Position numbers and translations under genes: made by a program | Assembly (NCBI RefSeq): GCF_014202975.1 | Contig: NZ_JACHHZ010000001.1 | Span: 868,001-932,000 of the forward strand | Direction of reading: 5' to 3' | Source: Povalibacter uvarum | GTDB lineage: Bacteria; Pseudomonadota; Gammaproteobacteria; Steroidobacterales; Steroidobacteraceae | DNA: 64,000 bases | Shown here: positions 1 through 64,000 of the stretch, piece by piece | Position numbering within the stretch: the first letter of the stretch is position 1 | How the letters are laid out: each line of letters starts with the position of its first letter | The notes under the pieces: generated by a model | Databases searched by the model: none | What the model was told of the DNA's origin: nothing | What the model saw: the letters and a program-made list of their open reading frames with translations, nothing else

Positions 1-1224
1 CACGCCGCAACGATGGTCACCGCCGGCATCTTCATGGTGGCGCGCATGTCGCCGCTGTTCGAACTGTCGGAAACCGCGCTGTCGACGGTTCTGATCATCG
101 GCGCGACAACCGCCTTCTTCATGGGCCTGCTGGGTCTCGTGAACAACGACATCAAGCGGGTGGTTGCGTACTCGACGCTCTCGCAGCTCGGCTACATGAC
201 CGTTGCACTCGGCGTTTCGGCCTATGCAGGCGCGATCTTCCACCTGATGACGCATGCATTCTTCAAGGCGCTGCTGTTCCTCGCGGCGGGCTCGGTGATC
301 ATCGCGATGCATCACGAGCAAGACATGCGGAAGATGGGCGGACTGAAGAAGTACCTGCCGATCACTTACTGGACGTCCCTGATCGGTTCGCTGGCGCTGA
401 TCGGCTTCCCCGGCACTTCAGGCTTCTTCTCGAAGGATGCGCTGATCGAAGCGGTGCATGCATCGCACATTCCGGGCGCGACCTACGCGTACTGGTGCGT
501 GTTCCTCGGCGTGTTCATCACGGCGTTCTACAGCTTCCGCCTCGTGTTCATGACGTTCCATGGCGAGGAGCGCTTCGGGCACGCGCATCACGACGATCAT
601 GCGCATGATTCGCATGGACATGATTCGCACGGTCACGGGCACGGCGATCACAAGCCGCATGAGAGCCCGTGGGTCGTGACGGTGCCGCTGATCCTGCTGG
701 CGATTCCCTCGCTGTTCATCGGCTGGTTCACGATCGGGCCGGTGCTGTTCGGTGATTACTTCGGCGAGGCGATCTTCGTGTCCGAGTCGCGTGACGTGCT
801 CGGCCACATCGGCGAGGAATTCCACGGCCCGGCCGGGTTCGTTGTCCACGCCATGAAGGCGGCGCCGGTCTACCTGGCGTTGCTGGGCGTGCTGGCGGCC
901 TGGTATCTCTACATCAAGCGTCCCGACCTGCCGGGCAAGATCGCGGAGAAGTTCTCGGCGGTCTACAAGCTGCTGGCGAACAAGTTCTACTTCGACGAGA
1001 TCTACCAGGCAGTGTTTGCCAAGGGCAGCCGCAACCTGGGGACTGCGCTTTGGCGCGTCGGCGATGTCGCGATCATCGATGGAACAGCGGTGAACGGCTC
1101 GGCGCGCGTCGTTGGCTGGATGTCCGGTGTGATGCGGCACCTGCAGTCGGGGTACCTGTATCACTACGCCTTCGCAATGATCATCGGGCTGTCGGCTCTG
1201 CTCGCGTGGTATGTGCTGCGCTGA
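1..1224 (+). CDS. nuoL: NADH-quinone oxidoreductase subunit L, 5'-truncated by the window edge
   Basis: Proton-pumping membrane subunit of complex I in the inner membrane. The reading frame is open from base 1, so the first methionine at base 13 is internal; 407 codons of about 650 are visible. Antiporter-family sequence is clear: a segment reading NDIKRVVAYSTLSQLGYM, conserved His and Lys residues in the following helices, then hydrophobic helices to the C-terminus. A histidine-rich loop (about bases 580-670, many HD/HG/HS pairs) lies between helices and is a common variable loop in NuoL. nuoM follows after 28 bases and nuoN after that, the usual end of the nuo operon. Confidence 0.97.
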   Translation, partial: HAATMVTAGIFMVARMSPLFELSETALSTVLIIGATTAFFMGLLGLVNNDIKRVVAYSTLSQLGYMTVALGVSAYAGAIFHLMTHAFFKALLFLAAGSVIIAMHHEQDMRKMGGLKKYLPITYWTSLIGSLALIGFPGTSGFFSKDALIEAVHASHIPGATYAYWCVFLGVFITAFYSFRLVFMTFHGEERFGHAHHDDHAHDSHGHDSHGHGHGDHKPHESPWVVTVPLILLAIPSLFIGWFTIGPVLFGDYFGEAIFVSESRDVLGHIGEEFHGPAGFVVHAMKAAPVYLALLGVLAAWYLYIKRPDLPGKIAEKFSAVYKLLANKFYFDEIYQAVFAKGSRNLGTALWRVGDVAIIDGTAVNGSARVVGWMSGVMRHLQSGYLYHYAFAMIIGLSALLAWYVLR

Positions 1225-1252
1225 TCGTCAAGCAACAAGAATCTAGCTCGTC

Positions 1253-2782
1253 ATGCAACTTACCTGGCCCATTCTGAGCGTTCTGATCTGGCTGCCCATC
1301 CTCGGCGGCGTGGCGCTGCTCGTCCTCGGCGATCGCGGAATCGCGCTCGGCCGCTGGGTGGCGCTCGCGACGACGGCGGTGACTTTCGGGATCTCGACGC
1401 TGCTGTACACGAATTTCGACATGGCGACTGCCGAGATGCAGTTCGTCGAGCGGGCAGCCTGGATTCCCGCGTTCAACTCCTGGTACGCGCTGGGTGTCGA
1501 CGGCATCGCGACGCCGCTCATCATCCTGACGACGTTCATCACGCCGCTCGTGGTGATCGCCGCGTGGACAGTGATCGAGAAGCGGCCGGCCCAGTACTAC
1601 GCCGCGTTCCTGATTCTCGAGGGATTGATGGTAGGCGTGTTCGCGGCGACCGACGCGCTGCTGTTCTACGTACTCTGGGAAGCCATGCTCATCCCGATGT
1701 TCATCATCATCGGCGTGTGGGGTGGGGCGCGCCGTGTCTACGCAACGATCAAGTTCTTCCTCTACACCTTCCTCGGCTCCGTGCTGATGCTGGTGTCGTT
1801 GATCTACATGTACATGAAGACGTGCGACGCAGGGCAGTGCAGCTATGCGATCGCCGATTTCCAGGAGCTGCCGCTCGCGCTGAATGCGCAGATCCTGATC
1901 TTCATCTCCTTCATGCTGGCGTTCGCGGTGAAGGTGCCGATGTGGCCGGTGCACACCTGGTTGCCCGATGCGCACGTCGAAGCGCCGACCGGCGGTTCGG
2001 TCATCCTGGCGGCGATCATGCTGAAGATGGGTGGCTACGGCTTCCTGCGCTTCTCGCTGCCGATCACGCCGGACGCCAGTGCCGAGCTCGACTGGCTCGT
2101 GATCTCGCTGTCGCTGATCGCGGTTGTCTACATCGGTTTCGTGGCGCTCGTGCAGCAGGACATGAAGAAGCTCATCGCTTACTCATCGATCGCGCACATG
2201 GGCTTCGTGACGCTGGGTTCGTTCCTCGCATTCGATCTTCTCCAGGTCAATGGCGATACGCGCGGCGCTGCGATGGGTATCGACGGCGCGATGGTGCAGA
2301 TGATTTCTCACGGCTTGATTTCGGGCGCGATGTTCTTCTGCGTCGGCGTGCTGTACGACCGCGTGCACAGCCGCGAGATCAGCTCGTACGGCGGTGTCGT
2401 CAACACGATGCCGACGTTCGCGGCATTCGCCGTGCTGTTCGCGCTCGCAAACTCGGGTCTGCCGGCAACATCCGGCTTCGTGGGCGAGTTCCTGGTCATC
2501 ATCGCCAGCTTCCGTGCCGACTTCTGGTACGCATTCCTTGCGGCCATGACGTTGATCCTCGGCGCCGCTTACACGTTGTGGCTGGTGAAGCGAGTGATCT
2601 TCGGTGCGGTAGCGAACGACGATGTGGCCGCGCTGAAGGATCTGAACGGACGCGAGTTCTTCGTGCTCGGCGTTCTGGGTGTCGCGGTCCTGCTGCTGGG
2701 CATCTGGCCCGCGCCGCTGCTCGATGTGATGCGTCCGACTGTTGAGCATCTCGTTCAGCAGATCACTGTTTCGAAACTCTAA
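1253..2782 (+). CDS. nuoM: NADH-quinone oxidoreductase subunit M
   Basis: Second antiporter-like membrane subunit of complex I, 509 residues, the normal family length. It is almost wholly made of hydrophobic helices. The conserved Glu of the proton channel is seen in LLFYVLWEAMLIPMF, and further family hallmarks are MWPVHTWLPDAHVEAP and the region KKLIAYSSIAHMGFV. It lies between nuoL and nuoN with short gaps (28 and 15 bases), so the three are surely co-transcribed. The ATG start is taken because it gives the expected short first helix; no strong Shine-Dalgarno sequence is seen before it. Confidence 0.97.
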   Translation: MQLTWPILSVLIWLPILGGVALLVLGDRGIALGRWVALATTAVTFGISTLLYTNFDMATAEMQFVERAAWIPAFNSWYALGVDGIATPLIILTTFITPLVVIAAWTVIEKRPAQYYAAFLILEGLMVGVFAATDALLFYVLWEAMLIPMFIIIGVWGGARRVYATIKFFLYTFLGSVLMLVSLIYMYMKTCDAGQCSYAIADFQELPLALNAQILIFISFMLAFAVKVPMWPVHTWLPDAHVEAPTGGSVILAAIMLKMGGYGFLRFSLPITPDASAELDWLVISLSLIAVVYIGFVALVQQDMKKLIAYSSIAHMGFVTLGSFLAFDLLQVNGDTRGAAMGIDGAMVQMISHGLISGAMFFCVGVLYDRVHSREISSYGGVVNTMPTFAAFAVLFALANSGLPATSGFVGEFLVIIASFRADFWYAFLAAMTLILGAAYTLWLVKRVIFGAVANDDVAALKDLNGREFFVLGVLGVAVLLLGIWPAPLLDVMRPTVEHLVQQITVSKL

Positions 2783-2797
2783 AGCCGAACGTCTGCC

Positions 2798-4243
2798 ATG
2801 TCGGAACCTGTCATCGCCAATCTGAATCTTGCAGCCGCATCGGCCGAGATCTTCATGGTCTCCGCCATCTGCGTGATCCTGCTCGTGGACGTGTTCCTGA
2901 GTGAGCGGTCGCGCTGGGTGACGTACGCACTCTCGCTGCTTGCTCTCGTGGGAGTGGCTTGCGTCACGGTGAGCAACGGTGTCGATGGCCGGGTATCGGC
3001 GTTCGACGGCTCGTTCGTGGCCGATCCGCTGGGCGACCTGCTCAAACTGTTCGCGTACGGCACGGTGGCCGTTGCGTTCATGTACTCACATGACTACCTG
3101 CGTCGGCGCGGCCTGTTCAAGGGCGAATACTTCATTCTCGGGCTGACGGCATTGCTGGGCATCATGGTGATGATCTCGGCGGGCAGCCTGATCACCGTCT
3201 ACCTTGGTGTCGAACTGCTCTCGCTGTCGCTCTACGCGATGGTCGCGTTCGATCGAGACTCGGGCGTCGCCGCGGAGTCGGCGATGAAGTACTTCGTCCT
3301 CGGCGCCATCGCGTCGGGCACGCTGCTGTATGGATTCTCGATCGTCTACGGTCTCACCGGAACGCTGCAGCTGGATGAGCTCGCCGTAGCGGTGCGCGAA
3401 GTCGGTGCCGACAAGCTGGGCCTGATCTTCGGTCTCGCATTCATCATTGCCGGCGTGGCCTTCAAGTTCGGCGCCGTGCCATTCCATATGTGGGTGCCGG
3501 ACGTCTATCACGGCGCGCCGACGCCGGTGACGCTGTTCATCGGCACCGCACCGAAGATCGCCTCGTACATCCTGGCGATCCGCGTTCTCGCCGAAGGCCT
3601 CGATGCGATGGTGGCGACCTGGCAGAGCATGCTCATCGCGCTGGCCGTCCTGTCGATGATCATCGGCAACGTCGTCGCGATCGCGCAGACCAATCTCAAG
3701 CGCATGCTCGCGTACTCGACGATCTCGCACGTCGGTTTCATCCTTCTTGGAATTCTCGCCGGCACGGCCGAGGGCTATCGCGCGTCGCTGTTCTACACGC
3801 TCGCTTACGTGATCATGGCGATCGGTTCGTTCGGCATGATCCTGCTGCTGTCGCGTGCCGGCTTCGAGGCTGACCGGATCGACGACTTCCGCGGCCTCAA
3901 CCGCAAGAGCCCGTGGTTCGCGGCCATGATGATGATGCTCATGTTCAGCACTGCCGGCGTTCCGCCGTTCGTCGGTTTCTGGGCAAAGATCGCGGTGCTC
4001 GGCGCCATCGTGGATGTGGGGCTGGTCTGGCTCGCCGCGGTCGCGGTGGTGCTGTCCGTGGTCGCGGCCTTCTACTACCTGCGGGTGGTGAAGGTCATGT
4101 ACTTCGATGAACCCACCGACTCGGTGGCGGTGGAGGGCGGCGGCACTGTCCGGGCATTGCTGACGCTCAACGGCCTGGCCGTCCTGGTCCTTGGAATCTT
4201 CCCGGGCGCCCTCATTGACCTGTGTGCGCGGGCACTGCCCTGA
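2798..4243 (+). CDS. nuoN: NADH-quinone oxidoreductase subunit N
   Basis: Third antiporter-like subunit of complex I, 481 residues, last gene of the nuo operon. Diagnostic segments are VYLGVELLSLSLYAMVAF (conserved Glu in a membrane helix), FKFGAVPFHMWVPDVYHGAP and LKRMLAYSTISHVGFIL. The start lies 15 bases after the nuoM stop. The next feature downstream, after a gap of about 90 bases, is the promoter of the initiator tRNA. Confidence 0.97.
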   Translation: MSEPVIANLNLAAASAEIFMVSAICVILLVDVFLSERSRWVTYALSLLALVGVACVTVSNGVDGRVSAFDGSFVADPLGDLLKLFAYGTVAVAFMYSHDYLRRRGLFKGEYFILGLTALLGIMVMISAGSLITVYLGVELLSLSLYAMVAFDRDSGVAAESAMKYFVLGAIASGTLLYGFSIVYGLTGTLQLDELAVAVREVGADKLGLIFGLAFIIAGVAFKFGAVPFHMWVPDVYHGAPTPVTLFIGTAPKIASYILAIRVLAEGLDAMVATWQSMLIALAVLSMIIGNVVAIAQTNLKRMLAYSTISHVGFILLGILAGTAEGYRASLFYTLAYVIMAIGSFGMILLLSRAGFEADRIDDFRGLNRKSPWFAAMMMMLMFSTAGVPPFVGFWAKIAVLGAIVDVGLVWLAAVAVVLSVVAAFYYLRVVKVMYFDEPTDSVAVEGGGTVRALLTLNGLAVLVLGIFPGALIDLCARALP

Positions 4244-4334
4244 TCGAACGGAAAGTCGGTCGGGCGGCATGATCCTCGGGCTGTTCATCGGCCCGGAAGG
4301 CGCCTCTGAAATCGTTCCAGGGTCGTCCTTCTTC

Positions 4335-4363
4335 TTGTAATACCGATTCTTGGCCCTTACAAT
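4335..4363 (+). promoter_or_regulatory. Promoter of the initiator tRNA gene
   Basis: A -35 box TTGTAA (4335-4340) and a -10 box TACAAT (4358-4363) are separated by exactly 17 bases. The bases after the -10 are GC-rich (ccgcgccc), a discriminator type common on stable-RNA promoters under stringent control. The start point would be near 4370, a few bases before the tRNA. Assignment is by pattern only. Confidence 0.75.
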
Positions 4364-4376
4364 CCGCGCCCTCTGT

Positions 4377-4453
4377 TGCGGGGTGGAGCAGTCTGGCAGC
4401 TCGTCGGGCTCATAACCCGAAGGTCGCAGGTTCAAATCCTGCCCCCGCTACCA
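4377..4453 (+). tRNA. metY: Initiator tRNA-fMet (anticodon CAT), metY-type
   Basis: A full cloverleaf with encoded CCA (4451-4453). Acceptor strands are TGCGGGG (4377-4383) and CCCCGCT (4443-4449). Position 1 faces position 72 as T:T, an unpaired end typical of bacterial initiators. The anticodon stem has the run of three G:C pairs (GGG/CCC) around the CAT anticodon, the second initiator hallmark. In enteric bacteria metY lies directly before rimP-nusA. Here 10.6 kb of foreign DNA lies between them. The element supplies the last 13 bases of the gene, so the tRNA stays intact. Confidence 0.97.
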
Positions 4454-6003
4454 TCTAAACCCCCTTGCCTCTGGAGCAACGCTCCGGGGGCAAGGGTACC
4501 GGTGGCCCAGACCTCTGCTCCCTTACCGCTGCCTTTCCCGTGCAGCGTTATCCTCCCGGTCCAAATCTCGGCGAGCACAAGCCGCGCTGAACCGCTGGCC
4601 TCGGCGTTGCCTTCGATACCTGCGATGAGCTGATCGCGATATAGCTCTGCGCCGCGTACCAGCATGGGCAGAATCTGCGCTGTGCGCTTACCTTGCGCAC
4701 GCGGCGCAGTTAGCTGCGACCGCTTTGCTTCCGTGCGCTCGATGACCGCCATCAAATCTTCAGCAGTCATATCCGGATCGCCGTTCTTCAGTCGTGTCCG
4801 TAGGCGCGCCAACCGTTCCTCGAGCGCTGCCAGCTCGGCAGGGCGAGTGGCTTCATTCGCCGTCGCCGCTTCGAGCTGCTCCGCGTAGTAGCGTTCCATG
4901 CGCTTGGCCATCTCCTTGATCCGAGCCGGGGCGAGTAGATCGTCCATGACCACGTCCATCAGGTTCTTCTCTACCTTCGCCCGTTGCACACGCAGCTTGT
5001 TCTTGCATGCGTTGCCATACAGGTACGAGGAGCATCCGTAGGCGCGCTTGTCGAGCAGCACATAGCTCGCGCCACAATGCCCGCAGAAGAGCAGGCCGCT
5101 GAAGAGATACTTGGCCTTGCCTCCGGAGCGCAGACGCGTGTCGTCGCCTAGGCGGGTCTTACGTTGGGCCTTATGCCACTGCTCATCGGTGACGATGCGT
5201 GCAGACTCATCGCGGTGCCGTATCCATTCAGATTCAGGGCGCTCGCGGCGCAATCGCTTGCCGGTGTCTGGATCCTTGATCCATTCCGACATGTTCCACA
5301 GTATCTCGCCCCGGTAGAGCGGATTGAGGAGGATTGCGCGCACGCCGGAAGCCATCCATCCTGAGGCTCGGCGTTTTGTTCGGGCCCAGGCAGAACCGGG
5401 CGAGGGCACCTTCCGTTCGTTGAGCCGCGACGCAATGTCCTTGCAGCTCGCACCCTCCGCATGTCGCTTGAAAATTTCCCGGACAACCTTCGCCTGCGCC
5501 CCATTCACCGTGCGCTGGCCATCCTTCGTGCTGTAACCATAAGCCTTGCCGCCCGTGAGCTGCTTAGCCTTTGCTCGCATCTCCAGTGCGGAGAACGTTC
5601 TGGCCCGCACCATTTGTACGAAGGACTCGCTAACGATGCCCTCGACGCCGGCTTGCATGCTGGCAACTGCAGAGTCCGAATCGAAGTTGTTTGCAATACC
5701 AATGACACGCACCTTGCGGAACTTGAGGCGCTTGATGGTCGGCGCCAAATCTTGCGAGCGCATGAAGCGGTCGGTGTGCTGCACTAGGATCACGTCCACA
5801 TGTCCGGCCTTGGCTTCGGCCATTAGCTTCAGATAGCCCGGCCTGTTGCCGGTGGCCGTGCCGCTGATGCCGTCGTCGATGTGCTTCGCGACGATCCTCC
5901 ACTTCTGCTTCTTGGCGTACTCGGTACAAACCCGAACCTGATCCGTGATGCTTGATGGACTCTGTTTGTCGGTGCTGTAGCGAGCGTAGATAGCGGCTCT
6001 CAT
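4432..6003 (-). CDS. Large serine recombinase (integrase) of the element
   Basis: Site-specific recombinase, 523 residues, expected to integrate and excise the element. The N-terminal resolvase domain (1-145) has YARYSTDKQ with the likely nucleophile Ser10, and DRFMRS at 79-84. A 'recombinase' domain (about 150-240) follows, then a zinc ribbon with Cys307, Cys310, Cys324 and Cys333, then a coiled coil (about 388-435). The ATG at 6003 is chosen because the catalytic domain starts there and it overlaps the upstream stop as ATGA; the frame is open further upstream without family resemblance. The last residues, GSGG-RI and stop, are read from the tRNA gene: GSGG comes from the 13-bp core and the stop lies in the T-loop. 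Large serine recombinases seldom use tRNA genes. Confidence 0.93.
   Translation of the reverse strand: MRAAIYARYSTDKQSPSSITDQVRVCTEYAKKQKWRIVAKHIDDGISGTATGNRPGYLKLMAEAKAGHVDVILVQHTDRFMRSQDLAPTIKRLKFRKVRVIGIANNFDSDSAVASMQAGVEGIVSESFVQMVRARTFSALEMRAKAKQLTGGKAYGYSTKDGQRTVNGAQAKVVREIFKRHAEGASCKDIASRLNERKVPSPGSAWARTKRRASGWMASGVRAILLNPLYRGEILWNMSEWIKDPDTGKRLRRERPESEWIRHRDESARIVTDEQWHKAQRKTRLGDDTRLRSGGKAKYLFSGLLFCGHCGASYVLLDKRAYGCSSYLYGNACKNKLRVQRAKVEKNLMDVVMDDLLAPARIKEMAKRMERYYAEQLEAATANEATRPAELAALEERLARLRTRLKNGDPDMTAEDLMAVIERTEAKRSQLTAPRAQGKRTAQILPMLVRGAELYRDQLIAGIEGNAEASGSARLVLAEIWTGRITLHGKGSGKGAEVWATGTLAPGALLQRQGGLDGSGGRI
4441..4453 (+). repeat. Attachment site core, left (attL)
   Basis: The 13 bases GCCCCCGCTACCA form the end of the tRNA T-stem, the 3' acceptor strand, the discriminator and CCA. 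The same 13 bases recur at 15069-15081. The bases on each side of the two copies differ (T before and T after here; G before and C after at the right copy), so the identity ends sharply. Confidence 0.85.
4462..4496. other. Perfect 16-bp stem hairpin just inside the left end of the element
   Basis: Arms 4462-4477 and 4481-4496 pair over all 16 positions (two are G:U) around a 3-base AAC loop. It starts nine bases after the tRNA CCA and is not followed by a T run on either strand. It also codes for the last residues of the recombinase. It could stop or process the tRNA transcript, or be part of the recombinase binding site. Confidence 0.6.
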
Positions 6004-6191
6004 CGGCGCGCGCTCCCCTTGCTGGAGAACTTGTGTCCACGCGACACGAGAAACTCTCGCAGAGCGCGCCGCATCAGGTACTGCTGCGTCCGCTCCTCCT
6101 TCTCCGCTTCTTTTCGCAATGCATCGCCGATCTCCGGCAGTACGTAGACGGAGAGCAGCTTGGTGAACTTCTTTGGTTGATACTTGGGCAC
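6000..6191 (-). CDS. Small ribbon-helix-helix-like regulator
   Basis: A 63-residue basic protein. Residues about 10-50 (KLLSVYVLPEIGDALRKEA, then a turn and a second helix ending ALREFLV) have the strand-helix-helix pattern of Arc/CopG-type proteins. Its stop overlaps the recombinase start (ATGA), so the two are translationally coupled. A plausible ribosome site, AGGAA, lies before the ATG. Two copies of a GGTA-N3-TACC palindrome cover its promoter, which suggests that it represses itself and the recombinase. It could also be the directionality factor. The family call is from pattern, not from a database match. Confidence 0.7.
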   Translation of the reverse strand: MPKYQPKKFTKLLSVYVLPEIGDALRKEAEKEERTQQYLMRRALREFLVSRGHKFSSKGSARR

Positions 6192-6209
6192 GGCACATTC
6201 CTCGTATCG

Positions 6210-6256
6210 GGTAAAATACCGGGTATATTATAGGTATCTTACCTATTAAAAAACAA
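6210..6256 (-). promoter_or_regulatory. Leftward promoter of regulator and recombinase with two operator palindromes
   Basis: Read on the minus strand: -35-like TTGTTT (6256-6251) and a perfect -10 TATAAT (6232-6227), 18 bases apart. Palindrome one is GGTA-AAA-TACC (6210-6220). Palindrome two is GGTA-TCT-TACC (6233-6243), extended to 7-base arms at 6230-6246. Their centres are 23 bases apart, about two helix turns. Palindrome two fills the promoter spacer and palindrome one covers the start region, as expected of an autorepressor operator. Confidence 0.7.
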
Positions 6257-6527
6257 TAGCTTACGAGCTTCATGGCGTTGTAGGTGGTTAGTGGCCTACA
6301 ATGACGGCAGGCGGGAGCCAGCCCTAGAGGCTCCGTAACAACTAAAACAGGCGGCCGGGCGGTTGAACCTCGCCCGAGTTTGAGTCAGAAGAACTCGCCG
6401 CACGCGCCGCTAGGTTCAAAGACAGCGTCTCGCCGATTCCGTCGTCCACCCGCAAATTCCAGCTGCTGTTCCGCGGCACGGGTGAGGTGCGTCTATCGCG
6501 AGCTGCTGCGCGTTGGAGCCTCCTAAC
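6247..6527. promoter_or_regulatory. Divergent control region of the element, with an inverted repeat over a candidate rightward -10
   Basis: About 280 bases without a convincing gene between the leftward recombinase unit and the rightward replication unit. An inverted repeat TTGTAGG (6278-6284) and CCTACAA (6295-6301), 10 bases apart, overlaps a -10-like TACAAT (6297-6302) for rightward transcription; no good -35 is seen. A ribosome site GGAG (6515-6518) lies 9 bases before the first rightward gene. Confidence 0.45.
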
Positions 6528-6725
6528 ATGGCACGCAAAACGGGCAAGCCCCGCTCAGTCCCCCTCACTACGTCGGCGATCGCTCGAAAGATCAACAGAA
6601 GCGAGAACACGACACGTCAACTTCTAGATCGTGGAGTCATTCCGTGCCGCCGTGATTCCGGCGGACGGCGAATCGCGGAGGCGTCCGACGTAGACGCCTA
6701 TCTCGAATCTCACAAGTGCGCATGA
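6528..6725 (+). CDS. Small HTH DNA-binding protein, excisionase/AlpA-like
   Basis: A 65-residue protein, first gene of the rightward unit. The segment TTSAIARKINRSENTTRQLLDRG followed by IPCRRDSGGRRIAEASDVDAYL, read as two parts, has the layout of excisionase-family winged-HTH proteins: a helix pair, then a basic wing, then the 'DVDAYL' end helix. The ATG at 6528 is preferred over an in-frame TTG at 6513 because GGAG at 6515-6518 is spaced correctly for it. In satellites such a protein often controls excision and replication genes. The exact role here is inference. Confidence 0.65.
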   Translation: MARKTGKPRSVPLTTSAIARKINRSENTTRQLLDRGVIPCRRDSGGRRIAEASDVDAYLESHKCA

Positions 6726-6737
6726 GCGGCGTTCGCT

Positions 6738-6956
6738 ATGAATCGCGAACAACTGCTCGACGAGCTGGCGTGGTGCTACGCACGCGCCGCCGTTGACCGA
6801 CTCATCAAACAACAATCGGAGAACCGCACATGGCCGCAACCAAAGCCAAGCGCTCAAAGCGCAAAGCCTCAGCGCCCAAATCGCTCCCAGAGTGGCAGAC
6901 ACGCGACTACTTCGCGAGCGACCGGCGCTACAACGAAGAGCGTAAGAAAGCGCTGA
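6738..6956 (+). CDS. Possible small unknown protein
   Basis: A 72-residue frame starting 12 bases after the HTH gene. The first 30 residues (MNREQLLDELAWCYARAAVD...) look like real protein, while the rest is rich in Ser, Arg and Gln and overlaps the next gene from 6830. Either it is a short overlapping gene, or only its start is translated and couples to the next gene. No family recognised. Confidence 0.35.
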   Translation: MNREQLLDELAWCYARAAVDRLIKQQSENRTWPQPKPSAQSAKPQRPNRSQSGRHATTSRATGATTKSVRKR

Positions 6957-7246
6957 TCGATCTCGCGAAGAAGTTCGACGACAAGGAAGTTGAGGAATGG
7001 AGCGTTCTGGCTGAGTCGGTCTACAGAGAGCTCACCCCGATCATTGGTTCAGATGTACTGCTCGCCTCGATGCGACGGCACATCGCTTTCTATGCACAGG
7101 ACTTCGCTGCGAATGTGGCCGAAGCGCTTCTGGATGAAATCCACGCAGCGATAACTTCTCACAACCTGCAGGAACGTGATCGTGTATCCGCTGAGTACGG
7201 TGCAGCGTTGCGGCGCCGCTCGAAGAAAGCGGGAGGTGCGCGATGA
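6830..7246 (+). CDS. Hypothetical protein of the element
   Basis: A 138-residue, charged, predicted soluble protein. It starts with a Lys/Arg/Ala-rich stretch (residues 1-18), followed by mainly helical sequence with no cysteines and no membrane segment. Its stop overlaps the start of the next gene (ATGA), which places it in the same operon as the primase. No family recognised. Confidence 0.7.
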   Translation: MAATKAKRSKRKASAPKSLPEWQTRDYFASDRRYNEERKKALIDLAKKFDDKEVEEWSVLAESVYRELTPIIGSDVLLASMRRHIAFYAQDFAANVAEALLDEIHAAITSHNLQERDRVSAEYGAALRRRSKKAGGAR

Positions 7247-7755
7247 ACACACAGCAGTGGCTTCTGAAGAATCGGGCGGAGGACTACGGCACCGACCGCA
7301 TCGATCTCGACGGGTCGCTGGGCGTGTGCGCCAGCGTCGAGCACGCACATAGCGGCTTCACTGAAGCGAAGGACCATCCGTACGTGCTTCGCAATCGACA
7401 CACGCTCGAACGCATCGTCGTAATCGGTGGCGGTCCGCTCGTGGAATCCGAACTCAAGCGGAAGATGACGTTGCACGCGGTACGGCATTGGGTCGGGCTC
7501 GGTTGGTCTCATCAATTTCGCGCTAAGGCCGAACAGGACCCGGAGCACGAATGGTCCATCGTGGAGACGCAATGGTGTCAGCGCAATTCGCTGCGCTACC
7601 TCATCGGCTACTGCGACCCGGTCGCACCCGAGTGGCCTAACTTCCGCGTGCCGCGTGGTCTGGAGCTTCGCAATCTCCTCATGCAACTCCGCAACGAAGG
7701 CTTGCCGGTGTCGCCTCTCGACCTCGACTCACCGCGCTTCCGCGCCAGTCACTAA
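7243..7755 (+). CDS. Hypothetical protein of the element
   Basis: A 170-residue protein coupled by a 4-base overlap to the gene before it and followed 15 bases later by the primase-helicase. It has a mix of charged and aromatic residues with no signal peptide or membrane helix (for example HAVRHWVGLGWSHQF and SLRYLIGYCDP). Position next to the replication gene suggests a replication or regulatory accessory, but the sequence shows no motif that proves it. Confidence 0.7.
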   Translation: MNTQQWLLKNRAEDYGTDRIDLDGSLGVCASVEHAHSGFTEAKDHPYVLRNRHTLERIVVIGGGPLVESELKRKMTLHAVRHWVGLGWSHQFRAKAEQDPEHEWSIVETQWCQRNSLRYLIGYCDPVAPEWPNFRVPRGLELRNLLMQLRNEGLPVSPLDLDSPRFRASH

Positions 7756-7770
7756 CAACAAGGGTCAGCA

Positions 7771-9894
7771 ATGAAGGGTTTTGCGCGACGAACACTGAAC
7801 TGGAACGAACTGGGCTCACCGAAGCTGTCTGAGTGGGCTCGAGCCTACCTTGAGGAACGCGACATCTCTTTGACCGAGGCTCGCGAATGCAATCTGAGGT
7901 CGTTAGATGCCGAGCAGACCGCTGCGCTGTGGCCCGCGTGCAAGAGCGAATCACTTTTGGTGCCGTATTCGGACGACTACGGTACTGCGCGGATCGCATC
8001 GCCGCCGAATGGCGACGACAAGTTCCGATCTACAACCGGAGCGATTCAGCTATTCAAGCCGCGTAACCTGCGAGCCAAGAAGAGCAAGTCGCTGTACATC
8101 ATCGAGGGGCCGATCAAGGCCGTCGCCGCTGCCGCACAGGGATTGGACGTGCGTGGCATCGGTGGATGCTGGAACTGGCAACGCCATCGGCGGCCGATAC
8201 CTGGTCTGCGCAAGCTGCGTGTCGGCGACCGATCCGTCATACCGGTATTCGATGCCGACATCACGGAGAACAACAGCGTACTACTGGCCTATCTGCTTCT
8301 GGGTGACTGGCTCCTGAAGCAGGGTGCGCGTGTGAAGCATCTGCGCATCCCGAGCGCCAAGGGACGACACACCGGCATCGATGACTTCCTGGCGTCTAAG
8401 GGTCTCGGTGCATTCAAGAAGCTCACCCGGCATGACTGGGATAGCGAAGAGTTGGAACGGCTGCGCACGTCAGTCATGCAGACGACGGAAGGCGGTCTCG
8501 CTGCGCGCTTCGTGATGAGCTATGCCGACGACGTGCGATATGACCCCAAGGAAGATGAGTGGTTCTGTTGGAACGGGAAGCTCTGGGTACCGCAGGCGAG
8601 AGGGAGACCGGCCGATGCAGTTGAGGCGATGAAGGCGGAGGTGCGTCGCATCGTTACCGAGGCCAACGCAGTGCCGAATGCGGAGCGTCGAAAGCGAATG
8701 CTCGTATGGGGTGCGAAGTGCGACAACAACGGCACCGTCAAGGGCGCGATGGCGCTGGCCAGCACGGACATGCGGATTCGATTGAACCGGGCCAAGCTTG
8801 ATAGTGATCCGCACTTGCTCGGCACAGCGAATGGAGTTCTCGATCTGCGCACAAGGCAGATCGTCGAGAGCAATCGAGACGACTATGTCACCCGCAGAGT
8901 GGTCGTGCCCTACGATCCCGATGCAAAGTGCCCGACGTGGAAGCGGTTCCTAGCGGACGTGCTCTGTACAGCGGAGACCGTGACCAGAGGTAAGAAGCGC
9001 ACGACGAGATACCGCACGCACTGGGGTCTAGTTAACTTCATTCGCCGCTTCGCAGGCTATCTCCTGTATGGCGGCAATCCGGATCGCCTCATCTTCTTTC
9101 TGTATGGCGAGGGTCGCAACGGTAAGAGCGTGTTCATCGAAACGCTGCTCGAACTGATGGGCGACTACGGTATCGCAGCCAAGTCCGAGCTGTTGATGCA
9201 GAACGGAGCGCTGCGCGATTCCGAGAGCGCCCAGCCCTTCATGCTGCGTCTGCGTGACACGCGCTACATCACCGCATCGGAAGTCAAAGAAGGGATGGCG
9301 CTTGATCCTTCCACTGTAAAGACACTGACCGGCGGCGATGTGATGACGTGTCGCGGTCTGCGGTCCTTGCCCGTTCAGTTCACCGTGCTCGGTAAAGTGG
9401 TCGTGCGCTGTAACAACCGCGTCGTTATCGACGGCGGCGATCAGGCGTTATGGGATCGAGTTGTAGAGATTCCATTCAATCGACGCATTGCGGACGCAGA
9501 GCAGGACAAGAGCCTGCGACAGAAGCTGCGTGCCGAACTGCCCGGCATTCTGGCTTGGGCGGTTCGAGGTTACGCAGACTACGCCGACGAGGGAGCACTG
9601 AAGCTGCCCGCAATCGTTCGCAAGCAAGTAGCCGATTACCGCTACGCAATGGATTCGCTTTCGCAGTGGATGGACGAGTGCGTCCAACTCGATACCGCTG
9701 CCAAGACACTCAGTAGCGACGTGCGGTCGAGCTACGAAAGATGGTGTGAGCGGCAGGCGATGGAGCGGCAATCGGTGATCGTTCCCGTATCGAGACTAGA
9801 GCTAAACAAGAAACTCGAAGCATCAGGCTTCGTGAGGAAGGAATCGCACAGTCAGACCAAATGGTTCGGTCTGCGACTGAAGGTGGCGGAATGA
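7771..9894 (+). CDS. Primase-helicase, D5/P4 family (SF3 helicase)
   Basis: Replication initiator of 707 residues. A Toprim-like segment lies at about 105-210, with SLYIIEGPIKAVAAAA (Glu) and VIPVFDADIT (two Asp). A D5-type N domain follows (about 270-390). The SF3 helicase has Walker A GEGRNGKS near residue 448, a Walker-B-like YITASE near 497, and a conserved tail with VVRCNNRVVIDGGDQALWDRV, here best read as sensor and arginine-finger region. Such proteins start replication of phage P4 and many satellites. A small-protein block precedes it, and the next start codon overlaps its stop (ATGA). Confidence 0.92.
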   Translation: MKGFARRTLNWNELGSPKLSEWARAYLEERDISLTEARECNLRSLDAEQTAALWPACKSESLLVPYSDDYGTARIASPPNGDDKFRSTTGAIQLFKPRNLRAKKSKSLYIIEGPIKAVAAAAQGLDVRGIGGCWNWQRHRRPIPGLRKLRVGDRSVIPVFDADITENNSVLLAYLLLGDWLLKQGARVKHLRIPSAKGRHTGIDDFLASKGLGAFKKLTRHDWDSEELERLRTSVMQTTEGGLAARFVMSYADDVRYDPKEDEWFCWNGKLWVPQARGRPADAVEAMKAEVRRIVTEANAVPNAERRKRMLVWGAKCDNNGTVKGAMALASTDMRIRLNRAKLDSDPHLLGTANGVLDLRTRQIVESNRDDYVTRRVVVPYDPDAKCPTWKRFLADVLCTAETVTRGKKRTTRYRTHWGLVNFIRRFAGYLLYGGNPDRLIFFLYGEGRNGKSVFIETLLELMGDYGIAAKSELLMQNGALRDSESAQPFMLRLRDTRYITASEVKEGMALDPSTVKTLTGGDVMTCRGLRSLPVQFTVLGKVVVRCNNRVVIDGGDQALWDRVVEIPFNRRIADAEQDKSLRQKLRAELPGILAWAVRGYADYADEGALKLPAIVRKQVADYRYAMDSLSQWMDECVQLDTAAKTLSSDVRSSYERWCERQAMERQSVIVPVSRLELNKKLEASGFVRKESHSQTKWFGLRLKVAE

Positions 9895-10136
9895 ATCAAG
9901 GGTGGCGGTGGGCGGCATGGGTGCTTGCGATGGCATTTACTCTCTATATCGATCTCTTAAGCAGCAAATGGCAAATGAAGCACCCGCGCCACCACCACCA
10001 CCAACGCGATTTCGGGAGGGGAGTGATGGACGCTAGAGCGTCGCGTTTCGAGGAGCCCGCGTCAGGTGAATTTTGTCGCGCCGGTCTTTCTCTGGGACGT
10101 CAAATATCCAATCAGCTTTTGAGGAGAAACCATTGA
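9891..10136 (+). CDS. Small membrane protein of the element
   Basis: An 81-residue frame starting with an ATG that overlaps the primase stop. One hydrophobic helix is seen at about residues 4-22 (WRWAAWVLAMAFTLYIDLL), then a His-rich basic stretch with HPRHHHHQRD. The C-terminal part is less protein-like and runs into the ribosome site of the small terminase gene. The start and membrane helix are credible; the full length is less certain. Confidence 0.5.
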   Translation: MNQGWRWAAWVLAMAFTLYIDLLSSKWQMKHPRHHHHQRDFGRGVMDARASRFEEPASGEFCRAGLSLGRQISNQLLRRNH

Positions 10137-10477
10137 GCAAGCTCGCACTGGCAGCCGCGCCTCCGAAACCGGGATTGAGTCCACCACCTCCCGACGATTT
10201 GCGCAAGGAAACGAAAGCGCTGTGGAACTCACTGGTGAAAGGCTTTGGCCTGTATGACCCGGCCTCCTTGAGCATCCTCGCCGATGCGCTGCGTGCCGAC
10301 GACGCCATCGCCGAGCACCGGGCGGTACTGCAACGCGCGGGGCGCCGCGGCAAGAAAGATGCGCGTGGAGTGCGTCGAGCCCATCCGAGCGAGAAGCAAA
10401 TTGTCGAGCTGACGAAGCTGAAGCTCAGTTGCTTTCGCATGCTGAAGATCGACTTCGCGCCCGGCGGACGACGGTGA
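10133..10477 (+). CDS. Phage terminase small subunit, P27-like
   Basis: A 114-residue protein that would select DNA for packaging. A Pro-rich N-terminus is followed by KETKALWNSLVKGFGLYDPASLSILADALRADD, read here in two pieces, which matches the P27-type small terminase layout, and by the helix SEKQIVELTKLKLSCFRML. The TTG start at 10133 is chosen because GAGGAG lies 6 bases before it; in-frame codons further upstream lack one. The large terminase that should follow is not there. Family assignment is by pattern recognition. Confidence 0.72.
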   Translation: MSKLALAAAPPKPGLSPPPPDDLRKETKALWNSLVKGFGLYDPASLSILADALRADDAIAEHRAVLQRAGRRGKKDARGVRRAHPSEKQIVELTKLKLSCFRMLKIDFAPGGRR

Positions 10478-10920
10478 GCCGCTTCTATCGCACATGGATG
10501 AGCCACGACGGCGGCAGTCACTACGACACTCAAGCTATGACGGAGAGATACGTGACACGCGATCTCCACGAATGTCGTCCAGCCCACTCACTACCAGAAG
10601 GCCAGACCGCCGAGAACCACATTCCGGAGGGTGTCGATCACTGGTACGCGCTGATCCTTCTCGCCGACATGACGTTGCGCGGTGATCGAGCGCGACGTGT
10701 ATGGGAGCGCCATCGCGAAGCTGCGATAGCGGAATGGATCAAGGTGGCCCCAGGTACGCGCCCGAAGTTCTGGTGGACGTACGACGCGCCGGAGCCACTG
10801 CCCAAGGGCGAGTCGCAAGCCGCGTATCTCGCAAGACACAACCTACTTACGCCTGTCGAGAAGCGAAGGCTTCCGCAGGCCGCACGTGAACTGAAACCGC
10901 AACTCAAGGTGATTCAATGA
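10474..10920 (+). CDS. Conserved-looking phage protein of unknown function
   Basis: A 148-residue protein starting with GTG that overlaps the small terminase stop (GTGA). Its C-terminal half (GTRPKFWWTYDAPEP, then ESQAAYLARHNLLTPVEKRRL) resembles unknown proteins next to terminase genes in prophages. The central helix WERHREAAIAEWI is amphipathic. It sits where a large terminase gene would normally be but has no ATPase or nuclease motif and is far too short to be one. Confidence 0.65.
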   Translation: MSRFYRTWMSHDGGSHYDTQAMTERYVTRDLHECRPAHSLPEGQTAENHIPEGVDHWYALILLADMTLRGDRARRVWERHREAAIAEWIKVAPGTRPKFWWTYDAPEPLPKGESQAAYLARHNLLTPVEKRRLPQAARELKPQLKVIQ

Positions 10921-11153
10921 GCATCGACAAAGATCAATTCCGCGATGGGTTCAAAGCCCGTCTGCAATCACTGGCAGAGGCCGCCGAATCGAAGGCCGTA
11001 CTGGAGCCGCTCGACATCGGCGGCATCTTCCTCGCCATCGGTACAACCATGCTGTCCCGCCAACTCGGTGAGGAACAGACCATCAAGTACCTGCGTGAGC
11101 TGGCCACCGAATACGAAACGACGAAAGCGGCACCTGCCAGCCAGTTGAACTGA
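10917..11153 (+). CDS. Small hypothetical protein of the element
   Basis: A 78-residue acidic helical protein, coupled to the preceding gene by a 4-base overlap (ATGA). It contains FRDGFKARLQSLAEAAESKA and a hydrophobic helix DIGGIFLAIGTTMLSRQL. No family recognised. Its tight place between terminase and capsid genes suggests a role in head assembly or packaging, but that is inference. Confidence 0.6.
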   Translation: MSIDKDQFRDGFKARLQSLAEAAESKAVLEPLDIGGIFLAIGTTMLSRQLGEEQTIKYLRELATEYETTKAAPASQLN

Positions 11154-11176
11154 CTTCCAGTCCACGCAATCGCTGC

Positions 11177-11428
11177 GTGTCGATTCCGTTGGTTGCCAGC
11201 GTGACGCTGTGCGGCCGGTCGTTCGTGATGAACGAGAGCGGAGTGTCGACGTGCTTCGAGCGCGAGGACGAACCGCATGAGTGTGGCGAGGAGATGTGCC
11301 GCACCGTGCGAAGCCTTACTGCGATGCCAGTCGTGACGCTGGCGCGGGAGGAATCATTACCTCTTTGGAGTAATCGCAATGCCAAGTGCAATTCAACAGA
11401 TGATCAGCCGTGTCGAAGACATCGCTGA
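11177..11428 (+). CDS. Possible small cysteine-rich protein, low confidence
   Basis: An 83-residue frame starting with GTG and overlapping the capsid gene start by 50 bases. Four cysteines with a His (LCGRSF, STCFERE, HECGEEMC) could bind zinc. No good ribosome site is seen and the C-terminal third lies over the capsid leader, so it may not be a gene. Confidence 0.3.
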   Translation: MSIPLVASVTLCGRSFVMNESGVSTCFEREDEPHECGEEMCRTVRSLTAMPVVTLAREESLPLWSNRNAKCNSTDDQPCRRHR

Positions 11429-12578
11429 GAGTTTTCAGAAGTTCAAGAAATCGTACGATGAGCGCGTCGAGGACATCGAAAAGCGACTCGGAGATCGCGT
11501 CGATGATCTGGACGAGCGAGTGACCGGACGGGAGGCGCTGGAAGCGAAGGAAGGCGCGCCGCATCCGTCACTCCTGACGGGCGGCGCTTCCGAGGCGAAG
11601 GCTCGCAAGGCGTTCAACGAGTACCTTCACAAGAACGATCCCAGTCTGCTGGCGGAGTTCGAGTCGAAGGACTTCAGCATCGCCGGTGGTGTCGCCACCG
11701 GATCGGCGACGGTGCCCGAAGTTATCGCTTCGATGTTGTATCAGCGTGCGGTCGATGAGGCTCCGCTGATCAACGAGGTCACCGTGACTCCGTCGAGCAC
11801 CGGCGACTACAAGCGCAACCAGAATCGCAAAGGAATGGAATCTGGTTGGGTCGGTGAGACGGATACGCGTACCAAGACCGGCACGCCGACGCTGCGTCTC
11901 ACGACTCCTCCGGGCGGCGAGGTGTACGCCTACCCGAAGGCGACGAGCTGGAGCGTGCAGGACAGCATGTTCGATCTCGGCTCACTGCTCATCGGCGATG
12001 CGGGTGAGGAGTTCGGCTCCAAGCTCGAGGACTCAATCCTGTTCGGCAACGGCACCAACAAGCCGGAAGGCATGTTGTACGTGACGCCGACCACGCAGAC
12101 CGATGCGAGCAATGCGCGTGCGGCGAACGTGCTGCGGTATGTCACCGCGGTCGGAAGCCCGAACACGTTGGACGCCGACGTGCTCATCAACGCGTTGTTC
12201 GATCTCAAGGCCGCATACCGCCGGAACGCGGCATGGGTCATGAACTCGGTGACGCTGGCGTACTGCCGCAAGCTGAAGGACTTGGAAGGACGCTACATCT
12301 TCACTGAGCCGAACAACGATCCGTCTGCCCCGGATGGCCGCATCTTCGGCAAGCGTGTCGTGACCAGCGAAAAGATGCAGGACGTGGGTGCCGGTGCGGG
12401 CAACTTCCCGATTCTGGTCGGTGACCTCAAGCGTGGCTATGAGCGTGTGGACGTGGGCTCGATGCTCATCACGCGCGACGACAACATCACCGAACCGGGC
12501 TTCGTGAAGTGGTACATGCGCCGTCGGCATCTGGGACGCATCCTGGATAACGACGCGGTGCGTGCGATCCGCACGTAA
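11379..12578 (+). CDS. Phage major capsid protein, HK97 fold
   Basis: Shell protein of 399 residues. Residues 1-60 form a charged coiled coil (SRVEDIAESFQKFKKSYDER...), like the HK97 scaffolding 'delta' segment. From about residue 95 the HK97-type body follows: a GSATVPEVIASMLYQRA arm, ESGWVGETDTRTKTGTPT, AYPKATSWSVQDSMFDL, an 'SILFGNGTNKPEGMLYV' segment, and the end LGRILDNDAVRAIR. GGAG lies 8 bases before the ATG. No prohead protease is encoded nearby, so the delta segment would stay on or be cut by a helper protease. Confidence 0.92.
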   Translation: MPSAIQQMISRVEDIAESFQKFKKSYDERVEDIEKRLGDRVDDLDERVTGREALEAKEGAPHPSLLTGGASEAKARKAFNEYLHKNDPSLLAEFESKDFSIAGGVATGSATVPEVIASMLYQRAVDEAPLINEVTVTPSSTGDYKRNQNRKGMESGWVGETDTRTKTGTPTLRLTTPPGGEVYAYPKATSWSVQDSMFDLGSLLIGDAGEEFGSKLEDSILFGNGTNKPEGMLYVTPTTQTDASNARAANVLRYVTAVGSPNTLDADVLINALFDLKAAYRRNAAWVMNSVTLAYCRKLKDLEGRYIFTEPNNDPSAPDGRIFGKRVVTSEKMQDVGAGAGNFPILVGDLKRGYERVDVGSMLITRDDNITEPGFVKWYMRRRHLGRILDNDAVRAIRT

Positions 12579-12810
12579 CTAGTTGCTGGAAGCGCTGCGT
12601 TCTTCCAATCGCGCAGCGGCGGGGTCAGTCGTGAGTGCCCGTGCATAGAAATAACCGCGACCGCCGACAGACGAATCTCCTTTTGCTGTGATCCGTGTCG
12701 TCGTGGTCGGCAGCTCGGGGCGTGGTCTTACTCCACGGATCACGCCCCGTAGTTTCTGCCTTAGATTGCGTGGAGTCGTTGGAGTACGCAGGGTTGTGTG
12801 TGTTTGCGTT

Positions 12811-12900
12811 GTGATGCGTGTGTTTGTGTGTGTTCGCGTTGTGACGCGTGTGTTTGTGTGTGTTCGCGTGGTGATGCGTGTGTTTGTGTGCGTTCGCGTT
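12811..12900. repeat. Three tandem 30-bp G/T-rich repeats
   Basis: Copies at 12811-12840, 12841-12870 and 12871-12900 differ by one to three bases. Each begins GTGATGCGTGTGTTTGTGTG or a close variant and ends in TTCGCGTT or TTCGCGTG. Partial copies flank the array (12794-12810 and 12901-12905). The plus strand is almost free of A, a strong strand asymmetry. There are no spacers, so it is not a CRISPR array. Confidence 0.85.
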
Positions 12901-12908
12901 GTGATAGA

Positions 12909-12942
12909 TGGCTCAACATTGAGCCACATGAAGGCGCCTTCA
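12909..12942. repeat. Two adjacent perfect palindromes after the 30-bp array
   Basis: TGGCTCAA-CA-TTGAGCCA spans 12909-12926 (8-bp arms, 2-base centre), and TGAAGGCGCCTTCA spans 12929-12942 (14 bases, no loop). Only two bases lie between them. They begin eight bases after the repeat array. Such spacing suggests protein binding sites or a cruciform-forming origin element. Confidence 0.8.
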
Positions 12943-13354
12943 CTGACAGTAGAGCATCTGTCTAGAAGACAGAGAGTCATCTACGCAAACTGGACTTGAA
13001 TTTGACGAATCGCTCAGTATCTTTGGTGACCTGCGCTCCCGCTTCGTTCGGAGTAGCTCGACGCCCGGTTAACGAAACTGGGAAGGCGAATGGTTGACTC
13101 AACAACCAAGCGGCCAACGGCGATGACGAACGGCACGAGCCGACACCGCGGTTACCCCTGACCAATGACGTCTACGGATTTCAGATTGCAATGCAGGTGG
13201 CGGGGTGGGGGCGCAGCGCTTTCATGTCTAGAGCAAGATCGGAAACAGGGACGTTGCAGCTTTGTCAGCATAAGGGACGTACTGTGGCTTCGATGGAAAT
13301 CCTGACGCGCGCGTAGGCCGCGCAAAGAACAACACTCAGCACGAAGGACGATAC

Positions 13355-14107
13355 ATGCCGGACCCCGTAGTTCCTTTTTACCTAGACTGGAAGTTCTGGT
13401 CTTTCTTCACCGCTGCATTGGCACTGCTGCTCTCGCAGCTACCACCTATTCATCATTGGTTCCGCAGTTCGAAGATTGTCGTCGACACGTACACGATGAT
13501 TCATGTGACGCACAAGATCGGCAATCCGAATGCGCAACTGCAGCTGAGCGTACGAAACACTGGTCGAAGAACGGTGCGGATTCTCGGCTTGGAGCTTCGG
13601 TTCAAGCGCGGGGACTCGGTGTTCGTGCTGCCTGCAATCAATGCGGCGGAGCTGCAGAATGATCGGCCGGTAATGTTGGGTTCTTTTCGACTGAAGGTCG
13701 ACGAGGAATGGTCACGTATCGTGAACTTCTTTCCCATACTCTCGCGGCAGGATGATCGATCCCTTAGATTGGCGATGAGTCAGATTCGCGCGGATATCGT
13801 CAGCAAGCGCGCTGGCTTGCCTCAGAATGCTCCAGAAGTGGCGGCGGACCAGGCGGTCGTGGCGCCCTTGCTTGCAATGTTCAATTCCAAGTTCTGCTGG
13901 CTACCCGGCGAGTACGATCTGGATTTGGTTGTGAAGACAGAGCCCGCGGGTGTGGCCGACACGATGCGGCTCAGGTTTACGTTGTTCGAGTCCGATTCGG
14001 ATGAGATGGAGAAGTATGCCGAGAAGTATCAATTCGGGTATGACCTGCTAATGAATCACGCCGATCATCAAGGGATACTGGCAAACATATCGCCTCGCTC
14101 TGCGTAG
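13355..14107 (+). CDS. Membrane-anchored protein of unknown function (element cargo)
   Basis: A 250-residue protein. One membrane helix (about residues 13-29, FWSFFTAALALLLSQL) is followed by a long soluble part. In it a beta-rich region resembles an immunoglobulin-like or 'NTG' fold (QLQLSVRNTGRRTVRILGLEL), and a charged tail ends the protein. No catalytic motif is recognised. The DNA is visibly lower in G+C than its surroundings (13681-13740 is about 45%), suggesting separate acquisition. It lies 27 bases before the DUF4145 gene, so the two form a pair. Defence or exclusion is possible but unproven. Confidence 0.75.
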   Translation: MPDPVVPFYLDWKFWSFFTAALALLLSQLPPIHHWFRSSKIVVDTYTMIHVTHKIGNPNAQLQLSVRNTGRRTVRILGLELRFKRGDSVFVLPAINAAELQNDRPVMLGSFRLKVDEEWSRIVNFFPILSRQDDRSLRLAMSQIRADIVSKRAGLPQNAPEVAADQAVVAPLLAMFNSKFCWLPGEYDLDLVVKTEPAGVADTMRLRFTLFESDSDEMEKYAEKYQFGYDLLMNHADHQGILANISPRSA

Positions 14108-14134
14108 ACAAAGAAGAATGGAGGCTGCGACGCT

Positions 14135-14854
14135 ATGGCAATAAAGCCATTCAACTGGTTGTGCCCGCACTGTCAGCACAACGTGACCATCTCCGATAAC
14201 CTGTATTCGGAGGACACACACTACTTACATATCTCTAATAGCTCCGGCCAGCTCGCACTGAGGAGCAGATTTTTTGTCTGCCCTAATCAGGAGTGCAGGA
14301 AGGTAACGCTTAAGGCGGCTCTGTACCTCTGGGAGCGTCAGTACAACGAGAACAGGGTACAGACTCCTGCACAGAAGCACTGGGACCTTGTCCCATCTTC
14401 CGACGCGCGACCGTTTCCGGAGTACGTGCCCAAGGCAATCCGTATTGACTATGAGGAGGCGTGCCTCATACGCGCTCTGAGTCCTAAGGCGGCTGCGACA
14501 CTCGCTCGCCGTACCCTTCAAGGGATACTGCGCGACTTCTATGGCGTTAAGGCTGGTCGACTCGTAGACGAGATCGAGTCACTCAAAGCGAAGATGGATC
14601 CAGAGTTATTGGACGCGATCCATGCGGTTCGAAAGGTGGGCAACATAGGAGCCCACATGGAAGCCGACATAGATGTAATCGTGGACGTCGATCCCGGTGA
14701 GGCGCAGCTGTTGATAGAGCTGGTCGAGACAATGATCGAGGAAACCTATGAGCGCCGCGAACAACGAAAGACCAGACTCCAGAAGGTCACGGACCTTGCG
14801 GCGGCGAAGGAGCAGGATCGCAAGGCTGCTCCCGTGAAAACCCCCAGTCCCTGA
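14135..14854 (+). CDS. DUF4145 domain protein with N-terminal zinc-ribbon-like region (element cargo)
   Basis: A 239-residue soluble protein. Residues about 8-55 hold two Cys pairs (CPHC and CPNQEC), a likely zinc ribbon. Residues about 105-205 match the DUF4145 pattern: SPKAAATLARRTLQGILRDF, then MDPELLDAIHAVRKVGNIGAH, then an acidic helix LIELVETMIEETYE. DUF4145 is known from restriction enzymes and other defence-linked proteins, where its role is not clear. G+C content is low like that of its partner upstream (14221-14280 is under 50%). Its place at the att-proximal end of the element is typical of cargo. Confidence 0.75.
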   Translation: MAIKPFNWLCPHCQHNVTISDNLYSEDTHYLHISNSSGQLALRSRFFVCPNQECRKVTLKAALYLWERQYNENRVQTPAQKHWDLVPSSDARPFPEYVPKAIRIDYEEACLIRALSPKAAATLARRTLQGILRDFYGVKAGRLVDEIESLKAKMDPELLDAIHAVRKVGNIGAHMEADIDVIVDVDPGEAQLLIELVETMIEETYERREQRKTRLQKVTDLAAAKEQDRKAAPVKTPSP

Positions 14855-15068
14855 GCGGGTACCGGCTCAGCATAGGGTTGCAACCGGGGCTCCCAGCACC
14901 CACTCAAGGGTCTACCCGGCCGCTCAGGGGCCGTCTGAGGCGTCGGGTAGCCCCAAAACCGGCGGTTGTGCTAGGCAGCGCATACATTTACACTGCGCGC
15001 CCTCTGAGCGGACCGGCCTAGCGCACCCGCACCCTTACCGGTAAGCCGGGGGGTGTAGGGCAAAGCGG
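14855..15068. other. Right end of the element, non-coding with stem-loops
   Basis: About 210 bases without a gene. A stem-loop with outer arms CTACCCG (14912-14918) and CGGGTAG (14944-14950) and inner arms near 14921-14942 is the strongest structure and may insulate the element from rimP. A palindrome TTACCGGTAA (15035-15044) lies 25 bases before the right core. It shares the TACC/GGTA half-sites of the operators near 6210-6243, and TACCGGT also occurs near the left end (4497-4503). Confidence 0.5.
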
Positions 15069-15081
15069 GCCCCCGCTACCA
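15069..15081 (+). repeat. Attachment site core, right (attR)
   Basis: Exact copy of the 13-base tRNA end GCCCCCGCTACCA found at 4441-4453. Excision between the two copies would rejoin the tRNA gene to the rimP leader, which is the metY-rimP order of related bacteria. This makes the assignment of the element's right boundary firm. Confidence 0.85.
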
Positions 15082-15199
15082 CTTCCTTCCAGGACCCAGG
15101 TCCTTCAAGGAGTTGAACAGAGGCCCTGCAGACGAGGGCCAAAGGACGCCGGGGCGGGTCCGTGGTGGACACGCCGGCGAGGAAGGGATGATCGCGAGA

Positions 15200-15221
15200 A
15201 TGGGCCTTGGGCCCATTTTTC
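15200..15221 (+). terminator. Hairpin terminator or attenuator in the rimP leader
   Basis: Perfect stem AATGGGCC (15200-15207) and GGCCCATT (15211-15218) with a 3-base loop, ending in a run of five T. In the ancestral order it would lie between metY and rimP, where enteric bacteria also have terminators controlled in the metY-nusA operon. It now follows the element. Confidence 0.75.
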
Positions 15222-15269
15222 GTTTCTGGGACTGGGAAAACGGGCCATTTGAACGACGGAGGTGACCGG

Positions 15270-15719
15270 ATGCTGCGAGACCAGCTGATCGAGCTGCTGC
15301 AGCCTGTCGTGGTCAACCTCGGTTACGAGTTGTGGGAACTCGAGTACGCGGCCCGTTCGGGCGGCGGTTTGCTGCGTTTGTATATCGATTCGCCCCAGGG
15401 GATCACGCTGGAGGACTGCGAGCGCGTCAGCCGCGCCGTCAGCGCGGCCATGGACGAGGACGATCCGATCACCGGCCAGTACACGCTCGAGGTGTCGTCG
15501 CCGGGTCTGGATCGGGTGCTGCGCACCGCGGAGCACTTTGCCCGGTTCAGCGGTGAGCGGGTGAAAGTCGAGACCACGAATGCCATCAACGGCCGCAAGC
15601 GGTTTGCGGGACGCCTGACGGGCGTCAGCGATGGACAGATTGCGCTGGAAATCGAAGGTGGCCTGATCCGGCTGCCGATTGACGGAATACACAAGGCGCG
15701 GGTTGCGCCGGAATCCTGA
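15270..15719 (+). CDS. rimP: Ribosome maturation factor RimP
   Basis: 149-residue factor for 30S subunit maturation. Typical segments are GYELWELEYAA, LRLYIDSPQGITLEDCERVSR and YTLEVSSPGLDRVL. The ATG at 15270 is preceded by GGAGGTG at the correct spacing; the frame is open further upstream, through the terminator hairpin, without family similarity. First gene of the rimP-nusA-infB-rbfA-truB-rpsO-pnp run. Confidence 0.96.
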   Translation: MLRDQLIELLQPVVVNLGYELWELEYAARSGGGLLRLYIDSPQGITLEDCERVSRAVSAAMDEDDPITGQYTLEVSSPGLDRVLRTAEHFARFSGERVKVETTNAINGRKRFAGRLTGVSDGQIALEIEGGLIRLPIDGIHKARVAPES

Positions 15720-15745
15720 CCGGGACCAACGCCGGAGTTCGCACG

Positions 15746-17254
15746 ATGAACAAAGAAATTCTGATGGTCGTGGATGCCGTTTCGAACGAGAAGGGCGTCG
15801 ACAAGGAAATCATATTCGAGGCGCTCGAAGCGGCGCTCGCGTCCGCCACACGCCGCCGGCATGGCGAAGGCATCGACGTGCGCGTGTCCATCAATCGCAA
15901 GACCGGTGACTACGACACGTGGCGTCGCTGGAAGGTCTTTGCCGACGATTCGACCGAGCTCGAATTCCCCGAGAGCGAACTGCGTCTCGAAGACGCGATC
16001 GATGTGTCGAAGGAGGCGGAAGTCGGTGGCTTCGTCGAAGTCCCGATGGAGTCCGTGGCCTTCGGACGCATTGCGGCCCAGACGGCGAAGCAGGTCATCG
16101 TGCAGAAGGTGCGCGAAGCTGAACGCGCGCAGGTCGTCGATGAATATCAGAGCCGCGCCGGTACGCTGGTGTCCGGCATCGTGAAGCGCGTCGATCGCAA
16201 TGGCGTGTTCGTTGACCTCGGCGCGAATGCCGAGGGCTTTGTGCCGCGCGACCAGATGATTCCGCGCGAGCCGATTCGTGCGCAGGACCGCATCAAGGCT
16301 TTCCTGAAGGAAGTTCGCTCGGAGCCGCGTGGCCCGCAGCTGTTCCTGTCGCGCACCGCGCCGGAATTCCTGATCGAGCTCTTCAAGCTCGAAGTGCCGG
16401 AAGTCGGCCAGAGCATGATCAATATCCTCGGTGCGGCCCGCGATCCGGGTGTCCGCGCCAAGATCGCCGTGAAGAGCAACGACAGCCGCATCGATCCGGT
16501 CGGTGCTTGCGTCGGTATGCGCGGCTCGCGTGTGCAGGCCGTCTCGAACGAGATCGCCGGCGAGCGCGTCGACATCATTCCTTTCGACGAGAATCCCGCG
16601 CAGTTCGTCATCAATGCGATGGCGCCCGCCGAAGTCGTGTCGATCGTCGTCGACGAAGATTCGCACTCGATGGACATCGCGGTGACGGAAGAGAAGCTGT
16701 CGCAGGCCATCGGTCGCGGCGGCCAGAACATCCGTCTTGCGAGCGAGCTGACGGGCTGGGAACTCAACGTGATGACCGAAGCTGCCGCCGTCGAGAAGAG
16801 CGAAGGCGAGTCGCGCAAGCTGGTCGAGCTGTTCCAGAAGCAGCTCGACGTGGATGAAGAAGTTGCACAGATTCTGGTGAGCGAAGGATTCTCGACGGTC
16901 GAGGAAATCGCCTATGTCCCGGCTTCCGAGCTGGCGGGCATCGAGGAGTTCGACGAAGAGATCATCAAGGAGCTGCGCAACCGTGCTCGCGATGTGCTGC
17001 TGACGCAGGCCATCGCGAGCGAGGAACAGATCGACGGCGCGGAGCCTGCACAGGACCTGCTCGAGGTCGATGGAATGGACAAGGAGCTGGCGCTCGTGCT
17101 CGCCAGCAAGGGAATCGTGACCCGCGAAGATCTCGCGGAACAGGCCATCGACGACCTGATCGAGATCGACGGCATCGATTCGGATCGCGCCGGGGCGTTG
17201 ATCATGGCGGCGCGCAAGCACTGGTTCGATTCCACCGCGGGCCAGCAGGCCTGA
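15746..17254 (+). CDS. nusA: Transcription termination/antitermination factor NusA
   Basis: 502-residue RNA polymerase-binding factor. N-terminal domain at about 1-125 (MVVDAVSNEKGVDKEIIFEA), S1 domain at about 135-200 (VSGIVKRVDRNGVFVDLG), two KH domains at about 230-345 (DPVGACVGMRGSRVQAV and LSQAIGRGGQNIRLAS), and two acidic helix-hairpin-helix repeats to the C-terminus, the gammaproteobacterial long form. It lies 26 bases after rimP. Confidence 0.97.
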   Translation: MNKEILMVVDAVSNEKGVDKEIIFEALEAALASATRRRHGEGIDVRVSINRKTGDYDTWRRWKVFADDSTELEFPESELRLEDAIDVSKEAEVGGFVEVPMESVAFGRIAAQTAKQVIVQKVREAERAQVVDEYQSRAGTLVSGIVKRVDRNGVFVDLGANAEGFVPRDQMIPREPIRAQDRIKAFLKEVRSEPRGPQLFLSRTAPEFLIELFKLEVPEVGQSMINILGAARDPGVRAKIAVKSNDSRIDPVGACVGMRGSRVQAVSNEIAGERVDIIPFDENPAQFVINAMAPAEVVSIVVDEDSHSMDIAVTEEKLSQAIGRGGQNIRLASELTGWELNVMTEAAAVEKSEGESRKLVELFQKQLDVDEEVAQILVSEGFSTVEEIAYVPASELAGIEEFDEEIIKELRNRARDVLLTQAIASEEQIDGAEPAQDLLEVDGMDKELALVLASKGIVTREDLAEQAIDDLIEIDGIDSDRAGALIMAARKHWFDSTAGQQA

Positions 17255-17399
17255 AGAAAGGAATACGACCGGGTATGTTGATCTCGCCCCGAAGCAACGA
17301 TCTGAGCACTGAACTCACGTGCAGCAAGCGCGCTTGCGCTGCATGCATCCTGAGTGCTCGCGTGCAGGTGGCGAAGGGCGAGGAGCGGGAGGGCGGTTC

Positions 17400-19952
<2,553 letters not shown>

Positions 19953-19964
19953 TGCGCTGAAACG

Positions 19965-20432
19965 ATGCCGAAGCGGTCGAAAAGCAGCAGCAAGGCGTTT
20001 CCACGCCACCGTCGCGTCGCGCAGCAGATCCAGCGTGCGCTCAGCGATCTGATCCGGCGCGAGATCCGCGACCCGCGCCTCGGGATGCTGACGCTGACCG
20101 AGGTCCGGGTGTCGAGCGATCTCAGCTACGCGACGGTCTATTACTCTGTTCTCAACGCGAATCGCGAAGAAGCGCACGAAGTGCTGATTGCAGCGGCCGA
20201 CATTCTTCGCGGGCCGCTCGGTCGCGCGCTGGGATTGCGCCATGCACCGGAGCTGCGCTTCGTGGCGGATGAGCTCATCGAGAGCGGAGCGCATCTGTCC
20301 GCGCTCATCAGCAAAGCGGTCAACGATGATGTCGCGCGTCATGTCGATGAACCCGAGGCCGACGAAGCCGACGAGGCGGGCGACACCGACGACGACGAGC
20401 AGGACGACAGCGAAGAGTCCGACCGGCGCTGA
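19965..20432 (+). CDS. rbfA: 30S ribosome-binding factor RbfA
   Basis: 155-residue cold-shock ribosome maturation factor. The KH-like fold is seen in RVAQQIQRALSDLIRREIRDPRLGMLTLTEV (two adjoining pieces) and ELRFVADELIESGAHL. The last 35 residues form a very acidic tail (many Asp and Glu), longer than in E. coli. It lies 12 bases after infB and 2 bases before truB. Confidence 0.95.
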   Translation: MPKRSKSSSKAFPRHRRVAQQIQRALSDLIRREIRDPRLGMLTLTEVRVSSDLSYATVYYSVLNANREEAHEVLIAAADILRGPLGRALGLRHAPELRFVADELIESGAHLSALISKAVNDDVARHVDEPEADEADEAGDTDDDEQDDSEESDRR

Positions 20433-20434
20433 TC

Positions 20435-21370
20435 ATGTCGCGCCGCTTTCATCGCGACGTCGACGGCATCCTGCTGCTCGACAAGCCGCTGGGCCTTTCA
20501 TCGAACGCTGCTCTGCAACAGGCGCGTGTGCTTTTCGGTGCGCGCAAGGCGGGACATGCCGGCAGCCTGGATCCGCTCGCGTCCGGTTTGCTGCCGATTT
20601 GTTTCGGCCAGGCCACGAAGGTGTGCGGCCGGTTGCTGGATGCGAGCAAGACCTACCTGGTCGACGTTCAGCTCGGTGCCCGGACGGAATCGCTGGACTG
20701 CGAGACGGAAGTCATCGAGCGTGCGCCGGTGCCCGCGCTGGACGACGCGGCCGTGGACAAGGTTCTGGAAAGTTTTCTCGGTGAGCAGGATCAGGTGCCG
20801 CCGATGCATTCGGCGCTCAAGTTCCAGGGTCAGCGCCTGTACGAACTGGCGCGGCGTGGCGAATCGATCGAGCGAACCCCCCGGCGGATCACGATTCATT
20901 CGATCCAGCGACGCCGCCTCGAAGGCGACCGTCTCGAGTTCGAGGTGAGCTGTTCCAAGGGCACCTACATCCGGTCGCTTGCGGCGGATATCGCCAGCCG
21001 CCTGGGAACGCTGGGGTATCTGGCCGGGTTGCGGCGGTCTTCGGTCGAGCCTTTCGCAGGCTTGACGATGTACACCCTCGAACAGCTCGAGACGAGCCGG
21101 TCGCGTGACGGCCAGGCGGACCTCGACAGGCTGTTGCTCGGAGCCGACTTTGCCTTTGGCGAGCTCGGCCCGGTGCACCTGGACGGCGAGGCCACCCGCG
21201 TCCTGCTGCTGGGGCAGCCTGTTCAGGCAATGGAGCCTGCGGGACCGGGGACCGCCCGGGCCTATGACCCACAGGGCCGCTTTCTGGGCCTCGTTGAGGG
21301 ACAACCTGATGGCCGGGTCAGGCCAGTCCGGCTGTTCGTGGCGGTTGTCGACCCCAGCCCGCCAGCGTGA
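20435..21370 (+). CDS. truB: tRNA pseudouridine-55 synthase TruB
   Basis: 311-residue enzyme making pseudouridine 55 in the T-loop of tRNAs. The catalytic segment is GHAGSLDPLASGLLP, with the Asp near residue 47. Further family signs are DGILLLDKPLGLSSN and GTYIRSLAADIASRLG. The C-terminal PUA-like part is present. The start codon follows the rbfA stop by two bases, so the two are coupled. Confidence 0.96.
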   Translation: MSRRFHRDVDGILLLDKPLGLSSNAALQQARVLFGARKAGHAGSLDPLASGLLPICFGQATKVCGRLLDASKTYLVDVQLGARTESLDCETEVIERAPVPALDDAAVDKVLESFLGEQDQVPPMHSALKFQGQRLYELARRGESIERTPRRITIHSIQRRRLEGDRLEFEVSCSKGTYIRSLAADIASRLGTLGYLAGLRRSSVEPFAGLTMYTLEQLETSRSRDGQADLDRLLLGADFAFGELGPVHLDGEATRVLLLGQPVQAMEPAGPGTARAYDPQGRFLGLVEGQPDGRVRPVRLFVAVVDPSPPA

Positions 21371-21447
21371 CCGGCAGCCCGAGGCCTGCCCGGCCGTTCC
21401 GGGCATCGCGGTCTTCGCGTAGGCCTCGGATTTCACGGGTTTTTGGC

Positions 21448-21477
21448 TTGAGATCGATCAGGTCGCGCGAGTAGAAT
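21448..21477 (+). promoter_or_regulatory. Candidate promoter of rpsO
   Basis: TTGAGA (21448-21453) and TAGAAT (21472-21477), 18 bases apart, about 50 bases before the rpsO start. An own promoter for rpsO inside this operon is known in E. coli. Here the call rests on the box sequences only. Confidence 0.6.
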
Positions 21478-21530
21478 GCGCGGCTCTTAAAACGGCCCCC
21501 AAACTGAAACGAATTTAGGACTGAAGCAAG

Positions 21531-21800
21531 ATGTCATTGTCGACCGAGCAAAAGGGCGGAATCGTCCAGCAATATCGCCGCAACGCGAACGACACCGGTT
21601 CGCCGGAAGTGCAGATTGCGCTGCTGTCGGCGCGCATCAACGAGCTGGGTGATCACTTCACCTCGCACAAGCGCGATCACGCATCGCGTCGCGGACTGCT
21701 GAAGATGGTCAATCAGCGCCGCAAGCTCCTCGACTATCTCAAGAACAGCGCGCCCGATCGCTATCAGACGATCGTCGCCAGCCTCGGTCTGCGCCGCTGA
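21531..21800 (+). CDS. rpsO: 30S ribosomal protein S15
   Basis: 89-residue 16S rRNA-binding protein of the normal length. Diagnostic segments are [19 protein letters not shown] and [21 protein letters not shown]. It is followed by the processing hairpin and pnp, as in E. coli. Confidence 0.98.
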
Positions 21801-21809
21801 TCTTCCGCA

Positions 21810-21849
21810 CGGATGACGTCCCAATGCCTCGGTCATTGGCGGTCATCCG
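21810..21849 (+). other. Hairpin between rpsO and pnp, likely RNase III-type processing site
   Basis: Outer stem CGGATGAC (21810-21817) with GTCATCCG (21842-21849), inner stem CCAATG (21821-21826) with CATTGG (21834-21839), and a 7-base loop. No T run follows, so it is not a simple terminator. In E. coli the hairpin in the pnp leader is cut by RNase III and lets PNPase control its own mRNA. This hairpin is in the same place. Confidence 0.65.
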
Positions 21850-21897
21850 GCTCCCCGACAACCCAGTCCTGAATATTCCGCGTTCGTAGGAAGCATC

Positions 21898-23985
21898 GTG
21901 AGCGCCATCAAGAAAACTTTCTCTTACGGTCAGCATCAAGTCACAGTCGAAACGGGTGAAATCGCCCGCCAGGCTGACGGTGCTGTACTCGTCTCCATGG
22001 GCGATACCGTCGTGCTCGTCACGGCAGTGGCCCGCAAGAAGGCCGATCCCAACAAGGACTTCTTCCCCCTGACGGTCAACTACGTCGAGAAGACGTACGC
22101 AGCAGGCCGTATCCCCGGTGGTTTCTTCAAGCGTGAAGGCCGTCCGTCCGAAAAGGAAACGCTGACCTCGCGCCTGATCGATCGTCCGATCCGGCCGCTG
22201 TTCCCGGAAGGCTTCTTCAACGAAGTGCAGGTCGTGGCGACGGTCGTCTCCGTCAACCCCGACATCGATCCGGATATTCCCGCGATGATCGGTGCCTCCG
22301 CGGCGCTCGCGCTCTCGGGCGTGCCGTTCCAGGGTCCGATCGGCGCAGCCCGCGTCGGTTACATCGACGGCCAGTACGTGCTGAATCCGACCAACACGCA
22401 GCTCAAGACCTCGAAGCTCGATCTCGTCGTCGCCGGTACTTCTGAAGCGGTGCTGATGGTCGAGTCGGAAGCCGATCAGCTTTCCGAAGAAGTCATGCTC
22501 GGCGCCGTGGTCTTCGGCCACGACCAGCAGCAGGCTGCGATCAAGGTCATCAACGAACTGAAGGCTGAAGCCGGCAAGGCTGCCTGGGACTGGAAGGCCG
22601 CTGACGCGAATGCCGCGCTCGAAGCCGCGGTCGCCGGACAGGCCGAAGCAGCGCTCTCCGATGCCTACAAGGTCATCGAGAAGCAGGCCCGCCAGGCCCG
22701 TGTGTCGGATGCCAAGGTCGCAGCGCTGAATGCGCTGACGAGCGGCGAGAACCCCGTTCATTCCGCGGATGAAGTGTCCAAGGAACTCGGCAACCTCGAA
22801 TACCGCATCGTGCGTCGCCGCGTGATCGCGGGCGACCCGCGTATCGACGGCCGCGACATGAAGACGGTTCGTCCGATCTCGATCCGCACCGGCGTTCTGC
22901 CACGTACGCACGGATCGGCGCTGTTCACGCGCGGCGAGACCCAGGCCCTCGTCGTCACGACGCTCGGCACGGGCCGTGATGCGCAGATCATCGATGCGCT
23001 CGCCGGCGAGCGCAAAGAACCGTTCATGCTCCACTACAACTTCCCGCCGTTCAGCGTCGGTGAGACCGGCATGATCGGTTCGCCGAAGCGTCGCGAAATC
23101 GGCCACGGCAATCTCGCGCGTCGCGGCATCTGGGCCGTGATGCCGGATATGACGACGTTCCCGTACGTCATCCGCGTCGTGTCGGAAATCCTGGAATCGA
23201 ACGGCTCGAGCTCGATGGCCAGCGTCTGCGGCACCAGCCTCGCGCTGATGGATGCGGGCGTGCCGATCAAGGCTGCAGTTGCCGGTGTGGCGATGGGCCT
23301 CGTGAAGGAAGGCGACAAGTTCCAGGTCCTCACCGACATCCTGGGTGACGAAGATCACCTCGGCGACATGGACTTCAAGGTGGCCGGCAGCCGCACGGGC
23401 GTGACCGCGCTGCAGATGGACATCAAGATCAACGGCATCACCAAGGAAATCATGCAGGTCGCGCTGGAGCAGGCAAAGGCCGGCCGTCTGCACATCCTCG
23501 GCGAGATGGACAAGGTTCTCTCCGCGCCTCGCGCCAAGATGTCCGAGTGGGCGCCTTCGATCATCACGATCAAGATCGACCCCGAGAAGATCCGCGAAGT
23601 CATCGGCAAGGGCGGTGCGGTCATCCGCGCCATCACGGAAGAGACCGGCACGTCGATCGACATCGAAAACGACGGCACGGTCAAGATCGCATCGGTCGAC
23701 GGCGCTTCGGGTCGCGAAGCCCAGCGTCGCATCGAGCTGATCACGGCTGAAGTCGAAGTGGGTCGCATCTATGAAGGTCGCGTCGCACGCCTGATGGACT
23801 TCGGCGCATTCGTGACGATCCTCCCGGGCAAGGACGGCCTCGTGCACATTTCGCAGATCTCCAACGAGCGCGTCGAGCGCGTCAGCGACAAGCTGAAGGA
23901 AGGCGACGTCGTCCGCGTGAAGGTGCTGGAAGTCGATCGCCAGGGTCGCGTGCGTCTGAGCATGCGCGACGTCGACGCGGCGTAA
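21898..23985 (+). CDS. pnp: Polyribonucleotide nucleotidyltransferase (PNPase)
   Basis: 695-residue phosphorolytic 3'-5' exoribonuclease of the degradosome. Two RNase PH domains (for example [14 protein letters not shown], and [17 protein letters not shown] with the active region of the second), a KH domain with [17 protein letters not shown], and an S1 domain ([19 protein letters not shown]) that ends the protein with hardly any tail. The start is GTG, in the usual position for the family sequence [12 protein letters not shown]. Confidence 0.97.
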
Positions 23986-24004
23986 GTCGCTAGTCGCTGG
24001 AAAC

Positions 24005-24039
24005 AAAAAGGCGCTGTCGAATCCGACAGCGCCTTTTTT
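24005..24039. terminator. Strong bidirectional terminator after pnp
   Basis: Stem of 15 base pairs (AAAAAGGCGCTGTCG with its exact complement) around a 4-base loop AATC, with A run before and T run after. It can end pnp transcription and, read on the minus strand, phaR transcription. Confidence 0.92.
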
Positions 24040-24092
24040 ATTGCCCTGAATCTGGCTGGCAGCTAGTGGCTAGCTGGCTAGCCGGCTTCCCG

Positions 24093-24599
24093 TCACATCC
24101 TCTTCTCGTGCGCCTCATCCGCCGCGTCGTCTTCCCGCTCCTTGACGCGTGAGCCCACCGCGCCGCCGCTCATGGCCCGGAAAATATCTTCCTGGATCGC
24201 CCGCCAGCGTTCGAGATTCTTCTGCGTCAGTGCAGCGATCGAATCGAATGCGTCGCTGCCGCGCAGGTTCTCGCGTATCTGCTGTTGCTGGGTTGCCAGA
24301 AGCTTCAGGCTTTGTTCGAGGTAGCTGCCGACGAAGCTCTGCATGGCGCCGCCGTAGGAACGGATCACCTGCGAGAGGAAGTCCTGGCTCATGAGCGGCT
24401 CGCCGACATGCTCCTGTTCGGCGATGACCTGCAGCAGGATCGACCGGGTGATGTCTTCCTGCGATTTCTTGTCGATGACGACGAAGTCGACTTTGTCCAT
24501 CACGAGACGCCGGATATCGGCCAGCGTGATGTACCGGCTCTCCACCGTGTCGTAGAGACGACGGTTGGGATATTTCTTGATGACTCTCGGCTCGATCAT
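24093..24599 (-). CDS. phaR: Polyhydroxyalkanoate synthesis repressor PhaR
   Basis: 168-residue regulator of PHA granule formation. The DNA-binding N domain reads VIKKYPNRRLYDTVESRYITL, in this case with the conserved PNRRLYD core; the accumulation-regulator domain follows with EPLMSQDFLSQVIRSYGG. It then has Gln-rich and acidic C-terminal helices. It stands alone, tail-to-tail with pnp and behind gluQ; no phaC/phaP genes are in the window. Its presence suggests that the host stores polyhydroxyalkanoate. Confidence 0.93.
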   Translation of the reverse strand: MIEPRVIKKYPNRRLYDTVESRYITLADIRRLVMDKVDFVVIDKKSQEDITRSILLQVIAEQEHVGEPLMSQDFLSQVIRSYGGAMQSFVGSYLEQSLKLLATQQQQIRENLRGSDAFDSIAALTQKNLERWRAIQEDIFRAMSGGAVGSRVKEREDDAADEAHEKRM

Positions 24600-24696
24600 G
24601 GATGCTCCCGAAAACCGTTAGGAGCCAAGGAACCGGTCAACTCAAGGCACAGCCATACTAACTCCATCTGCTGCGGCGTGCCTAATGCGGCGCACC

Positions 24697-25623
24697 TCAG
24701 CCGACCGGAGCTTCTGCCGACCGGATCCGACGCAGCGGTTCGAGTCGCCATTGCCCCATCGCCCAGTTCCATAGCGTGGCCGGGTCTGCTTCACGCAGCT
24801 CAGCCGGTGGTCCCTGACGCAGGAACTGGAGCGCCCGCCACAATTCTCGTCCCGGATGGTCGAGATCGACAGCCGCTGCCCCTGCGGATTTGGACAGTTT
24901 GACCCCATGGCTATCCGTTGCTACCGGCAAATGTGCGTACGTAGGGGTGGGGAGAGCGAGACAGCGCTGCAGGAGAATCTGACGCGGCGTGCTGTCGAGC
25001 AGATCGGCCCCGCGAACGACGTGCGTGATGCCCTGGTCGGCATCGTCGACCACGACTGCCAGCTGGTAGGCAAACAGCTCATCGCGGCGGCGGATGACGA
25101 AGTCGCCGATCTCGGCGCTCACATCGACTGAGATCAGCCCTTGAATTCCATCGTCGAACGCAACCGGGCCGGGCGGCGCCCTGAACCGATACGCGAGCTG
25201 CCGCTCAGGGGCGCGAACACCGTCGCGACACCATCCGGGATAGCGCAAGTCATCCCCTGTGGCGGAGTCAACCACGGCGGCAAGGATTTCGCTGCGACTG
25301 CAGGAGCATGGATATGCCATTCCCTGAGCCAATAGTTGCTCGAGCGCAGCTTCGTAGAGCACCGTGCGCGCGCTCTGACGCACGATAGACTCATTCCACT
25401 CGAAACCCAGTCTCCCGAGCGCGTGAACGATCGCATCGGCGCTGCCCGGCACTTCCCGCGGCCGATCGATGTCTTCCATGCGAACGATCCAGGCGCCGTC
25501 CGCGGACCGCGCGTCCAGATAGCTGGCAACGGCGGCGACCAGCGAGCCGAAGTGCAGAAGGCCAGTGGGAGAAGGGGCGAATCGGCCGCGGTAGGCTGGC
25601 CGCTGGCGACTGGCTGCTGGCAA
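24697..25623 (-). CDS. gluQ: Glutamyl-Q tRNA(Asp) synthetase
   Basis: 308-residue paralogue of glutamyl-tRNA synthetase that glutamylates queuosine in tRNA-Asp and lacks the anticodon-binding domain. HIGH-like motif in RFAPSPTGLLHFGSLVAA; a zinc site CSC plus YPGWC; KMSKS-like motif VKLSKSAG. The start is TTG at 25623; no Shine-Dalgarno is seen, and the first codons lie in a CTGGC-type intergenic word repeat, so the true start may differ slightly. It follows dksA, the same pair as in E. coli. Confidence 0.93.
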   Translation of the reverse strand: MPAASRQRPAYRGRFAPSPTGLLHFGSLVAAVASYLDARSADGAWIVRMEDIDRPREVPGSADAIVHALGRLGFEWNESIVRQSARTVLYEAALEQLLAQGMAYPCSCSRSEILAAVVDSATGDDLRYPGWCRDGVRAPERQLAYRFRAPPGPVAFDDGIQGLISVDVSAEIGDFVIRRRDELFAYQLAVVVDDADQGITHVVRGADLLDSTPRQILLQRCLALPTPTYAHLPVATDSHGVKLSKSAGAAAVDLDHPGRELWRALQFLRQGPPAELREADPATLWNWAMGQWRLEPLRRIRSAEAPVG

Positions 25624-25743
25624 CTGGCCGGAGTTCAGAGGGCCAGAGTTCAGAGGGGAGTCGCTCTTGGGACTAACGCAAGTCGTGGAAGGAGTTCCGG
25701 CGCTGGCCGGCTGCCATGGGCGGCAGCCGGTAGCGGATCTGGT

Positions 25744-26541
25744 CTAGCGGTAACGGTCGTCCCGATCGCCGTACTGCTTTTCACGGCGCTCGCGGCGTTC
25801 CTGGGCTTCGATCGACAGCGTGGCGACCGGGCGGGCTTCGAGCCGCTTCACGCCGATCTCTTCGCCGGTCTCGTTGCAATAGCCGTAGCTGCCGTCCTCG
25901 ATGCGCTTCAGCGCTTCGTCGATCTTGCGGATCAGCTTGCGCTCGCGGTCGCGGGTTCTGAGCTCGAGACTGAACTCGGATTCCTGCGTGGCGCGGTCGT
26001 TCGGGTCGGGGAAGTTCGCCGCCTCGTCCTTCATGTGCAGCACGGTGCGATCGACTTCCTGCATCAGGTCGCGCTTCCACGTCTCCAGAATGTTCCGGAA
26101 GTGGTCCAGCTGCTCCTTGTTCATGTACTGCTCGCCACGGCGAGCGACGTACGGCTTTACGTTGCGGGGTCCGGCAAGCAGGCTGCTGCTCATCGATTCC
26201 TGGGCTTCGCCGTCCTCGTCGTTGTTCGAGGCGGTTTCGGCCAAACGGGTCGCTGCGGGTCTTGAGAGCATCGGGTCTCTGGGTCTCGGTTCGGGCTTGG
26301 GTGCCGGTGCGGCAGCCGCCGCGGGGGCGGGTTTGGCCGCTGCCGTCGGTGCTTTCACGGGCGCTGCTGGTTTGGCTGCGGGTTTTGCAACAGGTTTCGC
26401 CGCGGGGGCGGCAGCAGGCTTGCTGCGGGCCGCAGCAACGACGGGTTTCTTCGCGGGTGCTGCTTTCTTTACCGCGGGAGCCTTTTTCACGACGGTCTTC
26501 TTGGCCTTGGTCGCCTTGGCTGCCGGTTTTTTCGCGGCCAT
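25744..26541 (-). CDS. dksA: RNA polymerase-binding factor DksA with long Ala/Lys/Pro-rich N-terminal extension
   Basis: 265 residues against about 150 in E. coli. Residues 1-112 are Ala/Lys/Pro repeats like histone H1 tails. The DksA body follows: coiled coil from MNKEQLDHFRNILETW, tip FPDPNDRATQE with the two Asp and Ala needed for ppGpp-dependent action, and the C-terminal finger. Of four zinc cysteines only Cys222 remains; the others are Thr225, Ser243 and Ala246, a pattern known in other bacterial lines. The ATG at 26541 is taken because the basic tail begins there. gluQ follows. Confidence 0.93.
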   Translation of the reverse strand: MAAKKPAAKATKAKKTVVKKAPAVKKAAPAKKPVVAAARSKPAAAPAAKPVAKPAAKPAAPVKAPTAAAKPAPAAAAAPAPKPEPRPRDPMLSRPAATRLAETASNNDEDGEAQESMSSSLLAGPRNVKPYVARRGEQYMNKEQLDHFRNILETWKRDLMQEVDRTVLHMKDEAANFPDPNDRATQESEFSLELRTRDRERKLIRKIDEALKRIEDGSYGYCNETGEEIGVKRLEARPVATLSIEAQERRERREKQYGDRDDRYR

Positions 26542-27027
26542 CTCAGGAAGCCTCCACCGCCGCTCGCTCGCATCGCCGTGACGCTTGCGGGCGGTCAAGT
26601 TGCAAACGTCGATTCCAAACGAGGGCCGCGATTATACAGACGCGGCTCAGTACGTACAGCGAAAGAAAACGCCTGATTTTCCAGCGCCTCGCGCGCGTCG
26701 CGGAACCCACGCGCTTTCGTGGCGCCTTCGTGGGGCCTTGCATTTGCAAGGCCTTGCACGACGCAGTTGACAAGCCGCATGGACTGTCGATCGTCAGCGA
26801 CAGGCTGCTAGTTTCCCGGATACTTTTTGGGGCTGCGTGCGTCGAACCGATTCCGTACACTACGGCGCCAACTCTGCTCTCATGCGAATTCATTCAAGCG
26901 GATAAAGGTTCCGGCATCGATGCAGGCGCGCCCGCCCGGCTCGAACGAGCCAGTGGCCGCGCGCCGCGCGGCTTGACGCAGAGCGTGCCGCGCAAACCGA
27001 TGCAAGCGATGCCGACTCAGGAGCGCA
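26542..27027. other. Intergenic region between dksA and smc (divergent promoters expected)
   Basis: 486 bases with no convincing gene. A 20-base near-palindrome GGCCTTGCA-TT-TGCAAGGCC (26734-26753) has perfect 9-bp arms and no T run. TTGACA occurs at 26767-26772 but without a good -10 at standard spacing. Both dksA (leftward) and smc (rightward) must be controlled from here. Confidence 0.5.
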
Positions 27028-30000
27028 ATGCGACTTAACAAGATCAAACTGGCCGGGTTCAAGTCATTCGTCGACCCGACCGCAGTCAACCTTCCCGGCA
27101 ACCTCATCGGTGTCGTCGGGCCGAACGGGTGCGGCAAGTCCAACATCATCGACGCCGTGCGCTGGGTCATGGGTGAGATCTCCGCGAAGCACCTGCGCGG
27201 CGATTCGATGGCCGATGTCGTCTTCAACGGATCGAGTTCGCGCAAGCCCGTGGGTACCGCTTCGGTGGAACTCGTGTTCGACAACTCGGACGGCACACTT
27301 GCCGGTCAGTATGCGGGTTACAGCGAAGTCTCGCTGAAGCGCGTCGTTTCGCGCGACGGTACGTCGGCGTACTTCCTGAACGGCATCCGCTGTCGCCGCA
27401 AAGACATTACGCAGCTGTTCCTGGGCACGGGCCTCGGTTCGCGCAGCTACGCCATCATCGAGCAGGGCATGATCTCGCGCGTCATCGAAGCGCGCCCCGA
27501 GGAGCTGCGTGGATTCATCGAAGAGGCTGCCGGCATCTCCAAGTACAAGGAGCGCCGCCGCGAGACCGAGAACCGCATTTCGCACACGAAGGAAAACCTC
27601 GAGCGCCTGAGCGACGTCCGCGAGGAAGTCGACAAGCAGTTGCGCCACTTGCAGCGCCAGGCTGCAACGGCGCGCCGCTACCAGACCCTCAAGCAGGACG
27701 AGCGCAAGCTCACAGCCGAACTGCTCGCGCTGCGACTGAAGGTCATCGACCAGGATTCGCAGACGAAGGAAGGCATCCTGCGCGAGCGGGACACGGAGAT
27801 GCAGGCTGCGATCGCCGATCTGCGCTCCATCGAGTCGGCTATCGAGACGACGCGTGAGGACTTCACCGAGAAGTCGGAAGCGCTGAATGGCGTGCAGGGC
27901 CGGTACTACCAGATCGGCGCCGAGATCTCGCGGACGGAACAGTCGATCCAGCACGGCCGCGAACTGCGCCAGCGCCAGAAGACAGATCTCGAACAGGCAG
28001 AGCAGGGCGCCTCCGAGGCGACACTGCACCTGACGCGCGATCAGACCCAGATCGACGAGTTGCGTCGTGAACTCGAGCAGCTCGAGCCCGGCCTCGGGGC
28101 CGCACGAGACCGCGAGCGCGCTTCGGCGGAAGCACTGGCAGCGGTCGAAGAGTCCATGCAGGACTGGCAGGAACGCTGGGAAGACTTCAATCGCGAGTCG
28201 CGCACGGCCAGCGAAAAGACGCAGGTCGAACGCGCGCGCATCGAACAGCTCGAGCACCAGCTCGAACGCCTGCGCAATCAGCGCGAGCGCCTTGCATCCG
28301 AACTGCAGACACTCGGTACTGCGGACATCGAGATGAAGATCGCGACCCTGCAGGCCCAGGAAGAGCAGGCAATGCTCTCGGGCGAAACGGCAGCCGCGCA
28401 GCTGCAGTCGGTCGGCGAAGAGCTCCAGCAGCTGCGGGAGCGCGAACGCCAGGTCGTTGCCGCCGCTGATACCAATCGCAAGCAGCTGCAGGAAGCGCAG
28501 GGTCGCTTCATGTCGTTGCAGGCGCTGCAGCAGGCGGCGCTCGGCCTCGCCCAGGGCAAAGTGACGCAGTGGCTCGAAGCGAACTCGCTCGCGTCGCGTC
28601 CGCGCCTCGGCCAGCAGCTCGTGGTCGAACCGGGTTGGGAACGCGCCGTCGAAACGGTGCTGGGCTCCTATCTGGAATCGGTGTCGGTCGATGCGATCGA
28701 CTCGATCGCCACGCAGCTCGATTCGCTGCAGGTCGGTTCGGTCAGCTTCTTCGCCAGCAGCGGCGCATCGCACGCAACCAACGATCCGAGCCGGCTTCTG
28801 GCCAGGGTTCAGGGCCCGTCCGCGATTTCAGCGCTGCTCACCGGTATCGTTGCTGTCGATTCACTGTCCGAAGCACTGTCGCTGCGCAATTCGCTGGCCG
28901 ACGGTGAGTCCGTCATCACCCGCGACGGCATCTGGATCGGCCGGGACTGGCTGCGTGTCAGCCGCGACAAGGATGTGCACGCCGGCGTCATCGGGCGTGA
29001 GAAGGAGATGCGCGAACTGCGTGACGCAGTGAGCTCCGCCGAAGAGCGCCAGGAAAGCCTGCAGGGTGAGGGCGCCGAAATCCGCGAGCGCCTCGTGTCG
29101 CTCGAAACGCGCCGCGATTCCCTGCAGAGCGACGTGAACCGATTGCATCGATCGCACAGCGAGCTGAGCTCGCAGGCGACTGCATTGAAGAGCAAGGCGG
29201 AGCAGACCGCCGAGCGCGCGCGGAAGATCGAAGCCGAAACGGCCGAGCTCCAGGGCGATCACGAGCGTGCCGAAGCCTCCGTCGAGACGGCTCGCGGACG
29301 CCTCGAGGAAGGCCTCGAACAGATGGCCGAGTTCGAATCGACTCGTACCGATCTCGAGCGCGAACGCGACGAGCTGCGCCAGAACCTCGGCTACAAGCGC
29401 TCACAGGCGCAGACCGACCGCGATGGTGCCCAGGAAGTGGCGATCAAAGTCGAATCGAAGCGTTCCGCCCTGACCTCCATCTCCGCCGGCCTCGAACGCC
29501 TGCGCACGCAGCTCGAACAGTTGCAGTCACGCCGCGATGAGTTGACGCGCCAGTTGTCGGAAGGCGAGGCGCCTCTGGAGGCGCTGGCTGGAAAGCTCGA
29601 AGAGTTCCTGCAGCAACGCATCGGCGTCGAAGAGGAGCTCAAGCAGGCGCGCGAGGCGCTGGAGACCGCGGAAGGCCGGATGCGCACGCTCGATCAGCGG
29701 CGTGTCGAGACGGAAACCAGCGTCGACGAAGCCCGTGGAAGGCTCGAAGACGTCCGCATGGCGGCTCAGGAACTCAAGGTGCGTCGCGAAACGCTGCACG
29801 AGCAGTTCAAGGCCACGCAATTCGATCTCGAGACGATCTACCAGGAGATGGCGCCGGAAGCGGACGTGGGCGCCTGGGAACAGACACTGGTGGATCTCAC
29901 GCAGAAGATCGACCGCCTCGGCCAGGTGAACCTCGCGGCGATCGACGAGTTCAAGGAACAGTCGGAGCGCAAGGAGTACCTCGACCGGCAGTTCAAGGAT

Positions 30001-30531
30001 CTCACCGAGGCGCTCGAGACGCTCGAAGCCGCGATCCGCAAGATCGATCGCGAAACGCGGTCGCGCTTCCAGGACACGTTCGATCGCGTCAACGCCGGCC
30101 TGAAGGAGCGCTTCCCGCGACTCTTCGGCGGTGGTCACGCCTATCTCGAACTTGCCGGCGAAGACATTCTCAGCGCAGGCGTGTCGATCATGGCGCGGCC
30201 CCCGGGCAAGCGGAACAGCACGATCAATCAGCTGTCCGGCGGCGAGAAGGCGCTGACGGCCGTTGCGCTGGTGTTCTCGATCTTCGAACTGAATCCCGCA
30301 CCGTTCTGTCTGCTGGACGAAGTGGACGCGCCGCTGGACGACAACAACGTCGGCCGCTTCTGCGACACGGTGAAGGAAATGTCGAGCCGGGTGCAGTTCA
30401 TCTTCATCACGCACAACAAGACGACGATGGAGCTGGCTTCGCAGCTCATCGGTGTGACCATGCACGAGCCGGGTGTGTCGCGTCTCGTGGCGGTCGACGT
30501 CGATGAGGCGATGCGGATGGCGGCTATGTGA
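27028..30531 (+). CDS. smc: Chromosome partition protein SMC
   Basis: 1167-residue condensin ATPase. Walker A GPNGCGKS at residues 31-38; long coiled coils on both sides of a hinge (about 500-650); C-terminal signature LSGGEKALTAVAL and Walker B PFCLLDEVDAPLDDNN. Partners scpA and scpB lie at 37994-40270 in the same window. It is followed by zipA and ligA, a gammaproteobacterial order. This is an SMC-ScpAB type lineage, not MukBEF. Confidence 0.97.
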   Translation: MRLNKIKLAGFKSFVDPTAVNLPGNLIGVVGPNGCGKSNIIDAVRWVMGEISAKHLRGDSMADVVFNGSSSRKPVGTASVELVFDNSDGTLAGQYAGYSEVSLKRVVSRDGTSAYFLNGIRCRRKDITQLFLGTGLGSRSYAIIEQGMISRVIEARPEELRGFIEEAAGISKYKERRRETENRISHTKENLERLSDVREEVDKQLRHLQRQAATARRYQTLKQDERKLTAELLALRLKVIDQDSQTKEGILRERDTEMQAAIADLRSIESAIETTREDFTEKSEALNGVQGRYYQIGAEISRTEQSIQHGRELRQRQKTDLEQAEQGASEATLHLTRDQTQIDELRRELEQLEPGLGAARDRERASAEALAAVEESMQDWQERWEDFNRESRTASEKTQVERARIEQLEHQLERLRNQRERLASELQTLGTADIEMKIATLQAQEEQAMLSGETAAAQLQSVGEELQQLRERERQVVAAADTNRKQLQEAQGRFMSLQALQQAALGLAQGKVTQWLEANSLASRPRLGQQLVVEPGWERAVETVLGSYLESVSVDAIDSIATQLDSLQVGSVSFFASSGASHATNDPSRLLARVQGPSAISALLTGIVAVDSLSEALSLRNSLADGESVITRDGIWIGRDWLRVSRDKDVHAGVIGREKEMRELRDAVSSAEERQESLQGEGAEIRERLVSLETRRDSLQSDVNRLHRSHSELSSQATALKSKAEQTAERARKIEAETAELQGDHERAEASVETARGRLEEGLEQMAEFESTRTDLERERDELRQNLGYKRSQAQTDRDGAQEVAIKVESKRSALTSISAGLERLRTQLEQLQSRRDELTRQLSEGEAPLEALAGKLEEFLQQRIGVEEELKQAREALETAEGRMRTLDQRRVETETSVDEARGRLEDVRMAAQELKVRRETLHEQFKATQFDLETIYQEMAPEADVGAWEQTLVDLTQKIDRLGQVNLAAIDEFKEQSERKEYLDRQFKDLTEALETLEAAIRKIDRETRSRFQDTFDRVNAGLKERFPRLFGGGHAYLELAGEDILSAGVSIMARPPGKRNSTINQLSGGEKALTAVALVFSIFELNPAPFCLLDEVDAPLDDNNVGRFCDTVKEMSSRVQFIFITHNKTTMELASQLIGVTMHEPGVSRLVAVDVDEAMRMAAM

Positions 30532-30550
30532 CGAGCCCCACGGCCTCCCT

Positions 30551-33555
<3,005 letters not shown>

Positions 33556-33578
33556 TCCGGTTCGAGGAGAAGCCGAGC

Positions 33579-34115
33579 ATGAAATGTCCGAGCTGCAAGA
33601 CCGCGAATCTGCTGCCGACGATGATCGAGGAATATCTGCCGGCGATGGGCTGCGAAAGCTGCCATGGCAGCCTGGTTTCGCTGCTCTATTACAGGCACTG
33701 GGCGGAGACGCAGAAGCCTGTCGCGACACCGGCGGGAGCTGCAGCGGCGGTGGACGCCGCGGACACCACGACCGCAATCACTTGTCCGAAGTGCAGCCGC
33801 ATCATGACCAAGTTCAGGATCGCGGGCGATATCGTCAATCGCGTCGATGTCTGCGCCTCGTGCGACGAAGCGTGGCTCGACAAGGGCGAATGGGAGCTGC
33901 TCGAATCGCTGCAGCTCAGTCTCAAGGTGACGTCGATCTTCTCGGATGCGTGGCAGCGCAGAATCCGCCAGGAGAGCAGCGACGAGACGCGCCGCAGTAT
34001 CCTGGTGCGAATGATCGGCGAGGAGGCAACGAAGCGGGTGGAAGAGTTCCGCAACTGGCTTGCCGACAACAAGCACAAGCCGGAGATCCTGGCTTTTCTC
34101 TACCGGCGGCGCTGA
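33579..34115 (+). CDS. Zinc-ribbon protein, zf-TFIIB-like
   Basis: 178 residues. Two zinc-ribbon pairs: CPSC with CESC near the N-terminus, and CPKCSRIM with CASCDEAWLDKGEWELL, the typical zf-TFIIB pattern. A helical, charged C-terminal half follows. It lies 23 bases after ligA and is probably in the same transcript. The function of the family is not established; no enzyme motif is seen. Confidence 0.85.
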   Translation: MKCPSCKTANLLPTMIEEYLPAMGCESCHGSLVSLLYYRHWAETQKPVATPAGAAAAVDAADTTTAITCPKCSRIMTKFRIAGDIVNRVDVCASCDEAWLDKGEWELLESLQLSLKVTSIFSDAWQRRIRQESSDETRRSILVRMIGEEATKRVEEFRNWLADNKHKPEILAFLYRRR

Positions 34116-34169
34116 GCCGCGGGATGCTGGCCGGCATTGCAGCCGGCCAGCGTCGATCGGCAATCCGCG

Positions 34170-34973
34170 TCAGATCTTCTTTTCGATCTTCGCGGTCTTC
34201 TTCAGTTCTTCCAGGTAAGTCTGCAGGCGCTTGCGTTCGACGAGCGTCTTGACGCGATCCTTCACTTCTTCGAAGGCCGGCGGTGCCGGTGCGCGCGATT
34301 CCTCGAGGCGGATGACGTGCCAGCCGAACTGGCTCTGCACCGGCGCGGCGGTGGTCTGGCCGGGCTGCAGGCTCACGACTGCGTCGGCGAACGGCTTCAC
34401 CATCGTGTCGAGCGTGAACCAGCCGAGATCGCCACCGCCTTCCTTGGAAGAGTCCTTCGACTTTTCCTTGGCCAGCTTGGCGAAGTCGGCGCCGCCATTG
34501 AGCTGCACGATGATCGCATCGGCGGCCGCCTTGTCGTCGACCAGGATGTGACGGGCGTGATACTCGCGCGGCATCGCCGCGACCTGCGCGTCGTATTCCG
34601 GCTTGAGCTCCGCGTCGGTCACCGGATGCTCTTCGAGGTACTTCTTCAGGCCGGCATCGACGACGACGTCCATGCGGGCGAGGGCGAGCTTGTCGGCAAC
34701 GGCAGGGTCCTTCGCGACGCCGGCCTTTTCAGCGGCCTCCGCGGCCAGCTGCATGCTGATGAGCTGGTCGAGCACCTGCGACTTCTGTTCCTCGGTGAGC
34801 TCCTGTCCCGGCTGGCGCTGGAACTTCGCAACGTAGAGATCGAATTGCGACTTGGTGATGGGCTTGCCGTTGACCGTGGCGACGGATTCGCCTACCGGGG
34901 CGGCGGCTTTGCCGCACGCGGCAAGCAGCAGCATCGGAACGAACAAGGCGAACGCGGAAACGCGGTTTTTCAT
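34170..34973 (-). CDS. Lipoprotein peptidyl-prolyl isomerase, parvulin type (PrsA/SurA-like)
   Basis: 267 residues. A lipoprotein signal ends in LLLAAC (lipobox), so the mature protein should be lipid-anchored at the cell envelope. An N-terminal chaperone region with VNGKPITKSQFD leads to a parvulin PPIase domain (about 140-235) with YHARHILVDD, GGDLGWF and QFGWHVIRLEE. It acts as a periplasmic folding factor. It is downstream of bolA and yciB in one minus-strand run. Confidence 0.92.
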   Translation of the reverse strand: MKNRVSAFALFVPMLLLAACGKAAAPVGESVATVNGKPITKSQFDLYVAKFQRQPGQELTEEQKSQVLDQLISMQLAAEAAEKAGVAKDPAVADKLALARMDVVVDAGLKKYLEEHPVTDAELKPEYDAQVAAMPREYHARHILVDDKAAADAIIVQLNGGADFAKLAKEKSKDSSKEGGGDLGWFTLDTMVKPFADAVVSLQPGQTTAAPVQSQFGWHVIRLEESRAPAPPAFEEVKDRVKTLVERKRLQTYLEELKKTAKIEKKI

Positions 34974-34993
34974 AGGGTCCTCAGGTTGGAATT

Positions 34994-35272
34994 TCAGGAA
35001 TTGGAGCGGGCTTCAGCCGGCGTCAACGCGGAGATGCCCAGCGCATGGATGTCGGTCTGCATCAAATCGCCAAGAGAGCGGTAAACGAGCTGGTGGCGCT
35101 GCACGGTTCGCAGGCCTTCGAAATCCTCGGACACGACGCGGACGCGGAAGTGCCCCCGGCCATCGCGCGCGCCCGCATGCCCGGCGTGCAGATGGCTGTC
35201 GTCGATGAGCTCGATCTCATCCGTGTTCAGGTTGGCGCGCAGTTGCGCACGAATGCGTTCGACGCGTGTCAT
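34994..35272 (-). CDS. bolA: BolA family protein
   Basis: 92 residues, the family length. Signature segments are DDSHLHAGHAG and HFRVRVVSEDFEGLRTVQRHQLVYRSL (shown in two parts), with the conserved His residues used with monothiol glutaredoxins for iron-sulfur handling. It lies between yciB and the foldase gene. Confidence 0.92.
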   Translation of the reverse strand: MTRVERIRAQLRANLNTDEIELIDDSHLHAGHAGARDGRGHFRVRVVSEDFEGLRTVQRHQLVYRSLGDLMQTDIHALGISALTPAEARSNS

Positions 35273-35285
35273 GAAGCTTCCGGTG

Positions 35286-35849
35286 CTAGCCAGCTCTGGG
35301 AGCGTCGGCCTTGGGAGCGTCCTCTGGCGGCATCTTCGAGGCGAGCCAGAATCCCTGCAGCAATGCGAATACGAGGGTGAGTCCGATGACGCCGAAGACC
35401 TTGAACTTCGCCCACACGTCCGTGCTGAAGTTGAACATCACGTAGAGATTGATGAATCCCAGCGCGAGGAAGAAGGCGGCCCACATCATGTTGAGACGGA
35501 TCCACAGAGGGCGATCGAGCGTCACGTTGCCCTCGAGCATCCGCTGGATCATCGGGCGCTCACCGACGAACTGGCTGATCAGGAATCCGGCGGCGAACAG
35601 CCAGTTCACGATCGACACCTTCCACTTGATGAAGGCTTCGTCATGGATCCACAGCGTGAGCCCGCCGAAAACGAGCACGAGCCCGGCCGATATGAGCACC
35701 ATCGAGCTGACTTTGCGATGCCGGATCCACTGAATCGTCGTCTGGACGAGGACGGCCACGATGAGGACACCGGTCGCCACGAAAATATCGGCGAACTTGT
35801 ACGCGACGAAGAAGGCGATCAGCGGGAAAAAGTCGAACAGCAGTTGCAT
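35286..35849 (-). CDS. yciB: Inner membrane septation protein YciB (IspZ/septation protein A)
   Basis: 187 residues, five or six membrane helices, starting MQLLFDFFPLIAFF. Other family segments are DPxW-like RPLWIRLNMMWAAFF and NFSTDVWAKFKVFG. The ATG at 35849 starts the family sequence; longer frames to 35909 are not conserved. It heads the minus-strand run yciB-bolA-foldase and is divergent from yciO. Confidence 0.94.
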   Translation of the reverse strand: MQLLFDFFPLIAFFVAYKFADIFVATGVLIVAVLVQTTIQWIRHRKVSSMVLISAGLVLVFGGLTLWIHDEAFIKWKVSIVNWLFAAGFLISQFVGERPMIQRMLEGNVTLDRPLWIRLNMMWAAFFLALGFINLYVMFNFSTDVWAKFKVFGVIGLTLVFALLQGFWLASKMPPEDAPKADAPRAG

Positions 35850-35924
35850 GGGCCGGGGCCGTCTGAGGGGCGGGTATGATACCCGGATGGTTGGCGTCCA
35901 TCCCGTCAACTGTCAACTTCACCA

Positions 35925-36548
35925 ATGCCCAGCCGTTTCTTCGAAATTCACCCCAGGGATCCTCAGCCGCGCCTCATCCGGCAGGCGGCTGAGATCATGC
36001 GTGAGGGCGGAATCGTCGTTTACCCGACAGACTCGTGCTACGCGCTCGGCTGTCATATAGGCGACAAGGAGGCGATGGAGCGTATCTCGCGAATCCGCGA
36101 GACCGACAAGCATCACCAGTTCACGCTCGTCTGCCGCGATCTCTCGGAGATCGCCAAGTACGCGCGCGTGAACAATCAGCAATACAGGACGCTGAAGGCG
36201 TTCACGCCGGGCCCGTATACATTCATCCTGCCGGCGACCCGGGAAACCCCGAAGCGCCTGCAGAACCCGAAACGCAGCACGATCGGCATCCGTGTTCCGG
36301 ACCATGTCGTGCCGCGGCTGCTCCTGGCGGAGCTGGGCGAGCCGATCATGAGCTCGACGCTGCTGCTGCCTGGCGACGATCTGCCGATGACGGACGCTCA
36401 GGAAATCCAGGAGCGCCTGCAGCACCAAGTGGATGCCGTCATCGACGGCGGCAACTGCGGCCACGAGCCGTCGAGCGTCGTGGACCTGGCGGGCGCGGCG
36501 CCGGTCGTGGTGCGGCGGGGAAAAGGCGACGTCAGCGCCTTCGAATGA
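35925..36548 (+). CDS. yciO: YciO/YrdC/Sua5 family protein
   Basis: 207 residues. The nucleotide-binding fold is seen in GGIVVYPTDSCYALGC, FTPGPYTFILPATRETPKR and IGIRVPDHVVPRLLL, and the end reads PSSVVDL. It is closer to YciO than to TsaC (YciO has the 'SRFFEIHP' start), so a role as the essential threonylcarbamoyl-AMP synthase is uncertain. It is followed by trpS, as in related genomes. Confidence 0.9.
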   Translation: MPSRFFEIHPRDPQPRLIRQAAEIMREGGIVVYPTDSCYALGCHIGDKEAMERISRIRETDKHHQFTLVCRDLSEIAKYARVNNQQYRTLKAFTPGPYTFILPATRETPKRLQNPKRSTIGIRVPDHVVPRLLLAELGEPIMSSTLLLPGDDLPMTDAQEIQERLQHQVDAVIDGGNCGHEPSSVVDLAGAAPVVVRRGKGDVSAFE

Positions 36549-36762
36549 CCCCCTTCGAATGGCCATCTCGATTGACATGGGGCGCCGATGGCGCAGTCAA
36601 GCTGCGTATAATGCCCCGCCGTCAAAATCGCCCGTCGGAATCGCCTGCGGATTGCATGCGTGGCCGGTTCAAGAAGACGGCGTAAGACACTGAATTACAA
36701 CTTGAGAGCATCACTCACCCCGATGCGTGGATGCGCGCCGCGGGTGATTGAAGGGATCCGCT

Positions 36763-37980
36763 TTGAGCGCAACCAGTACCAGCAATCGTCGTGTTCTTTC
36801 AGGCATGCGCCCGACGGGTGCTCTGCACCTGGGTAACTACCACGGCGCCCTGAAGAACTGGACGGAGCTTCAGTACCAGTACGAGTGCTATTTCTTCGTC
36901 GCCGACATCCACGCCCTGACCACGGGCTACGACGATACGTCGAACATCGAGCAGAACACCTGGGAGATCGTGATCGACTGGCTGGCCGCGGGACTCAATC
37001 CCGCCAACGCGACGATCTTCATCCAGTCGCGCGTGCCGGAGCATTCCGAGCTGCACCTGCTGCTGTCGATGATCACGCCGCTCAGCTGGCTCGAGCGTGT
37101 ACCGACATACAAGGACCAGCAGGAACAGCTGCGCGACAAGGATCTCGCGACGTACGGCTTTCTGGGCTACCCGCTGCTGCAGAGCGCGGACATCCTCCTG
37201 TACAAGGCCGCCTACGTGCCTGTCGGCGAAGATCAGATCGCGCATGTCGAGATCACTCGCGAGGTCGCACGACGGTTCAATCACGTGTACGGTCGTGAGC
37301 GCGACTTCGAGGCGAAGGTCGAGAAGGCCATCAAGAGCCTCGGCAGCCGCAACGGCACCCAGTACAAGGAGCTGCGCCGTCTGTACCAGGAGCAAGGTGA
37401 CGAGAAGTCCCTGGAGAAGGCGCACGCACTGCTTGCCGGCAATGCGCGCCTGACCCTCGCGGATCGGGAACGCCTGCTCGGCTACCTGGAAGGCACGGGC
37501 CGCAGCATTCTCGTCGAACCCGAAGCGCTGCTGACGGCAACGCCGAAAGTGCCCGGGCTCGATGGTCGCAAGATGTCGAAGTCCTACGGCAACACGATCG
37601 GTCTGCGCGAAGATCCGGACTCGGTCGCCAAGAAGCTGAAGGGAATGGTGACGGATCCGGCCCGCGTGCGCCGCACTGATCCGGGCGATCCCGACAAGTG
37701 TCCCGTGTGGGATCTGCACAAGATCTACTCGGACGCGCCGACGAAGGAATGGGTCCAGCAGGGCTGCCGCAGCGCCGGGATCGGTTGCCTCGATTGCAAG
37801 AAGCGCGTCGCCGACGTGCTGGTCGCCGAGATCACGGCGATCCGTGCACGTGCGGCCGAATATGAGGAGAATCGCGACCTCGTCCGGGGCATCATCGCCG
37901 AGGGTTGCGAGAAGGCGCGCGACGTCGCGCGACAGACCCTGGAAGAAGTCCATCAGGCGATGGGCATGAATTACCGATGA
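36763..37980 (+). CDS. trpS: Tryptophanyl-tRNA synthetase
   Basis: 405 residues, about 70 more than E. coli TrpS. HIGH-like motif ALHLGNYHG, Trp-binding region FFVADIHALTTGY, and KMSKS in GRKMSKSYGN. The extra length comes from an insertion around residues 195-255 (SLGSRNGTQYKELRRLYQEQ and nearby) and is found in other TrpRS of this form. The start is TTG at 36763, with AAGGGA seven bases upstream; an in-frame TTG at 36748 is the alternative. Confidence 0.94.
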   Translation: MSATSTSNRRVLSGMRPTGALHLGNYHGALKNWTELQYQYECYFFVADIHALTTGYDDTSNIEQNTWEIVIDWLAAGLNPANATIFIQSRVPEHSELHLLLSMITPLSWLERVPTYKDQQEQLRDKDLATYGFLGYPLLQSADILLYKAAYVPVGEDQIAHVEITREVARRFNHVYGRERDFEAKVEKAIKSLGSRNGTQYKELRRLYQEQGDEKSLEKAHALLAGNARLTLADRERLLGYLEGTGRSILVEPEALLTATPKVPGLDGRKMSKSYGNTIGLREDPDSVAKKLKGMVTDPARVRRTDPGDPDKCPVWDLHKIYSDAPTKEWVQQGCRSAGIGCLDCKKRVADVLVAEITAIRARAAEYEENRDLVRGIIAEGCEKARDVARQTLEEVHQAMGMNYR

Positions 37981-37993
37981 AGTTCTCGCTAGA

Positions 37994-39400
37994 ATGAAAC
38001 CTGAATTGAAACTTGTAGAAGATACTGGGTCCCAGCTCGAGCCCGATGGGTTCGAGTTCGATCCGCCGCCGCAGCAGCAGGAGATGCCTTTTGCTGTCGT
38101 CGATGGCGAGCCGGTCACCCAGCTGCCGCGCGATCTGTACATTCCGCCCGATGCATTGCAGGTGTTCCTCGAAGCGTTCGAGGGGCCGCTCGATCTGCTG
38201 CTGTATCTCATCCGCCGGCAGAATCTCGACATCCTCGATATTCCGATCGCGGAGATCACGCGGCAGTACATGAAGTACATCGACGTGATGTCGGAGCTGC
38301 AGCTGGAGCTCGCCGGCGAGTATCTGCTGATGGCTGCGATGCTCGCCGAGATCAAGTCGCGCATGTTGTTGCCGCGGCCGCCGTCGGTCGAGGGCAGCGA
38401 CGAGGAAGATCCACGCGCCGAGCTCGTGCGTCGTCTGCAGGAATACGAGCGTTTCAAGCAGGCAGCGGAAGACATCGATCGGCTCCCGCGCATGGAGCGC
38501 GACACGATGCCGACTTCGGCGGAGCTCACCGAGCGCAAGGTCGTGAAGATCGTGCCGCAGGTGACGCTGCAGGAAATGCTGATGGCGCTGAAGGACGTGA
38601 TGAGCCGCGCCGAAATGTTCGCGCACCATCACGTGCATCGCGATCGGCTGTCGGTTCGCCAGCGCATGTCCGACATCCTCAGCTCGCTGAGGGAGTCCGC
38701 GTTCGTCGACTTCACGCGGTTGTTCCGCCCCGAAGAAGGTCGCATGGGCGTGACCGTGACGTTCAGCGCGATCCTGGAACTGATGAAGGAAGGTTTGATC
38801 GAGATCGTCCAGGCCGAGCCGTATGCGCCGCTGCACGTGCGGCCGGCGTCGGGCTCGCGCCACCTCAAAGTAGTGAGCGACAACGACGCAACTGAAGCGC
38901 TCGCTGAGGCAGATGCGGAGAACGAAGCGGCGCTCGCACAGCCCGCGCTTCCGGACGAGAACGTCGTCGAAGACGAGGAAGTCGACGATCTTCTGGCTGA
39001 AGAGGATCCCGCCGCGACCGATTCCGCAGCTGTTGGCGATGAAGTCGCGGCCGCGGATGTCGAGAACGAAGCGGCGCTCGCGCAGCCGGCGTTGCCCGAT
39101 GAAGATGTTCTCGACGACGAGGACTTCGAGGAAGCCCTCGACGAGGACGCGTCGGAAGGTGACGCGGACGTCGAGAATCTCGAGGCGCTGGCCCAGCCCG
39201 AGCTGCCCGAGGAGGATTCGGCCGTGACTGAAGAGGCCGCCGTCGAAGATTCTTCGACAACCGAAACCGAGGCTGCGTCGGAGCCCATCATCGACGATCC
39301 CGGTGTCGACGACGCCGGGTCGCCCGAGACCGACAGTGTGACCGAGGCACCGGTCGACGATGAAAATCGAGAGCGCGACGACGCGACGGAACAGAAGTAA
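37994..39400 (+). CDS. scpA: Segregation and condensation protein ScpA with acidic repeat tail
   Basis: Kleisin partner of SMC, 468 residues. The kleisin body is at about 50-290 (FEGPLDLLLYLIRRQNLDI, LAGEYLLMAAMLAEIKSRMLLP in part, and the winged-helix end VTVTFSAILELMKEGL). Residues 295-468 are a very acidic tail, unusual in length, with three copies of a 16-residue repeat (ENEAALAQPALPDENV type) at about 309, 357 and 394. It lies 13 bases after trpS and before scpB. Confidence 0.94.
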   Translation: MKPELKLVEDTGSQLEPDGFEFDPPPQQQEMPFAVVDGEPVTQLPRDLYIPPDALQVFLEAFEGPLDLLLYLIRRQNLDILDIPIAEITRQYMKYIDVMSELQLELAGEYLLMAAMLAEIKSRMLLPRPPSVEGSDEEDPRAELVRRLQEYERFKQAAEDIDRLPRMERDTMPTSAELTERKVVKIVPQVTLQEMLMALKDVMSRAEMFAHHHVHRDRLSVRQRMSDILSSLRESAFVDFTRLFRPEEGRMGVTVTFSAILELMKEGLIEIVQAEPYAPLHVRPASGSRHLKVVSDNDATEALAEADAENEAALAQPALPDENVVEDEEVDDLLAEEDPAATDSAAVGDEVAAADVENEAALAQPALPDEDVLDDEDFEEALDEDASEGDADVENLEALAQPELPEEDSAVTEEAAVEDSSTTETEAASEPIIDDPGVDDAGSPETDSVTEAPVDDENRERDDATEQK

Positions 39401-39466
39401 GGCTTTCGACGACGGTCGAGGCAATCAGCAGCGCCGGTCGAAGCCGGCCTGGACGGTGAGAAGTCA

Positions 39467-40270
39467 ATGAACGAACAGGATCTCAAGCACATCATCGAAG
39501 CGACGCTCCTGGCGGCTGGCCGGCCCGTGACGACCCAGCAGCTGCTCGATCTCTTCGATGAGCGCGACCGCCCGACCCCGGAGCAGTTGCAGGCATCGAT
39601 CGATCTGCTGATCGCGGACTATGAGTCGCGTGGCATCGAGGTCATGCAGGTCGCGAGCGGCTGGCGCATTCAGGTGCGTCCGCGCGCTATCGATGTGGTG
39701 TCGCGGCTTTGGCAGGAGCGTCCCGCGCGCTATTCACGCGCGCTGCTCGAAACGCTGGCTCTGGTGGCGTATCGCCAGCCGATCACTCGCAGCGAGATCG
39801 AAGAGATCCGCGGCGTCTCGATCAGCTCGACGATCATGCGGACGATGCAGGAGCGCAACTGGATTCGCGTCGTCGGCCACCGTGAAGTGCCGGGCCGTCC
39901 TGAATTGCTCGGCACGACCCGCGAGTTCCTCGATTACTTCGGCCTGAAGAGTCTCGACCAGCTGCCGACGCTCGCCGATCTGCGCGACGTCGAGAACATC
40001 GGCGTGCAGCTCGAACTGCCGGCGGGCGAGGCCACTGCAGCAGCAGCCGAAGCAGAAGGCGAGACGCAGGCGGAAGCAGTTGCGGACGGCCAATACGAAG
40101 CTGGTGAATCCGAGGCCACCGCGGAAGATCCGGAGCTCTCGGCGGACGCCGAAGAGGGCGAAGAAGTCGCGCAAGAAGACAGCGACGACAGCGAGACTCC
40201 GACGCTCGTGGCCTCCGGCGAGGCCGAGGCGGATGAACAGTCGGCCGTTCGCGAACCGCCCAGCGAGTAA
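39467..40270 (+). CDS. scpB: Segregation and condensation protein ScpB
   Basis: 267 residues. Two winged-helix domains (about 1-180): DLKHIIEATLLAAGRPVTTQQLL and YRQPITRSEIEEIRGVSIS, then GRPELLGTTREFLDYFGL. An acidic Glu/Ala-rich tail follows (about 187-267), like that of ScpA. It works with SMC and ScpA in chromosome condensation. Its stop overlaps the start of the next gene by one base (TAATG). Confidence 0.94.
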   Translation: MNEQDLKHIIEATLLAAGRPVTTQQLLDLFDERDRPTPEQLQASIDLLIADYESRGIEVMQVASGWRIQVRPRAIDVVSRLWQERPARYSRALLETLALVAYRQPITRSEIEEIRGVSISSTIMRTMQERNWIRVVGHREVPGRPELLGTTREFLDYFGLKSLDQLPTLADLRDVENIGVQLELPAGEATAAAAEAEGETQAEAVADGQYEAGESEATAEDPELSADAEEGEEVAQEDSDDSETPTLVASGEAEADEQSAVREPPSE

Positions 40271-41109
40271 TGAGTAGCGAATCCGAGCGTCTGCACAAAC
40301 TGCTGGCGCAGCACGGTCTCGGTTCGCGCCGCGAAGTCGAGAAATGGATGCTGGCCGGCCGTGTCATGCTGAACGGCAAGCCGGCGCAGCCGGGCGATCG
40401 ATATCGCGATGGCGACCGTGTCGTTCTCGACGGCCAGGATGTCACCAGCCGCCTGAAGACCACGGCGGGCAAAGCCTCCGTGCTTGCCTATCACAAGCCC
40501 CAGGGACAACCCGTTCAGCCGGCATCCGCTGGCGAAGAATCATCCGCGGAAGAGTCAGTGATGGAACGACTCCCGGCGGTGCGCGGTGCGCGCTGGCTCG
40601 TGATCAACACGATGCAGCCGGGAGACAGCGGACTCCTGATGGTGACGAGCGACGGCAGGCTCGCTGACGGATTGCGTCGGCGCGCGGAACAGATTCCCTC
40701 GGCATACGTCGCGCGCGTGCTGGTTCCGGAGCCGGAATTCGATCCGGAGACGCTTCCCCGGATGGTGCAGTTCAATGATCAGCCCGTCGCTTTCGAGAGC
40801 ATCGAGCCTGCTGGCGGCGAGGGAACGAATCGATGGTTTCGCGTCGAAGCGGCACATTCGCATCGGCGTGCCGCGGTCCGTGCCTTGTTCGAAACCCACG
40901 GGCTCAAAGTCAGTCGCGTGATCCAGGTGAAGTTCGCCGACATAGAGTTGCCCCGCGAACTGCCGCGTGGCAAGCACAAGGCGCTGACCGATCAGCAAGT
41001 CGCGCGGCTTTACGAATACGCGGAGATGGAGCAGCCGGTTGCAGCACCGCCGCCTCGGCGTGCGCCGAGAAGAGCAGCGGATCGGCAGCGGAAGAAGCGC
41101 GCGCGATAG
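40270..41109 (+). CDS. rluB: RluB-like rRNA pseudouridine synthase homologue with an altered active site
   Basis: 279 residues. An S4 RNA-binding domain (LHKLLAQHGLGSRREVEKW) leads to an RsuA/RluB-type catalytic domain and a basic tail. Around the catalytic motif, which in E. coli RluB reads GRLDVNTCGLLL, this protein reads NTMQPGDSGLLM. The catalytic Asp is Gln116, and the NREVRR motif is RRAAVR. Frame and flanking sequence are intact and coupled to scpB, so this looks like a fixed change, not a sequencing error. Either it is a non-catalytic RNA-binding relative or it uses another residue. Confidence 0.85.
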   Translation: MSSESERLHKLLAQHGLGSRREVEKWMLAGRVMLNGKPAQPGDRYRDGDRVVLDGQDVTSRLKTTAGKASVLAYHKPQGQPVQPASAGEESSAEESVMERLPAVRGARWLVINTMQPGDSGLLMVTSDGRLADGLRRRAEQIPSAYVARVLVPEPEFDPETLPRMVQFNDQPVAFESIEPAGGEGTNRWFRVEAAHSHRRAAVRALFETHGLKVSRVIQVKFADIELPRELPRGKHKALTDQQVARLYEYAEMEQPVAAPPPRRAPRRAADRQRKKRAR

Positions 41110-41120
41110 CAGTCTTGTCA

Positions 41121-41171
41121 CTCCCGCGCAGGCGGGAGTCCATCCGGATGGATTCCCGCTTTCGCGGGAAT
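41121..41171. repeat. REP-like palindromic unit between convergent genes
   Basis: Three palindromes in a row: CTCCCGC-GCAG-GCGGGAG (41121-41138), TCCATCCGGATGGA (41139-41152) and ATTCCCGC-TTTC-GCGGGAAT (41152-41171). This layout is that of REP-type intergenic repeats of gammaproteobacteria. It lies between convergent genes and may end transcription of both. Confidence 0.75.
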
Positions 41172-41187
41172 GACTGAGGTCAGCAGG

Positions 41188-41934
41188 TTACTGCGCGTCG
41201 AAGCTCTGGCCGCTGATACCGCGACTATCCGGCCCGAACAGGTAGAGATAGGCCGCCACGATGGCATCCGGATCGGCGAGCGTCGCGCGATCTTCGGCCG
41301 GATATGCCTGCAGTCGCATGTTCGTTCGCACTTTTCCCGGATTGATGCTGTTCACGCGGATACCAGGCTGCTCGAGCTCATCGGCCAGCATTCGCATGAG
41401 GCCTTCGCTCGCCCACTTGGACGCAAGGTAGGCGCCCCAGAAAGCGCGGGGTCGCGGCACGACGCCGCTCGATGTGAACACGATCGATGCGTCCGGCGAG
41501 CGACGCAGCAGCGGCAGGCATTTCTGCGTGAGTACGAAAGGCACGTTCGCGTTGACGTGCATCGTCCGCATCCACTTCGCGACTTCGTAGTGCTCGACGG
41601 GCGCCCGCTCGCCGAGCATGCCTGCGTTGTGCAACAGGACATCCAGCCTGCCGAACTCCTTCTCCATCGCTGCGACGAGCGCGTCGTATTCGGCGGGGCC
41701 GGCCTTCTCGAGATCGAGCGGCAGAATCGAAGGCCGCGGGCCATTCGCCGCCACGATACTGTCGTAGACGGCCTCGAGGCGCTTCACGTTGCGCCCGTGC
41801 AGGACGACTTGCGCGCCATGAGCGGCAGCGGCTCTGGCAACCGAACGGCCGATGCCGTCGCTTGCGCCGGTGATCAGAACGACACGATCGCGCAGGGCGT
41901 CGGTGGCTGGTTTGTAAGTACGGGGATCGAGCAT
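41188..41934 (-). CDS. Short-chain dehydrogenase/reductase, YciK-like
   Basis: 248 residues. Cofactor site TGASDGIGRSVA, NNAG-like HNAGMLGE, catalytic Ser in FTSSGV and catalytic YxxxK in AYLASKWASEG. The general layout and the position behind ubiG match the YciK oxidoreductase of Pseudomonas and enteric bacteria. The substrate is unknown. Confidence 0.88.
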   Translation of the reverse strand: MLDPRTYKPATDALRDRVVLITGASDGIGRSVARAAAAHGAQVVLHGRNVKRLEAVYDSIVAANGPRPSILPLDLEKAGPAEYDALVAAMEKEFGRLDVLLHNAGMLGERAPVEHYEVAKWMRTMHVNANVPFVLTQKCLPLLRRSPDASIVFTSSGVVPRPRAFWGAYLASKWASEGLMRMLADELEQPGIRVNSINPGKVRTNMRLQAYPAEDRATLADPDAIVAAYLYLFGPDSRGISGQSFDAQ

Positions 41935-41973
41935 GGCGGAACGATGAGTTGAGTGAATGAGGCCAGTCGGAGA

Positions 41974-42807
41974 TCAGCGTGCGCGTCGTGCGGCACGCCA
42001 GGCTGTCCATGGCTTTTCGATCGCGCCCAGCTCGACACGCTGGGTCGCAACGTCGTAGTCGAGCGCGGCGATGCGATCCAGTAGTCGGCGATGCAGAGCG
42101 GCAAGCACGATCGGCGGGCGCAAGTATGCCTTGCCGGCACCGGCAGGGACATCGAGATCGGGGGCGATGGCCTCGCGGAACTTCACGAGCACGCCGCGCA
42201 CGACCGGGCTGACCTCTCGGGCCCGTAGATCTTCGATATGCACGGAGGCTTCCTCCAGCAGATCGAGCGGCAGATAGAGCCGTCCGTCGTACGCGTCCTG
42301 ACGGGTATCCCTGAGCATCTCTGCCTGTCGAATGCCAGCGCCAAGCCGGTTTGCCAGCGTGCGGTCTTCTTTGCTCAATTCCGCGGGAGCCAGAACCTCC
42401 GCGATCAATTCCTGGATCGTGCCGCCGCTGCGACTCGAATAGGCACGCAGCTCGCGAAGGTTCAGAAACGTCATCCGCGCGAGATCCATATCGGCGGCGA
42501 CGATCAGCTCGTGCAGCCGGGCGAAGGCCTTGCGGTCGACACGATCGACGGCACCAAGGATGCGGGTCGCCGGATGCTGGGCGTTGCGATTGACGAGGCG
42601 ATCGATCTCCTGTCGCCACCATTGCAGCCGCGTGTGGGCGACATCGTGATTGGGGCTCTGGGCCGACTCGCGGATCTCCGCATCGATCACATACAGCGCG
42701 GTGACGATCTCCCTATGCTCTGGCGGCGTGTAGAGCAGGGAGAAATAGCGCATCGAGCCGGCGGGTGCGGCTTTGTTGACGAGCGCGTCGTCGAGAGCGG
42801 ACGTCAT
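41974..42807 (-). CDS. Squalene/phytoene synthase family protein, NDUFAF6-like
   Basis: 277 residues. The all-helical synthase fold is seen in GSMRYFSLLYTPPEHREIV and the second conserved segment MLRDTRQDAYDGRLYLP. The first Asp-rich motif of true synthases (DDxxD) is replaced by VIDAEIRES, followed by RLQWWRQEID. That pattern recalls mitochondrial complex I assembly factor NDUFAF6 more than HpnC/HpnD or CrtB. The ATG at 42807 is chosen; the frame is open to 42855. Complex I genes lie at the left end of the window, but far away. Confidence 0.75.
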   Translation of the reverse strand: MTSALDDALVNKAAPAGSMRYFSLLYTPPEHREIVTALYVIDAEIRESAQSPNHDVAHTRLQWWRQEIDRLVNRNAQHPATRILGAVDRVDRKAFARLHELIVAADMDLARMTFLNLRELRAYSSRSGGTIQELIAEVLAPAELSKEDRTLANRLGAGIRQAEMLRDTRQDAYDGRLYLPLDLLEEASVHIEDLRAREVSPVVRGVLVKFREAIAPDLDVPAGAGKAYLRPPIVLAALHRRLLDRIAALDYDVATQRVELGAIEKPWTAWRAARRAR

Positions 42808-42865
42808 CGGAACACGGAAGTGATGCGGCGAAGTTGCGAGGCAGTCCGCGCCCATCCGGCTGTCG

Positions 42866-44203
42866 TCACTTCGTCACCCCGTCGCCTTGGTCACGGCTTG
42901 GCTGCGGCAAGCCATTCAGCTCGAGCTGACTCTCCGGCTCCCGCAATTGCGGATCGCGCGCGAGCTTGTCGATGGGTTCGACGGATTCGATCTCGCGCTC
43001 GGGTCTGACGCCGAGCTCGGTGAATTTCCGAGCGCCCGGCAGCACCTGGCGTTCGAGAGAACCCACCGCGCTGTTGAAGGCATCTACGCCGAGACCGAGG
43101 TTGCGGCCGAGCCGGCTCAAGTGACCGGTGAACACGACGAGGCGCTTGTACAGATCTTCGGCGAGCGTCCTGATCGTTTCGGCGTTCTGCGCGAGCGCCG
43201 TCTGGCGCCAGCCGTAAGCGACCGTCTTGAGCAGCGCGACGAAGCTCGACGGCGTCGCGATGATCACGTTCTGGCGGATCGCATCCTCGAGCAGGTTCGG
43301 CAGTTCGGCGAGCGCGGCGGAGAGGAACTGATCGCCGGGAATGAAGAGGATCACGAAGTCCGGGCTGTTCTCGAACTGGCTCCAGTAACTCTTCGAGCCC
43401 AGTTGCCGGACGCGTTCGCTGAGCGCCTGTGAATGTCTGCGCAATGCGATGCCGCGCTGCTCGTCGGTGACGGCGTCCACCGCTTCGAGATACGCATCGA
43501 GCGGGGTCTTCACATCGACGACGAGATCGCGGCCGTCGGGCATGTGAACGATCATGTCGGGGCGCAACGCGCCGTCCGACGTTCGCACGTGGACCTGCTC
43601 GTTGAAGTCGCAGTGCTCGACCATGCCCGCGAGCTCGGCCAGCCGGCGCAGAGTCATCTCGCCCCATTGGCCGCGGACTTCCGGCCGCCGCAACGCATTC
43701 ACGAGCGTGCGGGTCTCGCGCTGCAAGGCCTGCTGGCCCAGCGTCACCGCTTCCAGGGAGGTGCGCAGGCTGCCGAAGCTTTCGGCGCGCTCCTTCTCGA
43801 TGCGCTGCAGTTGTTGCTCGGTCTTGCCGAGCGCTTCGCGAATCGGCGTCAGCATCGTTTCAATGGCCTTCTCGCGCTGCGCGAGCGCGGCGACCGCGGT
43901 TTGCTGGTGCTGCCCGAGGTGTTCGCGTGCGAGCTTCAGGAAGACTTCGCTGTTGGATTTCAGCGAGGCACCCGCCACATCGTTGAACACACTCTGGAGC
44001 CGTTCCATAGTTCGCTCGGCAGCGACCTGCCGTTCGCGTTCCAGCTGCTCCTCTGTCTTCACCTGCGAACGCAGGACTGCGATCTCGACGTGCAGCGCCT
44101 CGCTGCGTCGCCGGGCGCGCAGCATGGCAACCAATGCGCCCAGCAACGCACCAGCGGCCACACACACCGCAGCCAACAGCAGATTCGAAGTAGTCAGGGA
44201 CAA
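42866..44203 (-). CDS. rmuC: DNA recombination protein RmuC homologue
   Basis: 445 residues. N-terminal membrane helix (LLLAAVCVAAGALLGALVAM), a long coiled coil (about 35-180), then the RmuC nuclease-like domain (about 190-370) with RGQWGEMTLRRLAELAGM, DLVVDVKTPLDAYLEA and FVILFIPGDQFLSAAL. RmuC limits inversions at repeats in E. coli. It stands where Pseudomonas has mupP, between ubiG and yciK. Confidence 0.93.
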   Translation of the reverse strand: MSLTTSNLLLAAVCVAAGALLGALVAMLRARRRSEALHVEIAVLRSQVKTEEQLERERQVAAERTMERLQSVFNDVAGASLKSNSEVFLKLAREHLGQHQQTAVAALAQREKAIETMLTPIREALGKTEQQLQRIEKERAESFGSLRTSLEAVTLGQQALQRETRTLVNALRRPEVRGQWGEMTLRRLAELAGMVEHCDFNEQVHVRTSDGALRPDMIVHMPDGRDLVVDVKTPLDAYLEAVDAVTDEQRGIALRRHSQALSERVRQLGSKSYWSQFENSPDFVILFIPGDQFLSAALAELPNLLEDAIRQNVIIATPSSFVALLKTVAYGWRQTALAQNAETIRTLAEDLYKRLVVFTGHLSRLGRNLGLGVDAFNSAVGSLERQVLPGARKFTELGVRPEREIESVEPIDKLARDPQLREPESQLELNGLPQPSRDQGDGVTK

Positions 44204-44244
44204 GTGTTACCGCCTCGGGTTCTCTTCCAGCTAACCGCCAACCG

Positions 44245-44967
44245 CTAACCGCTAACCGCTTCTCTCCGTAGATGCATCATGTAGTTCACATGGACGTTGC
44301 CGCTCAGCGTCGCCGTGTTGCGAAAGGCGTCGTAGTCGAGCCCGGTGATGTCAACGAGATCCAGGTGAGCCGCCCGAGCCCAGCGAGAGAGTTCGGCGGG
44401 CCGAATGAATCGGGAATACGTGTGCGTTCCGCGTTCCAGCAGGCCCAGAACGTATTCGGCGCCCACGATGGCGAGCAGCCACGATTTCAGGTTGCGGTTG
44501 AGCGTCGAGATCACGACTTCGCCACCAGGCTTAACGAGCGTACGAAGCGCCGCGAGGACGCTGGCGGGTTCGGGCACGTGCTCCAGCATCTCGAGGCAGG
44601 TGACGACGTCGTAGGCGCCAGGGGAATGGGCGGCATGAACTTCCGCCGACTCGCGGATGTAGCGGATAGTGAGGTTCGACTGCAGAGCGTGAAGCTCCGC
44701 GACTTCGATGGTTGCCGTGCCGAGATCGATACCGGTGACTTCCGCGCCGCGCCGCGCCATCGCTTCACTCAGCAGTCCGCCGCCGCAGCCGACATCGAGC
44801 ACTCGCTTGCCGCGCAGGCCCCCGACACGAGCATCGATGTAGTCGAGCCGCACAGGATTCAGAACATGCAACGGACGGAATTCGCCGTGCGGATCCCACC
44901 AGCGTTGAGCCGTGGCGTCGAACCGCGCGATCTCCGCGGGGTCGTGATTGCTTGCTGCCTGAACCAT
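44245..44967 (-). CDS. ubiG: Ubiquinone biosynthesis O-methyltransferase UbiG
   Basis: 240-residue SAM-dependent enzyme doing two O-methylations in ubiquinone synthesis. SAM site VLDVGCGGGLLSEAMARRGA, and family start NHDPAEIARFDATAQRWWDP. The ATG at 44967 lies 13 bases after the mtaD stop; longer frames are not conserved. The last codons run into a GCTAACC word repeat (44231-44258). Confidence 0.95.
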   Translation of the reverse strand: MVQAASNHDPAEIARFDATAQRWWDPHGEFRPLHVLNPVRLDYIDARVGGLRGKRVLDVGCGGGLLSEAMARRGAEVTGIDLGTATIEVAELHALQSNLTIRYIRESAEVHAAHSPGAYDVVTCLEMLEHVPEPASVLAALRTLVKPGGEVVISTLNRNLKSWLLAIVGAEYVLGLLERGTHTYSRFIRPAELSRWARAAHLDLVDITGLDYDAFRNTATLSGNVHVNYMMHLRREAVSG

Positions 44968-44980
44968 GATGTCCGGGTCC

Positions 44981-46303
44981 TCAGGATCGGGTCGGAGCGA
45001 TGCGGGCCTGCCAGCGCTGCGCTCGTTGAAGTACGTCGTCGATGTCCATCTGCGTGAGCCGGCCGTCGGCGACCAGGCGACGCCCGGCGACCCAGACATC
45101 GCTGACCTGGTCGCGGGAAATCGAGTGCACGATCTGCACGGCCGGGTCGTAGACGGGTTGAGAGTGGGGGCGGGCGAGATCGATGCAACACAGGTCCGCC
45201 CATTTGCCGGGTTCGATCGAGCCGATTGCGTCACCGAGTCCGAGTGCCTGCGCTCCGCTCAGTGTGGCGGCGCGCAGCCAATCGTGCGCGGTCATGGGCG
45301 GAGACCCGTCCATCTGCCAGACGATGACGCCGGTCTCCAGCAAGGCCGCGGTGCGCATCTCGTCGAGCAGGCTCAGATCGTTGTTGCTCGCCGCGCCATC
45401 GGTGCCCAGCGCGATGTTGACGCCGCGTGCGCGGATGGCCCGGATCGGAGACACGCCGTTGCCCAGCTTCAGATTCGATTGCGGGCAATGAACGATATGG
45501 ATGCCGCCGCGTGCGGCCCGATCGAGATCCTCGTCATCCAGATGCACCATGTGGACCGCTGCCAGCAGCGGCGACAGCAGACCCAGCCGGTCGAGCCGGG
45601 CCAGCGTGCGTTCTCCGTCCCGGACCGCGTCGAGATGGCTCTCGTTCACGTGCATCGTCATCGGCAGATCGAGCTCGTCGGCTGCGCGCCGCACGCGCAG
45701 CAGCGTTTCATCCGTCAGCGCCGCGGGGGAGTAGGGCGCGAAAGCCGTCGTGATCAGAGGGTCGTCACGATATTCGTCGTGCAGCCGTGAGCCTTTGTCC
45801 ATGTATTCATCGGCGGACTCGGCCCACAGCGTCGCGGCATCGAGCACGGGCAGTCCGATGCAGGCGCGAATGCGCGCCGCGGACGCCGTGTGGGCGACGA
45901 TTTCAGGGAAGAGGTGCATGTCGGCAAAGCACGTCGTGCCGCTGGTGAGCATGTCGGCAATCGCCAGTTCGGTCCCGTCACGAACGTATTCGGCGTCGAT
46001 CCACTGGCGCTCGAGCGGCCAGACCTGGGCTTTGAGCCAATGATCGAGCGATGAGCTTTCGGCAGCCCCACGCAGCAGGACCATCGCGGCGTGAGTGTGC
46101 GCATTGACGAGTCCGGGGAGCAGGACGTGATCGGGGCGATCGATCGTCTGATCCGCGGCAAAACGCTGCAAAGCCTGCTCCCGGGGCTCGATGGCGACGA
46201 TCCGGCCCTGACGGATTGCGACCGCATGGTTTTCGAGCGCGCGGTCGCGGGGCTCGACGGGTATCACCCAGCGCGCCGTTATCAGCGTGTCGACGTGTTC
46301 CAT
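44981..46303 (-). CDS. mtaD: TRZ/ATZ family amidohydrolase, probable 5-methylthioadenosine/S-adenosylhomocysteine deaminase
   Basis: 440 residues. Metal site NAHTHAAMVLLRG, then MHVNESHLDAV, HMVHLDDEDL and ALGTDGAASNNDLSLLDEM. The family in Pseudomonas deaminates methylthioadenosine and lies before ubiG, as here; that pairing makes sense because UbiG releases S-adenosylhomocysteine. Divergent from gyrA. Confidence 0.9.
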   Translation of the reverse strand: MEHVDTLITARWVIPVEPRDRALENHAVAIRQGRIVAIEPREQALQRFAADQTIDRPDHVLLPGLVNAHTHAAMVLLRGAAESSSLDHWLKAQVWPLERQWIDAEYVRDGTELAIADMLTSGTTCFADMHLFPEIVAHTASAARIRACIGLPVLDAATLWAESADEYMDKGSRLHDEYRDDPLITTAFAPYSPAALTDETLLRVRRAADELDLPMTMHVNESHLDAVRDGERTLARLDRLGLLSPLLAAVHMVHLDDEDLDRAARGGIHIVHCPQSNLKLGNGVSPIRAIRARGVNIALGTDGAASNNDLSLLDEMRTAALLETGVIVWQMDGSPPMTAHDWLRAATLSGAQALGLGDAIGSIEPGKWADLCCIDLARPHSQPVYDPAVQIVHSISRDQVSDVWVAGRRLVADGRLTQMDIDDVLQRAQRWQARIAPTRS

Positions 46304-46610
46304 GCAGGTCCTGAAAAAACCACTCGAAGGGCGCCCCGTCCGGCGAGGTCGCCCCCGTCCGGCGAGGTCGCGAAGACGCGCGAAGTATAGCTTGGAGATG
46401 CTTCCGGCAGTTCGGATGAGCAGCTCGCTGTGGTACCATTTGCCACTTCACTACCCCGGGTTTGTCCTTCGGATTTGCCCTCGAGAAGCTTCAGGGCAGC
46501 GATGACTGCGCGGGGTAGAAAACAGACTGGCCGGATGCCTCCTGCGCAACAGCGTTGTTGACGCGACCTGGGGCGGTTCTCGCGGTCTCAAACGAGTCGA
46601 ATCGCACAGC
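46304..46610. promoter_or_regulatory. Divergent intergenic region between mtaD and gyrA
   Basis: 307 bases with no gene. A 19-bp period direct repeat (CCCCGTCCGGCGAGGTCG at 46334-46351 and 46353-46370) is exact. A weak rightward promoter candidate is TTCGGA (46411-46416) and TACCAT (46434-46439), 17 bases apart. The leader to gyrA would be about 165 bases. Confidence 0.4.
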
Positions 46611-49178
46611 ATGGCCGAAATCGCGCGCGAAATACTGCACGTCAACCTCGAAGACGAGATGCGCAAGTCGTATCTCGACTATGCGATGAGCGTCATCGTC
46701 GGGCGCGCGCTCCCCGATGTCCGTGACGGCCTGAAACCGGTCCATCGCCGCATCCTGTTCGCCATGCACGAAAGCAACAACGTGCATTCGCGGCCCTATG
46801 TGAAATGCGCGCGCGTCGTCGGCGACGTGATGGGCAAGTACCACCCGCATGGCGATGCGGCCATCTACGACGCGCTCGTGCGTCTCGCCCAGCCTTTCTC
46901 GTTGCGGTACCTGCTGGTCGACGGCCAGGGCAACTTCGGTTCAGTCGACGGCGATCCGCCGGCCGCGCAGCGTTACACCGAATCGCGCATGACGTCGCTC
47001 GCGTCGGAGCTGCTCGCCGACATCGACCGCGAGACGGTCGACTTCCAGCCGAACTACGACGGCAAGGAGTCCGAGCCGACGGTCCTGCCGACGCGTGTGC
47101 CGAATCTCCTGATCAACGGTTCATCGGGTATCGCCGTCGGCATGGCGACCAACATTCCGCCGCACAACCTGGGCGAAGTGGTCAGCGCCTGTATCGCTCT
47201 CATCGACGATCCGAATCTCTCGATCGCCACATTGATGCAGTACATCCCGGGGCCGGATCTGCCCACCGCCGGCATCATCAACGGCACGAAGGAGATCGTC
47301 AGTGCCTACCTGACGGGGCGCGGCCGCATGTACATGCGCGCCCGTACGACGGTCGAAGAAGATGACAAGGGCCGGCAGGCCATCATCATCACCGAGCTGC
47401 CGTACCAGGTGAACAAGGCGCGCCTGATCGAGCGGATTGCCGAGTTAGTGCGCGAGAAGGTGATCGACGGCATCGCCGGCGACGGTCTGCGCGACGAGTC
47501 CGATAAAGACGGCATGCGCATCGTCATCGAGCTGAAGCGCGGTGAAGTCGCGGACGTGCTGCTGAACAACCTGTACAAGCACACGCCGCTCGAGTCCGTG
47601 TTCGGCATCAACATGGTGGCTCTGCAGGACGGACAGCCGAAGCTGTTCAACCTGAAAGAGATGCTGGAAGCATTCCTGCGGCATCGGCGCGAAGTCGTCA
47701 CCCGCCGGACGATTTTCGATCTGCGCAAGGCGCGCGATCGCGCTCATATCCTCGAAGGCCAGGCCGTTGCACTGGCGAACATCGACGAAGTCATCGCGGT
47801 CATCAAGGCATCGCCGACGCCTCCGGAGGCGAAGGTCGCCCTGATGGAGCGTTTGTGGTCGTCGGGCTCCGTGCCGCAGATGCTGGAACGGGCAGGGCAG
47901 GTCGTCACGCGACCGCGCGGTCTCGCCGAGGAATTCGGTCTGGTGGAAGGCGGCTATCGCCTCTCGGACGTCCAGGCACAGGCCATTCTCGACCTGCGGC
48001 TGCATCGCCTCACGGGGCTGGAGCAGGACAAGATCTGGGCAGAATTCCAGGAACTGCTCGAACAGATCCGCGACCTCGAAGACATCCTCGCCCGTCCGGA
48101 ACGCCTGCTGATGGTGATCCGCGCGGAGCTCGAGGACATCCGTGCGAAGTACGGCGACAAGCGCCGCACCGAGATCAACCAGGATCACTCCGATCTCACG
48201 ATCGAAGACCTGATCGAACAGCAGGACGTCGTCGTCACGCTGTCGCACGGCGGCTATGCGAAGGCACAGCCCGTAACTGCGTATCAGGCGCAGCGTCGCG
48301 GTGGTCGCGGCAAGGCTGCGACGACGGTGAAGGACGAAGACTTCATCGACAAGCTCTTCGTCGCCAACACGCACGACACGCTGCTGTGTTTCTCCAGCAG
48401 CGGCAAGATGTACTGGCTCAAGGTGTATCAGCTGCCGCAGGCGAGCCGCGGTTCGCGCGGCAAGCCGATCGTGAATCTGCTGCCGCTGCAGGAAGGCGAG
48501 CGCATCAACGCGGTGCTGCCGATCCACGAATTCGAAGAGAACAAGTTCGTCTTCATGGTGACCGCGAACGGCACGGTGAAGAAGACGTCGCTCGAAGCAT
48601 TCTCGCGTCCGCGCCAGGCGGGCATCATCGCGATCGAGCTGGATCAGAACGACAGGCTCGTCGGCGTCGATATCACCGACGGCAGCCGTCACATCATCCT
48701 GTGTTCGAGCGGTGGCAAGGCGATTCGCTTCGACGAGAACGACGTCCGCCCGATGGGCCGCAATGCGGCCGGCGTGCGTGGTATCCGCTTGCCGGAAGGC
48801 GAGGAAGTGATCTCGCTGATCACGCTGCGCGAGGGCATGGTGCTGACGGCCTCCCAGAACGGATACGGCAAGCGCACGCCCGTGGAAGATTTCCCGGTCC
48901 ATGGCCGCGGCGGCCAGGGCGTCATCGCCTTGCAGATCAGCGAGCGCAATGGCCGCATGGTCGGCGCGCTGCAAGTGCGTGACGACGATGAAATCATGCT
49001 CATCAGCTCGAGCGGCACGCTCGTCCGCACGCCCGTCAGCGATGTTTCGCAGCAGGGCCGCAATACGCAGGGCGTGCGCCTGATCCGTCTCGACGAAGGC
49101 GATCGCCTCGTCGGTCTCGAACGGATCATCGCCGAAACCGGCGAAGGCGACGACGGCGGCGAACCCGCCGCCGAGTAA
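46611..49178 (+). CDS. gyrA: DNA gyrase subunit A
   Basis: 855-residue topoisomerase subunit. Catalytic Tyr122 in QRYTESRM; GyrA-box region and six beta-pinwheel repeats at the C-terminus (for example [18 protein letters not shown]). In the quinolone-determining region position 83 is Ala (GDAAIYD), with Asp at 87. E. coli has Ser83. It heads the gyrA-serC-serA-pheA-hisC-aroA-cmk-rpsA run. Confidence 0.98.
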
Positions 49179-49222
49179 TCCCCTCTCCCGAAAACCCGAT
49201 CACACCATCAATCTGTCCCGAA

Positions 49223-50299
49223 ATGCGCGTATACAATTTCAGCCCCGGCCCCGCGGTCCTGCCCCAGGAAGTTCTCGAACAGGCTCGCGAAGAGCTGCTC
49301 GACTGGCGTGGCACGGGCATGTCGGTGATGGAGATGAGCCATCGCGGCAAGGCGTTCATCTCGATCGCTGAAGCAGCGGAAGCTGACCTGCGGGAGCTGC
49401 TCGCGATTCCATCGAACTACAAAGTGCTGTTCCTGCAGGGCGGCGCGATGGCGCAGTTCGCCGGCGTTGCGATGAACCTGTCGAACAAGGACAGCGTCGT
49501 CGACTACGTGAATACCGGCGCATGGTCCAAGAAGGCCATCGGCGAAGCGAAGCAGTACGCAAAAGTGAATGTGGCCGCCGACGCCGGCGAGCCGTACGCA
49601 TCGATTCCCGCATTTGCTTCGTGGAACCGCAGCGCGGATGCGGCCTATCTGCACTACACGCCGAACGAGACGATCGGCGGTGTCGAGTTCCACTACGTGC
49701 CGGACGTGGGCAACGTGCCGCTGGTCGCGGACATGTCGTCGACGATTCTCTCCCGACCGATCGACGTGTCGAAGTTCGGCCTGATCTATGCGGGTGCGCA
49801 GAAGAACATCGGCCCGGCCGGGCTCACGCTCGTGATCGTGCGCGACGACCTGCTCGGCAAGGCGCGGCCCGAAACACCGTCGTTCATGAACTATGCGCAG
49901 ATGGCGAAGGAAGGCTCGATGCTGAACACGCCGCCGACCTTCGCGTGGTATCTCTCCGGACTCGTGTTCCAGTGGCTGAAGAAGAACGGCGGGCTCAAGG
50001 CGATGGGTGAGCGCAACCGCGCCAAAGCGGAGCTGCTCTACAACGCGATCGATGGGTCGGGTTTCTACCGCAACCCGGTCGCGAAGGACGCGCGTTCGTG
50101 GATGAACGTTCCGTTCACGCTCGCCAAGCCGGAGCTCGACAAGACCTTCACGACGGAAGCAAAGAGTGCCGGTCTCGTGACGCTCGAAGGGCATCGGTCC
50201 GTCGGCGGCATGCGGGCCAGCATCTATAACGCGATGCCGGTCGAAGGCGTCAAGGCGCTGGTCGATTTCATGAACGACTTCGCAAGGAAGCACGGATGA
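49223..50299 (+). CDS. serC: Phosphoserine aminotransferase
   Basis: 358-residue PLP enzyme of serine and pyridoxal synthesis. It starts [16 protein letters not shown]; the PLP-binding Lys is in [17 protein letters not shown]. The C-terminal conserved segment is [18 protein letters not shown]. It lies 44 bases after gyrA, and its stop overlaps the serA start by four bases. Confidence 0.97.
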
Positions 50300-51465
50300 C
50301 ATTCCGCGTCCTGACGCTCAACAACATCTCCGTCCGCGGGCTCGACCGTTTTCCCCGGGACCGCTACGAAGTCGCTTCCGAGATCGGTCATCCCGATGCT
50401 GTGCTGGTGCGGTCGGCTGACATGCACGAGATGTCGCTACCCGAGAGCGTCAAGGCGATCGCGCGCGCAGGCGCGGGAACGAACAACATCCCTGTCGGCA
50501 AGTTCTCGAAGCTCGGCGTGCCCGTATTCAATGCGCCGGGCGCCAACGCGAATGCCGTGAAGGAACTGGTCATCGCAGGCTTGTTCCTCGCTGCCCGAAA
50601 CATCTGCCCGGCCTGGGAGTACGTCCGGGGCCTCAAAGGCAACGACGACCAGCTCGATGAGGCGGTCGAGAAGGGCAAGAAGAAGTTCGTCGGCTATGAG
50701 CTGCCGGGCCGCACGCTGGGCGTCATTGGTCTCGGTGCGATCGGCGTCGAGGTTGCAAATACCGCGCATGCACTTGGCATGCACGTGCTCGGCTTCGATC
50801 CGCAGATCACGGTGCAGCGTGCCTGGCAGTTGTCATCGGGCGTCGAGCAGGCGTTGTCGCTGGACGATCTTTTCTCCCGCTGCGACATGGTCACGGTCCA
50901 CGTGCCGCTCATCGATGCGACGAAGCACCTGGTCAATGCGAACCGGCTGCGACTGCTGAAGGATCGCGGCGTCATTCTGAACTTCGCCCGCGCAGGGATC
51001 GTCGACGAGGCTGCAATCATCGAGTCGCTGGATGCGGGCAAGCTCAGTGCGTACGTCTGCGATTTCCCCACGGCACGAGTGAAAGATCATCCGAGAGTCG
51101 TCGCATTGCCGCATCTCGGCGCCTCGACGGGCGAAGCCGAAGAGAATTGTGCCGTCATGGTGGCAGACACGCTGCGGGATTTCCTGGAGAACGGCAACGT
51201 CCGCAACAGCGTGAATTTCCCCGAGGCTGTGCTGCCGCGTACGCCTGGCGCCGCACGAATTGCGATCGCGAACGAGAACGTTCCGAACATGGTCGGCCAG
51301 ATCTCGACCGCGCTCGCGGCCGCCAACCTGAACATCGCCGATCTGCTCAACAAGTCACGGGGCGATCTCGCCTACACGTTGATCGACATCGACGGTGCCG
51401 TGCCGGATTCGGTGATCGGCCAGTTGCGCGGCATCGACGGCGTATTGACCGTCCGCAAGGTGTAG
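50296..51465 (+). CDS. serA: D-3-phosphoglycerate dehydrogenase with ACT domain
   Basis: 389 residues. First enzyme of serine synthesis. NAD site [15 protein letters not shown], Arg in [10 protein letters not shown], catalytic His in [14 protein letters not shown]-terminal ACT domain (about 315-389), the likely serine-feedback part. Coupled by ATGA to serC, the enzyme for the next step. Relatives with the gyrA-serC-pheA order usually have no serA between serC and pheA. Confidence 0.95.
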
Positions 51466-51467
51466 TC

Positions 51468-52613
51468 GTGCCCGGACCGAAGAAGAAGACCGCGAAGACT
51501 AAGCGCGCGCAGCCCAAGGCAACGCCGGCCGCTGACATTCAGTCGTTTCGCGAACGCATCGATGGTATCGACACGCAGATTCACCAGCTGCTGAACGAGC
51601 GCGCACGCGTCGCAAAGCAGGTGGGGGCATCGAAGGTCGCGCAGGGGCTGCATACCGCGGACTTCTATCGGCCCGAACGCGAGGCGCAGGTGCTGCGCAA
51701 AGCGATCGAACGCAACGAGGGTCCGCTGCGCAACGAAGAGATCGTGCGGCTCTTCCGCGAGATCATGTCTGCCTGCCTCGCGCAGGAAGAGCCCCTCAAG
51801 GTGGCGTTCCTGGGCCCGGAAGGCACGTTCTCGCAGCAGGCGGTGCTCAAGCATTTCGGTCATTCGGTGCGTGCACTGCCGATGGGCGAGATCCGCGAAG
51901 TCTTCGAAGAAGTACAGGCGGGCCACGCGGATTTCGGCGTCGTGCCGGTCGAGAATTCGACCGAGGGCACGGTCAACCACACGCTCGACATGTTCCTGAT
52001 GTCGCCGCTCAAGATATGCGGCGAAGTCGAGCTGCGGATCCATCAGCACCTGCTCGGCAAGATGTCCGGCTTACCTGCCATCTCGCGTGTGTGCTCGCAC
52101 CAGCAGTCGCTTGCACAATGCAGGCAGTGGCTCGATGAGCATCTTCCGGGCGTCGAGCGCATCGCAGCGAGCAGCAATGCCGAGGCAGCACGTCGCGCAC
52201 GTGACGAAGACGGCACCGCTGCAATCGCAGGCCAGACGGCCGCTGAAGTGTACGGACTCAACCTGATCGCCCACGACATCGAGGATCGGCCGGACAACAC
52301 GACCCGCTTCCTCGTGATCGGCCGCAAACCGTTCGATGCCAGCGGGAACGACAAGACCACGCTGCTGTTCTCGGCGGGCGACACGCAATCGCCCGGCACG
52401 TTGCACCGCCTTCTCACGCCGCTGGCACAGAACAACATCAGCATGACGCGGATCGAATCGCGTCCATCGCGCAAGCACAAATGGGACTACGTGTTCTTCA
52501 TCGACGTGCAGGGCCACGCGAGCGAATCGCCGCTGAAGGAGGCGCTCGAGGCGCTGAAGAAGCAGGCGTCGCTGTTTCGGGTGCTGGGGTCGTATCCGTG
52601 TGCGGTGCTGTAA
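51468..52613 (+). CDS. pheA: Chorismate mutase/prephenate dehydratase (P-protein)
   Basis: 381 residues, bifunctional. Chorismate mutase at about 25-110 (FRERIDGIDTQIHQLLNERA), prephenate dehydratase at about 112-290 (VAFLGPEGTFSQQAV and the Thr motif DNTTRFLVIG), ACT domain at about 300-375 with ESRPSRKHKWDYVFF, the phenylalanine-binding pattern. The GTG start lies two bases after the serA stop. A Lys-rich start (PGPKKKTAKTKRAQPK) is an extension. Confidence 0.95.
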   Translation: MPGPKKKTAKTKRAQPKATPAADIQSFRERIDGIDTQIHQLLNERARVAKQVGASKVAQGLHTADFYRPEREAQVLRKAIERNEGPLRNEEIVRLFREIMSACLAQEEPLKVAFLGPEGTFSQQAVLKHFGHSVRALPMGEIREVFEEVQAGHADFGVVPVENSTEGTVNHTLDMFLMSPLKICGEVELRIHQHLLGKMSGLPAISRVCSHQQSLAQCRQWLDEHLPGVERIAASSNAEAARRARDEDGTAAIAGQTAAEVYGLNLIAHDIEDRPDNTTRFLVIGRKPFDASGNDKTTLLFSAGDTQSPGTLHRLLTPLAQNNISMTRIESRPSRKHKWDYVFFIDVQGHASESPLKEALEALKKQASLFRVLGSYPCAVL

Positions 52614-52735
52614 GAGGCTGGTAGCGATGAGCTGCGAGCGAGTAGCCAGAACCTGAAATCCGGCATATGTTGATCGTTGTCGTCTGGTCATTGTCCGGCT
52701 CGCCGCTCACAGCTCGCTGCTCATAGCTCGTATAT

Positions 52736-53869
52736 ATGCCCGACCCCTCCCAACTCGCTGCCGCCTCCGTCCGCACTCTTGCGCCTTACGTTCCGGGCAA
52801 GCCGATCGAAGAGCTGGAGCGCGAGTACGGCATTCGCGACATCATCAAGCTCGCGTCGAATGAGAATCCGCTGGGCCCGGGCGCGAAGGCGCGGGCGGCG
52901 ATCGCGGCCGCTTCGACTGAAATCGGCCTCTATCCCGATGGCGGCGGGTTTGTGCTCAAGCAGGCACTTGCCCGGAAGCTGGGTTGCGCGAACGACGGCA
53001 TCACGCTGGGGAACGGCTCCAACGATGTGCTGGTGATGCTGGCGGAGACGTTCCTCACGCAGGGCGTCGAAGCTGTGTACTCGCAGTACGCATTCGCTGT
53101 TTATCCGATCGCGGTTCAGGCGACGGGAGCAACCGCGCGCGTGGCGCCGGCGCTTCCCGAATCGCATCCGATGGCGCTGGGACACGATCTCGATGCCATG
53201 GCCGCACTGGTGAATGACCGTACGCGCCTGGTGTTCGTCGCCAATCCGAACAATCCGACCGGAACCTGGGTGGAGGCCGCGCCGCTGAAGCAATTCATTG
53301 CGGGGCTGCCGGCCAATGTCATCGTCGTCGTCGACGAGGCATACATCGAGTATGCCCAGGACGAATGTGACCAGGACGGCGGTTTCCCGGACACGAGCCG
53401 CTGGCTCCAGGAATTTCCGAACCTCGTCGTCGTGCGGACTTTTTCCAAGGCATACGGGCTCGCTGGACTGCGCGTCGGCTATGCGCTCTCGAGTCCTGCG
53501 ATTGCCGGGTTGTTGAATCGCGTGCGCCAGGCCTTCAACGTCAACTCCATCGCCATGGCCGCCGCCGTGGCTGCGCTCGACGACACAGAGCATCTGCAGA
53601 AGTCAGCGAAGTTGAATCGGGACGGCATGCATCAACTGGAGGCGGGCCTCGATCAGATGAAGGTTCGCCGCTATCCATCGCGAGGCAACTTCGTCCTCGT
53701 CGATTGCGCTCGGCCGGTCGGCCCCGTGTACGAATCCATGCTGCGCCAGGGAGTCATTGTGCGTCCGGTCGGCAACTATCAGCTGCCGACGCACCTGCGT
53801 CTGACGATCGGAACGCACTCCCAGAATGAGCGTATGCTCGGCGCGCTGCGACAAGCTCTTGGTTCCTGA
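52736..53869 (+). CDS. hisC: Histidinol-phosphate aminotransferase (HisC family)
   Basis: 377-residue PLP enzyme. Asn and Asp of the cofactor site in VFVANPNNPTGTW and VVVDEAYIEYA; Schiff-base Lys in RTFSKAYGLAGLRVGYAL. In this gene neighbourhood the enzyme often works with broad range on imidazole-acetol phosphate and aromatic keto acids. It follows a gap (52614-52735) filled with word-like repeats. Confidence 0.95.
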   Translation: MPDPSQLAAASVRTLAPYVPGKPIEELEREYGIRDIIKLASNENPLGPGAKARAAIAAASTEIGLYPDGGGFVLKQALARKLGCANDGITLGNGSNDVLVMLAETFLTQGVEAVYSQYAFAVYPIAVQATGATARVAPALPESHPMALGHDLDAMAALVNDRTRLVFVANPNNPTGTWVEAAPLKQFIAGLPANVIVVVDEAYIEYAQDECDQDGGFPDTSRWLQEFPNLVVVRTFSKAYGLAGLRVGYALSSPAIAGLLNRVRQAFNVNSIAMAAAVAALDDTEHLQKSAKLNRDGMHQLEAGLDQMKVRRYPSRGNFVLVDCARPVGPVYESMLRQGVIVRPVGNYQLPTHLRLTIGTHSQNERMLGALRQALGS

Positions 53870-53882
53870 AAACTTTCCGAAG

Positions 53883-55196
53883 ATGTCCCACTACATTGTT
53901 CAGCCCGTGCAGGGCGCCGCGGGTTCGATTCGCGTCCCTGGCGACAAGTCCGTTTCACATCGTGCGTTGATGCTCGGCGGCATTGCCGATGGCGTCACCG
54001 AAGTCAGGGGCTTTCTCGAAAGCGAGGATTGCCTCGCGACGATGAAAGCCATGAGCGCGCTGGGCGTGGTCATCGAGCGACCGGGCGTGCAGGAAGTTCG
54101 CGTGCGCGGCGTGGGCATGAAGGGACTGCGCGCCGCGACGCATGCACTCGACATGGGCAATTCCGGAACGGCGATGCGTCTGATGACCGGCCTGCTGAGC
54201 GGCCAGGCATTCGACAGCGAACTGATCGGCGATTCGTCGCTGATGCAGCGGCCGATGGAGCGTGCAGCGACGCCGCTGCGCCAGATGGGCGCGCGAATCG
54301 CGACCCTCAATGGCAGGCCGCCCGTGAAGATTTCCGGCGGATCGAATCTCAACGGCATCCGGTATGAACTGCCGGTGGCGAGCGCCCAGGTGAAGTCCGC
54401 GGTGCTTCTCGCGGGGCTCTATGCGAAGGGCACGACAACGGTCATCGAGCCGGCCGTAACCCGTGATCACACCGAGCGCATGTTGCTGGGATTCGGCTGC
54501 GCGATCGACGTCGCGAACGGCGAGATTCGTCTCGAGCCGCCCGCTCGCCTGAACGCCTGCTCGCTGGAAGTGCCCGGCGATTTCTCGTCCAGCGCGTTCT
54601 TCCTCGTCGCCGGTTCGATCAGCCGCGGATCGGGACTCACGATCAAGGGTGTCGGCATCAACCCGACGCGCACAGGCATGCTCGACATCCTCGCGCTGAT
54701 GGGCGCGGACCTTCGGGTCGTCAATCACCGCACTGCCGGTGCCGAGCCGGTCGCCGATATCGAAGTGCGCCCGGCGAAGCTCAAAGGCATTCACGTGCCC
54801 GAGCATCTCGTGCCGCTGGCGATCGACGAATTCCCGGCGCTGTTCGTCGCAGCCGCCTGCGCCGACGGTGAAACCGTCGTGACGGGAGCCGAGGAATTGC
54901 GCGTGAAGGAGAGCGACCGCATCGCCGTCATGGCCGAGGGGCTGCGCGCGATGGGGGTCGATTGCGAAGTGCTCCCCGACGGCATGCGGATCCAGGGGCG
55001 GCCCGAAGGGCATGCCTTCAGCGGCGGCAAGATCGACAGCCATGGCGACCATCGCATCGCCATGTCGTTCACGGTGGCCAGCCTGCGGTCGGCGGGCCCG
55101 ATCGAGATCGCAGACGTCGCGAATGTCGCGACCTCATTCCCGGGCTTCCTTCAGACCGCCCGGTCGGCCGGGCTCGATCTGGTCGAACGGCCCTGA
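53883..55196 (+). CDS. aroA: 3-phosphoshikimate 1-carboxyvinyltransferase (EPSP synthase)
   Basis: 437 residues. Starts MSHYIVQPVQGAAGSIRVPG with the signature GDKSVSHRALML; further LDMGNSGTAMRLMTGLLSG and LRVKESDRIAVMAEGL. The ATG at 53883 is chosen by family start. In Pseudomonas aroA in this place is fused to tyrA; here it stands alone and no tyrA is seen. It lies 13 bases after hisC. Confidence 0.96.
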   Translation: MSHYIVQPVQGAAGSIRVPGDKSVSHRALMLGGIADGVTEVRGFLESEDCLATMKAMSALGVVIERPGVQEVRVRGVGMKGLRAATHALDMGNSGTAMRLMTGLLSGQAFDSELIGDSSLMQRPMERAATPLRQMGARIATLNGRPPVKISGGSNLNGIRYELPVASAQVKSAVLLAGLYAKGTTTVIEPAVTRDHTERMLLGFGCAIDVANGEIRLEPPARLNACSLEVPGDFSSSAFFLVAGSISRGSGLTIKGVGINPTRTGMLDILALMGADLRVVNHRTAGAEPVADIEVRPAKLKGIHVPEHLVPLAIDEFPALFVAAACADGETVVTGAEELRVKESDRIAVMAEGLRAMGVDCEVLPDGMRIQGRPEGHAFSGGKIDSHGDHRIAMSFTVASLRSAGPIEIADVANVATSFPGFLQTARSAGLDLVERP

Positions 55197-55211
55197 CCCC
55201 GGCCCTGAGCA

Positions 55212-55901
55212 ATGACGCCGCCGGCCGCCGTTCTGACGATCGATGGACCCAGCGGGTCCGGTAAGGGAACGGTCGCCCGGCGGGTAGCCGACGAACTGGG
55301 CTGGCACCTGCTGGACAGCGGGGCCCTCTACCGGCTGGTGGCATACGCCGCGCTGTCCCGGTCAGTCCCCCTGGACGATGAGGCCAGGACGGCCGAGATT
55401 GCCCGGACCCTGGCGGTCCGGTTCGGCGCGGATGCCGGTGGAAACGAGCAGATCTGGCTCGATGGCAGCGAGGTCAGCCGGGAGATCCGGACCGAGCGGG
55501 CGGGGGACGGGGCCTCCCGCGTGGCCGCCATCCCGGCGGTCAGAGCGGCTCTGGTGGCGCGTCAGAGGGCGTTTGCCCAAGCTCCGGGGCTGGTTGCCGA
55601 CGGTCGGGACATGGGCACGGTCATTTTCCCGGAGGCGACGCTCAAGATTTACCTCACGGCAAGCGCCGAAGAACGGGCCCGGCGTCGCTATAACCAGTTG
55701 AAAGACAAGGGTCTCGGTGCTAACCTCGCCGCCCTTTCGCAGGAGATCGCCGAGCGCGATCGGCGCGACGCAAGCCGCCCGATAGCCCCGCTCAGGCCCG
55801 CCGACGACGCCCAGATCATAGATTCCACTTCTATGAGCATCGATGCGGTCGTCGCACGCGTGCTCGAGCTGGCAGCAGAGCGGTTCCCGGGAAAGATTTA
55901 G
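55212..55901 (+). CDS. cmk: Cytidylate kinase
   Basis: 229-residue CMP/dCMP kinase. P-loop DGPSGSGKGTVARR, LDSGALYRLVAYAA, and VADGRDMGTVIFPEA. It lies 15 bases after aroA and precedes rpsA, a classic pair. Confidence 0.96.
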   Translation: MTPPAAVLTIDGPSGSGKGTVARRVADELGWHLLDSGALYRLVAYAALSRSVPLDDEARTAEIARTLAVRFGADAGGNEQIWLDGSEVSREIRTERAGDGASRVAAIPAVRAALVARQRAFAQAPGLVADGRDMGTVIFPEATLKIYLTASAEERARRRYNQLKDKGLGANLAALSQEIAERDRRDASRPIAPLRPADDAQIIDSTSMSIDAVVARVLELAAERFPGKI

Positions 55902-55906
55902 AAGAA

Positions 55907-56024
55907 GGCTTGAGCCGCGAGGCTCGAGGCGTGAGCCAGAAGTCGAGCGGAAGCTCCAGTCCACAGCTGAGACAGCAGTTCTTGGCGACTTCTGGCTCAA
56001 GCCTCGTACCTTGAGCCTCACGCC
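55907..56024. repeat. Large imperfect inverted repeat between cmk and rpsA
   Basis: Arms of 39 bases (55907-55945 and 55986-56024) match as reverse complements at 32 of 39 positions, with the inner 14 bases perfect. The spacer is 40 bases. The arms are built from short related words (TTGAGCC, CGAGGCT, GTGAGCC). A transcript would form a long hairpin, possibly a terminator or processing site before rpsA. Confidence 0.8.
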
Positions 56025-56132
56025 CTTGTTTTCGTAGGTGCCGCGCCGGATGTGCGGTTCGATTCAACAACCCCTCGCTGGTGAAGGATCACGGCAAGGA
56101 TCAGCGGGTCCTTTGTGACCCCGGAAGTACTC

Positions 56133-57809
<1,677 letters not shown>

Positions 57810-57913
57810 TCACGCCGTCGGCGCAGGTGTACGCGAACCGTGCATCTGCGCCGCGTCCCTTGGGTCCGTCGATCCGGGGCGTTGACGGTGGAAGAACAAC
57901 AACGGGCCCGAGC

Positions 57914-58216
57914 ATGACCAAATCGGAACTCATCGAGCTCATTGCAGCAAAACAAAAGCATCTGCCCGCGAAGGACGTCGAACTTGCGGTGAAGCAGGTG
58001 CTCGAGATCATGAGCGATGCACTCGCTCAGGGTCAGCGCATCGAGATTCGCGGCTTCGGCAGTTTCTCGCTGCATTTCCGTCCGCCGCGTCAGGGACGCA
58101 ATCCCAAGACCGGCGAAACCGTTGCGCTGTCGGGGAAGAACGTTCCTCACTTCAAGCCCGGCAAGGACCTGCGTGAACGCGTGAACGACGGAGCGGGCAA
58201 CGCAATCCGCGATTGA
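57914..58216 (+). CDS. ihfB: Integration host factor subunit beta
   Basis: 100-residue HU/IHF-family DNA-bending protein. Starts [14 protein letters not shown]; the arm region reads [27 protein letters not shown] (in parts), with the Pro that intercalates into DNA. In relatives the gene also follows rpsA. Confidence 0.96.
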
Positions 58217-58242
58217 TCGCCGGCGACACCGGTCGTGGCCCC

Positions 58243-58533
58243 ATGCGACGCGTCTTATTCATCGGCTCCCTTTGTCTTGCAGCGCTGCTCGCGCTGCTGA
58301 TCAGCGCGACCAATCCCAGTCGCGTTGAAATCGAGCTCGCCTTCGGCCGGCTCGTTTCTCCCCTCGGACTCGCACTGGTCATCGCCTTCACGCTGGGACT
58401 GCTTTGCGGCCTCGCGGGCCGGATGTATTGGGTTGCCGAACTCCTCACCGAACGCGGTCGCCTGCGGCGTGCGTTGCGAATGGCCGAAGCGAGCGCCCGC
58501 TCGAACGCAGCGGCGGAAGACAGCGCGGAATAA
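58243..58533 (+). CDS. lapA: LapA family inner membrane protein (DUF1049)
   Basis: 96 residues with two membrane helices (VLFIGSLCLAALLALLI and LGLALVIAFTLGLLCGLAG). In E. coli LapA pairs with LapB in control of lipopolysaccharide synthesis, and lapB is the next gene. Here no lapB follows. The ATG at 58243 is chosen over an in-frame TTG overlapping ihfB because the membrane helix should be at the N-terminus. Confidence 0.85.
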   Translation: MRRVLFIGSLCLAALLALLISATNPSRVEIELAFGRLVSPLGLALVIAFTLGLLCGLAGRMYWVAELLTERGRLRRALRMAEASARSNAAAEDSAE

Positions 58534-58726
58534 GCATCTGAGTCCGACTGAACGGCAATGCCTTCCAGTCCGAGCTGGTGTCTAGCTGACTAACCGCTTT
58601 TCTGCTCCCTTCCTTCAGTAATTCAGAACCGCGCCCCCTTCCTACTCCGCCACACTCCCGCTGCCGGTTGCGAAACGCTCCGGTGGTTCGATTCAACTTC
58701 AGGAAAAATCCAGGCAGGGAGACGCC

Positions 58727-59032
58727 ATGTTCACTTCCAGTTCTATCTCGCAGGCAACGCGCCGCTCGATCCAGGTTCTGATCGCCAGTCTGTTCCCGAT
58801 CCTCGCGTGGGCGGGGCCGGTCGATATCAACAAGGCGGATGCCGCCACCATCGCCAGGGAGCTGCAGGGCATCGGCCTGAGCAAGGCACAGGCCATCGTC
58901 TCCTACCGGGAGAAAAACGGTGCCTTCAAGAGTGTCGATGAGCTGTCCAAGGTCAAGGGCATCGGTGCCAAGACGCTGGAACGCAACCGGGCCAATATCC
59001 GGCTGGACGGCGCGGACAAGAAACCGGGCTGA
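58727..59032 (+). CDS. ComEA-like helix-hairpin-helix protein
   Basis: 101 residues. A signal-peptide-like helix (about 15-29, VLIASLFPILAWAG) and one HhH DNA-binding domain: VDINKADAATIARELQGIGLSKAQAIVSYR (two adjoining parts) and VDELSKVKGIGAKTL. Small secreted ComEA proteins bind incoming DNA in natural transformation. No other competence genes are near. Confidence 0.88.
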   Translation: MFTSSSISQATRRSIQVLIASLFPILAWAGPVDINKADAATIARELQGIGLSKAQAIVSYREKNGAFKSVDELSKVKGIGAKTLERNRANIRLDGADKKPG

Positions 59033-59167
59033 TTTTCTGCCGCTGCAGGCAACTTTCTGCGCCGCAAGATCGTTGCAGACCGGATGACGTCCATGTGAGA
59101 TGGGCGTCATCCGGCCAGAACGACGCTTGCGATATGATGCCGCGTCGATATCAACGGAGGCGTGGCA

Positions 59168-60067
59168 GTGACCCAGGCGAAAGACATCAGAACGGCCGTA
59201 TTTCCGGTCGCAGGTCGTGGTACCCGATTCCTTCCGGCAACGAAGGCGAGCCCGAAGGAGATGTTGCCGATCGTCGACAAGCCGTTGATCCAGTACGCAG
59301 CCGAAGAAGCCCTTGCTGCGGGTGCTCGCAAGCTCGTCTTCATCACGGGCAGCTCCAAGCGGGCCATCGAGGACCACTTCGACAGCGACCACGAACTCGA
59401 GGAGGCGCTCGAGGCGCAGGGCAAGATGGAACTGCTCAAGGCGTTGAAGAAAATCGTTCCGTCCTGGGCGAGCTGCATCTACATCCGTCAGCCGTCGCCG
59501 CTGGGTCTGGGGCACGCAGTGTGGTGCGCGAAGCCTGTCGTCGGTAACGAACCGTTCTTCGTTCACCTCGCTGACGACCTGATTGACGCCGCGACGCCTT
59601 GCCTCAGGCAGATGGCTGCGGTGCATGCAGAGCGCGGTGGCAGCGTTCTTGGTGTGGAGCAGGTGCCGCGCAACGAGACGGACAAGTACGGCATCGTTGC
59701 GACCGACGAAGCCGACGGCCGCATCAGCAGGGTCAAGCAGATCGTCGAAAAGCCCCGTCCCCAGAATGCGCCTTCGACGCTCGCGGTTGTCGGTCGCTAT
59801 CTGTTGTCGCCGACGATTTTCGACAAGCTCGAGCGCACCGGCCGTGGTGCCGGCGGCGAGATTCAGCTCACCGATGCCATCGCGGACCTATTGGCCGACG
59901 AGCCGGTGTACGCCTACGAATTCGAAGGACGCCGCTACGATTGCGGCAGCAAGATCGGCTATCTGCAGGCGACGGTCGAGTACGGTCTCAAGCACGAGGC
60001 ACTCGGCGCGAAGTTCAGCGAGTACCTGGTGAAGCTTGCGAACGGGTTGCCGGGCGCGAAGCAGTAG
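59168..60067 (+). CDS. galU: UTP-glucose-1-phosphate uridylyltransferase
   Basis: 299 residues. Nucleotide site [19 protein letters not shown] and [15 protein letters not shown], followed by the [11 protein letters not shown] metal region. The ribosome site GGAGG (59156-59160) decides for the GTG at 59168; the in-frame GTG at 59162 is only one base from it. The enzyme makes UDP-glucose for envelope sugars. Confidence 0.95.
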
Positions 60068-60077
60068 GATCCAGATC

Positions 60078-60196
60078 GGTGGCCGTTGATCGGCGCGGCC
60101 ACCAACCCTCGCACCGTTCAGGTCCGCGTGCGCTGACAAGCGGCGCTCGCGACCTTCCTCAGCGGCACTACGCGGTTTTCCGCTTGCAGGAAAACC
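60078..60196. other. Two hairpins after galU
   Basis: GGTGGCCG (60078-60085) pairs with CGGCCACC (60096-60103); GGTTTTCC (60174-60181) pairs with GGAAAACC (60189-60196) around a 7-base loop. Neither has a T run. They may end galU transcription or protect its mRNA; the second lies about 65 bases before the gabT start. Confidence 0.5.
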
Positions 60197-60261
60197 CCGG
60201 TCCGCGCCGATAATCCATCGCGCCGATAAATTCATCTCCCATTATTCGCTCCGAGGCTGAC

Positions 60262-61557
60262 ATGTCCGGCCAACCCTCGCCCCAGAACCAGGCGCTGCAT
60301 GAGCGTCGCAATGCCGCCATTTCACGCGGCATGTCGACGATGCTTCCGGTCTACGTGAAGCGCGCACAGAACGCCGAGTTGTGGGATGAGGACGGCCGGC
60401 GCTACGTCGACTTCGCGGGCGGCATCGCCGTCGTCAACACTGGTCACGTGCATCCGCGCGTGAAGGAAGCGGTGCTGGAGCAGCTCGACGCATTCACGCA
60501 CACATGCGTGATGATCACGCCGTATCGCGTAGCGGTGGAGCTGGCGGAGAAACTCAATTCACTCGTCCCGGGTCCATCGCCCAAGAAGACCATGTTCGTG
60601 ACGACGGGTGCGGAGGCGGTCGAGAACGCAATCAAGATCGCACGCGCCCATACCGGTCGTCCGGCGGTCATCGCGTTCGGCGGCGGCTTCCATGGACGAA
60701 CCTTCATGGCGATGGCACTGACCGGCAAGGTCACGCCGTACAAGGTGGGCTTCGGCCCGTTCCCTGGTGACGTTTTCCATGCGCCGTTTCCGATCGAGTA
60801 TCACGGCGTCAGCGTCGAGGAGAGCCTCGCCGCTATCGATCAGCTGTTCAAGTATGTCGTCGAACCATCGCGCGTGGCAGCGATCATCGTGGAGCCGGTA
60901 TTGGGCGAGGGTGGGTTCTACGCAGCTCCGAAGGAGTTCCTCCAGCAGCTGCGCAAGCTGTGCGATCAGCATGGCATCGTGTTCATCGCGGACGAGATCC
61001 AGACGGGTTTCGGGCGCACCGGTCGCATGTTCGCGATGGAACATCACGGAATCGAAGCGGATCTCACGACGATGGCCAAGAGCCTGGCGGGCGGGTTCCC
61101 GCTCGCGGCGATCGTCGGCAAGTCGAACCTCATGGATGCGCCGGTCACCGGCGGTCTGGGTGGAACGTACGCTGCATCGCCCGTCGGCTGTGCCGCTGCG
61201 CTTGCCGTCATCGATGTGATGCAGAAGGAGAATCTCTGCCAACGGGCCGAGCAGATCGGTGTCCGCGTGAAGGCGCGGCTGGGCGCGCTGCAGAAGTCGC
61301 TTTCGTGCATCGGCGATGTGCGCGGGCCCGGGGCAATGATTGCCATGGAGCTGGTGAAGAATCGCGATGCGCACTCTCCCGATGCGGATCTCGCAAAGGC
61401 GCTCGTGCAGCGTTCCGCTCAGAATGGATTGGTGCTGCTGTCGTGCGGCGTCTACAGCAACGTGATTCGTTTCCTGATGCCGCTGACGGCGTCGGACGCG
61501 ATCATCGATGAAGGGCTCGACATCCTCGAGCGCTCGCTGCGAGAGATCGTCGGTTGA
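60262..61557 (+). CDS. gabT: 4-aminobutyrate aminotransferase
   Basis: 431-residue class-III PLP aminotransferase. Segments: FVTTGAEAVENAIKIARAHTGR, GGFHGRTFMAMALTG, IVFIADEIQTGFGRTGRMFA and the Schiff-base Lys in TTMAKSLAGGFPLAAI. It moves the amino group of GABA to 2-oxoglutarate. No gabD lies next to it. Related omega-amino acid transaminases are the alternative. Confidence 0.92.
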   Translation: MSGQPSPQNQALHERRNAAISRGMSTMLPVYVKRAQNAELWDEDGRRYVDFAGGIAVVNTGHVHPRVKEAVLEQLDAFTHTCVMITPYRVAVELAEKLNSLVPGPSPKKTMFVTTGAEAVENAIKIARAHTGRPAVIAFGGGFHGRTFMAMALTGKVTPYKVGFGPFPGDVFHAPFPIEYHGVSVEESLAAIDQLFKYVVEPSRVAAIIVEPVLGEGGFYAAPKEFLQQLRKLCDQHGIVFIADEIQTGFGRTGRMFAMEHHGIEADLTTMAKSLAGGFPLAAIVGKSNLMDAPVTGGLGGTYAASPVGCAAALAVIDVMQKENLCQRAEQIGVRVKARLGALQKSLSCIGDVRGPGAMIAMELVKNRDAHSPDADLAKALVQRSAQNGLVLLSCGVYSNVIRFLMPLTASDAIIDEGLDILERSLREIVG

Positions 61558-61558
61558 G

Positions 61559-63496
61559 TTAGACGTTCGCGGCGCGCGACGTTCGCCGAAGAGCGCGCCG
61601 CCATCTCGCCAGGAGGGAGGCGAGCACGAGCATTTCCGAGCCCATCGTTCCACCGCCACCACCACCTCCAGAGCTGGGAGGAGGCGGAGTGGGAGGTGGC
61701 GGCGGAGCCGGAGTCGCGAGCGCAGCGTCCTCGATGTCCTGAGCGCCTGTATCGTCCGTTACCGTCAACCTCAGGGTGAACTGGGTGGCTGCGCCGATCT
61801 GCAGCGTCGTGCTGGCCTGCGTGGGTGCGATGATCGTTGGTGCCGCGCCGCTGAGATTCTCGATCGACCATTGATAGGACGCGACGCTGCGACCGTTCGC
61901 CGCGAAGCTCTGGCTGCCATCGATCGAGATCGTCGTGTTCGTTGCGACAGTTCCGTCCCTGCGCAGGATCGCGAAGGGTCGCTGGGCGGCGGCGACCGCT
62001 GCGGCTGTGTTCAACATGCCGGCACCGCAGGTCCGGGTGGTGCAGTTGCACTCGCTGGCCTGAAGATCGGTCGCGCCGATCGGAACGTGACAGGTCGGAA
62101 TGCTGCTGTCGCCGCTGACGGGGAAGGTGGTGGCTGTCTGCTTCAGCAACGTAATCAGTTGTGCAGGCGTGAGCTGACTGTTGATCGATCTCATGAGCGC
62201 AACGGATGATGCAGCCTGCGGCGCTGAGAAGCTCGTGCCGACGTTGTAGTTGAGCTGGTCGGTGAAGTTCGGTGCGAGCGGCGCCGTGTCGCCGCTGTCG
62301 GAAGCGACGACGATCGAGAACAGGCAGGGCTGTCCGAAGCCTGTGTTCACACAGTTGCCGCCCGGTGCCGCGATGCTGACCTCGGTGCCGAGATTGCTGA
62401 ATCCCACCTTCGTGCCGATGTGGCGAATGCCGGCGACGCCGAGCACGCCTGCGCAGTTCGCCGGTACGCTGACAGGTCCACCCTCGTTGCCCGCTGAGGC
62501 GACGACGAGGATGCCTCGCGAAGTGATTTCATCGACGGCGGATTGATAGGCCTGGGTGCAGATGCCATCTCCGCCAAGGCTCATGTTGATGACGTTTGCG
62601 GGTGTGGGGTTCGTCGGAACGCCGGGGACATCCAGTCCCGCTGCCCATCGCATGCCGGCGATGATGTCTGAATCGAAGCCGCCGCACTTGCCCAGCACAC
62701 GCACTGGAAGCACTCGCGTGTTCCAGCCGGCGCCCGCGACGCCGATGGCGTTGTTCGTGGACCCGGCAATGAGTCCTGAGACACGCGTTCCGTGCCAGGA
62801 GCTGTCGCTCGTTTCGCAGTTGCTGAGCTCGGGTTGCGCCAGGTCCTGCGTCGATATCCAGTCGCCCGGGTCACTGGGGTCGGCGTCGCGACCGTCGCCA
62901 TCGTTCGCGACGATGACCCGGCTGATGAAGTCGTATCCCGCAAGCACTTTGCCACCGGATTCCACTCGCCCCAGATCCGGATGCTCGAAGCGCACACCGG
63001 TATCGAGGACGGCGACCACGATGGCGCTGCTGCCCGTCGTGATGTCCCAGGCCTGATCGGTGCGCGTCGCCGACGGCTGATCGCCGAGCAGGTACCACTG
63101 AGTGGTGAGGAGCGGATCGTTGGTGAGCGCATGAGCGTGCCGACGAATGTCGGGCGCGGCATAGAGCACGTCGGGATCGCTCTCGATCCGCTCGAGTGCT
63201 TCTTGCAGGTCGTTGCCTTCGAGTGCGCGCTGCAGTTGCAGGACTTCCAGCGCCGGGCCAATCGATTGACCCGCGGTCACTGCGACGCCGAGTTCTGTCG
63301 ACAGCTTCTGTCGCCACGCGAGCGTCGCTGCGGAGCGCTTGCGCTGGACGATGATCCGGTCCGCAGCTGACGAAGCAGGCCGGCTCGAACGTGAGAACAC
63401 GCCGTTGTATTCCTCGGCCGCAAGAACAGACGGCGCCCACTGCAGCGCGGAGGCGGCGAGCAGGGTGACAGCAAAAGATCTTACGAGCGCCCGCAT
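61559..63496 (-). CDS. Secreted S8 (subtilisin-like) serine protease with GlyGly-CTERM-like tail
   Basis: 645 residues. Signal peptide (1-26, ending VLAAEE); an inhibitor-like propeptide; S8 domain with Asp in VAVLDTGVRFEHPDLG, His in SSWHGTRVSGLIAG and Ser in GTSFSAPQAASSVAL; a PKD/Ig-like domain (SIDGSQSFAANGRSVASYQW); a Pro-rich hinge. The end is a seven-Gly run, a hydrophobic helix and Arg residues, the GlyGly-CTERM pattern handled by rhombosortase and type II secretion. Convergent with gabT, one base apart. Confidence 0.93.
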   Translation of the reverse strand: MRALVRSFAVTLLAASALQWAPSVLAAEEYNGVFSRSSRPASSAADRIIVQRKRSAATLAWRQKLSTELGVAVTAGQSIGPALEVLQLQRALEGNDLQEALERIESDPDVLYAAPDIRRHAHALTNDPLLTTQWYLLGDQPSATRTDQAWDITTGSSAIVVAVLDTGVRFEHPDLGRVESGGKVLAGYDFISRVIVANDGDGRDADPSDPGDWISTQDLAQPELSNCETSDSSWHGTRVSGLIAGSTNNAIGVAGAGWNTRVLPVRVLGKCGGFDSDIIAGMRWAAGLDVPGVPTNPTPANVINMSLGGDGICTQAYQSAVDEITSRGILVVASAGNEGGPVSVPANCAGVLGVAGIRHIGTKVGFSNLGTEVSIAAPGGNCVNTGFGQPCLFSIVVASDSGDTAPLAPNFTDQLNYNVGTSFSAPQAASSVALMRSINSQLTPAQLITLLKQTATTFPVSGDSSIPTCHVPIGATDLQASECNCTTRTCGAGMLNTAAAVAAAQRPFAILRRDGTVATNTTISIDGSQSFAANGRSVASYQWSIENLSGAAPTIIAPTQASTTLQIGAATQFTLRLTVTDDTGAQDIEDAALATPAPPPPPTPPPPSSGGGGGGGTMGSEMLVLASLLARWRRALRRTSRAANV

Positions 63497-63677
63497 GATT
63501 CCATCCGATGACGCAAGCCTGCTGGGTAAGTGAACGTCAACGCGTTTTCAGTTCAGTCAGCAGTGTAAGCCCCGGTCCGAGGGGCAGTACAGGAATGCGT
63601 CACGGTTGCCGTAGGCGGGCATTCGTGCGAGCTTCGCCGGATCAGTCGCAATACGCAGACGACGAACAGGGGGACGA

Positions 63678-64000
63678 ATGAGCGATGCAACTCTGGTGAT
63701 CGCCCGGCGTGACGCAGGGGTTCTGACGCTCACGCTGAATCGACCCGACAGCCTGAATGCGCTGAACGGTCCGTTGTTGCAGCAGTTGCGCGCTGCGCTG
63801 GAGGAAGCCGCGGAGACGCAAGACGTCGGAGCGGTGGTGCTCACTGGCGCTGGACGTGCGTTCAGTTCCGGCGGAGATCTGCGTGAAGGGGCGACGAGTC
63901 GACCCGCCGGCGCGGAGTCATCAGGCGCCGGCGGTTTCGAGGATTGGTCCGATCGTTTGCGTGCCGTCATGGAATGCTCGCGCATCCTCCACCGCATGCC
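63678..64000 (+). CDS. Enoyl-CoA hydratase/isomerase family protein, 3'-truncated by the window edge
   Basis: The first 107 codons of a crotonase-fold protein. It starts MSDATLVIARRDAGVLTLTLNRPDSLNAL in two parts, and the oxyanion-hole region is GAGRAFSSGGDLREG. GGGG lies a few bases before the ATG. The closest forms are PaaG/PaaB-like hydratases, but the substrate cannot be told from this part. Confidence 0.9.
   Translation, partial: MSDATLVIARRDAGVLTLTLNRPDSLNALNGPLLQQLRAALEEAAETQDVGAVVLTGAGRAFSSGGDLREGATSRPAGAESSGAGGFEDWSDRLRAVMECSRILHRM

Follow-up and report, generated by a model that had tools for sequence, protein, structure and literature searches.

A repeat-bounded island at tRNA-Met of Povalibacter uvarum, a probable phage parasite with a major capsid protein and a probable small terminase

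The window analysed here is a stretch of 64,000 nucleotides of Povalibacter uvarum DNA, and it holds an island with a phage shell protein, a probable DNA-selection subunit and no other recognised head gene. Given that elements built in a similar way occur in other bacteria, it is probably a phage parasite and not a broken virus. The island occupies bases 4441–15081 (10.6 kb), its insertion point is the 3' end of a tRNA-Met gene and both of its ends are exact 13-bp repeats; the limits given in the initial annotation proved exact. Its features are as follows:

4377–4453, forward strand: tRNA-Met (CAT), found by ARAGORN; the left attachment repeat is formed by its final 13 bases
4441–4453, no strand: attL core GCCCCCGCTACCA, an exact repeat; the same 13 bp flank the G156 island (L012)
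4432–6003, reverse strand: large serine recombinase (Pfam: Resolvase 6e-25, Recombinase 1e-20, zinc ribbon 8e-9)
6000–6191, reverse strand: ribbon-helix-helix (RHH) regulator (PF01402, 8.4e-6)
6528–6725, forward strand: AlpA/excisionase-like HTH_17 protein (PF12728, 1.4e-7; phrog_66, 0.003)
6830–7246, forward strand: ORF without known family (best match phrog_16632, of unknown function, 0.0015, not credible; no match in PADLOC-type scans)
7243–7755, forward strand: ORF without a family in Pfam, PHROG or PADLOC-type scans, overlapping the preceding ORF by 4 bp
7771–9894, forward strand: primase-helicase (DUF3854, D5_N at 1.5e-30 and P4-family primase C-terminal, TIGR01613, at 1.2e-64)
9891–10136, forward strand: small ORF without known family or clear coding pattern
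10133–10477, forward strand: probable P27-type small terminase, TerS (TerS profile 3.7e-5; BLASTP 9e-8; PHROG 0.019)
10474–10920, forward strand: orf10474, family of unknown function, with motifs PGTRPxxWW and ESQxAYL, directly after TerS
10917–11153, forward strand: small ORF before the capsid gene; similarly sized ORFs precede this gene in L112 and L012
11379–12578, forward strand: HK97-fold major capsid protein (MCP), full-length (Phage_capsid 1.9e-52; TIGR01554 2.4e-72)
13355–14107, forward strand: cargo ORF without known family (no family match in Pfam, NCBIfam or PADLOC-type scans)
14135–14854, forward strand: cargo, DUF4145 protein resembling the defence protein PD-T7-4 (PF13643, 9e-13; PADLOC PD-T7-4, 1.1e-11)
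15069–15081, no strand: attR core GCCCCCGCTACCA, an exact copy of the attL core

The integrase, the AlpA-like regulator and the primase are common parts of PICIs, and the earlier reading of an intact serine recombinase, RHH and HTH regulators and a primase-helicase agrees with the Pfam and NCBIfam matches. The recombinase frame crosses the attL core and has its stop inside the tRNA-Met gene. The description of the genes as tightly packed holds for 6830–11153, where 5 of 6 joints are 4-bp overlaps, and fails between the MCP and the cargo, which are separated by a 776-bp stretch with 30-bp repeats. In the same-genus genome G269, the site is empty (nuoN, tRNA-Met, rimP, without insert). Among the 11 same-genus genomes searched for rimP, one of which (G382) is cut, tRNA-Met lies just upstream of rimP in four and is absent there in six; in 20-kb stretches around rimP from four of these six (G233, G342, G343 and G346), neither a tRNA nor an island gene was found. 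The island combines a defined integration site with its own replication gene, as phage satellites do, and the clean insertion, repeat ends and empty site support its description as a complete mobile island. Judged from its sequence, bases 4441–15081 are a complete mobile insertion, without sign of a decayed prophage.

The MCP was called correctly at the outset, as its family matches confirm. Its predicted structure (pLDDT 79) matched HK97-fold shells in Foldseek, including GTA and cf-PICI capsids, and the nearest solved shells were those of the R. capsulatus GTA and of cf-PICI EcCI2 (9gyi; family-profile match 5.5e-89, fold match 1.2e-19), both of which are small heads. The TerS is the weakest gene call of the island: no small-terminase match was found for it in Pfam or NCBIfam, PHROG terminase-small families match it only at 0.019 and 0.025, and no phage relative was found by tblastn at E 0.1. 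The profile that it matches at E 3.7e-5 was built in this analysis, and its two-sequence BLASTP match (23% identity) is to a Phenylobacterium ORF (L120) that itself matches TerS profiles at about 4e-13; the initial call of a P27-like small terminase is thus upheld at moderate strength. An unfiltered search of the island up to E 1 gave no credible large terminase (TerL), portal, protease, connector or closure gene (best values: TerL 0.07, portal 0.07, closure 0.04, connector 0.1; protease none listed), as the initial annotation had noted for the first three. HNH endonuclease reached only 0.45 with one HNH profile, and no neck gene was found in the island, even as a remnant. No head or packaging gene other than the MCP and the probable TerS was recognised in it. 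By contrast, among 80 viral contigs retrieved as MCP relatives, 79 have one or more of TerL, portal, protease, connector and closure, and 77 have one or more of TerL, portal and protease. The families PF04860 and PF03354 (one HK97-type portal, one TerL family) are absent from the Povalibacter uvarum genome; any helper would thus have to come in by infection or belong to a different type of phage.

Four more complete, repeat-ended islands, each with an MCP, were found in other families (G156, 9,591 bp; G099, 9,591 bp; G693, 10,804 bp; G640, 13,112 bp), and in none of them did TerL, portal, protease or connector give a credible match. The plan of an MCP with no motor, portal or protease thus recurs, in five complete islands; this count leaves out G127 (TerL and MCP, contig cut), G009, G470 and G161, the last of which has a weak protease-like stretch (3e-4) beside its MCP and may therefore be decayed. 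G156 uses the same tRNA-Met and the same 13-bp repeat and has a related recombinase (36% identity, itself with Pfam domain matches), a TerS and an MCP; it is the sole homologue found at this tRNA-Met, where relatives with the missing head genes would, as initially proposed, have marked the island as a deleted prophage, and it is equally reduced. The order TerS, orf10474, small ORF, MCP is also kept in G693. TerS was recognised in three of the five islands and not in G099 and G640, the latter also having a tape-measure-like gene, so that the suggested restriction to a shell and a DNA-selection subunit applies to three of five. Same-genus searches around G693 and G640 (two genomes each) gave no second copies for dN/dS, and no relative close enough for such a test was found.

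orf10474 is 39% identical to an ORF of L112, with more relatives in L118–L120 and none in the viral contigs, the phage collection or the plasmid collection; its predicted structure is poor (pLDDT 58), and no credible sequence kin was found in the PDB. The ORF at 10917–11153 resembles its L112 and L012 counterparts in position only (9–19% identity). A genome-wide scan that used the orf10474 pair as query returned three loci, which were not taken as satellites: in L118 (Microvirga MAG) the orf10474-like gene has a protease domain close by (Peptidase_S78, 1.5e-10), in L119 (Acidobacteria MAG) this gene is split across two frames, and L120 (Phenylobacterium) may be a genuine prophage of a different type, since it has an integrase, a protein matching tape-measure family TMP_2 (6e-17) and an ORF resembling proteases (5.8e-5). 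Defence-type genes lie 3' of the MCP in three of the five islands (PD-T7-4-like, PDC-S20 and type IIG R-M), and no defence match was found among the scanned cargo ORFs of G156 and G640; such cargo might shield the host from phage competitors.

We consider it reasonably probable that the island is a functional-looking phage satellite that would contribute a shell protein and a DNA-selection subunit to particles made with a presumed helper. Upon helper infection or induction, the island would excise and replicate; its TerS would bring the large terminase of the helper to the satellite's DNA; its MCP, by itself or together with that of the helper, would form a small shell on the helper portal, which the helper protease would cut; and helper tails would finish the particle. 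This reading draws on the clean insertion at tRNA-Met, the four further islands, the features common to G156 and G693, the contrast with the viral contigs, the match of the MCP model to HK97-fold shells and the defence-type genes, and four of the five island sizes lie near the average of about 10 kb for P4 and PICIs in the section of PMC10803314 used here. Counted against it are the absence from the genome of the HK97-type portal and TerL families sought, the drift of the MCP at near-invariant columns, and a TerS call that is moderate here and lacking in two islands.

The same drift bears on two other explanations. The Povalibacter uvarum island MCP keeps 36 of 51 near-invariant phage-MCP columns and those of the other complete islands 39–43, against 47–51 of 51–55 in phages themselves (leave-one-out), so the interfaces of the shell may have diverged or been put to another use. 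The MCP could be a weapon or size switch that enters mixed assemblies with the helper's MCP and so shrinks or poisons the heads, an effect that Sid, CpmB and TcaP achieve by other means; an MCP without portal, protease and terminase can act only within a helper's assembly line, and the drift would fit a mixed shell, but the other island MCPs are only 27–39% identical to that of Povalibacter uvarum and none that matches is known from a helper, and we regard this as rather improbable. A deleted or decaying prophage, with MCP and TerS left by chance, is unlikely: all six island MCPs in the tree lack some near-invariant residues, five of the six rows sit on end branches >1 and G161 has its protease-like stretch, yet the repeat ends are intact in five islands of 9.6–13.1 kb, the MCP frames are open without stops, the Povalibacter uvarum cassette is joined by 4-bp overlaps in an order that G693 shares, and neither stop-ridden nor other remnants of head genes or tape measure were found in the island at relaxed thresholds. 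That the MCP is a domesticated, nanocompartment-like shell with a cell function, borne as cargo, is very improbable, for although encapsulins match its fold at lower rank, the long, by position delta-like N-terminal helix appears in the model to be retained, its closest relatives of solved structure are shells that package DNA and the MCP shares its island with TerS in three of five cases.

The satellite reading can be set beside known systems. phiRv1 is not known to have tail genes. In the portions of PMC10654092 and PMC3986857 drawn on here, mycobacterial elements with an integrase and an MCP are described as proposed satellites, namely the repeat-bounded phiRv1 (9.3 kb) and phiRv2 (10.8 kb) and the 'candidate PICIs', with serine or tyrosine integrases, diverse MCPs and, in some, replication genes. 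The island resembles them in size, repeat ends, integrase and MCP, and it fits the candidate definition of an integrase and an MCP in a non-prophage region (PMC10654092). Terminase and scaffold genes occur as well in some of the candidates (PMC10654092), and a prohead protease in phiBN42_1 (PMC3986857); in the island, neither a large terminase nor a protease was recognised. In the four mapped mycobacterial examples covered there, tRNA genes are used only by tyrosine-integrase elements, unlike the serine recombinase at tRNA-Met here, and a TerS-orf10474 cassette is not described in these portions (PMC10654092, PMC3986857). cf-PICIs are likewise integrated satellites with MCP and TerS, and the EcCI2 MCP is a relative of the one in the island, but the excerpts consulted give them an average of 14 kb (PMC10803314) and also a protease, portal, connectors, large terminase and HNH (PMC10690885), none of which was recognised in the island, where of the cf-PICI set only the MCP and, at moderate strength, the TerS were found. 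Classical PICIs/SaPIs, P4, PLE and PICMI are similar in size and in having integrase and replication genes, and a TerS is encoded by some of the SaPIs themselves (PMC10690885); an MCP is not described for them in the material at hand, the helper shell being reused or remodelled. The initial claim of an undescribed intermediate plan is not supported, given the mycobacterial elements already in print; new here are the proteobacterial examples, the cassette found in more than one family and the additional absence of the protease, the plan itself being not wholly new.

A single clade of satellite MCPs was rejected: on the tree the six island rows need five changes, and 73 of 500 shuffles were as low. 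Only tentatively do we propose a polyphyletic class of 'shell-only' satellites in proteobacteria, echoed by mycobacterial phiRv-type elements, in which possession of a shell protein, often with TerS, would suffice for claiming a particle. Portal, protease and motor would all be foreign, the first as the base on which the satellite shell is built, the second to cut it and the third to fill it, and joint inheritance of MCP and portal would then not be required. As a rule, the genes for MCP, portal, protease and terminase pass on as a single block, since their products have to fit one another; complete elements with an MCP alone or with TerS raise the question of how much head-gene fit is needed. 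As satellites, the islands would be a middle step between those that borrow everything and cf-PICIs, which borrow only tails, and they would give the study of phiRv1 and phiRv2, a puzzle of long standing, a set of relatives that are tractable.

Across the window, which belongs to contig C1 of a 6.3-Mb genome, the gene order is nuoN, tRNA-Met (4377–4453), island, rimP, nusA and infB, the protein-coding genes being named after their protein sequences. The exact 13-mer GCCCCCGCTACCA is present at 4441–4453 and again at 15069–15081, as the initial annotation had claimed for the island ends. In a genome of the same genus (G269), nuoN, tRNA-Met and rimP adjoin without an insert (RimP 86% identical to that of the window), which gives an insertion length of 10,628 bp; island G+C is 0.589, compared with 0.62–0.64 outside. 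The island is a real, complete element, with the following genes.

Genes of the island (4441–15081)
Minus strand: large serine recombinase, complete
Minus strand: RHH protein
Plus strand: AlpA-like HTH
Plus strand: two unknown ORFs after the AlpA-like HTH
Plus strand: primase-helicase
Plus strand: small ORF (orf9891) between primase-helicase and TerS
Plus strand: probable small terminase (TerS)
10474–10920, plus strand: orf10474, of unknown family, after TerS
Plus strand: 78-residue ORF between orf10474 and MCP
Plus strand: HK97-fold major capsid protein (MCP)
Plus strand: two cargo ORFs downstream of MCP

The intact serine recombinase, RHH and HTH regulators and primase-helicase of the initial annotation are all recognised here. 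Neighbouring genes between 9891 and 11153 share 4-bp overlaps throughout. Third-position G+C peaks in the recombinase, primase and MCP, matching the pattern of the flanking genes, a pattern not seen in orf9891. Between MCP and cargo, 12764–12904 holds 30-bp units repeated imperfectly in tandem and rich in GTGTGT, possibly an origin or packaging site. At 4432–4453 the recombinase frame crosses the attL core and has its stop codon within the tRNA gene; that of the related island in genome G156 (locus L012, 9728–9771) likewise terminates within tRNA-Met, so in the integrated state the host supplies the last codons of both, and these would change on excision to a circle. For a serine recombinase, the 3' end of a tRNA seems an unusual location, since the mapped serine-integrase element in PMC10654092 uses no tRNA.

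Profiles for large terminase (TerL), portal, protease, TerS, connector, closure, tape measure and HNH, seeded from the annotated phages D14E, ST64B and MW462191 (not every profile from all three), were iterated over 118 sequences, the window being represented by its first 20 kb. With six frames and filters off, only TerS (3.7e-5) and MCP matched the island below 0.01; the best TerL and portal values were about 0.07, and protease, connector, closure, tape measure and HNH gave no match below 0.01. The reported lack of large terminase, portal and protease thus holds in this search, and the proposed small terminase is retained as a probable one. As a control, 79 of the best 80 viral contigs listed as MCP relatives carried one or more of the genes for portal, protease, TerL, connector and closure, and 77 carried portal, protease or TerL; the sole one of the 80 listed with none of the five (L104) is a 3.7-kb stretch.

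Complete islands with MCP only, in other genomes
G156 (L012), 9,591 bp: 13-bp exact repeats, same 13-mer as the window; serine recombinase (Pfam)
G099 (L011), 9,591 bp: 29-bp exact repeats at tRNA-Leu; Phage_integrase (Pfam)
G693 (L112), 10,804 bp: 66-bp exact repeats at tRNA-Glu; Phage_integrase (Pfam)
G640 (L111), 13,112 bp: 60-bp exact repeats at tRNA-Pro; Phage_integrase (Pfam)

TerL, portal, protease and connector obtained no credible score in these four islands by profile search; as the islands were chosen for this absence, "5 of 5" characterises the class and is no measure of frequency. Viral contig L214, with integrase, HNH and an MCP sharing 51% identity with the one in G640, was left out of the count. 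In L111, three adjoining tyrosine-recombinase genes (2916–6090) take up about 3.2 kb of the 13,112 bp, and we take this triplet to resemble a recombinase-in-trio element; 11324–12412 encodes a tape-measure-like protein (phrog_8125, 1e-23), the only tail gene recognised in that island.

The test named in advance was a homologous locus at this spot carrying the missing head and tail genes. G156 is from a different family within the order, and its island, also at tRNA-Met, has no credible TerL, portal, protease or connector; it carries MCP and TerS (phrog_83, 4e-20), a serine recombinase sharing 36% identity with that of the window, a MerR-type HTH (1.2e-7) and a different replication gene (AAA_25, 1e-35). 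G693 keeps the window order of TerS (phrog_83, 2.4e-6), orf10474 (39% identical), a 77-residue ORF and MCP, with a tyrosine-type integrase and no recognised primase like the window's. Compared with the window, these islands thus retain the head part but have other genes for integration and replication. A TerS-like ORF and an orf10474 relative also lie near a head-protease-like ORF in a Microvirga MAG locus (L118, 1474–5148, TerS-like frame ending early) and a Phenylobacterium locus (L120, 9465–12374); portal, TerL and MCP of the tested types were absent from the stretches examined.

Counting the window's own genome, MCP relatives were found in 9/396 genomes of the order by single-protein search, in 8/369 of the class by a 3-row profile, and in 9/217 of the family, 16/396 of the order and 103/398 of the phylum by a 5-row profile. 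The order single-protein and class 3-row searches together gave 15 other genomes: four hold the complete MCP-only islands, seven (G245, G335, G394, G497, G613, G710, G712) have portal, protease, TerL or neck genes near MCP, G127 has TerL and MCP at a contig start, and G161, G009 and G470 were left out of both groups. Among 42 short MCP loci from the family, order and phylum 5-row searches, 34 have TerL, portal, protease, connector or closure within about 1.5 kb; of the other eight, two correspond to the islands of G156 and G099, and two more (G1113, G1075) turn out to have full heads when 20 kb is examined. Head neighbours occur in 19/20 phylum loci at up to 20 kb, the exception being L208 (G1063), whose 6143–10527 is an integrase and MCP region, without other recognised head genes, near groEL.

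The window MCP was modelled with a pLDDT of 79, its first fold match being the R. capsulatus GTA capsid and the next that of the cf-PICI (capsid-forming PICI) EcCI2; both were again top by sequence with a family profile of the window and 26 viral-contig MCPs. These two capsids form small heads. The model has a long N-terminal helix, although no protease was recognised in the island; it occupies the position of the arm that a protease removes in HK97. Across columns near-invariant in 26 phage MCPs, the window keeps 36/51, the other four complete islands 39–43, G161 39 and G127 40, while each phage MCP, left out in turn, keeps 47–51 of 51–55. A tree of 95 rows (88 different) joins the window and G099 (100/95), with a program warning that long branches meet and the grouping may be false; the 6 island rows need 5 changes, a clustering no stronger than in shuffled data (as low a count arising in 73/500 shuffles), and end branches exceed 1 in 5/6 island rows and in some phage rows. 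The tree and the columns speak for MCP acquisition by repeated capture and for a constraint that is either relaxed or altered.

Downstream of MCP lie a PD-T7-4-like gene in the window, a KAP NTPase matching PDC-S20 in G693 and a type IIG restriction-methylation enzyme in G099; scanned cargo ORFs of G156 (n=1) and G640 (n=4) gave no matches. Satellites often carry defence genes. The window genome has no HK97-type portal (PF04860) or TerL (PF03354), and the island MCP is its only MCP match; as the search covered these types, a resident helper of another head type may exist.

According to PMC10690885, cf-PICIs carry MCP, protease, portal, connectors, both terminase subunits and HNH, of which the window island has 2/7. 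Satellite sizes for comparison were taken from PMC10803314. In other sources, cfPICI capsids form three radiations (PMC11389934), AH14b takes its shell from a helper (PMC4936722), phiBN42_1 has integrase, excisionase, primase, protease and MCP, and in phiMmcs_2 an integrase of phiRv1 type accompanies HNH and MCP (PMC3986857). Mycobacterium integrase and MCP regions, including phiRv1 and phiRv2, are described as candidate PICIs, some with terminase or scaffold genes, and their mobilisation is stated there not to have been demonstrated (PMC10654092); keyword searches, covering few subscription papers, gave these mycobacterial cases and, among the entries listed, nothing nearer. Most probably, the island is a phage satellite supplying a shell protein and a DNA selector of its own, and it would be mobilised and assemble its shell with a putative helper.
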